Shown piece after piece: positions 1 to 43,722 of a stretch of DNA of 43,722 nucleotides (the stretch's first letter is position 1; each line of letters begins with the position of its first letter). The translations under genes and the position numbers were made by a program. The notes under the pieces are model-generated. The model saw only the letters and a list, made by a program, of their open reading frames with translations, ran no database searches and was not told the DNA's origin. The stretch is from an archaeon (lineage in GTDB: Archaea > Aenigmatarchaeota > Aenigmatarchaeia > GW2011-AR5), in assembly GCA_028279825.1 (NCBI GenBank), contig JANQNA010000004.1, positions 1 through 43,722 of the forward strand, in the 5' to 3' direction.

Positions 1-65
1 ACACCGTAGCTTTTTACAGGTACCTTGAAGACTGCTGGTTTTTGTTTTAACATGATAAAATCATT

Positions 66-93
66 TCAGAAACGTATAAAAGTGCGTTTCTGA
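66..93 (+). promoter_or_regulatory. Inverted repeat enclosing the TATA box of elp3
   Basis: A 9-bp perfect inverted repeat (TCAGAAACG at 66-74, CGTTTCTGA at 85-93) brackets a TATA-like element, TATAAAAG at 75-82. The box lies about 40 nt before the elp3 start codon, so the transcript would carry a leader of about 15 nt. The symmetrical arms could be an operator, or a hairpin ending an upstream transcript. The function is inferred from position only. Confidence 0.4.
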
Positions 94-120
94 TAAAAGC
101 CTTTCTGTCATAAATTCTTT

Positions 121-1614
121 ATGAAACCAGCAGAAAGGCTACTGGAAATGATAAGAAAAGGTGAAATAAAGACGCAAGAGGAGCTAGAGCTTCAAAAAAT
201 CAAGCAGGCAGAAGGCGGACTGATTAAGAATTCAGAGATAGCCGAATTGCTCAAAAAAACGGACAAGGATTATGAAAAAATAAGCAAGCTTCTTCAGATC
301 AAGGCCGTGAGAACTGCTTCAGGTGTGGCTAATATAGCGGTCATGTGGAAATACGCTTCGCATGAAAACAGCTGTCCTGCTAATTGTATTTATTGTCCAC
401 AAGGTTCAGACGAAAAAGGCGTTCTTATAGCTCCTAAAAGCTATACAGGTGTTGAACCTTCCACGCAGAGAGCAATAAGGAATGATTACGATCCAAAAAA
501 ACAAGTGAAAAACAGAGTGGATCAATTAAACCTCATAGGTCATTCTACGGATAAATGCGAACTGATAATAATGGGCGGAACTTTTCCTGCTACGCCTAAA
601 GAATTCCAGGAAGAATTCGTGAAGGCTTGTCTGGAGGGATTTAACGGTAAGCCTTCGGCTTCTCTTCAGGAAGCACAACAAGTAAACGAAACCGCCAAGA
701 ACAGATGTATTGGCCTGACTATAGAAACAAGAGCTGACTACTGCTCCGCAGAAATCATTGATCAAATGTTGAAATTAGGATGTACGCGAGTAGAGATAGG
801 TGTGCAAAGTACGGACAATGATCTGCTAAGGCAGATCAATAGAGGGCATGATTCGCAAGCAAACAAGAATGCGATAAAGCTTCTGAAGGAGAAAGGGCTG
901 AAAGTTTGTGCGCACTGGATGCCGGGTCTTACAGGACTGTCAGGCGAGATAGATGAAGAAAAAGAACTGGAGATGTTTAAGGAATTGATAGAGGATTACC
1001 AGCCTGATGAATTAAAGATTTACCCAACGCTCGTTATAGAAGGAACAAAACTGTACGAACTCTGGAGAGAAGGCAAATATGTTCCTTTAGAGAACAACCA
1101 AATGTTTAAGCTACTTGTAGAATTCAAGAAAATTGTTCCACCGTACATGCGAATCAAACGGGTTATGAGAGATATATCCGAGCATAAGTCTCAGGCAGGT
1201 GTGAGGACAACAAATCTAAGGCAGCTCGTCAAAGAAAGCGGTGTTAAGTGTAAATGCATAAGATGCAGAGAGGTTGAACATGCGAACGCGGAGCCTTCGG
1301 CTCCATACTTGCAGAGAATTGACTACAGAGATGAAATATTTCTAAGTTATGAGAACGGCGCGCTGCTTGGGTTTCTGAGATTGCACAAGAACAAAGTCAG
1401 GGAGCTGCATGTTTACGGTAAGGTTGTACCCATCTCGGAAAAAGGAGATGTACAACACACGGGTATTGGTAAGATGCTGCTAACCGAGGCGGAAAAGATT
1501 GTGAAACAAAACGGTAATACAAAAATACTTGTTACAAGCGGTATAGGTGCACGCGAATACTACAGAAAGTTAGGATATGTCCTTAGGGCGCCGTACATGG
1601 TAAAAAACGTATAA
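121..1614 (+). CDS. elp3: Elp3-family tRNA uridine-34 modifying radical SAM/acetyltransferase
   Basis: 497 aa, normal length for archaeal Elp3. It is expected to use acetyl-CoA and SAM to build the carboxymethyl group on wobble uridine 34 of tRNAs. The radical SAM cysteines are C85, C89 and C92 (CPANCIYC). A Cys-rich patch (CKCIRCRE) lies near residue 378, between the radical SAM core and the C-terminal GNAT domain (about 390-497), which has an acetyl-CoA loop HTGIGKML. The ATG at 121 gives the full-length family N-terminus; no ribosome-binding site is obvious. It appears monocistronic, behind a TATA box set in an inverted repeat. As in other archaea, no other Elongator subunit is seen nearby. 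Confidence 0.95.
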   Translation: MKPAERLLEMIRKGEIKTQEELELQKIKQAEGGLIKNSEIAELLKKTDKDYEKISKLLQIKAVRTASGVANIAVMWKYASHENSCPANCIYCPQGSDEKGVLIAPKSYTGVEPSTQRAIRNDYDPKKQVKNRVDQLNLIGHSTDKCELIIMGGTFPATPKEFQEEFVKACLEGFNGKPSASLQEAQQVNETAKNRCIGLTIETRADYCSAEIIDQMLKLGCTRVEIGVQSTDNDLLRQINRGHDSQANKNAIKLLKEKGLKVCAHWMPGLTGLSGEIDEEKELEMFKELIEDYQPDELKIYPTLVIEGTKLYELWREGKYVPLENNQMFKLLVEFKKIVPPYMRIKRVMRDISEHKSQAGVRTTNLRQLVKESGVKCKCIRCREVEHANAEPSAPYLQRIDYRDEIFLSYENGALLGFLRLHKNKVRELHVYGKVVPISEKGDVQHTGIGKMLLTEAEKIVKQNGNTKILVTSGIGAREYYRKLGYVLRAPYMVKNV

Positions 1615-1635
1615 ACACAACTATCTGGTTGTGTT
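1614..1635 (+). terminator. Hairpin at the elp3 stop codon
   Basis: AACACAAC (1614-1621) and GTTGTGTT (1628-1635) form an 8-bp stem with a 6-nt loop, starting on the last base of the elp3 stop codon. It may protect or define the mRNA 3' end. No long T-run follows, so the terminator call is tentative. Confidence 0.35.
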
Positions 1636-1640
1636 ATACA

Positions 1641-1668
1641 GGTGAATAGCGCGGAAAGGGCATTCACC
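1641..1668. repeat. 7-bp inverted repeat in the intergenic spacer
   Basis: GGTGAAT (1641-1647) and ATTCACC (1662-1668) can pair around a 14-nt GC-rich loop. It sits just before a TATA-like element (TATAAATAT, about 1672-1680) that could serve the next gene. It could be an operator or the 3' hairpin of a small RNA; nothing decides between these. Confidence 0.3.
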
Positions 1669-1728
1669 AAGTATAAATATAGGTTAACCTTAAGTTCTGG
1701 CCCTGACATATATACATAGGGTGTGATC

Positions 1729-1959
1729 ATGCTGGAAGATGCAATGAGACAGGAGATTATAAGACTCGAGTCGGAAATTGTTTCTATAGATGCACAGGTG
1801 CAAAAATTACAGGACAAAATAACAGTTTTGCTAACAACCAGAAAAAAACATGAGCATGATCTTAGGGCGTTAAAGACAAGCTTTGACGAAAATTATATTG
1901 CCAAAGAGGCAGAAGAAACTTTGCAGAAGATTCTGAAGGGTCAGAAAGTTAAGGCTTAG
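1729..1959 (+). CDS. Small coiled-coil protein, function unknown
   Basis: 76 aa, almost entirely predicted coiled coil: heptad-like residues run through LESEIVSIDAQVQKLQDKI and on to about residue 55. There is no cysteine, membrane segment or recognised domain. I chose ATG 1729 over GTG 1723 because a GGTG lies 6 nt upstream of it. The 3' end overlaps the convergent DedA-like gene by 11 bp. It resembles small archaeal prefoldin-like or scaffold proteins only in general character. Confidence 0.7.
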   Translation: MLEDAMRQEIIRLESEIVSIDAQVQKLQDKITVLLTTRKKHEHDLRALKTSFDENYIAKEAEETLQKILKGQKVKA

Positions 1960-2602
1960 ACTTGATTATTTTGTGTCTAAATCTGTAGATTAGGTAAATA
2001 ACTGCTATGCCTATTATTACATATATCACGTCTTCTACCAGTCCTAACTGATCTGCTACTGTTGCATAAGATGCTCCTATCTGCCAGCCTATAAGACCGA
2101 GAGCAAATGTTCTTGGCAAAGACCCGAAAAAAGTTGCTATTGCATATTTCTTCCACGACAATCTAAGTACACCGGACGTCAATGAGACAACCGCTATAGG
2201 GAAAAATGGCACAGCACGTAGTACTGCTATTGTTACCCATGTCTTGTTTGTTTTCTCGAACTTCTTTTCCATCTTCGTTATTTCATCCCAATTAACTCCT
2301 AAGAATTTCTGGAACTTCGTGATCACCGGTTTCCCACCGAAATAGCCTATGCCGTACATGAAGAAGGATCCAATGGTTGATGCTATGGAAGCAGGAAGTA
2401 CAATAACTAACAGGACTTCTCTTGCCGCATCCCAGAATGCCAACTCAGCTGGTATCAGGATGAATCCCGCTCCCATTAGGACCAAAACAGACGGTATAGG
2501 AACGAGAACTTCTTCAAGTATGACAACCATGAAAACGCTGAACCATCCATACGCCTGTATCAGAGAAATTGTCCATGTTATCAATGCAGTAAGTAATTCC
2601 AT
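1949..2602 (-). CDS. DedA/VTT-domain membrane protein
   Basis: 217 aa integral membrane protein of the SNARE-associated/DedA (VTT) family. These proteins act in membrane-lipid scrambling or polyprenyl-phosphate handling in other organisms. Hydrophobic segments lie near residues 15-50, 65-85, 125-150, 155-175 and 190-210. The family signature is visible as the acidic VILEEVLVPIPS stretch and the later AVLRAVPFFPIAVVS segment with its conserved Arg. It starts 2 nt after the thrS stop on the same strand, so it is probably co-transcribed with thrS. Substrate unknown. Confidence 0.85.
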   Translation of the reverse strand: MELLTALITWTISLIQAYGWFSVFMVVILEEVLVPIPSVLVLMGAGFILIPAELAFWDAAREVLLVIVLPASIASTIGSFFMYGIGYFGGKPVITKFQKFLGVNWDEITKMEKKFEKTNKTWVTIAVLRAVPFFPIAVVSLTSGVLRLSWKKYAIATFFGSLPRTFALGLIGWQIGASYATVADQLGLVEDVIYVIIGIAVIYLIYRFRHKIIKSKP

Positions 2603-2604
2603 GA

Positions 2605-4290
2605 TTATCTCTTCTCTTTAATCTCTTGAATAACATCATCAATGAATTTTTCCGGCTTTACGCCAAATTCTACCTTTTTCTGACCGCGTTTTCTTACGGC
2701 CAGAGTGCCTGCTTCTTTTTCTTTATCACCAATAACAACAATGTAAGGGATTTTCTGCACTTCTGCTTCGCGTATCTTGTATTCAACGGTGTTTGACCTT
2801 ATGTCAACGTCAGTCCTTATCCCATTTTCAAAAAGTTTTTCAAAAATTTCTTTAACCATGTCAACGTTTCGCTCTGTAATTGAAACAATCTTTACCTGCA
2901 CAGGTGCCAGCCATGTCGGCAGTTTACCTTCCGTCTGTTCCAACAGGTAAGCAATGGTTCTTTCGAAACTTCCAAGTATTGCACGGTGAATAACTATCGG
3001 TGCTTTTTTCTTGTCATCCGCATCCATGTAATACATTCCAAGTCTTTTTGGAACGACAATATCAACCTGGGACGTTGCAATTGTTTCTTCCTTCCCTAAT
3101 GTATTCTTTATCTGCACGTCTATCTTTGGTCCGTAGAATGCAGCTTCACCGCTCTCTTCGACAAACTTTGTGCCAAACTCTTTCATTGCCGCACGAATTT
3201 CCTCACATGCATGTTCCCATTCTTTTGGATCGCCGGTAAACTTATCAGGATTATTCTTGAAGTCCGGTAAAGAAAGTCTGTACCAGTAGTCCTTTATCTG
3301 GACTATTTCATAAACTTCCTTGAACAACTGAAGTACTTTGATAAATTCTGCTTTCAATTGTTCAGGAGTAACATAAATATGTGAATCATTCTGGGTAAAT
3401 CCTTTCACACGGATTAATCCATACGTTACGCCGGACAGTTCATTCCTGTAAGTCATGCCAGGCTCTGCCAAGCGTAAAGGAAGATCACGATAACTTTTCA
3501 CCATTTTATTGTAGATTACGTGGTGATGCGGGCAGTTCATCGGTTTTAGGTAATAGTCTTCGCCTTCTATGTCTATTGGCGCGTACATTGAATCTTTGTA
3601 ATAGGGAAGGTGACCTGTTTTCTCGTACATAGTTCCTTTCACGATGTGCGGCGTGCTCACGTACTTGTAGCCGTACTTCTCTTCCATCTCTCTCATGAAT
3701 TTGATAAGTGTGTTTCTCAATGTTTCACCGTTTGGCAGCCACAAAGGCAGGCCGGAACCGATATCATCAGATAGATGAAATATTCCAAGTTCATCACCAA
3801 GTATTCTGTGGTCTGTTGGTGGAAGGTTTCTACGATCAAGGATTATTTTTCCTCTTGTTTGCTTCTTTTTCTTCTCTTCCTGGCCTGGTCTAATCTCTCT
3901 TGACAACTCTGACAGAGGATGTCCTTTACACTTCAATTCGAAGGCCTTGTACCAACCGAATGGTGACCTGTGAACTTCGTAATCTTTTTTCAGTGCTTCC
4001 TCGATCAACTTAACAAAATCTAGTGCTACGACCGGCTTTGACGGATTGGAGCTTAAATGAACGAAAGGATAAACGACAATTCTGTTGGCCTTTACCTGTC
4101 CTGCCACATCTTTTATCGACTCAACGGTTTTATCGACAATTGCCCTGTCATCACCGTCTTCTGCAGAAGTAAACACAACCAGACACTCTTCCACACGCTT
4201 CTTTTCAGTGTCCATTTCTTCGGCTGTCTTGATTGCCTTTTTCTTACCTTCATATTCTATGTAATCGCAGTGTACCAGTAAAATCTTCAT
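2605..4290 (-). CDS. thrS: Threonyl-tRNA synthetase, archaeal type
   Basis: 561 aa, somewhat shorter than typical archaeal ThrRS. Residues 1-140 are the archaeal N-terminal editing domain (related to D-aminoacyl-tRNA deacylase), which removes mischarged serine. The class II catalytic core follows: zinc ligands in MNCPHH, motif 2 GMTYRNELSG and motif 3 RAILGSFERTIAYLL. A C-terminal anticodon-binding domain starts near residue 460. The start codon overlaps the stop of a small HTH reading frame (ATGA at 4290-4287) and has GGTG 6 nt upstream, which suggests translational coupling. dedA follows after 2 nt. Confidence 0.96.
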   Translation of the reverse strand: MKILLVHCDYIEYEGKKKAIKTAEEMDTEKKRVEECLVVFTSAEDGDDRAIVDKTVESIKDVAGQVKANRIVVYPFVHLSSNPSKPVVALDFVKLIEEALKKDYEVHRSPFGWYKAFELKCKGHPLSELSREIRPGQEEKKKKQTRGKIILDRRNLPPTDHRILGDELGIFHLSDDIGSGLPLWLPNGETLRNTLIKFMREMEEKYGYKYVSTPHIVKGTMYEKTGHLPYYKDSMYAPIDIEGEDYYLKPMNCPHHHVIYNKMVKSYRDLPLRLAEPGMTYRNELSGVTYGLIRVKGFTQNDSHIYVTPEQLKAEFIKVLQLFKEVYEIVQIKDYWYRLSLPDFKNNPDKFTGDPKEWEHACEEIRAAMKEFGTKFVEESGEAAFYGPKIDVQIKNTLGKEETIATSQVDIVVPKRLGMYYMDADDKKKAPIVIHRAILGSFERTIAYLLEQTEGKLPTWLAPVQVKIVSITERNVDMVKEIFEKLFENGIRTDVDIRSNTVEYKIREAEVQKIPYIVVIGDKEKEAGTLAVRKRGQKKVEFGVKPEKFIDDVIQEIKEKR

Positions 4291-4491
4291 GAAGTCACCT
4301 GTCTATATTTTTTATCTATGTTTAAATGCCTTAGAAATCTGTGCACAGAGCTCTTGGAAACGTCCAATTCCAGAGCTATCATTCTTATAGAAAAACCGTT
4401 GATATGTAACTGGACGACCTGGCTTCGCCTATCAGCAAGCAAATATTTCCTGCCACGGTCGGAATGTGGGTCGATCCCCCCTCATAACCAT
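4287..4491 (-). pseudogene. Small helix-turn-helix protein broken by a one-base shift in a G6 run
   Basis: The frame ending at 4287-4289 encodes a clear HTH (residues such as SIRMIALELDVSKSSVHRFL) but has no ATG start: it opens at 4481 just after a TGA. Another frame starts at ATG 4491 or 4485 (with AGAGGT upstream) and runs into a homopolymer of six G on the minus strand (4476-4481). Removing one G joins the two into a protein of about 70 aa. The HTH resembles those of resolvases, transposases and small regulators. Its stop overlaps the thrS start. It may be a real gene with a sequencing indel, a programmed slip, or a remnant. Confidence 0.5.
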
Positions 4492-4516
4492 ACCTCTGTC
4501 ATCAACACTTATAAGC

Positions 4517-5179
4517 CTACTGTCCCGAAATGACTTCATCAAAATGATGCACACAAAACAAGCCTTTCGGTATAACGGCCGGCTTCTTTGAGTTGTATAA
4601 GGATTTGTAGACTATCCATTTAATTCCGGCTTTCTGTGCCGCTTTTGCCATCATTTCCATGTCTTCCCCCAACAGGGTTCGTTTCGGATCGAACCCTATT
4701 AGTTTTTGCAGCTTTCGCCAAAAATCAGGATCTTTCTTTGCTTTTCTTATGTCAAACTGGGAATAAATTCCGTCGAAATAAGGCTTCATCTTCGTTTGTC
4801 TTATTTTCATATTGATATCCCTGTGCATTGATGCTGTAATAAGATAGATTTTCTTATTATGTTTTTTCAAGAACTTTAGAAAGCGGAGAGTATGCGGATG
4901 TAATTTCATCTTTGAAACACTTTGTTTTCTTAGCGGCCATAAACTCATCCCCAACTCTCGTGACCAATAATCAATGTTAGACCAGTCATAGCTTCCCTTT
5001 ATTGCGCGGAATTTTTTTACCGTATATTCCTTTGCTTCTTCCAATGTAATCTTGTTTTTCTTCGCATAAGCTCCTGGCACCACTTCTTTCCAGAATTCGT
5101 CTTCACGGTGTTTATCTATCAGGGTACCATCCATATCCAAGAGTACTGTGTCTATCTGGTCCCAATCAGGTTTTTGCAT
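4517..5179 (-). CDS. HAD-superfamily hydrolase
   Basis: 220 aa, probable phosphatase. HAD motif I is LLDMDGTLID with the nucleophile at D15 and the acid/base at D17. Motif II is the Ser/Thr in YLITAS (about residue 115), and the late acidic motif is LLGEDMEMM (about 170-175). A helical cap sits between motifs I and II, as in subfamily I. The substrate cannot be read from sequence. It is the first gene of the minus-strand group leading to thrS. A TATA-like box at 5198-5206 lies 23 nt from the ATG, consistent with a leaderless mRNA. Confidence 0.88.
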   Translation of the reverse strand: MQKPDWDQIDTVLLDMDGTLIDKHREDEFWKEVVPGAYAKKNKITLEEAKEYTVKKFRAIKGSYDWSNIDYWSRELGMSLWPLRKQSVSKMKLHPHTLRFLKFLKKHNKKIYLITASMHRDINMKIRQTKMKPYFDGIYSQFDIRKAKKDPDFWRKLQKLIGFDPKRTLLGEDMEMMAKAAQKAGIKWIVYKSLYNSKKPAVIPKGLFCVHHFDEVISGQ

Positions 5180-5197
5180 AAAAACACTGGAATTGTG

Positions 5198-5206
5198 TAT
5201 TTAAAA
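5198..5206. promoter_or_regulatory. Bidirectional TATA box between the HAD gene and tRNA-Gln
   Basis: TATTTAAAA is centred at 5202, 30 nt before the tRNA-Gln 5' end on the plus strand and 23 nt before the HAD start codon on the minus strand. Both distances fit archaeal TATA-to-start spacing, so one near-symmetrical box could serve both directions. Inferred from spacing. Confidence 0.5.
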
Positions 5207-5246
5207 AACCTTACAGAAAAGTAGAACTCAGAGCCCCATGGTGTAG

Positions 5247-5295
5247 TACACCTTTTTAGAAAAAAGCTGTACCAAAAACAGCAGGGTGTGCACAA
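5247..5295 (+). other. tRNA-Gln intron 1 (D-loop), 49 nt
   Basis: Removing it joins AG to TGGTCCA, giving a normal D-loop. The central 4-bp helix is exon GTGT (5241-5244) with intron GCAC (5290-5293). The bulges are AG|T and AA|T. The inner helix is ACACC/GGTGT. No good outer helix is visible, so this is a relaxed motif. Confidence 0.8.
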
Positions 5296-5318
5296 TGGTC
5301 CAGCATAGTGGCCTTTGG

Positions 5319-5362
5319 TGACCTTTTCAGAAAAGCTCAACCAAAACGAAAGGGTCAAGGAA
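5319..5362 (+). other. tRNA-Gln intron 2 (anticodon loop 37/38), 44 nt
   Basis: Canonical bulge-helix-bulge: outer helix GTGGC/GCCGC, 3' bulge AA|A (5361-5363), central helix CTTT (5313-5316) with AAGG (5357-5360), 5' bulge GG|T (5317-5319), inner helix GACC/GGTC. Splicing gives loop CTTTGGA. Confidence 0.88.
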
Positions 5363-5399
5363 AGCCGCGGACCCAGGTTCGAATCCTGGTGGGGCTATT

Positions 5400-5918
5400 A
5401 TGATATCTATACTCAGACTAGGCCACAGGCTGCATCGTGATGATAGAATTTCTACACACTGCGGGCTGGTAGCGAGAGCTTTAGGAGCTCAGGAAATCAT
5501 TTATTCTGGCGACAAAGACGACAAGATGATAGAAGGTGTAGAACGTGTAAAGCAACGCTTCGGCGGACGCTTCGCTGTGTCCTATCAGCCTAACTGGCGA
5601 AAAGTAATAACCAACTTTAAGAAAAAACATTATACCCTAGTTCATCTAACATGCTACGGACTACCATTGCAGAAAAAAATAACATCAATAAAGAAGAACA
5701 AGAAGCTTCTAGTCATTGTTGGTTCTGAGAAAGTGCCTGGTGAAGTGTATCAGGAATCTGACTATAATATTGCAGTCACAAGCCAACCTCACAGCGAGAT
5801 AGCTGCACTTGCGCTGTTCATTGAAGGTTATCTGGGAAAGAAAGCGTTAACAAAGACATTCCCAAAAGCTAAAGTAAAAATAATACCCCAAGAACGCGGC
5901 AAGAAAGTTATTGACTAA
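5400..5918 (+). CDS. trm56: tRNA (cytidine-56-2'-O)-methyltransferase Trm56
   Basis: 172 aa SPOUT-class enzyme that methylates the ribose of C56 in the tRNA T-loop using SAM; it is an archaea-specific family. The N-terminus ISILRLGHRLHRDDRISTH is the family hallmark, and the trefoil-knot SAM region includes LLVIVGSEKVPGEVY (about 100-115) and the later NIAVTSQPHSEIAALALFI. ATG 5400 lies 2 nt after the tRNA-Gln 3' end, so tRNA 3' processing would leave an mRNA with almost no leader. Its 3' end overlaps the convergent membrane-protein gene by 4 bp. Confidence 0.95.
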   Translation: MISILRLGHRLHRDDRISTHCGLVARALGAQEIIYSGDKDDKMIEGVERVKQRFGGRFAVSYQPNWRKVITNFKKKHYTLVHLTCYGLPLQKKITSIKKNKKLLVIVGSEKVPGEVYQESDYNIAVTSQPHSEIAALALFIEGYLGKKALTKTFPKAKVKIIPQERGKKVID

Positions 5919-6316
5919 TCGTCTGGTACCCAAAAAATTCTCAAAACGAAGTATACAAAACCTATTACAATGACTGCTACTACTAGTATAAATCGAAATA
6001 TATCCCAAGAATTTAGAATTGTTGTGTAAACAGATATGTAAAACAACATAAAAATCAGAAATAAATAAGCTATTAATCCTGTGCTTCCTTTGCTTACAAT
6101 AGTTACTATTTTACTTTTGTATTTCTTTTTACTATTAATCAATACACTTGCCCATATATTTATTACAGCACCCATCAAAAATGCACTAAAAGTAACAAAA
6201 AATGTTCGTGATGCTTCAATGTTTTTAGGATGAATATCGTACAAAAAAAGCAGGAATATTGATAAGACAAGTATCATTAGTCCCGCATCACCAATTCTCA
6301 GGTCCTTAAAACACAT
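5915..6316 (-). CDS. Four-helix membrane protein, function unknown
   Basis: 133 aa with four hydrophobic segments, near residues 11-27, 38-58, 80-98 and 108-128. A lysine-rich cytosolic loop (NSKKKYKSK) lies between the second and third. I recognise no family. It is A/T-rich, like the flanking spacers. It overlaps trm56 convergently by 4 bp. Real coding is supported by the uninterrupted pattern of membrane helices rather than by homology. Confidence 0.6.
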   Translation of the reverse strand: MCFKDLRIGDAGLMILVLSIFLLFLYDIHPKNIEASRTFFVTFSAFLMGAVINIWASVLINSKKKYKSKIVTIVSKGSTGLIAYLFLIFMLFYISVYTTILNSWDIFRFILVVAVIVIGFVYFVLRIFWVPDD

Positions 6317-6350
6317 GTATATAATTAGGGTACAAAACTTCTTATCCTGA

Positions 6351-6563
6351 CTAAGCTGCTACAGGTGTCTCTTCTCTTTCACGATCTTCCATTTCTCTCA
6401 GAATTCGTAAATCTTCTTCCGGATCATTAGGGCAAACAACATGATATTTGTATACCTTTACCCTATCTTTTCCCCTTTTCCTGTATGCATGAACCTCTGC
6501 CTCGTATTGTTCGCCTGGATATATTATTCCTATGGAACATCTTTCACAATCGTGTTCTTGCAT
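6351..6563 (-). CDS. Small charged protein with a CxxC motif
   Basis: 70 aa: an N-terminal HDCERCSIGI (C6, C9) and a single later Cys in YHVVCPNDPEE, followed by a strongly charged tail (REMEDREREE). The cysteines could bind a metal, perhaps as an incomplete zinc ribbon with His residues. No family recognised. A short TATA-like stretch (ATATAG, about 6573-6578) lies upstream. It is downstream of taw1 on the same strand with an 86-nt spacer. Confidence 0.55.
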   Translation of the reverse strand: MQEHDCERCSIGIIYPGEQYEAEVHAYRKRGKDRVKVYKYHVVCPNDPEEDLRILREMEDREREETPVAA

Positions 6564-6649
6564 TGCTATTCTTCTATATGTTCTGAGTATTCGATGCCTA
6601 GTTTTAGGAGCATTCCCTTCTACGGGTCCGAATATATTATCTACTTCTG

Positions 6650-7636
6650 CTATCTGGATAACAACACAACCCTTGAATCTGGTTTTTCGCTGGTAATCTT
6701 ATAGGAGGAATGTTTTTCTATCTGTTCAGCGAATTCCTTTATCTCTTCGAACAACGGCATGTCCGTATACTGTAAAACTCTTCTGGATCCTCCGACGGCC
6801 ATGAAGGCTTTAGCCTCTATGAATTTTACACCAGATTTTTCGAGTATCTCTGCATAACCTTTTGGGTCTGAAAAGTTAAGTCCCTTTGTTAATGTTAATC
6901 TAACCACAGTATTACAATCAAACTTATCTAACATGTTCAGTGATTGGTTAATCTTCTCCCAAAAGTCCTTAATCATTGGAACGGCTGCTTTTTTGTACAT
7001 CTCAGGATTAGTCCCATAAAATGAGATGTATAAATTGGTCGGCTGATGATCAAGCAGCTTTTCCATCATATCTGGTCTTGTACCGTTTGTTACCAAAAAT
7101 GCTGTCATTTTACGAGATAGAATCTCGTCGATAAACTCCGGCAAATGCGGATACATTGTTGGTTCACCTGACAGTGAAATAGCTACTTGAGTAGGATCCA
7201 TTGCCTCCTTTAGCTTGACTTTGTCAGCATTAGGATTGCCGCCGAAGCCCTGTAAGATTTCTCTTTGTGCTTCTATGCAACCGTCAAGAATTTGTTTCGG
7301 AGAGTCCCATGCTTCGCGTTCTCTTGGGAGCAAATAATCAAAGTTTCTCCAGCAATGAAGACAATTAAAGTTACAGAAAAACATGATGGGCGTCATCTGA
7401 ATACAACGATGGCTTGGAATGCCGTAGAACTTGTTCTTGTAACATACGTTCTTACCACGGATACTTTCTCTAGTCCAGTTGCAGATCTTAATAGCAGCAT
7501 GATTACCGACGAATCTATAACCCATCTTTGTACATTTTTCTCTCATTTCCTGTAATTTCTTATCCATGTCAGAAGCCTTTGGCTCAACAAATCCTTCTGG
7601 TATACCATTGGGGTTATCACATCCTTCACATTCCAT
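6650..7636 (-). CDS. taw1: 4-demethylwyosine synthase Taw1 (TYW1)
   Basis: Radical SAM enzyme that condenses pyruvate with m1G37 of tRNA-Phe to form the tricyclic 4-demethylwyosine. Counted from an upstream ATG at 7651, cysteines C57, C70 and C83 (second 4Fe-4S cluster) and C93, C97, C100 (FFCNFNCLHC, radical SAM cluster) show the 13-13-10-4-3 spacing known for this family. I chose ATG 7636 because the TATA box at 7659-7666 is about 26 nt upstream, consistent with a leaderless mRNA; ATG 7651 would add 5 residues. It is divergent from taw2 across a shared promoter. Confidence 0.94.
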   Translation of the reverse strand: MECEGCDNPNGIPEGFVEPKASDMDKKLQEMREKCTKMGYRFVGNHAAIKICNWTRESIRGKNVCYKNKFYGIPSHRCIQMTPIMFFCNFNCLHCWRNFDYLLPREREAWDSPKQILDGCIEAQREILQGFGGNPNADKVKLKEAMDPTQVAISLSGEPTMYPHLPEFIDEILSRKMTAFLVTNGTRPDMMEKLLDHQPTNLYISFYGTNPEMYKKAAVPMIKDFWEKINQSLNMLDKFDCNTVVRLTLTKGLNFSDPKGYAEILEKSGVKFIEAKAFMAVGGSRRVLQYTDMPLFEEIKEFAEQIEKHSSYKITSEKPDSRVVLLSR

Positions 7637-7658
7637 AGAGTTCGCTTCCATGCAAACC

Positions 7659-7666
7659 TTATAAAA
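7659..7666. promoter_or_regulatory. Shared TATA box of taw1 and taw2
   Basis: TTATAAAA is the only TATA-like element in the short divergent spacer. It lies about 26 nt from ATG 7636 (taw1, minus) and from ATG 7688 (taw2, plus), so it could direct leaderless transcripts both ways. Inferred from spacing. Confidence 0.5.
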
Positions 7667-7687
7667 TTATTGATAAACATGAGATTT

Positions 7688-8458
7688 ATGCTTAAGCGAA
7701 AGATTTCCAAAATCACAGGCATAAATGAAAGCGAGCTTCCGGGCAGCTACCAGGTAATCGGTGATATAGTTCTAGTCAAAATCAAGAAACATAAAAAGAA
7801 AGTTGCTGAAGCTATTCTACAAATATTGCCATACGTTAAAACTGTATGTGAAATAACAGAGGTCACAGGTGAATACAGGCAGCCGAGAGTTGTGAAAATA
7901 CTTGGAAAGGGCACGGAGACCATACATAAGGAAAATGACATTCTATACAAGATTGATGTCGCTAAGGTTATGTTTTCTAAAGGGAACCTATTTGAGAGAA
8001 AACGATTGCTTAAGCAGATAAAACGCAATGAAACAGTTGTAGACATGTTTGCCGGTATTGGTTACTTTTCCTTGGGTATAGCAAAGTTTACCAAAGCTAA
8101 AGTAATTGCTATAGAAAAGAACCCTGTGGCATTTGGTTTTCTAAAGGAGAATATTTTGCTGAATAAACTGAAGAACGTCAGAGCTATACTTGGTGATAAC
8201 AGAACAGTTAGCGAAAAGGCTGATCGTATTCTTATGGGTTATTTCCCTGGAACAGAACAATTTTTGCCTTCGGCATTGAAAATGGCAAAAAAAGGTACCA
8301 TTGTTCATTATCATAACGTCTATACGGAAAGGGAACTATGGAAGAAGCCACTGGAACAGATAAACAAAGCTGGAAATGTGGAAATACTCAACAAGAAAAA
8401 AGTGAAATCCGTCGGTCCACGTAAGTACCATGTCGTTATAGACTTTAAGGTAGCTTGA
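7688..8458 (+). CDS. taw2: Wyosine aminocarboxypropyltransferase Taw2 (TYW2)
   Basis: About 256 aa class I methyltransferase fold. It is expected to transfer the aminocarboxypropyl group of SAM to 4-demethylwyosine in tRNA-Phe. The SAM motif is VVDMFAGIGYFSLGIA, and the E of IAIEKNP would bind ribose. RILMGYFPGT replaces the NLP-type motif of Trm5 and marks the Taw2 branch. ATG 7679 and TTG 7670 are alternative starts. I prefer ATG 7688, the first ATG downstream of the transcription start predicted from the TATA box. The end overlaps the convergent enolase gene by 14 bp. Confidence 0.88.
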   Translation: MLKRKISKITGINESELPGSYQVIGDIVLVKIKKHKKKVAEAILQILPYVKTVCEITEVTGEYRQPRVVKILGKGTETIHKENDILYKIDVAKVMFSKGNLFERKRLLKQIKRNETVVDMFAGIGYFSLGIAKFTKAKVIAIEKNPVAFGFLKENILLNKLKNVRAILGDNRTVSEKADRILMGYFPGTEQFLPSALKMAKKGTIVHYHNVYTERELWKKPLEQINKAGNVEILNKKKVKSVGPRKYHVVIDFKVA

Positions 8459-9635
8459 AGCTGCGCCCTTGGAACTTAATTACCGCCTCTTCCAAACGCA
8501 ATAATTGGTTGTACTTTGCTACGCGTTCAGAACGGCAAGGCGCGCCTGTTTTAATTGCAAAGGCTCCTGTACCTACAGCAAAGTCTGCTATGAAGCTGTC
8601 CTCAGTGTCGCCTGATCTGTGTGATATTATTATCTCCCAGTTGTCTTCCCTAACCATCTTTATGGCTTCCAGTGTTTCTGTAACAGTACCTATCTGGTTT
8701 ATCTTTACAAGCAACGCGTCACAGGAGTTAGCCTTTATAGCTTTCTCAATTCTTTCAGTATTTGTTGTCGTAAGATCGTCACCGACCACTAAAAATCGCT
8801 TCGCCTTCTTCTTTAGCGCAGCGAAACTTTGAAAGTCTTCTTCGTCAAACGGATCTTCTATGGATATTATTGGGTATGTCTTTGCTAGATCCATGTAATA
8901 ATCAATCATCTTCTTTGGTGACAGGAATTTGCCGTCAATGTTATAATTTCCAGTGAAGAACTGCGAAGCGGCTGCATCCATTGCTATCTTCACGTGTTTT
9001 TGATATCCACACTCATCAATAGCACTAGCCAAAAGGTCCAGTGCATCTCTCGTTATTTTCAATGGTGGTGCAAAGCCTCCTTCGTCGCCTACATTGGTTG
9101 CATTCTTTCCATGTTTGGACTTTATAATTTTCTTTAGTTGTTGATAAATCTCTACGCCCGCATAACAAGCTTGGCTGTAATTTGGAAACTTTATCGGCAC
9201 AATCATGAATTCCTGTATAGCTAAATCGTTACCAGCATGTGCACCGCCATTAATGACATTCATGAAAGGAACTGGGATGGATCTTTTATTGGTTATCTTG
9301 CTTACGTCACCATGCGCGCGTGCGAAAGCCATTGAAAGTGCTGTTGTTGTGTTTCCTCCTAACCTTTGTTTGTTTGGTCCAGCTAGATCACACAATATTT
9401 TATCAAAACTTGTTTGGTTGAGATTTTTATTAGCAACATGTTTTGCAACGATTCTTACATTGTTGACTGCTTTAGAAACATGAAACTTATCTTCATCTCT
9501 CAGTTCAAGGGCTTCGTGTTTACCAGTGCTAGCACCAGAGGGGCAAATAGCACGATGCCCGTTCAGCTCCACCTCTACTGTTGGCTTTCCTCGACTATCC
9601 AGGACTTGACGCGCTTTCAGAGATGTGATTCTCAT
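8445..9635 (-). CDS. eno: Enolase
   Basis: 396 aa, slightly shorter than most enolases. It interconverts 2-phosphoglycerate and phosphoenolpyruvate in glycolysis and gluconeogenesis. The N-terminal signature LDSRGKPTVEVE, the loop SGASTGKHEALELR, the metal ligands in AMDAA, SIEDPFDEED and VVGDDLTTTN, and the signature SHRSGDTEDSFIADFAV are all present. The catalytic Lys lies in LLVKINQIGT. The start overlaps the trm5 stop by one base (TAATG), so the two genes are co-transcribed and probably coupled. Confidence 0.97.
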   Translation of the reverse strand: MRITSLKARQVLDSRGKPTVEVELNGHRAICPSGASTGKHEALELRDEDKFHVSKAVNNVRIVAKHVANKNLNQTSFDKILCDLAGPNKQRLGGNTTTALSMAFARAHGDVSKITNKRSIPVPFMNVINGGAHAGNDLAIQEFMIVPIKFPNYSQACYAGVEIYQQLKKIIKSKHGKNATNVGDEGGFAPPLKITRDALDLLASAIDECGYQKHVKIAMDAAASQFFTGNYNIDGKFLSPKKMIDYYMDLAKTYPIISIEDPFDEEDFQSFAALKKKAKRFLVVGDDLTTTNTERIEKAIKANSCDALLVKINQIGTVTETLEAIKMVREDNWEIIISHRSGDTEDSFIADFAVGTGAFAIKTGAPCRSERVAKYNQLLRLEEAVIKFQGRSFKLP

Positions 9636-10468
9636 TACAAAACCTCGAAATCTATTCTGTACTTCCAGATTCTTGGGCCGTACGGAAGAACTTTCTGTAC
9701 TTCCGTGAACTTTATTTTCTTTTTCATATGCTTAGCTATTTTGTCTATTTCATCCTTCTTGTCATGTAAGTATACTTCCTCGGAGAAGCAATAAAGATGA
9801 CACGTGCCGTGTTTTTTCAGACATTTCAATGATTCTTCTAAAAAATGTATGGAAGTCTCAGGCAGCGGCATAACCACCCTGTCACACTTACCATAGAAAT
9901 CTTCTACAGTCTCGCGAACGTCTCCCAGAACAATATGAATCAGCTTGGACTTGTTCAGCTTCGTGTTATCAAGAAAATAATCAACCGCCATGGGATTGAT
10001 TTCTACAGCCAGGATCAATTTTGGTTTGGACTTCTTTTCTATTACCAGCGGGAACGGTCCCACGCCGGCGAAGAAAACCATTATTGTTTCACCTTCTAAC
10101 ACTTTCTCAGCTATGCGCAAGCGTTCAGTACCTTCCCTGGGAGAAAAGTAGCTGGTTCTTGGATCCAGTATAAACCTACAGCCGCTTTCTGTATGTGTAA
10201 CCTCTGTGTTCTTGTCACCAGCTATTAACTTGTATTCACGTACGCGAAAAACTCCTTTTATCGGCGAGGATTTTTTCAAAACGGATTTCACGTTCTTGTG
10301 TTTCTGCATTATAGCCTTTGCTATTGTCTTCTCCTTCTTCTCTAATTCCTTTGGAATCTCTATCAGAGCCACAGCCTTTTCCTTGGATCCTACTATATCA
10401 AAAGAAGTCGGTATAAGCTCCATTTCCTTCTTTGTTAATTTCTTTTTCAGGAGTTCTTTGTAAGTCAT
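9635..10468 (-). CDS. trm5: tRNA (guanine-37-N1)-methyltransferase Trm5, short form
   Basis: 277 aa. It makes m1G37, which protects reading frame and is the substrate of Taw1. Domain D2 (SFDIVGSKEKAVALIEIP) is followed by the class I methyltransferase with SAM motif VFFAGVGPFPLVI and catalytic VVMPLPE. It is about 60 residues shorter than M. jannaschii Trm5: the N-terminal D1 domain, which inspects the tRNA elbow, appears to be missing. The first gene of the trm5-eno pair, with an AT-rich box (TTTAAAA) upstream at about 10475-10480. Specificity between Trm5 subtypes cannot be settled by eye. Confidence 0.9.
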   Translation of the reverse strand: MTYKELLKKKLTKKEMELIPTSFDIVGSKEKAVALIEIPKELEKKEKTIAKAIMQKHKNVKSVLKKSSPIKGVFRVREYKLIAGDKNTEVTHTESGCRFILDPRTSYFSPREGTERLRIAEKVLEGETIMVFFAGVGPFPLVIEKKSKPKLILAVEINPMAVDYFLDNTKLNKSKLIHIVLGDVRETVEDFYGKCDRVVMPLPETSIHFLEESLKCLKKHGTCHLYCFSEEVYLHDKKDEIDKIAKHMKKKIKFTEVQKVLPYGPRIWKYRIDFEVL

Positions 10469-10505
10469 AAATTAGTTTTAAATCTCTGAATTTTTAAAGG
10501 AAAGT

Positions 10506-11042
10506 ATGAACAAAATCATCGCAGTAACCGGCCTGATAGGATCAGGTAAAGATACTGTTGCTGAATACATAGCGGAAAAGTACGGCTATACAATAATTGA
10601 CTATGCTAACATTCTCAGGGAAATGTGCAAAAATGAAGGCCTGGAACTGACCAGGGACAATCTGCAAAATCTCAGGCTAAAATACGGTAATACATTCCTG
10701 GCAGAAGAGGTTGTTGACAGGGTAAAGAAATCGGGAAAGGACAAAATACTTATTACACCACTAAGACGGTCGGAAGATTATGAGATACCTAATAAAGAAC
10801 TTGGTGGTATTGTCATGATTTTGGTCGAATCAGACGATAAAATCAGGTTTGAGAGACTTTCCAAACGCGGCAGGGAAAACGATCCAAAAGACTTTGAAGA
10901 ATTCCAGAGACAGGCCAAGAGAGATGACGATATCTATGATTTTGACAAGACTTTTTCCTATGCCAAATACAGAATACAGAACAACGGTGACATAGACCAA
11001 CTGAAGAAACAGATAGACAAGATAATGGAGGAATTGGTATGA
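10506..11042 (+). CDS. UPF0200-type P-loop kinase
   Basis: 178 aa nucleotide kinase-like protein resembling dephospho-CoA and adenylate kinases. The P-loop is GLIGSGKDT (residues 9-17), and LSKRGREND (about 118-126) fits the LID arginine region. It matches the archaeal UPF0200 group in length and N-terminus; the true substrate is unknown. First gene of a three-gene operon: it overlaps the hydrolase gene by 4 bp (ATGA). A TATA-like TTTTAAATC lies about 30 nt upstream of the ATG. Confidence 0.82.
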   Translation: MNKIIAVTGLIGSGKDTVAEYIAEKYGYTIIDYANILREMCKNEGLELTRDNLQNLRLKYGNTFLAEEVVDRVKKSGKDKILITPLRRSEDYEIPNKELGGIVMILVESDDKIRFERLSKRGRENDPKDFEEFQRQAKRDDDIYDFDKTFSYAKYRIQNNGDIDQLKKQIDKIMEELV

Positions 11043-11584
11043 AAGTCGTAATAGTCCACGGTTGGGATGGAAAACCCGAAATGCATTGGTATCCATGGCT
11101 GAAAAGTAAACTAAACATAGAAACCATTATCCCGGAAATGCCCGATACAGAGAATCCTAGGATTGATGCTTGGGTTGGAAAGCTAGAAAAAATGGGCCTT
11201 GGAGAAGATACTATCTTCGTTGGTCATAGTATTGGTTGTCAGACAATTCTAAGATATTTGGTTGATAAAAAGGCAAAAGGTGTTGTGCTTGTTGCACCAT
11301 GGATGAAGCTTAATCAGAAGGTTCTGGAAGAAGAAGGTCCTGAGTCAGTAGCAATAGCAAAACCTTGGATAGAAACGCCAATAGACTGGGACAAGATAGA
11401 TGCAAAGACCGTTTGTATATTTTCTGACAACGATCATTTTGTTCCTTTGGATAATAAGAATATATTCAAGGAAAAGCTAAATGCAGAGATAATCGTGGAA
11501 CATAACATGGGCCATTTCATTGAAGAGGCAGGAATAAAGGAATTGCCTTCTGCCTTGGAAGCTGTTAAGAAGATGGTTGGATGA
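11039..11584 (+). CDS. RBBP9/YdeN-type alpha/beta serine hydrolase
   Basis: 181 aa small alpha/beta hydrolase. The N-terminal VVIVHGWDGKPEMHWYPWL is typical of the RBBP9/YdeN family. Nucleophile elbow VGHSIGCQ, acidic residue in FSDNDHFVP, and His in HNMGHFIEEAG complete the triad. Substrate unknown. It overlaps both neighbours by 4 bp, so kinase, hydrolase and acetyltransferase are probably translationally coupled. Confidence 0.9.
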   Translation: MKVVIVHGWDGKPEMHWYPWLKSKLNIETIIPEMPDTENPRIDAWVGKLEKMGLGEDTIFVGHSIGCQTILRYLVDKKAKGVVLVAPWMKLNQKVLEEEGPESVAIAKPWIETPIDWDKIDAKTVCIFSDNDHFVPLDNKNIFKEKLNAEIIVEHNMGHFIEEAGIKELPSALEAVKKMVG

Positions 11585-12000
11585 CTATCGAAAGAACTCA
11601 AATCACATATCGTTTGGCAAATAAACACGATTACAAGGGTCTTATTAAATTCTATAAAAGACAAAATTCAAGAAGGTGTCTACGAAGAATCCTCAACGAG
11701 GACAGTGTTAGGATTGCAGTTGCACAGATTGATGATATAATAATCGGCAAAGCACTGATTTATATTCTGCCATGGACTGCCGGAAAGAAGAAGGATAAAC
11801 GTGCAATAATCGCCGAGGTCTTTGTCGATAAAAGGTATCGCGGCAGGGGAATTGCCACTGACTTGATGAAATTTTGTATAAAGACTGTGAAAAATGTGGC
11901 AGAAGATATACAAGTTGATAGAGTGGAGCCCGAAAATAAAGCTGCGATAAGATTATATAAGAATTTATTGTCAAAGGAAAGAGTAACATTCATGTCATAG
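11581..12000 (+). CDS. GNAT-family N-acetyltransferase
   Basis: 139 aa. The acetyl-CoA loop is RYRGRGIATDLMKF (about 87-100), and the conserved C-terminal ENKAAIRLYKNL fits the GNAT fold. A lysine-rich loop (GKKKDKR) precedes strand 4. Acceptor unknown. It overlaps the hydrolase stop by 4 bp and ends 40 nt before the first tRNA-Pro gene, which may be part of the same transcript because no clear TATA box precedes that tRNA. Confidence 0.85.
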   Translation: MTIERTQITYRLANKHDYKGLIKFYKRQNSRRCLRRILNEDSVRIAVAQIDDIIIGKALIYILPWTAGKKKDKRAIIAEVFVDKRYRGRGIATDLMKFCIKTVKNVAEDIQVDRVEPENKAAIRLYKNLLSKERVTFMS

Positions 12001-12063
12001 ACAAAAATGCTATTAGCATCAGTTGTAGAGGATTAGTCAGGGCTCGTAGTCTAGTTTGGTCAG

Positions 12064-12095
12064 AGACTGACGTCCGAAGGACGTCTAACGGCTTA
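12064..12095 (+). other. tRNA-Pro(AGG) intron 1 (D-arm), 32 nt
   Basis: Joining ...GGTCAG to GATCC restores the D-arm seen in the neighbouring tRNA-Pro. The central helix is GGTC (12058-12061) with GGCT (12090-12093), including two G-T pairs. The intron core is a 7-bp hairpin, GACGTCC/GGACGTC. A one-base shift (12063-12094) is also possible and would give AGAT instead of GGAT. Confidence 0.65.
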
Positions 12096-12113
12096 GATCC
12101 GTGCTTAGGGAGC

Positions 12114-12142
12114 AATTCACCAGGTTTCTAGTGAATTCCTAT
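12114..12142 (+). other. tRNA-Pro(AGG) intron 2 (3' anticodon stem, 40/41), 29 nt
   Basis: Exon TAGG (12106-12109) pairs with intron CCTA (12138-12141), and the inner stem is AATTCAC/GTGAATT. Splicing restores stem CGTGC/GCATG. The geometry is identical to intron 2 of the next tRNA-Pro, with compensatory base changes. Boundaries are good to about one base. Confidence 0.7.
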
Positions 12143-12160
12143 ATGTGACCCCGGTTCAAA

Positions 12161-12200
12161 TGAGCTTTTCCCTGAGGCTTAAAAGGAAAAGTTCTGAAAT
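12161..12200 (+). other. tRNA-Pro(AGG) intron 3 (T-loop, 59/60), 40 nt
   Basis: Canonical bulge-helix-bulge: outer helix is the T-stem CCCGG/CCGGG, central helix TTCA (12155-12158) with TGAA (12195-12198), bulges AA|T and AT|T, and a 10-bp inner helix GAGCTTTTCC with GGAAAAGTTC. Splicing gives T-loop TTCAAAT. Confidence 0.88.
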
Positions 12201-12286
12201 TCCGGGCGAGCCCACTCATTTTTAAAGGTATGGCATAGATTATTCTCTTGTGGGTTCGTAGTCTAGTTTGGTTAGGATCCGAGCTT

Positions 12287-12323
12287 ATAACCTTTTCAAA
12301 CCTTACAGGGAAGGCTAGCTCAC
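12287..12323 (+). other. tRNA-Pro(TGG) intron 1 (anticodon loop 33/34), 37 nt
   Basis: Outer helix TCC (12278-12280) with GGG (12325-12327), central helix GAGC (12281-12284) with GCTC (12318-12321), bulges TT|A and AC|T, inner helix TAACCTT with AAGGCTA (one mismatch). Splicing yields loop TTTGGGA. Confidence 0.85.
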
Positions 12324-12330
12324 TGGGAGC

Positions 12331-12361
12331 ATTTTGTTAGTTGTGGCTGACAGAATCCAAT
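12331..12361 (+). other. tRNA-Pro(TGG) intron 2 (3' anticodon stem, 40/41), 31 nt
   Basis: A 10-bp inner stem (ATTTTGTTAG with CTGACAGAAT) is followed by CCAA, which pairs with exon TTGG. The TTGG exists only after intron 1 has been removed (T12286 joined to 12324-12326), so splicing should be ordered. Splicing restores stem CGAGC/GCTTG. Confidence 0.75.
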
Positions 12362-12462
12362 TTGTGACCCCGGTTCAAATCCGGGCGAACCCATCCAAAC
12401 TCTTCAAAAAAGTTTGATCAAAATAGGTTTAAATTATTTTTTGACATCATTTCTTTGATAAA

Positions 12463-13422
12463 ATGGATGGACAAGAACAATCAGAGCAAGAGCTGCTAAA
12501 AGAGCTTATAAGTCGGAACCATTTCAGTGTTGACGTAGTTTCCCCTGGTCCCAGGACTCGTTATCCGGTGTTTCATATTGATTCAATGTTGCATTATCCG
12601 GAGGGTACCATGGAAAGAGAGGGCAGAGGAGGTCACGGCTCACATTCCCATCATGTAAATCCTAGATATGTACGCATGGAGGAACGCGCCTACATGGATG
12701 ATGCAGTGAGACATGGTGCTGATTTATTGTTTACTTGGTCACTTGAAGCCAAGAAATTAGAAGCTGAAAGATCTGGTAAATTTCTCCCTGAAGAGGATAT
12801 GGAAAAAGAAGATGCAGAAAGAACTTTAGACGATGAGCAGATTTGGGATCCTTCGGGATATGATTGTGTTTTAGAAAATTCACATGGATCGCATTCAGAT
12901 GTTATTTTGAATATGGCAAGAAGAGAAACTGCCGAGTATTGGATACGAAGATATATGGGGGAAGAAGCTGGATCAGAACGTATACGAGAGGCAAGAACCA
13001 GGGGTTTGAGAAAACTAAAGGATCATGAAGAAGGTAGATTATTCACTGGTTTAATTTTTGCTATAGACGGTTTTGAGTATCAATGGAGATACGGAAGATC
13101 TCCTGCTTCACAGAAAATGGGAAATCTGTTACATAGCAAACAACATTATGACAGAATCTGTTCCGAATTGGGCGTAGTACCGGTTAATTTTGGTTTTGTC
13201 GGGGAATTAGCAAGATTAGAACTTGAGTATGGTAGTGCGGTGCCTTTTGAAAAACATGCAAAACTCTTGGTAGATGAACTGGTAAGACGTGGGAAAAAAC
13301 AATACCATAGAGGTAGTTTTGATGTTTGGATTGGAAAGCGACGTGCCACGGTTAGACACACTAGCTGCGGATGTCGTCATAACGAACCACCAGAGACCCG
13401 GGAAGCAATTATAAAACTATAA
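12463..13422 (+). CDS. His-rich protein of unknown function
   Basis: 319 aa, no family recognised. Features: an N-terminal FHIDSMLHYPEG (about 43-54), a His-rich stretch GGHGSHSHHVNP (about 62-73), a second echo NSHGSHSDV (about 144-152), a charged middle, and a C-terminal CGCRH. The repeated HGSHS elements and spread His, Asp and Glu residues look like possible metal ligands, which would fit a hydrolase, but this is inference. There is no signal peptide. A TTTAAATT box lies about 30 nt before the ATG, so the mRNA is probably leaderless. Composition resembles the orphan genes at 36-38 and 40-43 kb. Confidence 0.75.
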   Translation: MDGQEQSEQELLKELISRNHFSVDVVSPGPRTRYPVFHIDSMLHYPEGTMEREGRGGHGSHSHHVNPRYVRMEERAYMDDAVRHGADLLFTWSLEAKKLEAERSGKFLPEEDMEKEDAERTLDDEQIWDPSGYDCVLENSHGSHSDVILNMARRETAEYWIRRYMGEEAGSERIREARTRGLRKLKDHEEGRLFTGLIFAIDGFEYQWRYGRSPASQKMGNLLHSKQHYDRICSELGVVPVNFGFVGELARLELEYGSAVPFEKHAKLLVDELVRRGKKQYHRGSFDVWIGKRRATVRHTSCGCRHNEPPETREAIIKL

Positions 13423-13439
13423 ACAAGTTAGTAATTTCT

Positions 13440-13910
13440 ATGGAAATAAGATTGGCTGAAGAGAAAGACGCGAAAGCTGTGGCAGATATAATCAAGAGGC
13501 ACTCTCAGGATGACTACATGGGTTATGTGACCTTTGATCACAGATACATAATCGAGAAGATGAAGAAGAACAATTTCTACTTTGTAGCTGAGTCCAAAGA
13601 CGTACAAAGTACGTCAAACGCCTCTGTTATTGGCTGTATAAGAGCTTCCATTGTGGATTTAGATTTAGCGGAAATACGCACAATGTGCGTAGACGAGCCG
13701 CATAGACGAAAGGGAGTCGCTTCGCGACTACTGGAAGAAGCCCTGGAACTTTTGAAGGAAAAGAAAATGAGAAAAGTGGTTGCGAGATCAAAAGCGGATG
13801 CTAAAGAGGCTATGGCATTCTTTGAGAAAAACGGCTTCGTAAAGGAAGGGTTCTTCAAGGAACATTATAGAAAAGGGATAGACATTGTGCAGTTCGGTAA
13901 ATTCATCTAG
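13440..13910 (+). CDS. GNAT-family N-acetyltransferase
   Basis: 156 aa. The conserved core is IRTMCVDEPHRRKGVASRLL (about 79-98) with the acetyl-CoA pyrophosphate loop RRKGVA, followed by KADAKEAMAFFEKNGF, typical of GNAT strand 5 and helix 4. It resembles RimI-like or small-molecule acetyltransferases; the acceptor is not predictable. It begins 17 nt after the His-rich orphan and is probably co-transcribed with it. It overlaps the convergent DUF202 gene by 8 bp. Confidence 0.88.
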   Translation: MEIRLAEEKDAKAVADIIKRHSQDDYMGYVTFDHRYIIEKMKKNNFYFVAESKDVQSTSNASVIGCIRASIVDLDLAEIRTMCVDEPHRRKGVASRLLEEALELLKEKKMRKVVARSKADAKEAMAFFEKNGFVKEGFFKEHYRKGIDIVQFGKFI

Positions 13911-14157
13911 ATTTTTCTAGTTTCTTCATGTAATTCTGCTTATCTCGCAGACGTCTCACAGATTCAATTAATTCGATAAATCCTATAACAATCAAGCCAA
14001 AGCCGATTACCTGGAAAACTAATGCCGGTAAAACATTGACTACTACGAGGCCAACACCAATAAGGGCCAAAGCGGTCCTCATAAAGGACAGGATTGTCCG
14101 TTCCTTTGAAAGTATCAGCTGCTGTTCTTCCAGGGTTGCCTTTCTTTTTCTGGGCAT
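13903..14157 (-). CDS. DUF202 (YidH-like) small membrane protein
   Basis: 84 aa. The signature is SKERTILSFMRTALALIGVGL (about 17-37), matching the ERT..xxxRTALALIGxG pattern of DUF202, with a second membrane helix at about 45-65 and a basic tail. Function unknown. It has an ATG about 27 nt from an AT box (14181-14188) that is shared with the divergent L,D-transpeptidase gene. Confidence 0.8.
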   Translation of the reverse strand: MPRKRKATLEEQQLILSKERTILSFMRTALALIGVGLVVVNVLPALVFQVIGFGLIVIGFIELIESVRRLRDKQNYMKKLEKSR

Positions 14158-14208
14158 ATTATTTTAATAGCCATTTCCAGTTAAAAAGATTTTTAATGAT
14201 AATAGTAT

Positions 14209-15042
14209 ATGGTATCCAGGAGAAGATTTACTGGTGCTTTAGGCTGTTTATTGGCCATGCCTTTTGCTGATGAAAAAGGACAGGCTGTTCATGTAAATCT
14301 GCCTGCTTATAGACTAAGATTACATGAAAGAATTCATGGTTTTGATGTCATTCATACTTTTCCTGTTGGAATAGGCAAGGGTGCTTATGGGAGACGTCCA
14401 ACACCTGTGCTTGATGGGTCCCTGACAGAAAAAAGATACCGAATGAATATACGCTATGCAAGAACAGGGAAGATTATAAGATGGGACAGAACATTTGATG
14501 AAAGCGGAAGTCCTTTTGAACAAAGAATGCCATACAAACGCATGAGAGCCATTCAGATGGAGCTTACTGACGATGATATATGTTATACGAGGTTTGTGAT
14601 TCATTCGACAACTGATGAATTCACTGTTGGAATCCCTGCTTCTTCAGGGTGCCTTAGAGTTGGTATTGAAGATATGCTAAGCTTGTATAAGCTGGTTGCT
14701 CCTGATGTTAGAGACGGTACGATTGATCCAATACCATTAAGCATAACATACGATGTTGTTGAAATAGAGGGGAAAACCGTTGTTTTCCATGCTGACGTGT
14801 ATCGTAGAGGTCTGGACTATGTGGAAGAGTTCAGAAGAGTAATTGATACTGTAGGCCTGAATCCCGACGGATTTGATCATCGGAAGGTCAGGGCATTTGC
14901 AGATGATTCGCATGAGGGTTTTCAAAGATCATATGATACTATTATGAATACACTTTCAAATGACTGGCCAAACAATTTTATTCCTGATTCCATGAAAGAT
15001 GGTTTTCACAGAAAAGTGCATATGTACGAGTTCTTACCTTAA
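14209..15042 (+). CDS. L,D-transpeptidase (YkuD-domain) protein with twin-Arg-like leader
   Basis: 277 aa. In bacteria, YkuD enzymes cross-link peptidoglycan through a catalytic Cys. The signature is present: H132 (IHSTT) and S145-S146-G147-C148-L149-R150 (ASSGCLRV). The N-terminal domain strand VNLPAYRLRLHERIHGFDVI and the FPVGIGKG...RPTPVLDG segment are typical of the fold. Residues 1-26 (SRRRF then a hydrophobic run) look like a Tat signal, although short. About 85 residues after the domain are unrecognised. Most archaea lack murein, so transfer from bacteria or action on another cell's wall should be considered. An AT box about 25 nt upstream suggests a leaderless mRNA. Confidence 0.82.
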   Translation: MVSRRRFTGALGCLLAMPFADEKGQAVHVNLPAYRLRLHERIHGFDVIHTFPVGIGKGAYGRRPTPVLDGSLTEKRYRMNIRYARTGKIIRWDRTFDESGSPFEQRMPYKRMRAIQMELTDDDICYTRFVIHSTTDEFTVGIPASSGCLRVGIEDMLSLYKLVAPDVRDGTIDPIPLSITYDVVEIEGKTVVFHADVYRRGLDYVEEFRRVIDTVGLNPDGFDHRKVRAFADDSHEGFQRSYDTIMNTLSNDWPNNFIPDSMKDGFHRKVHMYEFLP

Positions 15043-15067
15043 AAAGATTTTGAAGGAGAGTTTGATT

Positions 15068-16501
15068 ATGTCAGAAGAGTTGGGTGTGCAGACGAAGAGA
15101 AGCGAGGACTTCAGCAAATGGTACTTAGAGGTAGTCAGAAAAGGCGGTTTCATAGACCAAAGAAGCCCTGCGAAGGGTTTTGACGTCATTATGCCATGGG
15201 GCTATGCGATATGGCAGTTAATCCAGGAGAAATTCAACGTGCTGCTTAAGGAAGACGGCACACACAATACTTATTTTCCGATGGTTATTCCGGAGAGACT
15301 TCTAAAGAAAGAGGAAGATCACCTGGAAGGTTTCAAGGCAGAGACAATGATGATCACAGATGCCGGAGGAGAGAAACTGGAAGAAAAACTGGCTGTCAGG
15401 CCTACATCAGAAACGATAATGTACCATATGTTTAACCTGTGGATAAGATCCCACACGGATCTGCCTATGAAGGTTAACCAGTGGTGTAATATTGTAAGGT
15501 ATGACACAAAGATGACAAAGCCGTTCATACGGGGCCGTGAGTTTTTATGGTCGGAAGGCCACACGGCACATGCTACTGAAGAGGGCGCTAAGGCACAGGT
15601 AGATAATGTAGTGAAGAAGATGTACCAGAAAATGTACGATGATTTTGCAATGTCGAAACTTCTTCTGGAGAGGCCAAAGTCAGACACTTTTGCAGGAGCA
15701 AACTTTTCCGTTGTTTTTGACACCCTAATGCAGGACGGAAAGGTTGTGCAGGGTCCTGGTACTCACATGCTTGGGCAGAATTTCTCAAAGCCTTTTGATA
15801 TAAAATTCACTGACCAGGATGGTAAAGAAAAGTTTGTCTGGCAGACAAGCTGGGGTATAACAACCAGGCAGATAGGCGCATTGATAATGCACCATGGTGA
15901 CGACAAAGGGGCTGTGCTGCCTCCGGAGATTGCACCATACCAGGTTGTTATTGTGCCTATACTCTTCAAGGGAAAAGAGAAGATGGTTGAAGATAAGACT
16001 AAGGGTATCAAAAAGTCCCTGGAAGAGGACGGATTAAGGGTACATCTTGACGATCGCCCACAATCAGCCGGCTTCAAGTTCAATGAATGGGAACTGAAGG
16101 GTGTGCCATTAAGAATAGAAATTGGTCCTAAAGACGTTGAAAATGAAGAGCTTACAATAGTTACAAGATTGGGGAAAAAGGATGTCCTAAAGGATATTGA
16201 CAAAGTCAAGGAAATATTAGCAGATATTCAAAAGGAACTTAGTCACAGATCGGAGAAATTCCTTCTTGACAGTATAAAGGACGTGAAAACTTTAGAAGAA
16301 CTAAAGAAACGTGCTGAAGAGGGCGGTTTCTTCAGAGGCAACTGGTGCGGCTCCGGTGAATGTGAAGGGTGGATAAAATCGGAAAGCGGCGGAGCTGAAG
16401 TCAGAGGCACGTTATACGGGAAAGAAGAAAAACCATTCGGGAACTGTATATACTGCGGAAAGGATGCAAAACATGTGGTATATATGGCCAAGGCTTACTA
16501 A
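15068..16501 (+). CDS. proS: Prolyl-tRNA synthetase, archaeal/eukaryotic type
   Basis: 477 aa class II synthetase that charges the proline tRNAs. Motif 1 region FDVIMPWGYAIW, motif 2 FIRGREFLWSEGHTAH, and motif 3 near HGDDKGAVLPPEIAP are followed by an anticodon-binding domain. A C-terminal zinc-like domain contains WCGSGECEGW and CIYCGKD and ends in the archaeal-type Tyr. It lacks the bacterial editing insert. I chose ATG 15068 because AAGGAGAG lies 8-14 nt upstream; a start at 14999 would run into the L,D-transpeptidase gene. It follows that gene by 25 nt. Confidence 0.96.
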   Translation: MSEELGVQTKRSEDFSKWYLEVVRKGGFIDQRSPAKGFDVIMPWGYAIWQLIQEKFNVLLKEDGTHNTYFPMVIPERLLKKEEDHLEGFKAETMMITDAGGEKLEEKLAVRPTSETIMYHMFNLWIRSHTDLPMKVNQWCNIVRYDTKMTKPFIRGREFLWSEGHTAHATEEGAKAQVDNVVKKMYQKMYDDFAMSKLLLERPKSDTFAGANFSVVFDTLMQDGKVVQGPGTHMLGQNFSKPFDIKFTDQDGKEKFVWQTSWGITTRQIGALIMHHGDDKGAVLPPEIAPYQVVIVPILFKGKEKMVEDKTKGIKKSLEEDGLRVHLDDRPQSAGFKFNEWELKGVPLRIEIGPKDVENEELTIVTRLGKKDVLKDIDKVKEILADIQKELSHRSEKFLLDSIKDVKTLEELKKRAEEGGFFRGNWCGSGECEGWIKSESGGAEVRGTLYGKEEKPFGNCIYCGKDAKHVVYMAKAY

Positions 16502-16680
16502 TTCGTCCAGGCCCCGTTTTCTCTCTTCCAGTGCTTGCATAAAGAACATTTATGAACATCTTTTTCGGCGGCTTTCTTGAATTCACAGTTACTGTGGTAC
16601 TCATGATGGATGCATTTTGCACTCCCGAAGCTACCTGCAAAGCATTCGAGTGCTGTGGATAGAAAAGGGCATTTTTTCAT
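16498..16680 (-). CDS. Small Cys-rich protein, possible metal or Fe-S binder
   Basis: 60 aa with seven cysteines: KKCPFL, LECFAG, AKCIHH, SNCEF, HKCSLCKHW. The last pair is a CxxC, and several His residues are interspersed. It could bind zinc or an iron-sulphur cluster. No family recognised. I chose ATG 16680; a TATA-like TATATATC lies 26-33 nt upstream, suggesting a leaderless mRNA. It overlaps the proS stop by 4 bp convergently. Confidence 0.65.
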   Translation of the reverse strand: MKKCPFLSTALECFAGSFGSAKCIHHEYHSNCEFKKAAEKDVHKCSLCKHWKRENGAWTN

Positions 16681-16791
16681 GTTTTCAATAATGCCGACGG
16701 ATGGGATATATAGATTGTGCAACTCGAAAAAACATTTAAATAGATAATCATCTAGGTAATAAATACTTAGTTCTTAACGAAGGTGAACGAT

Positions 16792-17418
16792 ATGCAGCAA
16801 GAACAGAAACTTAAGACGGGTACAACGACAGTGGGACTGGTTTGCAAGGACTGTGTAGTTGTTGGAGCTGAAAGCAAGGCAACAATGGGCTGGTTAATAG
16901 CCGGCAAGGACGTCCAGAAAATACACCAGATAGACGAGAAAGTAGCTCTGACCATATCCGGCGGTGTCGGGGACGCACAGGCACTAATAAGAATACTGAA
17001 AGCGGAGATAAACATCTACAAACTGACAAGAGGTGCTGATATAACAGTAAAGGCTATCGCTACCCTGCTTTCAAATATACTATCCCAGTCAAGATGGTAT
17101 CCATATATCTTCATGCCGATAATCGGAGGTGCTGACAGGGACGGGCTTCATCTGTTCAGCGTAGATCCCGCAGGCGGTGCAGAAGAAGACAACTTCACTT
17201 CCACGGGTTCAGGCTCTCCTGTTGCATACGGTGTTCTAGAAGATGGTTACAAAGAGGGTATGACAAAAGACGATGGTATAAGGCTGGTCGTACGGGCAAT
17301 ACGTTCAGCACGTGAACGTGACGTTTTCTCTGGCGGTAAGAGAATAAATGTGCTTACGATAGACAAGAACGGCATTGAACACGTAAACCAAGACAAAATA
17401 CTGGAATTTACAAAGTAA
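16792..17418 (+). CDS. psmB: Proteasome subunit beta
   Basis: 208 aa catalytic subunit of the 20S proteasome. Autocleavage at G10/T11 in KTGTTTVG exposes the nucleophilic Thr1. Lys33 of the mature form corresponds to K43, Glu17 to E27, and the SGSGSPVAYGVLE segment carries the conserved Ser/Gly-rich motif. I chose ATG 16792 because GGTG lies 6 nt upstream; GTG 16783 would be an alternative. TATA-like CATTTAAATAG precedes it at about 16731-16741. The alpha subunit is not in this window. Confidence 0.96.
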   Translation: MQQEQKLKTGTTTVGLVCKDCVVVGAESKATMGWLIAGKDVQKIHQIDEKVALTISGGVGDAQALIRILKAEINIYKLTRGADITVKAIATLLSNILSQSRWYPYIFMPIIGGADRDGLHLFSVDPAGGAEEDNFTSTGSGSPVAYGVLEDGYKEGMTKDDGIRLVVRAIRSARERDVFSGGKRINVLTIDKNGIEHVNQDKILEFTK

Positions 17419-17460
17419 TCTTAATGATTATTGATTTTTTGATCTGGTTCTGGTGATCAG

Positions 17461-19323
17461 ATGATAATAGATGCAATAAAAGATGAATTACCTAAAGATG
17501 CAAGAATATCAGAAATAGTATACGAGGGTAGTGAAATCATTCTCTATACGAAGAGCAAAGAATTCTTCACTACTTGTACGACTCTGATAAAAAGGATAGT
17601 AAACAAGGTAAAAAAGAGGATAGAGGTAAGGGCTGACCCGTCTATTGTCGAGGATACGGAAAAGACCTTGGAAATCATAAAGAAGGTTGTTCCTACAGAA
17701 GCCGGTATTAAGGATATTTACTTTGAGCCTGAGTTTGCCAAGGTTGTTATACACGCGGAAAAGCCCGGCCTGGTCATAGGTAAGAGCGGTGAAACACTGC
17801 TGTCTATAAAGGCCAAAACTTTCTGGACACCTGAAATAAAGAGAGCTCCCGTAATTGATTCTGAACTTATCAAGTCTATCAGAAAAATGCTACACAAGGA
17901 TGTTAAATACAGGAAAAAGTTCTTACACAAGCTTGGTGAAAAAATATATTCAGAAGGTAAAGAAGTTGAGTGGATAAGACTAACCGGTCTAGGTTCGTTC
18001 CGTGAAGTCGGCAGGTCCTGCATGCTTTTACAGACTCCCCAGACAAAAGTCCTGCTGGACTGCGGCATGGTAACGGGATTGTCGTCAAACAAAACATTCC
18101 CTTATTTAGATGCTGCTGAGTTCAATATCCAGACACTAGACGCCGTAATATTGACACATGCACACCTGGATCATAGCGGCATGATACCTTATCTTTACGA
18201 ATACGGTTACAGGGGCCCAATGTATTGTACAATGCCAACAAGAGATGTATCTGCGCTGTTACAACTGGACTATCTTCAGATATGTCAGAGGGAGAACAGA
18301 AAACCGTATTATTCTTCTAAAGGAATCGAGGAAGCTATAAGACACTCGATAATGTTGGGTTATGGGGAAGTCACAGACATATCACCGGATATGAGACTGA
18401 CTTTACATAATGCCGGTCATATACTTGGATCAGCGAGTGCACACATACACATTGGCGACGGATTGTATAACCTTGTCTATACGGGTGATATCAAGTATGA
18501 AACAACCCGAATGTTTGAAAGAGCGTTTACTGATTATACGCGTGCAGAAGCTATAATTCTTGAGTCAACGTACGGCGGCGGTGACACGGGTAAAAAGACT
18601 TCTTACAGGGATGCAGAAGAAAAGCTGGTAGAGTACATAAAGAAGGCCATAGATAGAGGAGGACGCGTGCTTATTCCTTCGTTTGCAGTTGGCCGCAGCC
18701 AGAGCGTAATAACACTGCTGGCGGAGACAAGGCTGGACGTGCCGATATACCTGGACGGTATGATCTGGGATACGACGGCCATTCATACTGCCTATCCTGA
18801 ATACATGTCCAAACACATCCAGAATCTGATACTCCACAAAGGAAAGAATCCTTTCATTGATGAAAGACTGAAGGGAATCGGATCGCAGAAAGAGAGACTG
18901 GCTGTGCTGAATGACAAAAAACCGGCTGTTATTATATCAACATCAGGTATGCTTATGGGCGGTCCGGCCATAGAATATCTGAAGAATATGGCCGCAGAAC
19001 CGAAGAATATGCTTGTATTCGTCGGTTACCAGGCCGAAGGGACGATGGGTAGACGTATACAAAAGGGCTGGAAGGACATACAGCTGGACAGCGGGCATAA
19101 TATCCAGCTGAACATGGAAGTACAGACCGTTGGCGGTCTTGGCGGACACAGCAATTTTCAACAACTTTTGACATATTTACAGAGATACAAGAACAAGCCA
19201 AGAAAGATCATAACAAATCACGGTGATAATGCTTCTACTGTAGAGCTCGCGAGAACAATACACAGAATGTTCAAGGTAGAGTCAATTGCACCAAGAAACC
19301 TGGAGACTATCCGGCTAAGGTAA
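17461..19323 (+). CDS. fttA: aCPSF1/FttA, KH-metallo-beta-lactamase-beta-CASP ribonuclease
   Basis: 620 aa, family-typical length. It is the archaeal transcription-termination endonuclease that cuts nascent RNA after U-rich tracts. The KH region carries GLVIGKSG (103-110). The metallo-beta-lactamase motif is H233-A-H235-L-D237-H238, with further ligands in NAGHILGSA and TGDI. The beta-CASP part includes IPSFAVGRSQS, and the C-terminal VGGLGGHSNFQQL and ITNHGD carry the late His motifs. It begins 42 nt after psmB and may be co-transcribed. Confidence 0.97.
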   Translation: MIIDAIKDELPKDARISEIVYEGSEIILYTKSKEFFTTCTTLIKRIVNKVKKRIEVRADPSIVEDTEKTLEIIKKVVPTEAGIKDIYFEPEFAKVVIHAEKPGLVIGKSGETLLSIKAKTFWTPEIKRAPVIDSELIKSIRKMLHKDVKYRKKFLHKLGEKIYSEGKEVEWIRLTGLGSFREVGRSCMLLQTPQTKVLLDCGMVTGLSSNKTFPYLDAAEFNIQTLDAVILTHAHLDHSGMIPYLYEYGYRGPMYCTMPTRDVSALLQLDYLQICQRENRKPYYSSKGIEEAIRHSIMLGYGEVTDISPDMRLTLHNAGHILGSASAHIHIGDGLYNLVYTGDIKYETTRMFERAFTDYTRAEAIILESTYGGGDTGKKTSYRDAEEKLVEYIKKAIDRGGRVLIPSFAVGRSQSVITLLAETRLDVPIYLDGMIWDTTAIHTAYPEYMSKHIQNLILHKGKNPFIDERLKGIGSQKERLAVLNDKKPAVIISTSGMLMGGPAIEYLKNMAAEPKNMLVFVGYQAEGTMGRRIQKGWKDIQLDSGHNIQLNMEVQTVGGLGGHSNFQQLLTYLQRYKNKPRKIITNHGDNASTVELARTIHRMFKVESIAPRNLETIRLR

Positions 19324-19369
19324 TTGTACTTTTAAACCTTACTATTAATTAGAAATAGGTGTTTTTGGT

Positions 19370-19552
19370 ATGTTTGTAGGATACGGCAAGAAGATACGGG
19401 TCAAGACCCGTGAGGTAGAGAGAAAATCAAAGAAATTGTACAAGTGTCCTTCCTGTTCAAGGGTATCAGTGAAACGTGAATCTCACGGAGTGTGGAAATG
19501 CAAGAAATGCAGCATAAAGTACGCTTCCGGAGCATTTGAGTTTAAATGGTGA
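19370..19552 (+). CDS. rpl37ae: Ribosomal protein eL43 (L37Ae)
   Basis: 60 aa large-subunit ribosomal protein with a zinc ribbon: CPSC at residues 26-29 and CKKC near 44-47. The basic N-terminus and VKRESHGVWKC are family features. It is shorter than the roughly 70-90 aa of many archaeal homologues. GGTG lies 9 nt upstream of the ATG, and TTTTAAAC at about 19330 is a candidate promoter. It leads the block rpl37ae-rpoP-pfdB-UPF0147. Confidence 0.93.
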   Translation: MFVGYGKKIRVKTREVERKSKKLYKCPSCSRVSVKRESHGVWKCKKCSIKYASGAFEFKW

Positions 19553-19556
19553 TTAA

Positions 19557-19682
19557 ATGTATGTATGTTTAAAGTGCAGAAAAGAATTCCAGATGGAAGA
19601 CAGGATCAGATGCCCGTTCTGCGGGTTCAGGATACTGGCAAAAGCAAGACAGCCATTTAGAAAAAGAGTTTCAACAAGGTGA
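19557..19682 (+). CDS. rpoP: DNA-directed RNA polymerase subunit P (Rpo12)
   Basis: 41 aa, translated by hand. MYVCLKCRKEF supplies the first CxxC (C4, C7), and RCPFCGFRILAKARQP the second (C19, C22) with the RILxKxR signature of Rpo12/Rpb12. It is a zinc-binding structural subunit of RNA polymerase. It starts 4 nt after the eL43 stop and ends 5 nt before prefoldin beta, matching the conserved archaeal gene order. Confidence 0.94.
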   Translation: MYVCLKCRKEFQMEDRIRCPFCGFRILAKARQPFRKRVSTR

Positions 19683-19687
19683 GTTAA

Positions 19688-20023
19688 ATGAGTGATTTAG
19701 AAAATCTTATAGGCCATTTCCAGATGCAGAACCAGCAAATGCAGCAGATTCTTCTGCAAAAACAAACATTAACAATGCAGGCTAAAGAAATCGAAAAAGC
19801 TCTGGAACAGGTGGAGTCCACAAAAGAAGATGTTTACAGGACTGTTGGTCCTATACTGGTAAAAACACCGGCAGCTGAGATTAAAAAGCAGTTAGAGGAT
19901 GAAAAGGAAGATATTGATCTTAAGTTAAAATCAATGGAAATGCAGGAGAAAAAGCTTAAGGATAAAATGAAGGAAAACCAGGAGAAAATCCAGGGTATGA
20001 TACCTTCCGGCCAGGGCGGATAA
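19688..20023 (+). CDS. pfdB: Prefoldin subunit beta
   Basis: 111 aa chaperone subunit. The N-terminal coiled coil (about 1-45), the central YRTVGPILVKTPAAEIKKQL hairpin region and a C-terminal coiled coil (about 70-105) are typical of beta-class prefoldin. GGTGAG lies about 5 nt upstream of ATG 19688. The UPF0147 gene begins 1 nt after its stop. Confidence 0.95.
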   Translation: MSDLENLIGHFQMQNQQMQQILLQKQTLTMQAKEIEKALEQVESTKEDVYRTVGPILVKTPAAEIKKQLEDEKEDIDLKLKSMEMQEKKLKDKMKENQEKIQGMIPSGQGG

Positions 20024-20024
20024 T

Positions 20025-20300
20025 ATGCAAGAGTTGATGGGTATGAATATTGATGAAATAAGCAAGATGTTGGACGAAATCAACGACGACAGGACAGTTC
20101 CAAGGAATGTAAGGACTCTGGTACAGGAAGCCAAGACTAATCTGGCAAACTCAAAACAGGACATGGCTGTCAGAATTAACTCGGCTATTTCTATTCTGGA
20201 TGAAGTTTCCAACGATTCAAACATCCCTATTTACACCAGAACGCAGATCTGGAACATTGTTTCTATGCTTGAAATCATGAACGAGAAAACGAAAGCGTAA
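20025..20300 (+). CDS. UPF0147 family protein
   Basis: 91 aa helical archaeal protein, usually found next to prefoldin beta, as here. The family core is DDRTVPRNVRTLVQEAK (about 24-40) and SNDSNIPIYTRTQIWNIV (about 63-80). Function unknown. An internal ATG (MNIDEI, 20043) is an alternative start; the first ATG follows the prefoldin stop by one base. Confidence 0.88.
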   Translation: MQELMGMNIDEISKMLDEINDDRTVPRNVRTLVQEAKTNLANSKQDMAVRINSAISILDEVSNDSNIPIYTRTQIWNIVSMLEIMNEKTKA

Positions 20301-20361
20301 TTTCCCTGTAATTGGCTTAGTTTTATATAATTGCTAGGGCTTAAAATACAAAGGTGAGAAT

Positions 20362-20709
20362 ATGGTAATAAAAGATATTGTTGGAAAATTGAAGGGTTCC
20401 GGAGAGGATTATATCGAAATAGACATGTCTGACGAGGAAAGACTGGATAAACAACTGATGGTTGAAGTTGAGAGACTGGATAATTATGCGGATTCTGACA
20501 GATTGCAGGCGAAAGTACGCGAAGGAAGCGTATTGATCGTGAAAATACGTGAACTCAAGGCAAAGGACATGGAAGAGCTAAGAAGAGCTGTTGAGAAACT
20601 GAAGAAAACATGCCTTGCCGTTAACGGCGACATTGCAGGTCTTGGTGAAGACTGGCTTGTTTTGACACCTTCAGCTGCCAAAGTTCACAGAGAAGAAGAA
20701 AGCGACTAG
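20362..20709 (+). CDS. sepF: SepF-like cell-division protein
   Basis: 115 aa. In archaea with FtsZ, SepF anchors the division ring to the membrane. The N-terminal MVIKDIVGKLKG is a short amphipathic membrane-binding segment, followed by an acidic linker and the SepF core (about 30-110) with VLIVKIRELKAKDMEELRRA and GDIAGLGEDWLVLTP. GGTGAG is 5 nt upstream of the ATG, and TTTTATATAAT at about 20320 is a promoter candidate. FtsZ is not in the window. Confidence 0.92.
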   Translation: MVIKDIVGKLKGSGEDYIEIDMSDEERLDKQLMVEVERLDNYADSDRLQAKVREGSVLIVKIRELKAKDMEELRRAVEKLKKTCLAVNGDIAGLGEDWLVLTPSAAKVHREEESD

Positions 20710-20717
20710 GGCTTCAA

Positions 20718-20927
20718 ATGCAACTCAAAGATTTATCTGGAGTACACTGTGATGAGCTGGAAAGGGATTATGTAATGCTTGGTTCTATTTTTCCAAACTC
20801 TTTGACACAGGGTGTTGATCTCAGGGATTCTTCTGCATATCCCGGTGCGGTTGGTTACAGATTTCAGGGTGGTACCTGGGGAAATCCAAAAAGAATTGTT
20901 TACTACGCTAAGATACAAAGTCTTTAG
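20718..20927 (+). CDS. Small hypothetical protein
   Basis: 69 aa, starting 8 nt after sepF and overlapping the convergent cca gene by 20 bp. No family recognised. Sequence such as SAYPGAVGYRFQGGTWGNP is Gly/aromatic-rich and unlike random out-of-frame translation. Upstream GGGCTTCAA is a weak ribosome-binding site. It may be real and co-transcribed with sepF; evidence is limited. Confidence 0.4.
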   Translation: MQLKDLSGVHCDELERDYVMLGSIFPNSLTQGVDLRDSSAYPGAVGYRFQGGTWGNPKRIVYYAKIQSL

Positions 20928-22284
20928 ATTCGTCAACGAAGTAGTGGATCCTTAGATGATCAGAAAGGTCCTTGTTCTTCTTTACCATTTTCCAGAAATC
21001 GTGGTGTTCTATGACCTTCTTTTTTGCAAGTTCAGCAGCAATATACTTTGGCACTCCTTTCTGTGCCAGGTTTTCAGGCGTGTCCTTCAAAAATGTGTTC
21101 AGCAGCTGGACAGCTGTTTTGAACTTTCTAGGAATATCGGCGACCCATTCGTTTTCTTCCACATAGACGAAATTCTTTGAATACTTTGTCAAAAATTCCT
21201 TGGAGTGTTTTTCAACAAGTATTGACGGTCCTATCATCTTCTTTACTGCCGGCAGGTTCCATGTTTCCAGTTCAAATACTATAGTACAGTTCTTTTCCGC
21301 ATACTCCATTGCACGGATTACCTTGAACTCGTTATGCTCCAGCAAATGCAACAGTCTGTTCGTTGCCCTGCGGAGCTGGGGATAAAGAACATCGTCAATA
21401 ACGTCAGATTTTTTGAACTCAAACGCGATAAACTTTGTCTCACGTTTTTGAAGCTGGTTTATCTGCACGGCAGATAATGGCTTTTTCTCTGAAAGGAAAA
21501 ACGTCTTTATGGACGGTTTTTTCCTGTATTTTTTGGCTTCTGAGATGAACTTGATGAAGTTCTTTCCGCTGACAACTGCGCCTACGTTACGATTATGGTC
21601 AATAGGATCTACCATAACCAGAGGATGGTCACGGAACTTTGTCAGCGGCACGCCCAAATGCTGTTCTATATTGATAACAAAAGGCGGTTCCCATTCAGCT
21701 GCTGCTTCCATGACATTATCAAAACTCATGTAATGAAGTACCAGCAGTTCGCAGATATATCCCGAGAATCCCTGGTTCTTTGCGTCAGAACCATAGACAC
21801 CTATGCCCTTGCAGAACTGTTTTAACAAACGTATCTCGTCCACCATCGACGGTTTGATATAGTCAAGAACGTACTTCAGATGTAAAGGAGACCTGTCCAC
21901 GGCTGATTTTATTCTTTCGCCCGGGCGGATCTGATAACAAGGAACTATATCTACGTTGAAGCCCCTTATAGTGGAGTTTGTGTACGGGTGTTCTGCGTAT
22001 TTTACTCTCCACTTGCCACCCAGTTCTTCTGTAATCCTTTTTCCGTATTCCAGTCCAAGCTTCTCCAGTTCCTCTCTTTGTACGGCATAATCAAACATGA
22101 TGAATATGTCAATATCGTGATCACCGGCCAGCCATGTGAATTTTCCGATAGAACCGACGGCTACAGCGTCCAAACCGGATACCTTTTTGGCTGTTTCTAT
22201 CAGGTCGTCCACGAGTTTCCTGACTTTTTCGATTTCCTTTGTGCTGGGTTTGATTTTTTTTAGAACTTCATTCTTTACGTCCAT
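20908..22284 (-). CDS. cca: CCA-adding enzyme, archaeal class I
   Basis: 458 aa tRNA nucleotidyltransferase that adds or repairs the 3' CCA without a nucleic-acid template. The nucleotidyltransferase motif is VAVGSIGKFTWLAGDHDIDIF, with G44-S45 and metal-binding D57 and D59. Central, tail and body domains follow, including the tRNA-recognition region around 150-260. It is needed here because none of the three tRNA genes encodes CCA. It is divergent from the helicase gene, with an AT-rich spacer of 44 nt. Confidence 0.95.
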   Translation of the reverse strand: MDVKNEVLKKIKPSTKEIEKVRKLVDDLIETAKKVSGLDAVAVGSIGKFTWLAGDHDIDIFIMFDYAVQREELEKLGLEYGKRITEELGGKWRVKYAEHPYTNSTIRGFNVDIVPCYQIRPGERIKSAVDRSPLHLKYVLDYIKPSMVDEIRLLKQFCKGIGVYGSDAKNQGFSGYICELLVLHYMSFDNVMEAAAEWEPPFVINIEQHLGVPLTKFRDHPLVMVDPIDHNRNVGAVVSGKNFIKFISEAKKYRKKPSIKTFFLSEKKPLSAVQINQLQKRETKFIAFEFKKSDVIDDVLYPQLRRATNRLLHLLEHNEFKVIRAMEYAEKNCTIVFELETWNLPAVKKMIGPSILVEKHSKEFLTKYSKNFVYVEENEWVADIPRKFKTAVQLLNTFLKDTPENLAQKGVPKYIAAELAKKKVIEHHDFWKMVKKNKDLSDHLRIHYFVDESKDFVS

Positions 22285-22328
22285 ATGCTTATTTAGTTTG
22301 CTATAATAAAAACCTATAGGTGTTATTT

Positions 22329-23843
22329 ATGGAATTCGTTTCACACGACTGGATAAACCCCGGGACCATAGAAAAGAGGTCTTACCAGGAATCTGTGGTG
22401 AAAACGGCTGTTAACGACAATACGTTATGTGTTTTACCCACTGGACTGGGTAAAACGTCAGTAGCGGCAATAGTGGCTGCCGAGCGCTTAAAGCGCAATA
22501 TGAAAAGCAAGATACTCTTTATGGCCCCTACCAGACCACTGGTCCAGCAGCACAAGAACAGTTTTGACAAAATGCTTAAACTGGGTCTGGAAATGTGTGT
22601 ACTGACAGGTGAGACAAAGGCAGAGGATAGGCATAAAATCTATAGAAACATGGACATAATTTTTGCCACACCCCAGACAATCAGGAATGACATCAAAAAC
22701 GGATTGCTGGATCTAAGAGATTTTTCACTGATAATATTTGACGAAGCGCACAGATGTGTCGGCCAGTACTCTTACGTGTACATAGCCAAGGTCTACATGA
22801 ACCGTGCGGAGGATCCTTTGATACTTGCTTTAACGGCTTCGCCCGGCGGACAAAAATATAAGATAAATGAAGTGAAGGAAAGACTTTTTGTAAAGAATGT
22901 AGAGATAAGAACTCGTGAGGACAAGGATGTCAAACCTTATGTCCAGGAAGTAAAAAACGAATGGGTTAACGTGGAATTGTCAATACCGATGAAATCAATC
23001 CGTACATACTTAACGAACATAAAGAACGCGCGGATAAGCAAGTTAATGAAGTGGGGTGTTGTGAAATCTTCACATGTGAATAAGACGCAGCTGCTTAACA
23101 TGCAGCACGAGCTGGCCAAAAAGAAGACGGGAATAGGTTATGCTTCTATGTCACTGATAGCTGAGATAATAAAAGTTGACCACGCGTTATTGCTGCTGGA
23201 AACACAATGCATAAGCGGGCTGACCAACTATCTGGAAAAGCTTAACAAAGAAGAGACGAAAGCAAGCCAGAGACTTCAGAAAGAAGAGAACTTCAAGAAT
23301 GCCGTTCGTCTCGCAAGCGAACTTTATGATGAGGGAAAGGAACATCCCAAGATGGAGAAACTTATAGAGATAATAGGGAAAGAACTGGAGAATAAAGAGG
23401 CCAGAATAATTGTTTTTGCGCAGTACAGAGATACCATAGCAAGAATTGCTGAAGGGCTGGCTGATGTCAAAAATGCTGCGCCCGTAGAATTCATCGGCCA
23501 GGCAAAGAAGTCCGGTAAAGGATTGAGCCAGAAAGAACAGACGCAGATACTTAGTGAATTCCAGATGGGTTTTTACAACGTGCTCTGTGCAAGCCAGGTT
23601 GCCGAGGAAGGGCTGGATGTAGTGGAGACAAATGTTGTAATCTTTTACGAACCGACCCCTTCGGCTATAAGAAAAATACAAAGAAGCGGCCGTACGGCCC
23701 GTACACAGGTAGGAAAAGTTATCGTGTTACTGGCAAAGGATACGAGGGATGAAGCTTACCACTGGTCAGCGCACCGCAAAGAAAAGCAGATGACCAGAAC
23801 ATTGACACAGATGAAGATGAAGACGCTGGAGGATTTCAAGTGA
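22329..23843 (+). CDS. Hef-type superfamily 2 helicase (nuclease domain encoded separately)
   Basis: 504 aa. Archaeal Hef/FANCM-like helicase acting on stalled forks. Walker A is LPTGLGKTSVAA (K42), Walker B is IIFDEAH, motif III is ALTASPGG, and motif VI is QRSGRTARTQVGKVIVL. The central insert (about 210-330) is the thumb-like domain that binds branched DNA. I chose ATG 22329 because GGTG lies 6 nt upstream. Euryarchaeal Hef is usually one protein with a C-terminal XPF nuclease; here the nuclease is the next gene, overlapping by 4 bp. Confidence 0.93.
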   Translation: MEFVSHDWINPGTIEKRSYQESVVKTAVNDNTLCVLPTGLGKTSVAAIVAAERLKRNMKSKILFMAPTRPLVQQHKNSFDKMLKLGLEMCVLTGETKAEDRHKIYRNMDIIFATPQTIRNDIKNGLLDLRDFSLIIFDEAHRCVGQYSYVYIAKVYMNRAEDPLILALTASPGGQKYKINEVKERLFVKNVEIRTREDKDVKPYVQEVKNEWVNVELSIPMKSIRTYLTNIKNARISKLMKWGVVKSSHVNKTQLLNMQHELAKKKTGIGYASMSLIAEIIKVDHALLLLETQCISGLTNYLEKLNKEETKASQRLQKEENFKNAVRLASELYDEGKEHPKMEKLIEIIGKELENKEARIIVFAQYRDTIARIAEGLADVKNAAPVEFIGQAKKSGKGLSQKEQTQILSEFQMGFYNVLCASQVAEEGLDVVETNVVIFYEPTPSAIRKIQRSGRTARTQVGKVIVLLAKDTRDEAYHWSAHRKEKQMTRTLTQMKMKTLEDFK

Positions 23844-24484
23844 TAATATACGCGGACAAGAGAGAAGACAGCAGGGTACCCGCGCTGCTTGAGCAAAGCT
23901 GTACTCTAAAGCGTAAACAGCTGAAGGTCGGGGATTATCTGCTTAGCAAACGTGTAGCAGTAGAGCGTAAAACGTGCCAGGATTTTGTTCAAAGCATAAT
24001 TGACGGCAGGCTGTTTCGTCAAGTGGAAGAGTTGAAAGCTAATTTTGAGAAACCGCTGATGATCATAGAAGGCGAAGACTTCGATCTTGATATAAAAATT
24101 CATCCTAACGCGATAAAAGGTGCGATAGCTTCGATAAGTATTGACTATGGCGTGCCGATAATCTGGACCGTTACGCAAAAAGAAACAAGCGAGTTTTTGT
24201 TAACCATTGCTAAACGGGAACAGGAAGGTAAAAAACGCGGTTTTGCCGTGAGAGGCACTAAAAAGAAGAAATCTATGAATGATGTCCAGGAATTTCTTAT
24301 AGCGGGGCTGCCAAACATCAACACAAAAACTGCTAAAAATCTTTTGAAGCATTTCGGCAAACCGGAAAAGATATTTGCAGCCAGTGAAGCAGAGCTTCAG
24401 GAAATGCCGGGTATGGGCCCTAAAACTGCAAAAAACATCAGAAAGATACTTTCTAAAAGGTATGAAAAATCTATATTGGAATGA
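23840..24484 (+). CDS. XPF/ERCC4 nuclease with helix-hairpin-helix domain (Hef nuclease half)
   Basis: 214 aa. The ERCC4 nuclease motif is GDYLLSKRVAVERKTCQDF (ERK-x3-D active site, residues about 32-50), preceded by YADKRE. A tandem helix-hairpin-helix region follows at about 150-205 (LPNINTKTAKNLLKHFG and MPGMGPKTAKNI). It cuts forked or flap DNA as a dimer. The ATGA overlap with the helicase implies coupled translation, and the two presumably cooperate as a split Hef. Start GTG at 23840. Confidence 0.93.
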   Translation: MIIYADKREDSRVPALLEQSCTLKRKQLKVGDYLLSKRVAVERKTCQDFVQSIIDGRLFRQVEELKANFEKPLMIIEGEDFDLDIKIHPNAIKGAIASISIDYGVPIIWTVTQKETSEFLLTIAKREQEGKKRGFAVRGTKKKKSMNDVQEFLIAGLPNINTKTAKNLLKHFGKPEKIFAASEAELQEMPGMGPKTAKNIRKILSKRYEKSILE

Positions 24485-24744
24485 AAGGACGAAGTGCAGG
24501 GGGCTGGATTGTCACTTTGGTATTGGCGGCCATAGGTATCAAGATTATTACATGGTTAAGCAACAGCTACATCTCTCAGGCAGACACTGGAATGTTTTCT
24601 GATCTTATAGCGAGCTTTGCAAGAATCGGCGATCTGTTGTTTTATGGTCTGCTTGTTCTGGCAGCTTTATTGATTCCTGTGTATCTACAAAGGAGGAAAA
24701 AGAATGTTGTGCCTAGTAGGCCTCGGCCTGTGGAACGAGAATGA
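24481..24744 (+). CDS. Two-helix membrane protein, unknown
   Basis: 87 aa with hydrophobic segments at about 8-25 and 52-70 and a basic tail (RRKKNVVPSRPRPVERE). It overlaps the nuclease stop by 4 bp and runs 41 bp into dph5 in another frame. The strong dph5 ribosome-binding site AGGAGG lies inside it. No family recognised. Confidence 0.6.
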   Translation: MKGRSAGGWIVTLVLAAIGIKIITWLSNSYISQADTGMFSDLIASFARIGDLLFYGLLVLAALLIPVYLQRRKKNVVPSRPRPVERE

Positions 24745-25447
24745 CATGTCACTCAAGGGTCTGGCTGCTTTAAAGAAGGCAGACAGCGTTTACTGCGAGT
24801 TCTATACAAACAGATGGCTGGGGGATCTGAAAAAACTGGAAGACATATCAGGAAAGAAGATACATGTGCTCTCAAGAGAAGACGTTGAAAGTGAAAGAAT
24901 CACGGACGAGGCTAAAGAAATGAATGTTGTGCTGCTGGTTCCGGGAGATCCTCTTGTTGCAACAACGCATGTGCAGCTTCTGATAGATGCGAGGGGAAAA
25001 GGCGTGGAGACGGAAATAATTCATGCATCAAGCATATTTACCTCTGTAGCTGAAACAGGTTTGCAGCTTTATAAATTCGGCCGCACAACCACGCTGGCCT
25101 TTTTAGAGAAGTCCTTCAAGCCGTCAAGTCCCTATGAAGTAATACAGGAAAACAGGAAGGCCGGACTGCATACATTGCTGCTTTTAGATATCAAAGAGCA
25201 GGACAGGTATATGACGATAAAGGACGGTATAGAAGTACTGAAGGCTATAGGAGAACATCTTGACGATAAAACAAAAATAATAGCATGCTGCCAATTAGGA
25301 TCACCTGATCAGAAAATAAAGTACGGCACAATGGGCGAGTTATCTAAAGATGGCTCACTCAAGGAAACGCCTGCTGTTATAATTTTGCCGGGAAGGCTGC
25401 ACTTCAAGGAAGAAGAGGCATTGGCGATGTATAATGGAAAAGCTTAG
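24704..25447 (+). CDS. dph5: Diphthine synthase Dph5
   Basis: 247 aa SAM-dependent methyltransferase of the tetrapyrrole-methylase fold. It methylates the diphthamide precursor on the His of elongation factor 2. Family features are LCLVGLGLWNENDMSLKGL at the N-terminus, VPGDPLVATTH (about 81-91), the HASSIFTSVAETGLQLYKFG segment and CCQLGSPDQ near the C-terminus. AGGAGG lies 7-12 nt upstream of ATG 24704. It overlaps the next gene, DUF357, by 14 bp. Confidence 0.95.
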   Translation: MLCLVGLGLWNENDMSLKGLAALKKADSVYCEFYTNRWLGDLKKLEDISGKKIHVLSREDVESERITDEAKEMNVVLLVPGDPLVATTHVQLLIDARGKGVETEIIHASSIFTSVAETGLQLYKFGRTTTLAFLEKSFKPSSPYEVIQENRKAGLHTLLLLDIKEQDRYMTIKDGIEVLKAIGEHLDDKTKIIACCQLGSPDQKIKYGTMGELSKDGSLKETPAVIILPGRLHFKEEEALAMYNGKA

Positions 25448-25649
25448 AGAAGAGACAGAGAAGTGGCTGGTACGCGTAAAGGAAAAGCGGTCCAAACTAC
25501 AGTCAGAATCAATACACATGAAGAATATTGACGCTTACATTTCAGATAGCCAGCACTTTCTGGAAAAAGGCGACCTGATAAGGGCGTTTGAGGCTGTTAT
25601 ATGGGCCTGGGCATGGATTGAAATACTAGAAGAACTAAGAGCGTTGTGA
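25434..25649 (+). CDS. DUF357 family protein
   Basis: 71 aa helical archaeal protein. The signature is DLIRAFEAVIWAWAWIEI (about 49-66), following a charged coiled-coil N-terminus. Function unknown; it is often next to dph5 in archaea, as here. It overlaps dph5 by 14 bp and precedes a small membrane protein by 4 nt. Confidence 0.82.
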   Translation: MEKLREETEKWLVRVKEKRSKLQSESIHMKNIDAYISDSQHFLEKGDLIRAFEAVIWAWAWIEILEELRAL

Positions 25650-25653
25650 TACT

Positions 25654-25830
25654 ATGGGAAAAATTGGTACTATACGAGGTGTTATGAAGATATTCTTCGC
25701 TGACACAAAGGAAGACTGGGACAGAATGGACAAAAAGTTCTACAAGCTGGTGTTTGGCGTGACGGCGTTTATACTTATGGCACTATTCTGGTTCTATTTT
25801 ATCAGAAACATTGTGCCTTTTGGATTCTAA
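25654..25830 (+). CDS. Single-pass small membrane protein
   Basis: 58 aa, translated by hand: an N-terminal cytosolic part with DTKEDWDRMDKK, then one membrane helix (about 35-52, VTAFILMALFWFYF) and a short tail. It follows DUF357 by 4 nt and is probably the last gene of the dph5 operon. An internal ATG at 25684 is possible. No family recognised. Confidence 0.6.
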   Translation: MGKIGTIRGVMKIFFADTKEDWDRMDKKFYKLVFGVTAFILMALFWFYFIRNIVPFGF

Positions 25831-25862
25831 ATTTTATATAGCAGGGACATGATATTTCTTAT

Positions 25863-27419
25863 ATGAAGGGTGTATCTCCCATATTCGCTGCTGTTCTTAT
25901 TTTACTCATAGCTATCTCACTGTTCGGTATGGCTGCTGTTTTTGTATGGGATGCAACTGAAACTGGCAAGGATATTGTCTACAGGCAACAGGAAGAACAA
26001 TCAGAAGGTATTCCGTTGATTACCAGCCTGGAGGGTAATACGATACAGATCAAGGGTGTTGGACGCAGTGAACTGAAGAATCCCGAGTTCTATGTAAATG
26101 ACAAGAGGGTTGACGCACTTGGACCTGCGATACTTCATCCCGGCGTTGTTGGTGAGTATGAACTTGATTCCCAGCAGATGGCACAGTTTTCCGGGGAGGT
26201 TGAGATAAAAGTAACCACAGGAGACGGCGAGGACTTTTTAACCAGGATAATTCGCGGTATGGGACTTATATTCATCGCCCCATTTGAGTTCGTTGTGCCG
26301 GAAGTCGTCTACGCTCTTCCAGGCAGTGATATACTGTTCAGAGACTCAACCAATACAACAGACATGATGGTAATCTCAGAGCCGGGTAATGTCGGCATAG
26401 GCACTTCTACACCTGCAGAAAAACTGCACGTAATAGGAAACATACTTGCTACCGGCACTGTCTGTGATGTAAACGGCTGTATCGGAAGTGGAGGCGGTTC
26501 CGGGGGTGGAAATGTTTCTGGTGTTACTTTACACGCTGCCAAGATGACACAAACAGCTGTTCAGAATATTCCTTCAGGCGGTAATGGTTATGAAATCAGG
26601 TTTGATGTTGAAAACTTTGATGTAGGAGATATAGCCGATGTCACAAATAACCGGTTTGTAATTGAAAGGTCGGGAAAATATCTGATAACTGCAAGTATTG
26701 GTTTACATAATCTCGGTAGCGGCAAAGGTGCATGGCTTAGACTATTGAAAAACGGGGCAGGGGTAAAGTGGGCCTTATCAAGGGAAGATGAAACTATTGG
26801 AATCCCGGGTTTATCAGAAGTTCTGGATCTTGCTGCGGGGGATGTGCTTACCCTGCATGTTTATCACAACAAGGGTTCCAGCTTAAGCACTTTTATGAAT
26901 GTCGAATACCAGGCACGCATGTCTGTGATGGAACTGTCAAAATCAAGCGGTGGCGGCGGTAATGGCAGCAGCCTCTGGTCAGAATCAGGAAGTGATATTT
27001 ACTATAATTCAGGTGAGGTGGGTATAGGAACTGCCACACCAACGAGAGAACTCCATGTTATTGGCGACATTGAGGCAAGCGGATCTATGTACGCAACTGC
27101 TTACTACTATACCTCGGATGAAAGACTGAAGAGAAACATAAATCCTGTGGAAGGCCTCAGTATAATAGAGAAACTTGAAGGTGTTACTTTTGATTTTCTG
27201 GATGGCGAAACCGGTGCCGGTCTGATCGCACAGGATGTGCAAAAAGTTCTGCCGGAAGCTGTTTCGGAATCTGACGGATTGCTTTCCGTGAATTATGCAG
27301 CGCTTATGGCTCCTCTAATTGAATCAGTAAAGGAATTAAAAAAAGAGAATGATCTTTTGAGAGAAGAGCTTTCTGCTCTCAGGCAGGAGGTGTCTCTATT
27401 AAGAGAAAACGCAGAGTGA
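25863..27419 (+). CDS. Pilin-anchored surface protein with C1q-like and S74 tail-spike chaperone domains
   Basis: 518 aa mosaic. Residues 1-30 are an archaeal type IV pilin leader (KGVSPIFAAVLILLIAI; cleavage expected after G3). Two VGIGTxTPxxxLHVIG motifs (177-192 and 386-401) are the beta elements seen in tail-fibre-like trimers. Residues about 220-356 resemble a C1q/TNF jelly roll (RFVIERSGKYLITASIG). Glycine linkers lie at 209-217 and 362-370. The C-terminus is a Peptidase S74 intramolecular chaperone: S418-D-E-R-L-K423 gives the Ser/Lys pair for self-cleavage before S418, and a leucine coiled coil covers 483-517. Likely a trimeric adhesin or spike. Confidence 0.85.
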   Translation: MKGVSPIFAAVLILLIAISLFGMAAVFVWDATETGKDIVYRQQEEQSEGIPLITSLEGNTIQIKGVGRSELKNPEFYVNDKRVDALGPAILHPGVVGEYELDSQQMAQFSGEVEIKVTTGDGEDFLTRIIRGMGLIFIAPFEFVVPEVVYALPGSDILFRDSTNTTDMMVISEPGNVGIGTSTPAEKLHVIGNILATGTVCDVNGCIGSGGGSGGGNVSGVTLHAAKMTQTAVQNIPSGGNGYEIRFDVENFDVGDIADVTNNRFVIERSGKYLITASIGLHNLGSGKGAWLRLLKNGAGVKWALSREDETIGIPGLSEVLDLAAGDVLTLHVYHNKGSSLSTFMNVEYQARMSVMELSKSSGGGGNGSSLWSESGSDIYYNSGEVGIGTATPTRELHVIGDIEASGSMYATAYYYTSDERLKRNINPVEGLSIIEKLEGVTFDFLDGETGAGLIAQDVQKVLPEAVSESDGLLSVNYAALMAPLIESVKELKKENDLLREELSALRQEVSLLRENAE

Positions 27420-27919
27420 AAAGAAAAAGTGTTGACATATTCAGAAAAGAGGATGCTATTCTCATATGTTTCCTGAGTTTTCTTCTGCTTGTGCTGGTTG
27501 TTCATGCAACTACAATACATTCCGTGAACCCCGGGGCAAACAAGGAAATCACTGAGTTTAGCACCTGCAAAAAAATCACGAACAGCGGCAGTCACGGTAT
27601 ATTTGTGCCAACGGGCTCAAATTCTGAGTGGCAGGCATTTTACGATAATCCTCCGGCTGGAATATCTATAGGAAACTGTTACGTTCCGCCGGCTCCCAAG
27701 TGCGGTAAATGGGACGGTAACAGTGCATGTAGATGCGGCAGTGGTAAAGTCTGTAATTACCAAACTTTAGGTTCAATGGACAAGGACACCTGCAGCGAGC
27801 AATGTAAAGCTACCTATGCAGAATGCTGTGAATATAGTAATGGCGTGTGTTATAAAAACTGGGGTAAAACCCCTCATATCGTGGGCGGTTTTGGCGGATG
27901 GCTGGCAGCCATGTGCTAG
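27416..27919 (+). CDS. Secreted Cys-rich protein
   Basis: 167 aa starting with GTG 27416, which overlaps the spike stop by 4 bp. A basic N-terminus and hydrophobic helix (about 14-31) form a signal or anchor. The outer part has 12 cysteines, including SACRCGSGKVC and CSEQCKATYAECC, suggesting several disulphides. The segment TNSGSHGIFVPTGSNSEW precedes them. It is presumably made with the spike protein and displayed or secreted beside it. No family recognised with confidence. Confidence 0.7.
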   Translation: MKRKSVDIFRKEDAILICFLSFLLLVLVVHATTIHSVNPGANKEITEFSTCKKITNSGSHGIFVPTGSNSEWQAFYDNPPAGISIGNCYVPPAPKCGKWDGNSACRCGSGKVCNYQTLGSMDKDTCSEQCKATYAECCEYSNGVCYKNWGKTPHIVGGFGGWLAAMC

Positions 27920-28647
27920 AGTTTTTTGATCTTACCCGGTCTTGGCTCGAAACAACTACCCTCGGAGAGTAATTCATTGACTATTGTATCCACTGTGCTT
28001 TCATCCAGTCCTGCAGCCTTCAGAAGTTCAGTATAATCACAACCTTCACCCTGGTCGAGCTCTTCAATCATTTTCAATATACTCTCTTTGTCCTTGCTTG
28101 GTGCCTCCGGCACGTCCTCAGTCTGGAGAATTGCCTCGACCTCTTCCGGTTCTATACCATATCTTTCTTTCATAATGCGCTGTAATTCGGTCACATCGCT
28201 TGCCTGTGACTTGTTTTCAAGTATTATTTCCTTCTTTCGGTTAAGCTCAACCTTGTCGGATATGATTTCCAGCTCGCGCAGCAGCAAAAAGTTAGGATCT
28301 TCGAGGGCACTTATTATTTCAGGATTGATGTATATCTCGCCCTGATATTCCTTAACGCGTCCGACAACATCCACGTCTGATCCAGCATCAATTTTCTCGA
28401 GCATTGCAACAGCGTTGAACACCTTGACCCTGACAGTCCCTGTGCCGTCATCCAAGGTAACAGATGCGAACTTGCCTGATTCTGAAACGAACTTGTCTAC
28501 AACTGTAGCTGCTATCCTTACACGTGAAAGTCTTTTACCATAACTTGTCAGTACATAATTCGGATTAAATCCCTCCTGAGGTACGTACTTTCCTTCTACA
28601 ATATCCTGGATTTTTGTCTTTACACTGTTTATTCTTTTTTTCTCCAT
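27916..28647 (-). CDS. RPA-like single-strand DNA-binding protein (OB fold plus winged helix)
   Basis: 243 aa. An OB fold lies at about 45-125 (RIAATVVDKFVSESGKFASV, then GTVRVKVFN and GEIYINPEII). A helical linker follows, then a C-terminal winged helix (about 185-243) ending FEPRPGKIKKL. This arrangement is that of archaeal RPA32-type subunits. I chose ATG 28647 because GGAGG lies 8-12 nt upstream. It follows mcm on the same strand after 45 nt, so the replicative helicase and ssDNA-binding protein are probably co-expressed. The C-terminal sequence is very like that of MCM. Confidence 0.85.
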   Translation of the reverse strand: MEKKRINSVKTKIQDIVEGKYVPQEGFNPNYVLTSYGKRLSRVRIAATVVDKFVSESGKFASVTLDDGTGTVRVKVFNAVAMLEKIDAGSDVDVVGRVKEYQGEIYINPEIISALEDPNFLLLRELEIISDKVELNRKKEIILENKSQASDVTELQRIMKERYGIEPEEVEAILQTEDVPEAPSKDKESILKMIEELDQGEGCDYTELLKAAGLDESTVDTIVNELLSEGSCFEPRPGKIKKL

Positions 28648-28692
28648 AATCAGAACCTCCAAAACTCTACCCATTTTATACCGAGGATTTAT

Positions 28693-30675
28693 TTAAATCT
28701 TCCTCAGATACCCAGGTCTTGGCTCGTGGATCATACCGTCCCTTAGCAGTCTGTCAATGATCTCGTCGATGTTGTCAATACCCTGGTTTTCGGCCTCCGC
28801 TTTCAAGTCATCAATAGCAACTTCCTTAGATTCCTTCTGAAGATCCTCCAGAATCTTCAGTACTCTCATTAATTTTGTTCTCTTGCTGGCCGTGACGCCT
28901 CCCTCCAGACGGTCAACATCAAACGTTTCCGTCTCCATATCGTAACCTAATTGTGTCAAAGAAGCCATCATGAGTCTGATAGAACGCTCGGCGTCTTCCT
29001 TCCGTACTGTTGTGTCTAACCTTATCTTTGCTGAAGCTTCTGCCAATCTTATCAGTGCCTCATACTGACGTAATGTTATGGATACGGCTGTTGATTCTGT
29101 GGAGGCATACTTATTTCTCATATCTATGTAGAAATTCTTCAACATCTCGGCAGCCTCCTTGGAAAGTTGCATTTTTTCTATTTTCTTCGCGTATGCAATG
29201 TACTTTCTTAAAAGGGCAACATCTATGGACGGTGTTATTACCTCTGGAGTTGTACGAGAAGATACAATATGAGAGGCTAACTGCTCGTCTATTGACTTGT
29301 TTGGACGGTCGCGTAAAGCAAACTTCAGGTCAAATCTTGACAGAAGTGTTTCAGGTATCTGGATCTGTTCGCCTATGGAAGTATAAGGATCAAATCTTCC
29401 GAACTTCGGGTTTGCGCCGGCCAGCACGGCTGTTTGGGCCGGTAACGTGGCTACAATGGACGCTTTAGCTATGGAAACTGTTTCCACAGACGTTGCTTCG
29501 TGCATGGCTATCTGGTCATCACGATTCATCTTGTCGAATTCGTCTATTGAAATCATTCCCTTGTTACAAAGTATCAGCGCGCCTGCTTCAAGCATCCAGC
29601 CGCCCAGTTCTTCATTTTTTACAACAGTTGCGGTTAAACCTGCGCCGGAGACACCAGAACCGGACACATAACGACCCCTTGGTACTATAGACGAAGCTAA
29701 CTTCAGCATCATGGTTTTTCCCACACCGGGGTCACCGGTGAGAAGCACATGTATGTTACCCCGTATTCTTGAACCGTCCGGCAGTACATGTGCTATGCCG
29801 CCGAACAGCTGCAAAGCCACGGCATCCTTGATGTCATCAAAACCGAATATACCCGGGGCAATAGAAGCTCTAAGTTTGTCATAAATATCAGAACTTGCGG
29901 CAAGCTGCTTTATCTGTTCTTCCTCTTCCGGTGATATCTCTAATTCCTCAAATTCAACCTGGCTTGTTTCAACGTGGTTTGCTTCCATGAGCATGTCCAT
30001 GTGAACTGTTAGTTTTCCTTTACTGTGTTTTGGGACCTCTTTGATTATGCCTATTACATTCAGATTGCTTCCGGGATCTGTTTTCTTCTGCATCCTTGGT
30101 GTCGTAAGATCTTCTTTCAGAACTACAATTATTTCTCCCGGCTGTTCACCGCTTGTAATTTCAAACGGTTCCTGGGCCTTTAGACGTCGTACGTCAATCA
30201 TTTTCTTGTCCACAAGTGCAAAGTCTCCTCTCCTGCCGCACTCGCATACAGCCGGTTTTTGCAAAAGTTTTGAGTCCTGATGTACGGTTATCCTTGCCTT
30301 GCAGTCAGGGCATTCAAAGACTGCCTCGTATATCTGGGGTGTAACTTCCGTTGCACCTCTAATGGTAGTGCTTATTGACCACAGCTGGTTTAGATGTATG
30401 GCTCTCAGATTTCTTATTCTTAGATGCCTGCTCTCCGGCAGATTGAATATTCTCACGTTCATTCGTTCTTCCGTATCGCCTACGGCGGCAGCCGCAGCGT
30501 TGAAAGCCTTTAGAACTGGTTCCGGCGTGTGCAGAAGCTCGTCCGCCAGAATAGGATCAAAACGATCAAGGATAGAGAAATCAACAAACAACGCTTTTTC
30601 TTCTTTCAGTGCCTTGACCAACTCAGGATAGTAATATTCACGTATGAATTTTTCCAGCTTTTCCTGGTTGTCCAT
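28693..30675 (-). CDS. mcm: Minichromosome maintenance replicative helicase MCM
   Basis: 660 aa, usual archaeal length. The N-terminal domain includes a zinc motif C122, C125, C144, C146. The AAA+ motor has Walker A GDPGVGKT (314-321), Walker B MISIDEFDKM, sensor GANPKFGRFD and the arginine finger in ETLLSRFDLKF. A C-terminal winged helix ends IHEPRPGYLRKI. A TTAAATATATT box about 25 nt upstream of the ATG suggests a leaderless mRNA. Direct repeats of GTGCAT lie further upstream (30713-30729). Confidence 0.97.
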   Translation of the reverse strand: MDNQEKLEKFIREYYYPELVKALKEEKALFVDFSILDRFDPILADELLHTPEPVLKAFNAAAAAVGDTEERMNVRIFNLPESRHLRIRNLRAIHLNQLWSISTTIRGATEVTPQIYEAVFECPDCKARITVHQDSKLLQKPAVCECGRRGDFALVDKKMIDVRRLKAQEPFEITSGEQPGEIIVVLKEDLTTPRMQKKTDPGSNLNVIGIIKEVPKHSKGKLTVHMDMLMEANHVETSQVEFEELEISPEEEEQIKQLAASSDIYDKLRASIAPGIFGFDDIKDAVALQLFGGIAHVLPDGSRIRGNIHVLLTGDPGVGKTMMLKLASSIVPRGRYVSGSGVSGAGLTATVVKNEELGGWMLEAGALILCNKGMISIDEFDKMNRDDQIAMHEATSVETVSIAKASIVATLPAQTAVLAGANPKFGRFDPYTSIGEQIQIPETLLSRFDLKFALRDRPNKSIDEQLASHIVSSRTTPEVITPSIDVALLRKYIAYAKKIEKMQLSKEAAEMLKNFYIDMRNKYASTESTAVSITLRQYEALIRLAEASAKIRLDTTVRKEDAERSIRLMMASLTQLGYDMETETFDVDRLEGGVTASKRTKLMRVLKILEDLQKESKEVAIDDLKAEAENQGIDNIDEIIDRLLRDGMIHEPRPGYLRKI

Positions 30676-30738
30676 TGGATCTAAACGTCGAGAATATATT
30701 TAATGCGATGCCGTGCATTTCCAGTGCATCAAGTGGAG

Positions 30739-31281
30739 CTAACTCTTTAACGCTTTAAGCTGGGCTTCTAATTTTGCAACGGCTTTCTTAACACTGTCCA
30801 GAGATTTTGCGCCTGCACAGACAACTCTGCCAGAACTAAATAGTAAGAACGCCACCTTTGGATCGTAGATTCTGTAAACCAGACCCGGGAACTGTTCCGG
30901 TTCGTACTCACTGTTTTCCAGCTGGAACGCCAACTGGTCAAGATTCAGATCTCTCCCAAGATTAACAGCAACGACAATGTTTTCTATCTTTACCTTAAGA
31001 TTGTCTACATTGTAGCGAATGCCTATCTTCTTGATGTTCTTTACCGTCTTTTTCAAAGCCTCTTTGGCAGCAGCTGTGCTGCGTGCTCCGACACAAATGA
31101 TTTTTCCTGATCTAAATATCAAGGTTGCAACCTTTGGGTTGTCTAGTCTGTAAACCAACCCGGGAAACTGTTCCGGTTCGTACTCACTGGACTCTAGCAC
31201 GTTCAAAAGTTTATCCAAAGAAATGATTTTCTTTATATCCGTAGAAGCTACAACATTTTCAATCTTTATTTTCTCAGCCAC
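30739..31281 (-). CDS. tbp: TATA-box-binding protein
   Basis: 180 aa, two imperfect repeats of about 90 residues (EPEQFPGLVYRLDNPKVATL and EPEQFPGLVYRIYDPKVAFL) that form the DNA-binding saddle. GTG 31281 is preferred over an in-frame TTG at 31296: a palindromic TATA element (31302-31321) is at leaderless spacing, and VAEKIKIENVVAS is the usual TBP start. Its own promoter may be autoregulated, since the palindrome is a double TBP site shared with divergent yjbQ. Confidence 0.95.
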   Translation of the reverse strand: MAEKIKIENVVASTDIKKIISLDKLLNVLESSEYEPEQFPGLVYRLDNPKVATLIFRSGKIICVGARSTAAAKEALKKTVKNIKKIGIRYNVDNLKVKIENIVVAVNLGRDLNLDQLAFQLENSEYEPEQFPGLVYRIYDPKVAFLLFSSGRVVCAGAKSLDSVKKAVAKLEAQLKALKS

Positions 31282-31301
31282 AAAACCACACTCCAATCCC
31301 C

Positions 31302-31321
31302 TTTAAATACTGGTATTTAAA
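31302..31321. promoter_or_regulatory. Palindromic TATA element between tbp and yjbQ
   Basis: TTTAAATAC, TG, then GTATTTAAA: a 20-bp perfect palindrome with 9-bp arms. A third copy, ATTTAAATAC, lies at about 31335-31344 in the yjbQ direction. The arms read as TATA boxes on both strands. The element sits about 25-35 nt from the tbp GTG start and about 40-50 nt from the yjbQ start. Confidence 0.6.
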
Positions 31322-31357
31322 TATACTGCGAAACATTTAAATACTACTGGTGAGGTC

Positions 31358-31756
31358 ATGATTTATAGAGATCTGATAAAGCTTGATACCAAGACTGACT
31401 CTTTTTCTGATATCACAAAAAAAGTTGAGGAAGTTATAACGAAAAGCGGCATTCCTGACGGCTTGTGTAACGTATTTGTGAAAGGAACAACCGCTGCATT
31501 GCTTGTAAACGAGAATGACAGGATGTTAATAGAGGACTTTCTGCAGTTAATGGATGCTGTTGCACCAAAAGGAAAGCTTTACCAGCATCCTGAAAACGGT
31601 CATTCACATTTGAGAGCTACTTTGCTTAACAACGGCATAACAATACCTATTGCAAACCATAAACTCTTCATAGGAGAGTGGCAAAATTTGCTGCTGTTTG
31701 AGTTTGATGTGGAAAACAGACAGAGAGAAATTGTCGTGACCATCTATGGTCCTTAA
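31358..31756 (+). CDS. yjbQ: YjbQ/UPF0047 family enzyme
   Basis: 132 aa. The family signature is NGHSHLRATLL (about 85-95) with the conserved His pair, plus the C-terminal GEWQNLLLFEFDVENRQREIV. Members are trimers, and one has been reported to have thiamin-phosphate synthase activity; physiological role uncertain. GGTGAGG lies 3-9 nt upstream of the ATG. Confidence 0.9.
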   Translation: MIYRDLIKLDTKTDSFSDITKKVEEVITKSGIPDGLCNVFVKGTTAALLVNENDRMLIEDFLQLMDAVAPKGKLYQHPENGHSHLRATLLNNGITIPIANHKLFIGEWQNLLLFEFDVENRQREIVVTIYGP

Positions 31757-31780
31757 AAACATTGTGCGTCTAGTTCTTTT

Positions 31781-31975
31781 ATGGATGTAAGAATATGTCC
31801 CAGATGCAACAGTCCTAACACGGATTTAGGCCAGGACATCTGGTGGGGTGACAGGGTATATGTTTGTAAAAGATGTAATTTTAGATCCACTTTATTTCCG
31901 ATAATAACTGTAGAAAAGAGTGAAGAGCTAAAAAAGTTAAAACTGAAACCTCTCAAAAGGGAGTGGGTAGAATGA
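31781..31975 (+). CDS. Small zinc-ribbon protein
   Basis: 64 aa. CPRC (6-9) and CKRC (29-32) make a C4 zinc ribbon, followed by a short strand and a Lys/Leu-rich helix. Function unknown; the family resembles small archaeal nucleic-acid-binding ribbons. Its TGA overlaps the dph6 start (ATGA at 31972-31975), so the two are translationally coupled. Confidence 0.75.
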   Translation: MDVRICPRCNSPNTDLGQDIWWGDRVYVCKRCNFRSTLFPIITVEKSEELKKLKLKPLKREWVE

Positions 31976-32655
31976 AACTGGCAGCATTAGTCAGCGGTGG
32001 GAAGGACTCACTGTATGCGGCGTATCTGGCCAGCAAAGAACATTCAATAGAGTATATAATTTCCATGGTTTCCGAGAATCCTGAAAGCTACATGTTTCAC
32101 AACCCTAACATCAGGCTTGTCAGGGATATAGCAAAGGCAATGAATATTGAACATATAGAAAAGAAAACGAAGGGTGAAAAGGAGGAAGAGCTAAAAGATC
32201 TCGAAGAAGCCATAGCATCCGTAAAGGACAAGGTAGATGGTATTGTTACAGGCGCTGTTGCAAGTAACTATCAGAAGAAAAGAATTGATTCAATCTGCAA
32301 AAGTCTTGGGCTGCTGTCTTTTGCACCGCTGTGGCATATGGCACCGGAACAATACATGCGGGAGGCCATACTGGACGGTTTTGAGATGATAATTGTTGGC
32401 GTGGCTGCACCGCCTTTAGATGAAAGCTGGCTGGGAAGGCAGATAGACGGGGATGTGATAAGGGAATTAATGCTTCTTAATAAAAAACACGGCATACACG
32501 TAGGCGGCGAGGGCGGGGAGTATGAATCACTGGTGCTGGATTGTCCGCTATTTGAAAAAAGAATCAGGGTTCTGGAATCTGAGAAGATATGGGATTCAAA
32601 AACACGATCCGGTCACCTTAACGTAAGAGAAATGGAATTAATCAACAAAAATTAG
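31972..32655 (+). CDS. dph6: Diphthine-ammonia ligase Dph6
   Basis: 227 aa PP-loop ATPase that amidates diphthine on elongation factor 2, the last step of diphthamide synthesis. The PP-loop is LVSGGKDSLYA (residues 6-16). The family motifs GEKEEEL, GAVASNYQKKRID (about 90-102) and GVHVGGEGGEYESL-like text (GIHVGGEGGEYESLVLDCP, about 174-192) are clear. ATG 31972 overlaps the zinc-ribbon stop. Dph5 is at 24.7 kb; Dph2 is not in the window. Confidence 0.94.
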   Translation: MKLAALVSGGKDSLYAAYLASKEHSIEYIISMVSENPESYMFHNPNIRLVRDIAKAMNIEHIEKKTKGEKEEELKDLEEAIASVKDKVDGIVTGAVASNYQKKRIDSICKSLGLLSFAPLWHMAPEQYMREAILDGFEMIIVGVAAPPLDESWLGRQIDGDVIRELMLLNKKHGIHVGGEGGEYESLVLDCPLFEKRIRVLESEKIWDSKTRSGHLNVREMELINKN

Positions 32656-32987
32656 AAAGATCTTTCTATAAGACCTTCCCTGTAATCAGCTAACTGTTTT
32701 CTCGTCGGTCTTTTACCCAATTCCGCAATAAATGGAATTGTGCTTGCTTGTATGCCAAAATTTTTGTATACGTAAGTCATTGCCGCCCCGAGCGGATCGC
32801 CGTCACCACTATCTTTGAGGTATTCCCTTAATTTTAACACGGCCTTTTTACGAGCCGTGGCACCTCCTTTGGTATAAGCCTCTACTGCATCTTCTATCTG
32901 TTCCATTGTTATCCTTGATAGGTGTGTCATTTCTATTGATCTTCCTTCTTCCCGTCTACGTTCTACAGCGCTATATTTTCTTGCCAT
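32652..32987 (-). CDS. Basic helical protein, unknown
   Basis: 111 aa from ATG 32987 (MARKYSAVERRREEG); longer in-frame starts would run into mtnP. Mostly helical, with basic clusters (TARKKAVLKLREYLK, KRPTRKQL) and no cysteine. It might bind nucleic acid, but no family is recognised. It follows mtnP by 40 nt on the same strand and overlaps the dph6 stop by 4 bp. Confidence 0.65.
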   Translation of the reverse strand: MARKYSAVERRREEGRSIEMTHLSRITMEQIEDAVEAYTKGGATARKKAVLKLREYLKDSGDGDPLGAAMTYVYKNFGIQASTIPFIAELGKRPTRKQLADYREGLIERSF

Positions 32988-33027
32988 ATTAATCAGTAAG
33001 AATGGTAAACGAAGTCTTTTTAAAGTG

Positions 33028-33813
33028 CTATCCGAACCTGGCGTTTTCCAAAGAGCTACCGCAGGCACAGCCGCGGTTGTCAGGTATATTTGGTATACAG
33101 TCAAGAATCAATCTCTTTAACTTCTCCGTATTTTTCTGGAAATTGATCATCACGTCCTTTACGTCAACGGCTTTTACCGATGAATCATCCTTTACGCCTG
33201 CGTCATAGTCTGTAACAAGCGATATATTTGTGTAACACATCTCCATCTCACGCGCAAGCACAACTTCAGGATATTGTGTCATGTTTATAATGTCCCAGCC
33301 ATTTGATTTGTAAAAATTGCTTTCTGCGCGCGTTACAAACCTGGGGCCGTTTACTACAACTACTGTGCCGCTCTCATGCAACGGAAGGTTTAACTTTTTA
33401 GCCGCCTTTATAACAACGTCCCTTGTTTCCGGACAATAAGGATCGGCGGAACTTATGTGTGTCACGGGGACTTCGTCAAAAAAAGTGTCTTCCCTGTTTG
33501 CGAAGTTTACAAACTGGTCTGAAATGACAAAATGACCGGGTTCTATCTTTTTCTTTAAAGATCCCACGGCTGTGGGTGCTATTACTCTTGTAACACCGAT
33601 TTCCCTGAAAGCGTAAAGATTTGCCTTGTAAGGTATCATATGAGGCGGGAACTCATGATGGGCACCATGACGGGCTATAAACGCCACTTCCTTTTTACCC
33701 AGTCTACCAAGCATTATAGGCGAGGAAGGAGGACCAAAGGGTGTTTCCTTTTCTATGATTTCCACTTCATCCAAAAGATTATAGAATCCTGAACCACCAA
33801 ATATACCAATCAT
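33028..33813 (-). CDS. mtnP: S-methyl-5'-thioadenosine phosphorylase-type enzyme
   Basis: 261 aa purine phosphorylase of the MTAP family, which may use methylthioadenosine or methylthioinosine; sequence alone does not separate these. Signatures are MIGIFGGSGFYNLL at the N-terminus, FIARHGAHHEFPPHMIPY (about 54-71), the NGPRFVTRAES phosphate/ribose region and NMTQYPEVVLAREMEMCY with the substrate-binding Met. ATG 33813 starts directly at the fold and is preceded by AAAGGGAT. It recycles the by-product of radical SAM and polyamine chemistry, which fits the radical SAM enzymes nearby. Confidence 0.92.
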   Translation of the reverse strand: MIGIFGGSGFYNLLDEVEIIEKETPFGPPSSPIMLGRLGKKEVAFIARHGAHHEFPPHMIPYKANLYAFREIGVTRVIAPTAVGSLKKKIEPGHFVISDQFVNFANREDTFFDEVPVTHISSADPYCPETRDVVIKAAKKLNLPLHESGTVVVVNGPRFVTRAESNFYKSNGWDIINMTQYPEVVLAREMEMCYTNISLVTDYDAGVKDDSSVKAVDVKDVMINFQKNTEKLKRLILDCIPNIPDNRGCACGSSLENARFG

Positions 33814-33925
33814 ATAATCCCTTTCTTTCAAAAGAAAGCCATTAATGGAAAAGAAAATATTATTTTTAGCCCTCTTATCCTGGGTTATCTTTAACGAAAA
33901 ACTTTTTATTGACAACATTGATAGA

Positions 33926-34231
33926 ATGCTTATGATAAGCTATTCATACGGACCAAAAGTGACTGTAGACATACTGCCGGCGCATTACTTTGACGGTGGT
34001 GTCGTTGCGTTTACACGACTGGACGGGCATGTAGCAATGCCTGAAATGCACAGAGTGCCGTATGAAAAAGGCGTCCATTCCTGGCCGTTTGTTCTTGCAC
34101 ACGAAGAAATGCATAATCGTATAGAAGAATCAGGTGGTGTACAGGATGAGCGTGGAATTAATGATCATGTTGCTTACCAACTTGGGCGGAGAGGCATAGG
34201 ACATGACAGATTTCCGTTCCCTAGTTACTAA
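33926..34231 (+). CDS. Small HExxH protein, possible zinc protease-like
   Basis: 101 aa from ATG 33926; an upstream ATG at 33845 would add 27 residues resembling a signal peptide (KKILFLALLSWVIF). HEEMH lies near residue 70 within FVLAHEEMHNRIEESGG, and further acidic and His residues follow (DERGINDH). This fits the zinc site of a minimal metalloprotease, but the protein is very short. TTTTTATT, about 25 nt before ATG 33926, suggests a leaderless start there. No family recognised. Confidence 0.55.
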   Translation: MLMISYSYGPKVTVDILPAHYFDGGVVAFTRLDGHVAMPEMHRVPYEKGVHSWPFVLAHEEMHNRIEESGGVQDERGINDHVAYQLGRRGIGHDRFPFPSY

Positions 34232-34258
34232 TTAAAGCTTTTATTGTATACCTTTTAG

Positions 34259-35524
34259 ATGCGCGTACACATAATCACGTACGGCTGTTCTAACAACAAA
34301 GCCGAAAGCCAGATCATGACAGGTTTGCTCCGCAAACAGGGTAATCAGCTTGTTGATAACATAGATGATGCAGATGCGATTGTCCTGAATACATGTAGCG
34401 TTAAGAGCACTACAGAGCAGAAAATACTACACAACATTTCTACTATACACAAGAAAAATCCCGACAAGCGTATTGTTGTTGCAGGATGCATGCCTGAGGC
34501 TGAATATGAAAAAGTCAAGGAAATTGCACCCTTTGCATCTCTTTTGAGCACACATCATATTGACAAAATAGAAGAGGCTTTAAGAACTAAAACAGAATTC
34601 ATGGGCAAGGCTAAACTGACCAAGGTAACGCTGCCAAAGGCCAGCGGGGAGTACCCCAACATAATCCCGATATCAAGCGGTTGTTTATCATCATGTTCAT
34701 TCTGCTCAACGAAGATAGCAAAAGGTCATCTTGTTTCTTATCCGGCTGCCAAAATCACAATGGAAATAGCAAGGGCCAAGGAAGAAGGACAGAAAGAGTT
34801 CTGGTTAACATGCCAGGATTGCGGCTGTTACGGGTTTGACGACAACACAAACATGGCTCAGCTGATACAGAAGATAACAAAGTGTGTAAGAGGGCAGTAT
34901 TTCCTCAGAATAGGCATGATGAACCCGGAGCATACAAAAATAATCCTTCCAGAACTTATAGAGGCTTACAAAAACAATCATGTTTTCAAATTTTTGCACA
35001 TCCCTATACAAAGCGGGTCACAGGGAATACTGGATGTTATGAGAAGAGGTCATAAAGTGGAGGATTTTGTTGAAATAATCGAAAAATTCCGTGAAGAGTT
35101 TCCTGATATCACAATATGGACTGACATAATTGTCGGATTTCCGGGGGAGACCAAAGAAGACTTCGCGAAGTCGTTATCACTCCTCCGCAAAATAAAGCCT
35201 GACTTTACTAATATTTCCTCTTACAGCGTGCGTCCTAACACCCAGGCATCAAAGATGAAGCAGATTCCAACGCATGTAAAGAAAGAGCGCACAAGAAAGG
35301 TGAGTGAGATCGCCAGAGAGCTATCGCTCCAAAACAATAAAAGATGGGTCGGCAAAACGGGTGCAGTTATAATTGACGAATATAATGAAGAAAAAGGCAA
35401 CTTTGTAGGCAGGAACTATGCCTATAAACCCGTGGCCGTGAAGGGCAAATTCAAGTTAGGGGACGTAATAGCCGTGGAGATCACAGATGCCATTTCTACC
35501 TGCCTAATAGGAAAGCCCCTATAG
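34259..35524 (+). CDS. mtaB: tRNA t6A methylthiotransferase (MtaB/CDKAL1 type)
   Basis: 421 aa radical SAM enzyme that converts t6A37 to ms2t6A37. The N-terminal UPF0004 domain has C10, C46 and C77 (auxiliary 4Fe-4S cluster). The radical SAM motif is C142-LSS-C146-SF-C149. A C-terminal TRAM domain (about 365-421) binds tRNA. A TTTTATT box about 17-20 nt upstream of the ATG suggests a leaderless mRNA. The last codons contain an 18-bp sequence repeated beyond the next gene. Confidence 0.93.
   Translation: MRVHIITYGCSNNKAESQIMTGLLRKQGNQLVDNIDDADAIVLNTCSVKSTTEQKILHNISTIHKKNPDKRIVVAGCMPEAEYEKVKEIAPFASLLSTHHIDKIEEALRTKTEFMGKAKLTKVTLPKASGEYPNIIPISSGCLSSCSFCSTKIAKGHLVSYPAAKITMEIARAKEEGQKEFWLTCQDCGCYGFDDNTNMAQLIQKITKCVRGQYFLRIGMMNPEHTKIILPELIEAYKNNHVFKFLHIPIQSGSQGILDVMRRGHKVEDFVEIIEKFREEFPDITIWTDIIVGFPGETKEDFAKSLSLLRKIKPDFTNISSYSVRPNTQASKMKQIPTHVKKERTRKVSEIARELSLQNNKRWVGKTGAVIIDEYNEEKGNFVGRNYAYKPVAVKGKFKLGDVIAVEITDAISTCLIGKPL
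35495..35512 (+). repeat. Left copy of 18-bp direct repeat (in the 3' end of mtaB)
   Basis: TCTACCTGCCTAATAGGA occurs here and again at 36398-36415 with no mismatch. The two copies flank the alpha/beta hydrolase gene. This copy is coding (final residues of mtaB), as in many integration sites placed at gene 3' ends. Confidence 0.75.
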
Positions 35525-35559
35525 TGATCTGTAACTTAACGTCAGCTAAACAAACATTT

Positions 35560-36351
35560 TTAAAGTTCGGGCCTGGACTTAGAAGGAGACATTTTCTCTG
35601 TTAAAAAATCAACAATCAGATCCTTCATCTTTGAATATTGTGTTGGTTCGGAGTAGCTATGTTCTGCTCCTTTAACAACTTCAACTTCTGCATTAACTAT
35701 TCTTGCAAGTTCATAACTGCTCTTTATTGGAACAACCCTGTCTGCATCACCATGAACAATTAATACCGGACAAGAGATATCCTTAACCATCTCAAGCGTA
35801 TTGAAAGTGAGTAAATCCCTAAAGAAATTGTAATCTAATTCAAAATTTTCTCCAAGTTCATCATAGTGTAAGAAACCATCTTCCTTCCATTTGTCGAGTC
35901 TTTCACTGCCCAGTCTTTCTCTCCAGAATCCAATTGGCTCTATTACAGGAGATTTAAGAGCCAAAGCATTAATCCCTGAGTCCTGTGAGGCTGCAATTAA
36001 CGAGATTAATCCTCCAAAACTAGAACCCATCAAAGCAATACTATAGTCTCCTTTGGTTCGGACAAATCTAATTGCTGCTTCAAGGCTGTTCACACATTTT
36101 GATAATGTAACATCCTTAGAAACAGTATAATTAGAGCCCTTGCAATAAAGTGGTCCATGACCGTAATAATCAAACCTGAATGTTCCAAGCCCTGCCTTGT
36201 TTAACTCGTTTTGTAACTCCACGTAAAGCTTGCTCTCTTTACTCGATGAGAAACCATGAGATATAATCACAATAGATCTGGCATGTCTAGGTAGGGAAAG
36301 CGTTCCAATAAGCTTATTTCCTTCCATATCCTGAAAAGTTATATCTTCCAT
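35560..36351 (-). CDS. Alpha/beta hydrolase, possible horizontally acquired cargo
   Basis: 263 aa. Oxyanion-region HGFSSSKESKLYVEL, nucleophile elbow GSSFGG (about 109-114), acidic residue in VHGDADRVVPI (about 208-218) and His in GAEHSYSEP (about 238-246) complete an esterase/peptidase-like triad of the dienelactone-hydrolase/BAAT type. Substrate unknown. It is more A/T-rich than neighbours, faces the opposite way from mtaB, and sits between two perfect 18-bp direct repeats, which suggests insertion. Confidence 0.88.
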   Translation of the reverse strand: MEDITFQDMEGNKLIGTLSLPRHARSIVIISHGFSSSKESKLYVELQNELNKAGLGTFRFDYYGHGPLYCKGSNYTVSKDVTLSKCVNSLEAAIRFVRTKGDYSIALMGSSFGGLISLIAASQDSGINALALKSPVIEPIGFWRERLGSERLDKWKEDGFLHYDELGENFELDYNFFRDLLTFNTLEMVKDISCPVLIVHGDADRVVPIKSSYELARIVNAEVEVVKGAEHSYSEPTQYSKMKDLIVDFLTEKMSPSKSRPEL

Positions 36352-36397
36352 ACCAATAGGATTATTCTTCAGTTTAAAATATGTGTATTATATCAAA

Positions 36398-36415
36398 TCT
36401 ACCTGCCTAATAGGA
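36398..36415 (+). repeat. Right copy of 18-bp direct repeat
   Basis: Identical to 35495-35512 but noncoding here, 46 nt upstream (promoter side) of the hydrolase start. Flanking bases differ on both sides, so the identity ends sharply. Confidence 0.75.
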
Positions 36416-36443
36416 TGGCATATAGAAAGCTTTATATACTAGT

Positions 36444-36460
36444 CACTATATAGTAGTAAC
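36444..36460 (+). promoter_or_regulatory. 17-nt motif shared with the 40.4-kb operon promoter
   Basis: CACTATATAGTAGTAAC; 15 of 17 bases match the reverse complement of 40405-40421. It includes a palindrome ACTATATAGT (36445-36454) and lies 19 nt before the start codon of the first orphan gene, so it may be both promoter and operator. Confidence 0.45.
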
Positions 36461-36478
36461 AATTACTGGGGTGATTGT

Positions 36479-36886
36479 ATGAAAATGACAGAAGGAAGAA
36501 CTTTGGAAAAGGGTGTAAAAATAGGTAATGCTCGTCTAGTAGGTGCTGACGAATTTGGCATGCCTTTGTTAAGAGATAGTGAAACTGGAATTGTTTATAG
36601 ATTTGAAAAAGACGGGGAAGGCCTGAGAGTCTATCCAGGTACTCCTGAAGAAATTTCTGCTGAAAGAAGAAAATCGTACATACAGAAGCATATTCAACCT
36701 GAGCACGTTGCTGCATATCATTCAGGTCTAGAGAGAGGTGAAAGAGTCCATTCAAGTATATATTCACCTGAGGGTTCAGACGTGAAGATTGTTGCAAGAA
36801 ACGGTGTCTGGAATAATGCCGTATGGGACTGGGTGGTTGATGGTGCTGTTATGGCAACTACTGTCGTTCCGAAATTCGGTGAATAA
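36479..36886 (+). CDS. Orphan protein, unknown
   Basis: 135 aa, soluble, no family recognised. An N-terminal beta-like part (ARLVGADEFGMPLLRDSETG) is followed by a charged helix (EEISAERRKSYIQKHIQ) and an aromatic C-terminus (NGVWNNAVWDWVVDG). GGTG lies 4-7 nt upstream of ATG 36479. A membrane-anchored orphan follows 2 nt later, so the pair is co-transcribed. An antisense frame here lacks protein-like features. Confidence 0.68.
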   Translation: MKMTEGRTLEKGVKIGNARLVGADEFGMPLLRDSETGIVYRFEKDGEGLRVYPGTPEEISAERRKSYIQKHIQPEHVAAYHSGLERGERVHSSIYSPEGSDVKIVARNGVWNNAVWDWVVDGAVMATTVVPKFGE

Positions 36887-36888
36887 TC

Positions 36889-37269
36889 ATGCAAATGGGT
36901 CACATGTCTGAAAAACGTATTGATAACAGTGCTCTTCACAGAGCCAGAGGCAGACAGACTCTTGTTAAAAGATTGAAATATGCAGGTGCTGTAGCAATAC
37001 TGGCCGGAATGGGAGCAGGTTATTTGTCTCATATCTCAAGTGAAAAAAGAGATTATAGGGAAATGGAAGATGCTGTTCAGGATGCTCCTTGGACCCAGGT
37101 TGATCTTGGTAATAGAACACTTTCTGATTGTTATGATGCTGAAAGAGCCGGACGTGATGATTTTCCTAAGTATGAAGTATGGAGACGTGCTGTTCTAGAA
37201 AGAAATAATGATCGTATCTCCGGTACTGTTGAATTACCGCAATTAACAGGAACCGGCTGTGGTGAATAA
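36889..37269 (+). CDS. Orphan single-pass membrane protein
   Basis: 126 aa: a basic N-terminus (RARGRQTLVKRLK), one membrane helix at about 31-47 (AGAVAILAGMGAGYL) and an acidic outer domain with two Cys (LSDCYDAE and TGCGE) that could form a disulphide. GGTG lies 5 nt upstream of the ATG. It pairs with the preceding orphan and overlaps nothing; the convergent membrane gene starts 4 nt on. Confidence 0.65.
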   Translation: MQMGHMSEKRIDNSALHRARGRQTLVKRLKYAGAVAILAGMGAGYLSHISSEKRDYREMEDAVQDAPWTQVDLGNRTLSDCYDAERAGRDDFPKYEVWRRAVLERNNDRISGTVELPQLTGTGCGE

Positions 37270-37273
37270 TAGC

Positions 37274-37654
37274 CTAGAACGGTATCAAAGAGAAGAGGAA
37301 AGGCGACAGGAACATCGACAAGATGATATATACGACGAATCCTATGACAGCTACTTTTGCTTTTGTGCCTGAATCTGAAGAAAGTAACACTTCTCCCAAA
37401 ACTAGCCAGACCAGTATTGGCAGTATATATGCTGATACCAAAACAGGCAGAGCTACGAGACTTAATATAACTGCTCCGATTATTGGTGTGATAAACAGGG
37501 CCACAAGCGCCATAATGAATATCTTCTTTGCATCAATACTGTGCGCGATCAGCTTATCTGCTATAACAAGGGCAATAAACGCCACTACGGCATTAAGCAG
37601 CAGTGCTATAACACCGCCAATTGAAAGCGGCACTGCAGCAAGAATATCAACCAT
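37274..37654 (-). CDS. Multi-pass membrane protein, unknown
   Basis: 126 aa, very hydrophobic, with four predicted helices (about 8-34, 45-66, 68-90 and 100-123) and little charge. No family recognised. Its ATG is 26 nt from a TATTTAAA box at 37676-37683 that is equally distant from the divergent plus-strand gene, so both could be leaderless from one box. Confidence 0.65.
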   Translation of the reverse strand: MVDILAAVPLSIGGVIALLLNAVVAFIALVIADKLIAHSIDAKKIFIMALVALFITPIIGAVILSLVALPVLVSAYILPILVWLVLGEVLLSSDSGTKAKVAVIGFVVYIILSMFLSPFLFSLIPF

Positions 37655-37706
37655 AAGACTAATTGCTCGTTTTTGTATTTAAATCAGTTTTTTCTAAGAT
37701 GTTAGA

Positions 37707-38015
37707 ATGGAAATGCAGCAAATAGCAAGAGCGTACGGGGAAGGTAAATATATCATTTGGGTGGATGACAAAAAGACTGAAGCTCTTACACAGGATTATC
37801 TGAGGGATCATTTTGTTGATGTTGCAGATTCTCTGGGAGAAGCTTACCAGCTTTGTTCAGTTCTGCGTACAAAAGAATGTGAAGAGACGGGTAGAGTAAC
37901 AACACGTTACAGGATAACAGGTAATGGTGTAGAAGAAGTTATATCTGAAGATTTGGATGATGAAGCAGCTGTAGCTGTGTTCAGAGAGATAAAAAGACAG
38001 TCACGATCATCTTAG
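37707..38015 (+). CDS. Small acidic orphan protein
   Basis: 102 aa. Predicted alpha/beta, with KYIIWVDDKKTEALTQDYL, two Cys (LCSVLRTKEC) and an acidic C-terminal helix (EDLDDEAAVAVFREIK). No family recognised. ATG 37707 is 27 nt from the shared TATTTAAA box. It overlaps the convergent gatE gene by 9 bp. Confidence 0.62.
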   Translation: MEMQQIARAYGEGKYIIWVDDKKTEALTQDYLRDHFVDVADSLGEAYQLCSVLRTKECEETGRVTTRYRITGNGVEEVISEDLDDEAAVAVFREIKRQSRSS

Positions 38016-39800
38016 TTTTTTGACGAGTTCAGATACTTTTTTGCCGTCGGCTTTGCCTTTAGTTTTGCCCATCACTATACCCATCATGACGGACTCGCCC
38101 TTGCCAGGGTTCTTCTCTATGGCTTCCTTGACTATCTCTTCCAGCTCTGTCTCCGATATTAATGCGTACTTTTCCAGAATGTATTTCATATTGAATCCAG
38201 AAGCCAGATCTTCAAGTATTTTTGTTAAGGAACTCTTTGGAAGCTCGCCCGCGTCTATCTTCTTTATTATTTCCAATAAGTCATTTTTTCCTATCTTCAA
38301 TACATCATAACCACGTCTGACAAGATCTTTGTAGTGAGAAAGAAATATGTTGGCAATCATGAGTGTGTCTTTTGGCTTGTACTGCTTGGTCATTTCTAAA
38401 AAATCAGAATAGAAGACTGACTTGACTAATTGTTTTGATAAGTCTTTAGGCAGATCTAACTCTTTTTGCTTTTCTTCCAGAGTCTTCGGAAGTTTTACAT
38501 TCTTCATGCCGCGGGTTACCTTTATGGCCGGCACGTCTGATTCAGGATACATTCTTCCGGCACCCGGCAAAGGACGTGCGTATTTAGAGCCTAGCTGGTC
38601 TGCTACGCGTGTTTCTTCCGGAATGCCTACGGCACAGTAATTCACACGCTCAAAAAACTTTTCTATAGCGCGTTCAGCGTTAACGCCAATAACTATTGCT
38701 ACAAGATCTTCCTGCTTCGCATTCAATTCTTTACGAAGTTCGTTGAATTCGAGGCTCAGATTGTATTTTTCAAGATCTTCATCACTATGAATAATTCCGA
38801 AGCCGTAAGAAGCGGGATAGGCATGTAATTCCTTTCCGAAGGAACGGTCACCACATGGCTTTTTTAGAAGGTTAACAAACTTGTCCAGTTTTAAGCCGTA
38901 TACTTTTTTGTGTTCTTGAATTGCCTTTTTAACAAAATTGCATTTAGTTTTCTGGAATAGTTTTGTTACATCGCTAGCTACGCTAGCTCCACGGAAACCA
39001 CGTTCTTTCAGTTCTTGTTTTATTTCCAATAAACATGTCTGGCGTTTTACCTCGTTTTCCACTAATTCTGGTATTTTGTCCAATTCCTGAAACCCTTTTA
39101 CTTCTACGCGAGCGCCTTCTGCAATAGAAATGTTGACATCTTGTCTTATAGACCCAATTCCCCTTACAACTTCCACGCTGCGCAGAAGGGTACCAATTTT
39201 CTCGGCTGCTTCCTTGGCTTGCTCAGGTGTATGAATATCTGGGTCAGTGGCTATTTCTACCAAAGGAATACCAAGTCTGTCTAAACGGTACTCAATTGCG
39301 TTACCACGCGATAGCGCAGGTGCCGAATCTTCTTCCAGGCCGATAGTTTGTATGCCTAACTGTCCAAAGGACGTGTCTATGTAGCCGTTCGTAGATATCA
39401 GAGCTGTACGCTGGAAACTAGACACGGCGGAGCCGTCAATAACCATTTTCCTCATGAAGTGGATTTCATCCACTAAGTCACAGTTAAGCAAGCGGGATAT
39501 CTGCAGGGCCATAGTTAATGCCTTTTTGTTTAATTCCCTAGGCGGCTGCTCGTCCATTTCTACCAAGCATGTAGAAGCGGCATTCGCCCTATAGACAAAA
39601 CTTCTGTTGCGGAAATATTCGAAGAGTGCGGCCGGGTCTTTTTCGCCTAATTCACTTTGTACAGGATGTAATCTGCGACTCAATTGTAAAGGAAATGTTT
39701 CGCTTTTTGTGATTGGGCATCTGCAAAACAGTTTTGTATCGCTGTTCAATTGCTGATGAAGTTCTAAACCCACTTTTAGACCAAGCTTTTCGTAATCCAT
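38007..39800 (-). CDS. gatE: Glu-tRNA(Gln) amidotransferase subunit E
   Basis: 597 aa, near the usual length. With GatD it converts Glu-tRNA(Gln) to Gln-tRNA(Gln), the archaeal route to glutamine coding. The GatB/E cradle starts GLKVGLELHQQLNSDTKLFC and continues NAASTCLVEMDEQPPRELN. An AspRS-like insertion domain follows (about 270-390), then the helical and tail domains that bind the tRNA elbow. It follows an Lrp regulator by 15 nt. GatD is not in this window; tRNA-Gln is at 5.2 kb. Confidence 0.95.
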   Translation of the reverse strand: MDYEKLGLKVGLELHQQLNSDTKLFCRCPITKSETFPLQLSRRLHPVQSELGEKDPAALFEYFRNRSFVYRANAASTCLVEMDEQPPRELNKKALTMALQISRLLNCDLVDEIHFMRKMVIDGSAVSSFQRTALISTNGYIDTSFGQLGIQTIGLEEDSAPALSRGNAIEYRLDRLGIPLVEIATDPDIHTPEQAKEAAEKIGTLLRSVEVVRGIGSIRQDVNISIAEGARVEVKGFQELDKIPELVENEVKRQTCLLEIKQELKERGFRGASVASDVTKLFQKTKCNFVKKAIQEHKKVYGLKLDKFVNLLKKPCGDRSFGKELHAYPASYGFGIIHSDEDLEKYNLSLEFNELRKELNAKQEDLVAIVIGVNAERAIEKFFERVNYCAVGIPEETRVADQLGSKYARPLPGAGRMYPESDVPAIKVTRGMKNVKLPKTLEEKQKELDLPKDLSKQLVKSVFYSDFLEMTKQYKPKDTLMIANIFLSHYKDLVRRGYDVLKIGKNDLLEIIKKIDAGELPKSSLTKILEDLASGFNMKYILEKYALISETELEEIVKEAIEKNPGKGESVMMGIVMGKTKGKADGKKVSELVKKLR

Positions 39801-39815
39801 ACGCTCTCTTTCTTA

Positions 39816-40307
39816 TCAGAACTTAAATACCTCGAGCTTGTACAACTTTGATACAATGGTCTCGTCCCAACTACCTATAATTGAGCCAAACTTTTCACGA
39901 ACCTCTAGCTTCATCTTTTCAAACTCGTCCTGGTCCTTAGCCAGAAATACTATGTATAAATCATAATTGCCTATCATTGCCATGAGGTCTATAACGCGCG
40001 TGTTTTTCATCATGTCCTTGATTAGTTCATTGTATTTCTCCATGTTTATGTTCTTGAGTTTAATATAGACATGAACACCCATAGGAATTCCGTATATCCT
40101 TGGGTTTGGTTGTATAGTATACTTGTCAATAACACCGTCTTTCTCTAATTTCTCTATTCTTTTCTTTGTTGAGTCGGCTGAAAGCTGCACAGTCCGGGCT
40201 ATTTTTGTCAGTTTTTCTCTTGCATTATCGCATAAAATATTCAAAATCTGCCTGTCAATGGCGTCTAAATGTCTTATTTCGGCAGATTTTTCCTTCTTTT
40301 TTGTCAT
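39816..40307 (-). CDS. Lrp/AsnC-family transcriptional regulator
   Basis: 163 aa. The N-terminal HTH is LDAIDRQILNILCDNAREKL with the recognition helix in SADSTKKRIEKLEKDGVI (about 48-65). The C-terminal RAM ligand-binding domain (about 80-155) includes VHVYIKLKN and AMIGNYDLYIVFLAKD. It is upstream of gatE on the same strand. A TTTAAATATTTATC box is 27-34 nt before the ATG, and symmetric AATTAATT beside it could be an autoregulatory site. Confidence 0.9.
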   Translation of the reverse strand: MTKKKEKSAEIRHLDAIDRQILNILCDNAREKLTKIARTVQLSADSTKKRIEKLEKDGVIDKYTIQPNPRIYGIPMGVHVYIKLKNINMEKYNELIKDMMKNTRVIDLMAMIGNYDLYIVFLAKDQDEFEKMKLEVREKFGSIIGSWDETIVSKLYKLEVFKF

Positions 40308-40404
40308 ATTTATCTTAATTAATTCGATAAATATTTAAAATTATCTCTTTTTTAAGGTGTTTTTCGTGAAATCTATTAGTATTCCCATGTACATTGTATA
40401 GATA

Positions 40405-40421
40405 GTAACTACTATAGAGTG
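40405..40421 (-). promoter_or_regulatory. 17-nt motif shared with the 36.4-kb orphan promoter
   Basis: On the minus strand this reads CACTCTATAGTAGTTAC; 15 of 17 bases match 36444-36460. It is 14 nt before ATG 40436, the first gene of the terminal orphan operon. Orientation is opposite to that of the first copy, and its core is near-palindromic. Confidence 0.45.
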
Positions 40422-40435
40422 GTAATGTAAACGTA

Positions 40436-40570
40436 ATGGAGTTGAGGAAAATGTGTGAATGCAAAACGATAATGAACATGAATCCGAATTCATCGGAACC
40501 TATGTTTGGCACTGTCAAATGTGCGAAACATGCAAAAGAACAGGATAGCCTGGCAGGAGACAACTTTTAG
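40436..40570 (+). CDS. Tiny Met-rich, Cys-containing protein
   Basis: 44 aa, translated by hand: MELRKMCECKTIMNMNPN, then a second part with KCAKHAKEQ. Three Cys and one His could form a small metal site. An internal ATG at 40451 with GAGG upstream would give 39 aa. It leads the terminal operon, with the next gene 21 nt on. Coding status rests on position and spacing. Confidence 0.45.
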   Translation: MELRKMCECKTIMNMNPNSSEPMFGTVKCAKHAKEQDSLAGDNF

Positions 40571-40591
40571 GAATATTGGGGTATGGTTTAG

Positions 40592-40792
40592 ATGAAAAAC
40601 GATGGTGTATTGCGAAAACTCGATGACTATGCAGATGGTAGAGAGGGAAACCTTTCAGCAAATATGAGAAGACATGCGTTGTATCTTGCAGATGAACTGA
40701 GAACAGGAAACATGCCTGGAAGTACATACAATCTTCTAAGACGTGGAACGCACAGGATAGACCATATAGCCAGGGGACATGCGGGTGATTGA
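40592..40792 (+). CDS. Small helical orphan, paralogue of the next gene's N-terminus
   Basis: 66 aa basic helical protein. The segment RRHALYLADELRTGNMPGS, then LLRRGTHRIDHIARGH, aligns with RSEAYKLGKMLKAGQMGKE, then LLKREEHPIDHAVRDF in the next protein. The IDH element is shared. It ends 1 nt before that protein's start codon (TGA 40790-40792, ATG 40794). No known family recognised. Confidence 0.65.
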   Translation: MKNDGVLRKLDDYADGREGNLSANMRRHALYLADELRTGNMPGSTYNLLRRGTHRIDHIARGHAGD

Positions 40793-40793
40793 G

Positions 40794-41324
40794 ATGAGTG
40801 AAGAATTGAGAGAAGATGTTACATATGCTCTATGGACTTATCAACAAGACGAGATGCCAGATGAAATTCGAAGTGAGGCGTACAAACTCGGAAAAATGTT
40901 GAAAGCAGGACAAATGGGTAAAGAGGAACTTTATCTTTTGAAGAGAGAAGAGCATCCAATTGATCATGCTGTACGAGACTTTTATAGAGGAGTGGAGAAA
41001 CAACTAACTCCAAGAGAGAGTACTTGGCTGAAAGAAGCAAGAACTGCTACAAATCAGGCTGAGTATATTGCTGCTCATAGTCTATTGTGGGATTCCTTAG
41101 ATCAGAGTGGTGCTGAAAATCTCACGAATATATTTGTTGATGAATATACCGCTGGGCACGAACATGTTGATCCGCTTACGGAAGAGGGGGCAATGGCTAG
41201 GATAATGCAGCGTCTTTTCTGGGTTCCCAGGGCAAGAATACCTCAAGTTGTCAAGCAATCGTATAACGCATGTCACTCGAGCCCGGGTAAGAATTGGCGT
41301 AAGCGATGGAGAAGAGAAAAATAA
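40794..41324 (+). CDS. Orphan protein with the duplicated helical module plus a C-terminal domain
   Basis: 176 aa from ATG 40794, with GGTG 7-10 nt upstream. Residues 1-70 are the module shared with the preceding small protein (HPIDHAVRDF). The rest includes AEYIAAHSLLWDSLDQ and a TAGHEHVDPLTEEGAMARIM stretch with clustered His and acidic residues, and a very basic tail (KNWRKRWRREK). Function unknown. The basic tail may bind nucleic acid or a membrane surface. Confidence 0.68.
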   Translation: MSEELREDVTYALWTYQQDEMPDEIRSEAYKLGKMLKAGQMGKEELYLLKREEHPIDHAVRDFYRGVEKQLTPRESTWLKEARTATNQAEYIAAHSLLWDSLDQSGAENLTNIFVDEYTAGHEHVDPLTEEGAMARIMQRLFWVPRARIPQVVKQSYNACHSSPGKNWRKRWRREK

Positions 41325-41364
41325 TGACGAAGCTGAATTTAGGTAAATTTTGGGGTGTGTTAAG

Positions 41365-41745
41365 ATGAAACTAAGTGAAATTGATTTGGATGGTTTAAGG
41401 GAAGAGGCCCAAAGGAAGATAGCATATCGTGAATTTGTTAGGGAATATCGTGAAAATTCTTATGGAGAAGCTGTTGAGGGTTATCCTGATCCTGCTGCTT
41501 CACCATCGAAGGGATCCGGTGCCTTGGCAAGGTACGCCGTGGAGCAATTAAGAGCTTTTGAACGAGGAGAAAAATGCTCAACCTTTGAAGAATCATTAGA
41601 TTATCTTAGAGAAACAGGCCATTTGAATAGTTTAGTTGTTGGGAGGCTCACCAATTCTATTTTGGAGAGGTTAAAAAATGAAGCCCCAAATAAATTGCTC
41701 TATTACTTGGTAACGGTACAGAATGCCTTGGAGCCGGCGGAGTGA
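41365..41745 (+). CDS. Helical orphan protein
   Basis: 126 aa from ATG 41365, with GGTG about 8-11 nt upstream. A charged, helical N-terminus (AQRKIAYREFVREYRENS) is followed by a Gly/Pro linker (DPAASPSKGSGA) and a helical C-terminal half. One Cys. No family recognised. The next gene starts 5 nt after its stop, so it is part of the same operon. Confidence 0.66.
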   Translation: MKLSEIDLDGLREEAQRKIAYREFVREYRENSYGEAVEGYPDPAASPSKGSGALARYAVEQLRAFERGEKCSTFEESLDYLRETGHLNSLVVGRLTNSILERLKNEAPNKLLYYLVTVQNALEPAE

Positions 41746-41750
41746 TTGAG

Positions 41751-42812
41751 ATGAAAGAGCAAATAAATGTATTGGGAACAATGACCAGATTTCGTCCTGG
41801 CAGTCATGCTAATTTAGTCAGGAATCAGAATGGACAATTCCGTGTCGATGTTAATTATTATCGTCGTTCAGGTGATTCTAGATCTGTTTATGAAGTGTTT
41901 GACTTGGATGGTGTTAATATTTTACCTTCGTTTCATCCTGTGAAACAGAAAACCGATGAAGAAATAATAAGTTTTTCAGGTGAATTGTATGCGTTAGAAA
42001 CACAACCGGATGGTGAAGTAACAACACAAAGAGTCAGGATGAGAGAAGGAAGACCGGTAACAATTGGTTTTGATGGAAGATATGCAACGCATTATGATCT
42101 GACTTCCGCTGGATATCTGACAGAGCCTGTGCTTGATGAGCATCGTAGAGTATTGAATCTGTTTTCCAGATATCCTGAGGGTTTGTATTATCTAGGAAAG
42201 GGTTTGTTTAAAGGTTCAAACGGTTTTGGTATGCAGGCCATTGACTTATCCGGTGAGGCCCTTTCAGGGTTCTTTGATGATATAGAAAGAGATACGGAAT
42301 GGCATAGTTCACTAACAGGAATAAGACATAGTTTTTCTGGAAATACTCCAGTGAAAATCTTGAACTATCTGGACAATGGCCGTGTTGTAGAACGCAGACG
42401 TGAATACCGTGTGTATGAGCTTGCTGATGGCAGTTTTGCTGTACCGATACTTGGTAGTGGTGGACCTAAATATGGAGTACCTGTTTCGAGTACATATTCT
42501 GGATTTGGTGTTGGAAGATCTACAGGAGTCGATAGACTAGATAAAGTATTTCCCGAAGGTGTGGAAAGTATGGGGGATGCGACATTTTTCGGTAAGCTGG
42601 ACATAGTCAAACTGATGGACGCTGGTTTTCATGTGGTTAATTTAGGAGAGGGTGTTCGATACGGGCCTTATACGAGTGTTAATACAGAAGACGGTAGATT
42701 GGTTGCCCGGGCTGACTTTAATAAAAGTCATCTGGATGGAATTACCAGCAAATTCGCAGGTTTTGAGGCAAAGAAAGACGTATTCAATGAGAATGGTGAT
42801 TTAGTTGAGTGA
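41751..42812 (+). CDS. Orphan beta-rich protein, first of a tandem paralogous pair
   Basis: 353 aa from ATG 41751. Shared with the next gene: QPDGEVTTQ (about 90-98), LFSRYPEGL, RDTxWHxxxTGxRH, a LNxLxxxGxVxER segment, and a C-terminal block with PEGV and VVNLGEGVRYGPY. It reads as a mostly beta protein with many Gly and Asp turns. No signal peptide, membrane segment or recognised catalytic motif; the conserved WHSSLTGIRH might hold ligands. The next gene overlaps it by 8 bp. Confidence 0.72.
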   Translation: MKEQINVLGTMTRFRPGSHANLVRNQNGQFRVDVNYYRRSGDSRSVYEVFDLDGVNILPSFHPVKQKTDEEIISFSGELYALETQPDGEVTTQRVRMREGRPVTIGFDGRYATHYDLTSAGYLTEPVLDEHRRVLNLFSRYPEGLYYLGKGLFKGSNGFGMQAIDLSGEALSGFFDDIERDTEWHSSLTGIRHSFSGNTPVKILNYLDNGRVVERRREYRVYELADGSFAVPILGSGGPKYGVPVSSTYSGFGVGRSTGVDRLDKVFPEGVESMGDATFFGKLDIVKLMDAGFHVVNLGEGVRYGPYTSVNTEDGRLVARADFNKSHLDGITSKFAGFEAKKDVFNENGDLVE

Positions 42813-43722
42813 AAGACTTGGGCTATTGAGATCGGCTGCGGGATTGCCGAGAGGCAGCACGGTTAGGTTAGTTAGAAGTGAAGAGGGACACGCAGGCGCC
42901 TACGTCAATTTTCCAAATGGTCATGAAGGCTATGAAATGTTTGACTTAGGAGGTCAAAGTCTTTTGGGTGTATATTGTACAGGACCTAACTCACGGTTCA
43001 GTCGGAGCCATAAAGAAACCGGGAATCGAATAGCAAGAGTAATAACATATGTTGACACTGATCATCATCCCCTTACATATGACGAATATAAGCTAGAAGT
43101 CCAACCGGATGGTGAAGTAACAACGCAACACGTTAGGGAATGTAGTGAAGGGCAACATAGAATCGACATAAGATGGGGTGCAGAAACGATGGTAGGCTCT
43201 AATGGTATAGTTGCAACAAGTTACGGTTTAATTCCTGTTGGACGATTGACAATGCCTGAGACTGCTGAACATGATAGAACATTGGAGCTGTTTTCGAGAT
43301 ATCCTGAAGGTCTGAAGTGGTTAGGAAAGGAGAGGTTTGCAGGAAAGAATGGTCTTGGTGAACAGGAGATTGACCTGGAAGGTGAGCCTCGTTCAGGGTA
43401 TTTTGATTGTTTGCATAGAGATACGAAATGGCATTGGGGCACAACAGGTCTGAGACATGATATCGTTGGAGATCACGAAGGATGGGTTCTGAATTTTCTA
43501 AACGATCAAGGCCAGGTTATGGAACGTAGTATTGAAACATATAATGGATTGACGGTATTAGCCGGTATCGGAGGATCTACAGGGAATCCTCAACTAGATG
43601 CTGCGTTTCCGGAAGGTGTGAAAAGGCCGGAGGATGTGACACAATTTGGTGATTTGAGTGTTGTCAAACTTGCTAACACAGGTTATCATATAGTTAATCT
43701 GGGAGAAGGTGCTCGTTACGGG
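42805..43722 (+). CDS. Partial second copy of the beta-rich orphan family
   Basis: 306 codons open to the window end, so the C-terminus is missing. No ATG starts it: TTG 42805 is preferred because GGTG lies 7 nt upstream, and it overlaps the previous stop (TTG 42826 is the alternative). It shares QPDGEVTTQ, LFSRYPEGLKWLGKE, RDTKWHWGTTGLRH and HIVNLGEGARYG with the preceding protein. The DNA around QPDGEVTTQ is nearly identical in the two genes, suggesting a fairly recent duplication or gene conversion. Confidence 0.72.
   Translation, partial: MSERLGLLRSAAGLPRGSTVRLVRSEEGHAGAYVNFPNGHEGYEMFDLGGQSLLGVYCTGPNSRFSRSHKETGNRIARVITYVDTDHHPLTYDEYKLEVQPDGEVTTQHVRECSEGQHRIDIRWGAETMVGSNGIVATSYGLIPVGRLTMPETAEHDRTLELFSRYPEGLKWLGKERFAGKNGLGEQEIDLEGEPRSGYFDCLHRDTKWHWGTTGLRHDIVGDHEGWVLNFLNDQGQVMERSIETYNGLTVLAGIGGSTGNPQLDAAFPEGVKRPEDVTQFGDLSVVKLANTGYHIVNLGEGARYG

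What the first reader, a model, noticed from the sequence alone, without database searches (positions are those of the whole stretch)
25863..27419. Type IV pilin leader fused to C1q-like and self-cleaving tail-spike chaperone domains
The protein combines a pilin signal/anchor, two VGIGTxTP spike motifs, a C1q-like jelly roll and a Peptidase S74 domain with the S418/K423 pair. It suggests a trimeric, phage-spike-like adhesin mounted on a pilus or membrane, matured by removing its own chaperone. It could mediate host contact.
Basis: partly seen in the sequence, partly recalled or inferred. Interest (0 to 1): 0.72.

Follow-up and report, generated by a model that had tools for sequence, protein, structure and literature searches.

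The report
Archaeal pilin carrying phage-fibre-like adhesin head
A small-genome archaeon has a gene that joins a type IV pilin base to a head built like a phage tail fibre (a C1q-type binding domain and a self-cutting folding aid), one unusual member of a large set of archaeal pilins with interchangeable lectin-like heads that may be how these cells grip partners or surfaces.

Summary
ORF 25863-27419 (518 aa) encodes an archaeal type IV pilin leader and module, two VGIGTxTP beads (residues 177 and 386), a C1q-like jelly roll (about 222-360), and a C-terminal Peptidase_S74 chaperone with S418/K423 and a coiled coil. Pilin module: profile hits the solved archaeal type IV pilus 8FK7 (2.4e-10) and is present in 147 of 156 genomes of the class. 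C1q: AlphaFold pLDDT 88; Foldseek top hits are C1q domains. S74: Pfam 6.5e-15; Ser kept in 43 of 44 readable homologues, Lys in 44 of 44. The genome has assembly machinery and a prepilin peptidase. The same base carries LamG, C-type lectin, fibrinogen-like, VWA and other heads in relatives: a family of archaeal modular pilins. Pilin-bead-S74 recurs in a second archaeal family (G090) and, without S74, in a congener; the C1q version was seen only here. Pilin-S74 fusions are already listed in bacteria (PMC8179133), and beads, TNF/C1q-like tips and S74 occur in Bdellovibrio MAT fibres (PMC10769870). It is a new archaeal variant. Trimerisation, cleavage, pilus incorporation and host contact are inferred, not shown.

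The parts
25833..25840 (+). TATA-like box TTTATATA about 26 nt before the ATG, suggesting the gene has its own promoter and a leaderless or near-leaderless transcript
   Evidence: read from sequence; function inferred
25863..25871 (+). class III prepilin leader MKG, predicted cut after Gly3
   Evidence: sequence; conserved M-K-G columns in 10 pilin modules
25872..25961 (+). hydrophobic pilin helix, residues 4-33 (membrane anchor / filament core)
   Evidence: Kyte-Doolittle mean 2.88; helix 6-33 in AlphaFold model
26010..26252 (+). small beta-rich pilin head, residues 50-130
   Evidence: profile of residues 1-131 matches archaeal pilus 8FK7, E 2.4e-10; Foldseek 8fk7 rank 2, weak
26253..26342 (+). 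conserved junction between pilin and first bead, residues 131-160; moderately hydrophobic
   Evidence: shared with G090 and G003 proteins; hydropathy 1.76
26343..26477 (+). bead 1 with VGIGTSTP motif, residues 161-205
   Evidence: phmmer to Bdellovibrio MAT fibres 8ond, 8ol4, 8ojn
26478..26525 (+). Gly/Ser-rich linker, residues 206-221
   Evidence: sequence
26526..26942 (+). C1q/TNF-like jelly roll, residues 222-360 (likely ligand-binding head)
   Evidence: profile to C1QL2 8.8e-6; AlphaFold pLDDT 88.3; Foldseek C1q/cerebellin/collagen X hits
26943..26978 (+). Gly/Ser-rich linker, residues 361-372
   Evidence: sequence
26979..27113 (+). bead 2 with VGIGTATP motif, residues 373-417, directly before the cleavage site
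   Evidence: phmmer to MyRF ICA 7dc3, residues 371-502
27114..27263 (+). Peptidase_S74 core, residues 418-467; predicted self-cleavage before Ser418
   Evidence: Pfam 6.5e-15; whole-genome match; Foldseek 7dc3_B 2.9e-5
27114..27131 (+). catalytic motif SDERLK: Ser418 (27114-27116) and Lys423 (27129-27131)
   Evidence: position check; S418, D419, K423 invariant in 12 rows; S 43/44, K 44/44
27294..27413 (+). C-terminal coiled-coil helix, residues 478-517
   Evidence: AlphaFold helix with pLDDT over 90; 10 of 12 a/d positions hydrophobic
27416..27919 (+). overlapping downstream gene: 167 aa, hydrophobic N-terminal signal, Cys-rich; likely co-transcribed partner
   Evidence: 4-bp overlap; a distant relative directly follows an S74 fibre gene in G032

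Best explanation
It is a modular archaeal type IV pilin that serves as an adhesin. Export and cutting of the MKG leader by the genome's A24 prepilin peptidase leave the hydrophobic helix in the membrane, ready for a type IV filament. The C-terminal S74 domain brings three chains together and helps the beads and the C1q-like domain fold as a trimer. Once folded, Ser418/Lys423 cut the chain before Ser418 and release the 101-residue chaperone. The mature product, residues 4-417, presents a trimeric C1q-like head, most simply as a homotrimer at a pilus tip (as proposed for the bacterial minor pilin CofB). Shown here: domain make-up, Ser/Lys conservation, predicted C1q fold, presence of machinery, swapping of heads among relatives. 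Inferred: processing, trimerisation, cleavage, location, ligand binding.
For: Pilin module: archaeal pilus 8FK7 hit at 2.4e-10, identified as a P. calidifontis archaeal type IV pilus; 147 of 156 genomes, eight copies in this genome, many standalone at 130-150 aa. Machinery in the same genome: five T2SSF domains in three loci, prepilin peptidase, neighbouring ATPase-like ORFs. Cargo swapping: 54 long forms carry LamG (25), C-type lectin (4), fibrinogen (2), VWA and others. S74: Pfam 6.5e-15, dyad conserved, MyRF ICA and, weakly, the phage chaperone 3gw6 among the Foldseek hits. C1q fold. The pilin-bead-S74 architecture is retained in another family. S74 cleavage and trimeric TNF-like tips were shown experimentally in Bdellovibrio MATs.
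Against: No trimer model could be made. The full-length model has low confidence (pLDDT 51, pTM 0.30) outside the S74 domain and the pilin helix. Residues 134-152 are moderately hydrophobic (1.76), so a second membrane-contacting segment is possible. No expression data. Three pilin helices tied by one trimeric head must be reconciled with helical filament packing. In this genome the gene is a lone insertion among DNA-repair and replication genes, not beside the pilus machinery.
Confidence: 0.55

Rival explanations
1. A membrane-anchored trimeric adhesin that never enters a pilus: the pilin helix is only an N-terminal anchor, and S74 trimerises and matures the ectodomain, much as in the membrane protein MyRF.
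For: MyRF ICA is the top Foldseek hit and a sequence hit covering bead plus S74. A trimeric head on three helices is simplest in the membrane. The gene is not in a pilus operon.
Against: The whole pilin module, not just a helix, is conserved and matches a pilus subunit; standalone copies and machinery coexist.
Confidence: 0.3
2. A viral or proviral tail-fibre remnant fused by chance to a pilin leader, without cellular function.
For: C1q-like and S74 modules are common in phage proteins; the S74 domain does not group with most archaeal relatives in a poorly resolved tree.
Against: No viral families among the uncharacterised window genes scanned, apart from one weak match of unknown function; host-like GC3 and codon use, intact 518-aa frame; TATA-like box; the same pilin-bead junction in two other genomes.
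Confidence: 0.06
3. A surface enzyme in which S74 acts as a protease on other targets, as the bacterial survey suggested for pilin-S74 fusions.
For: PMC8179133 lists IPR012902-IPR030392 fusions as predicted peptidases.
Against: The characterised MAT S74 domain cuts itself and acts as a chaperone (Bd3182 S782); the C1q head and beads are typical of binding fibres.
Confidence: 0.05

Closest known systems
Bacterial modular type IV pilins (S. sanguinis PilB with VWA, PilC with ConA-like lectin; IPR012902-IPR030392 pilin-S74 architecture), PMC8179133
   Same: small pilin base with a grafted functional module; the S74 graft is already catalogued in bacteria; LamG and VWA grafts also shared
   Different: the base here is an archaeal pilin, not the bacterial IPR012902 motif; a C1q-like head and VGIGT beads lie between pilin and S74; bacterial pilin-S74 proteins were interpreted only as predicted peptidases
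Bdellovibrio MAT (mosaic adhesive trimeric) fibres, PMC10769870
   Same: VGIGT-type beads, S74 ending with SDxxxK, TNF/C1q-like or C-type-lectin heads, mosaic swapping of tips
   Different: [quoted passage not shown] the described TNF-like tips end the protein in the non-S74 subgroup, while here C1q and S74 are in one chain
MyRF intramolecular chaperone auto-processing domain (7dc3)
   Same: bead plus S74; self-cleaving trimeric membrane protein (general knowledge); top Foldseek hit of the full-length model
   Different: eukaryotic transcription factor; cleavage there releases a DNA-binding part (general knowledge); here the exported C-terminus would be shed
Phage tail fibres and endosialidase with C-terminal S74 (3gw6, 6f45, 8jov)
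   Same: C-terminal self-cleaving trimerisation chaperone
   Different: virion proteins without a membrane or pilin anchor
CofB/TcpB trimeric minor pilins (as described in PMC8179133)
   Same: pilin base with trimeric head proposed at the pilus tip
   Different: bacterial; no S74, beads or C1q described

Membership tests
Archaeal type IV pilin | class III leader (K/R-G) followed by an uninterrupted hydrophobic helix | tested here: met
   MKG-VSP...; hydropathy 2.88; alignment columns
Archaeal type IV pilin | Pfam Pilin_N above the curated cut-off | tested here: inconclusive
   13.9-16.7 bits against 25.2; 9 of 10 homologous modules match Pilin_N at E up to 0.1
Archaeal type IV pilin | homology to a solved archaeal pilus subunit over the whole module | tested here: met
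   8FK7, E 2.4e-10, profile positions 2-128
Archaeal type IV pilin | assembly platform, ATPase and prepilin peptidase in the genome | tested here: met
   (ATPases read from neighbouring ORFs, not family-scanned)
Archaeal type IV pilin | processed and assembled into filaments | not testable with these tools
   needs protein data
Peptidase S74 / intramolecular chaperone | Pfam PF13884 above cut-off at the C-terminus | tested here: met
   55.6 bits against 22
Peptidase S74 / intramolecular chaperone | Ser/Lys dyad five residues apart (SDxxxK) | tested here: met
   S418, K423; conserved 43/44 and 44/44
Peptidase S74 / intramolecular chaperone | autocleavage and trimerisation | not testable with these tools
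   only monomer prediction available; C-terminal heptads present
C1q/TNF superfamily | ten-strand jelly roll | tested here: met
   (predicted model)
C1q/TNF superfamily | Pfam C1q above cut-off | tested here: not met
   13.8 bits against 23.7; the profile of five relatives reaches C1QL2 at 8.8e-6, so C1q-like by fold rather than a filed Pfam C1q member
C1q/TNF superfamily | trimer | not testable with these tools
   no multimer prediction
Bdellovibrio-type MAT fibre | Sec signal then conserved beta-rich domain of about 130 aa at the N-terminus | tested here: not met
   pilin module instead; so it may work like a MAT but is not filed as one
Bdellovibrio-type MAT fibre | beads, S74 and swappable head | tested here: met
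Modular type IV pilin (Raynaud et al.) | N-terminal pilin plus a C-terminal module not specific to pilus biology | tested here: met
Modular type IV pilin (Raynaud et al.) | bacterial IPR012902 N-terminal motif | tested here: not met
   best matches are archaeal Pilin_N / archaeal pili

The most novel reading that the evidence does not exclude
A pilus-tip homotrimer in an archaeon whose phage-fibre-like chaperone assembles the head and then cuts itself off, so that head maturation gates pilus adhesion; with the wider set of swappable lectin-headed pilins it would be a class-wide partner-recognition repertoire.
Probability: 0.3. Interest if true: 0.75.

Novelty: new variant of a known kind. Interest (0 to 1): 0.52.

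Why it matters
How small-genome archaea recognise partners is an open question with few candidate molecules. Here a pilin base found in 147 of 156 genomes of one archaeal class carries LamG, C-type lectin, fibrinogen-like, VWA and, in this case, phage-fibre-like heads. That gives definite genes to test for binding. The S74 version also carries a built-in assay: two bands on a gel that collapse to one in S418A. It extends modular pilins and MAT-like fibres to archaea and suggests repeated reuse of phage-type trimer modules on cell surfaces.

Tried and rejected
Chance or artefact: rejected by several independent E-values and a second genome with the same pilin-bead-S74 architecture. Uniqueness of pilin-S74: first suspected from the 54 long pilins (1 of 54), then rejected when G090 (L175) was found. 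Foreign composition: no sign. Bacterial origin of the S74 domain: all genome-contig hits were bacterial, but the tree is unresolved around it, so not claimed. Pilin module in viral contigs: none. A C1q profile search of viral contigs could not run because no stretch was conserved enough, and a search with the window's own C1q domain found nothing. A combined alignment of C1q and S74 fragments misaligned and was split. Bacterial pilin leaders were sought in the fetched bacterial S74 loci: none.

Full report
What is there. The ORF at 25863-27419 on the + strand encodes 518 residues. It lies between a small ORF that follows DPH5 and DUF357, and an RPA-like gene followed by MCM and TBP, in an archaeal genome of 978 kb in 8 contigs (gene names other than DUF357 are my reading of the translations). 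A TATA-like TTTATATA lies about 26 nt before the ATG, which suggests the gene's own, leaderless transcript (inference). GC3 and codon use are like those of the housekeeping neighbours. The gene and the overlapping downstream ORF at 27416-27919 are missing from the same place in five relatives where the flanking gene order is kept: G001 and G003 of the same genus, G006, G010 and G011 of the same family. So this is a lineage-specific two-gene insertion.

Pilin part. Residues 1-131 form a module with an MKG leader, a hydrophobic helix and a small beta head. Pfam alone is below its cut-off. A profile of ten such modules hits the solved archaeal pilus subunit 8FK7 at 2.4e-10 over almost its whole length; a review (PMC12954529) identifies 8FK7 as a Pyrobaculum calidifontis archaeal type IV pilus. 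The module occurs in 147 of 156 genomes of the class, with eight copies in this genome; many copies are 130-150 aa long, that is, plain pilins. The genome has three loci with T2SSF platform domains, an A24 prepilin peptidase and neighbouring ATPase-like ORFs.

A family of interchangeable heads. Fifty-three long forms of the module from relatives and from this genome were read and scanned together with the window protein. Pfam calls Laminin_G_3 in 25 of the 54, C-type lectin in 4, DUF2341 in 4, DUF1554 in 3, FG-GAP in 2, fibrinogen in 2, beta-helix in 2, and NHL and VWA in 1 each. This genome itself has a LamG-like form (C6, 84 kb) and a VWA form (C5, 86 kb). These are the same kinds of graft described for bacterial modular pilins (PMC8179133).

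Beads. The two VGIGTxTP stretches match the solved Bdellovibrio MAT fibres 8ond at 2.7e-8 and 8ol4 at 4.2e-4, and the second, with S74, matches MyRF 7dc3. The MAT paper describes related capping-loop motifs and their presence in MyRF.

C1q-like head. Single-sequence evidence is weak. Five relatives give a profile that reaches C1QL2 at 8.8e-6. AlphaFold with 16 sequences gives pLDDT 88.3 and pTM 0.84. Foldseek's leading matches are C1q domains of Caprin-2, C1QL and cerebellin proteins and collagen X at E down to 5e-10, families known to form trimers. Such domains are frequent in phage contigs but were found in only two of the 156 genomes, this one and G138, where the 300-aa protein looks phage-like.

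S74. Pfam 6.5e-15. S418, D419 and K423 are invariant in a 12-row alignment. Among 47 domains, 44 can be read at the motif: Ser in 43, Lys in 44. The exception (Tyr) is in a short ORF of G007. The C-terminal helix has hydrophobic a/d positions in 10 of 12. In the full-length model, otherwise of low confidence, the S74 region is well predicted and its best Foldseek hit is MyRF ICA. S74 was found in 15 of 156 genomes, 19 domains.

Same architecture elsewhere. In G090, of another family, a protein of about 569 aa has an archaeal pilin leader (7e-8 to the pilin profile), several beads and S74. In G003, same genus, a 638-aa protein has pilin and beads without S74. All three share a junction that a profile finds at strong scores only in these proteins among 156 genomes (the profile was built from these three, so their own scores are not independent). 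The C1q insert was seen only in the window protein. Other S74 proteins with a readable N-terminus have Sec-type signals (G043, G027) or a multi-pass membrane part (G087). Many S74 ORFs are cut by contig ends, so the count of pilin-S74 proteins is a minimum.

Mechanism. The simplest reading is export, leader cleavage, trimerisation driven by S74, folding of head and beads, self-cleavage before Ser418, and display of the C1q-like trimer at a pilus tip or on the membrane. Bdellovibrio supplies the experimental precedent for S74 cleavage (S782A blocks it) and for TNF-like glycan-binding tips. CofB supplies the precedent for a trimeric minor pilin proposed at a tip. Nothing here shows processing, oligomeric state, location or ligand in this archaeon.

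Novelty. Pilin-S74 fusion is already listed in bacteria, and MAT fibres combine the other parts. The combination on an archaeal pilin base, with a C1q-like head, was not found in the papers searched, which cover open-licence papers only. It is a new variant of a known kind.

Limits. The lineage is not named by the tools. No multimer prediction was available. A moderately hydrophobic stretch at residues 134-152 leaves some doubt about topology. Genomes searched are partly incomplete.

Noticed in passing
G000 contig C6, about 28.95-39.8 kb (L094, L095): A giant ORF of about 3600 aa with a Sec-like signal, a FQGRL-type N-terminal domain reminiscent of MAT fibres and many VGIGT beads, no S74, a few kb downstream of a type IV pilus assembly locus; followed by 602-aa and 1005-aa surface-type proteins.
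   Followed up: partly
window 27416-27919; L276 506-1486; L177, L038 and L033 downstream ORFs: S74 fibre genes are often followed at once by a secreted, often Cys-containing protein. The window's 167-aa partner has a distant relative (E 8.8e-5) directly after an S74 gene in G032; other loci have apparently unrelated small secreted ORFs in that place.
   Followed up: partly
L174 / L279 4803-5756 (G087): An S74 domain fused to a multi-pass membrane protein that is the last of a tandem set of similar membrane proteins; an unusual S74 anchor.
   Followed up: no
class-wide, 147 of 156 genomes: Pilin module with swappable LamG, C-type lectin, fibrinogen-like, VWA, FG-GAP, NHL and beta-helix heads; up to 20 module matches in one genome (G046). 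Arguably the larger story than the single gene.
   Followed up: partly
G000 contig C5, 84670-86129 (L159): A pilin module fused to a VWA domain in the same genome, an archaeal parallel to S. sanguinis PilB.
   Followed up: no
window 14209-15042: An L,D-transpeptidase (YkuD) domain protein (Pfam 3.5e-10) with an Arg-rich signal-like N-terminus in an archaeal genome; unexpected for an organism presumed to lack peptidoglycan, possibly acting on a partner's wall.
   Followed up: no
window 40779-42812 and 12463-13422: ORFs of 181, 131, 356 and 319 aa with no Pfam or PHROGs match.
   Followed up: partly
L188 and L187 (G007 C1, 8-24 kb): Several S74 and bead fragments in a row, one with Tyr in place of the catalytic Ser and one match interrupted by a stop; looks like a decaying or recombining fibre cassette array.
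   Followed up: no
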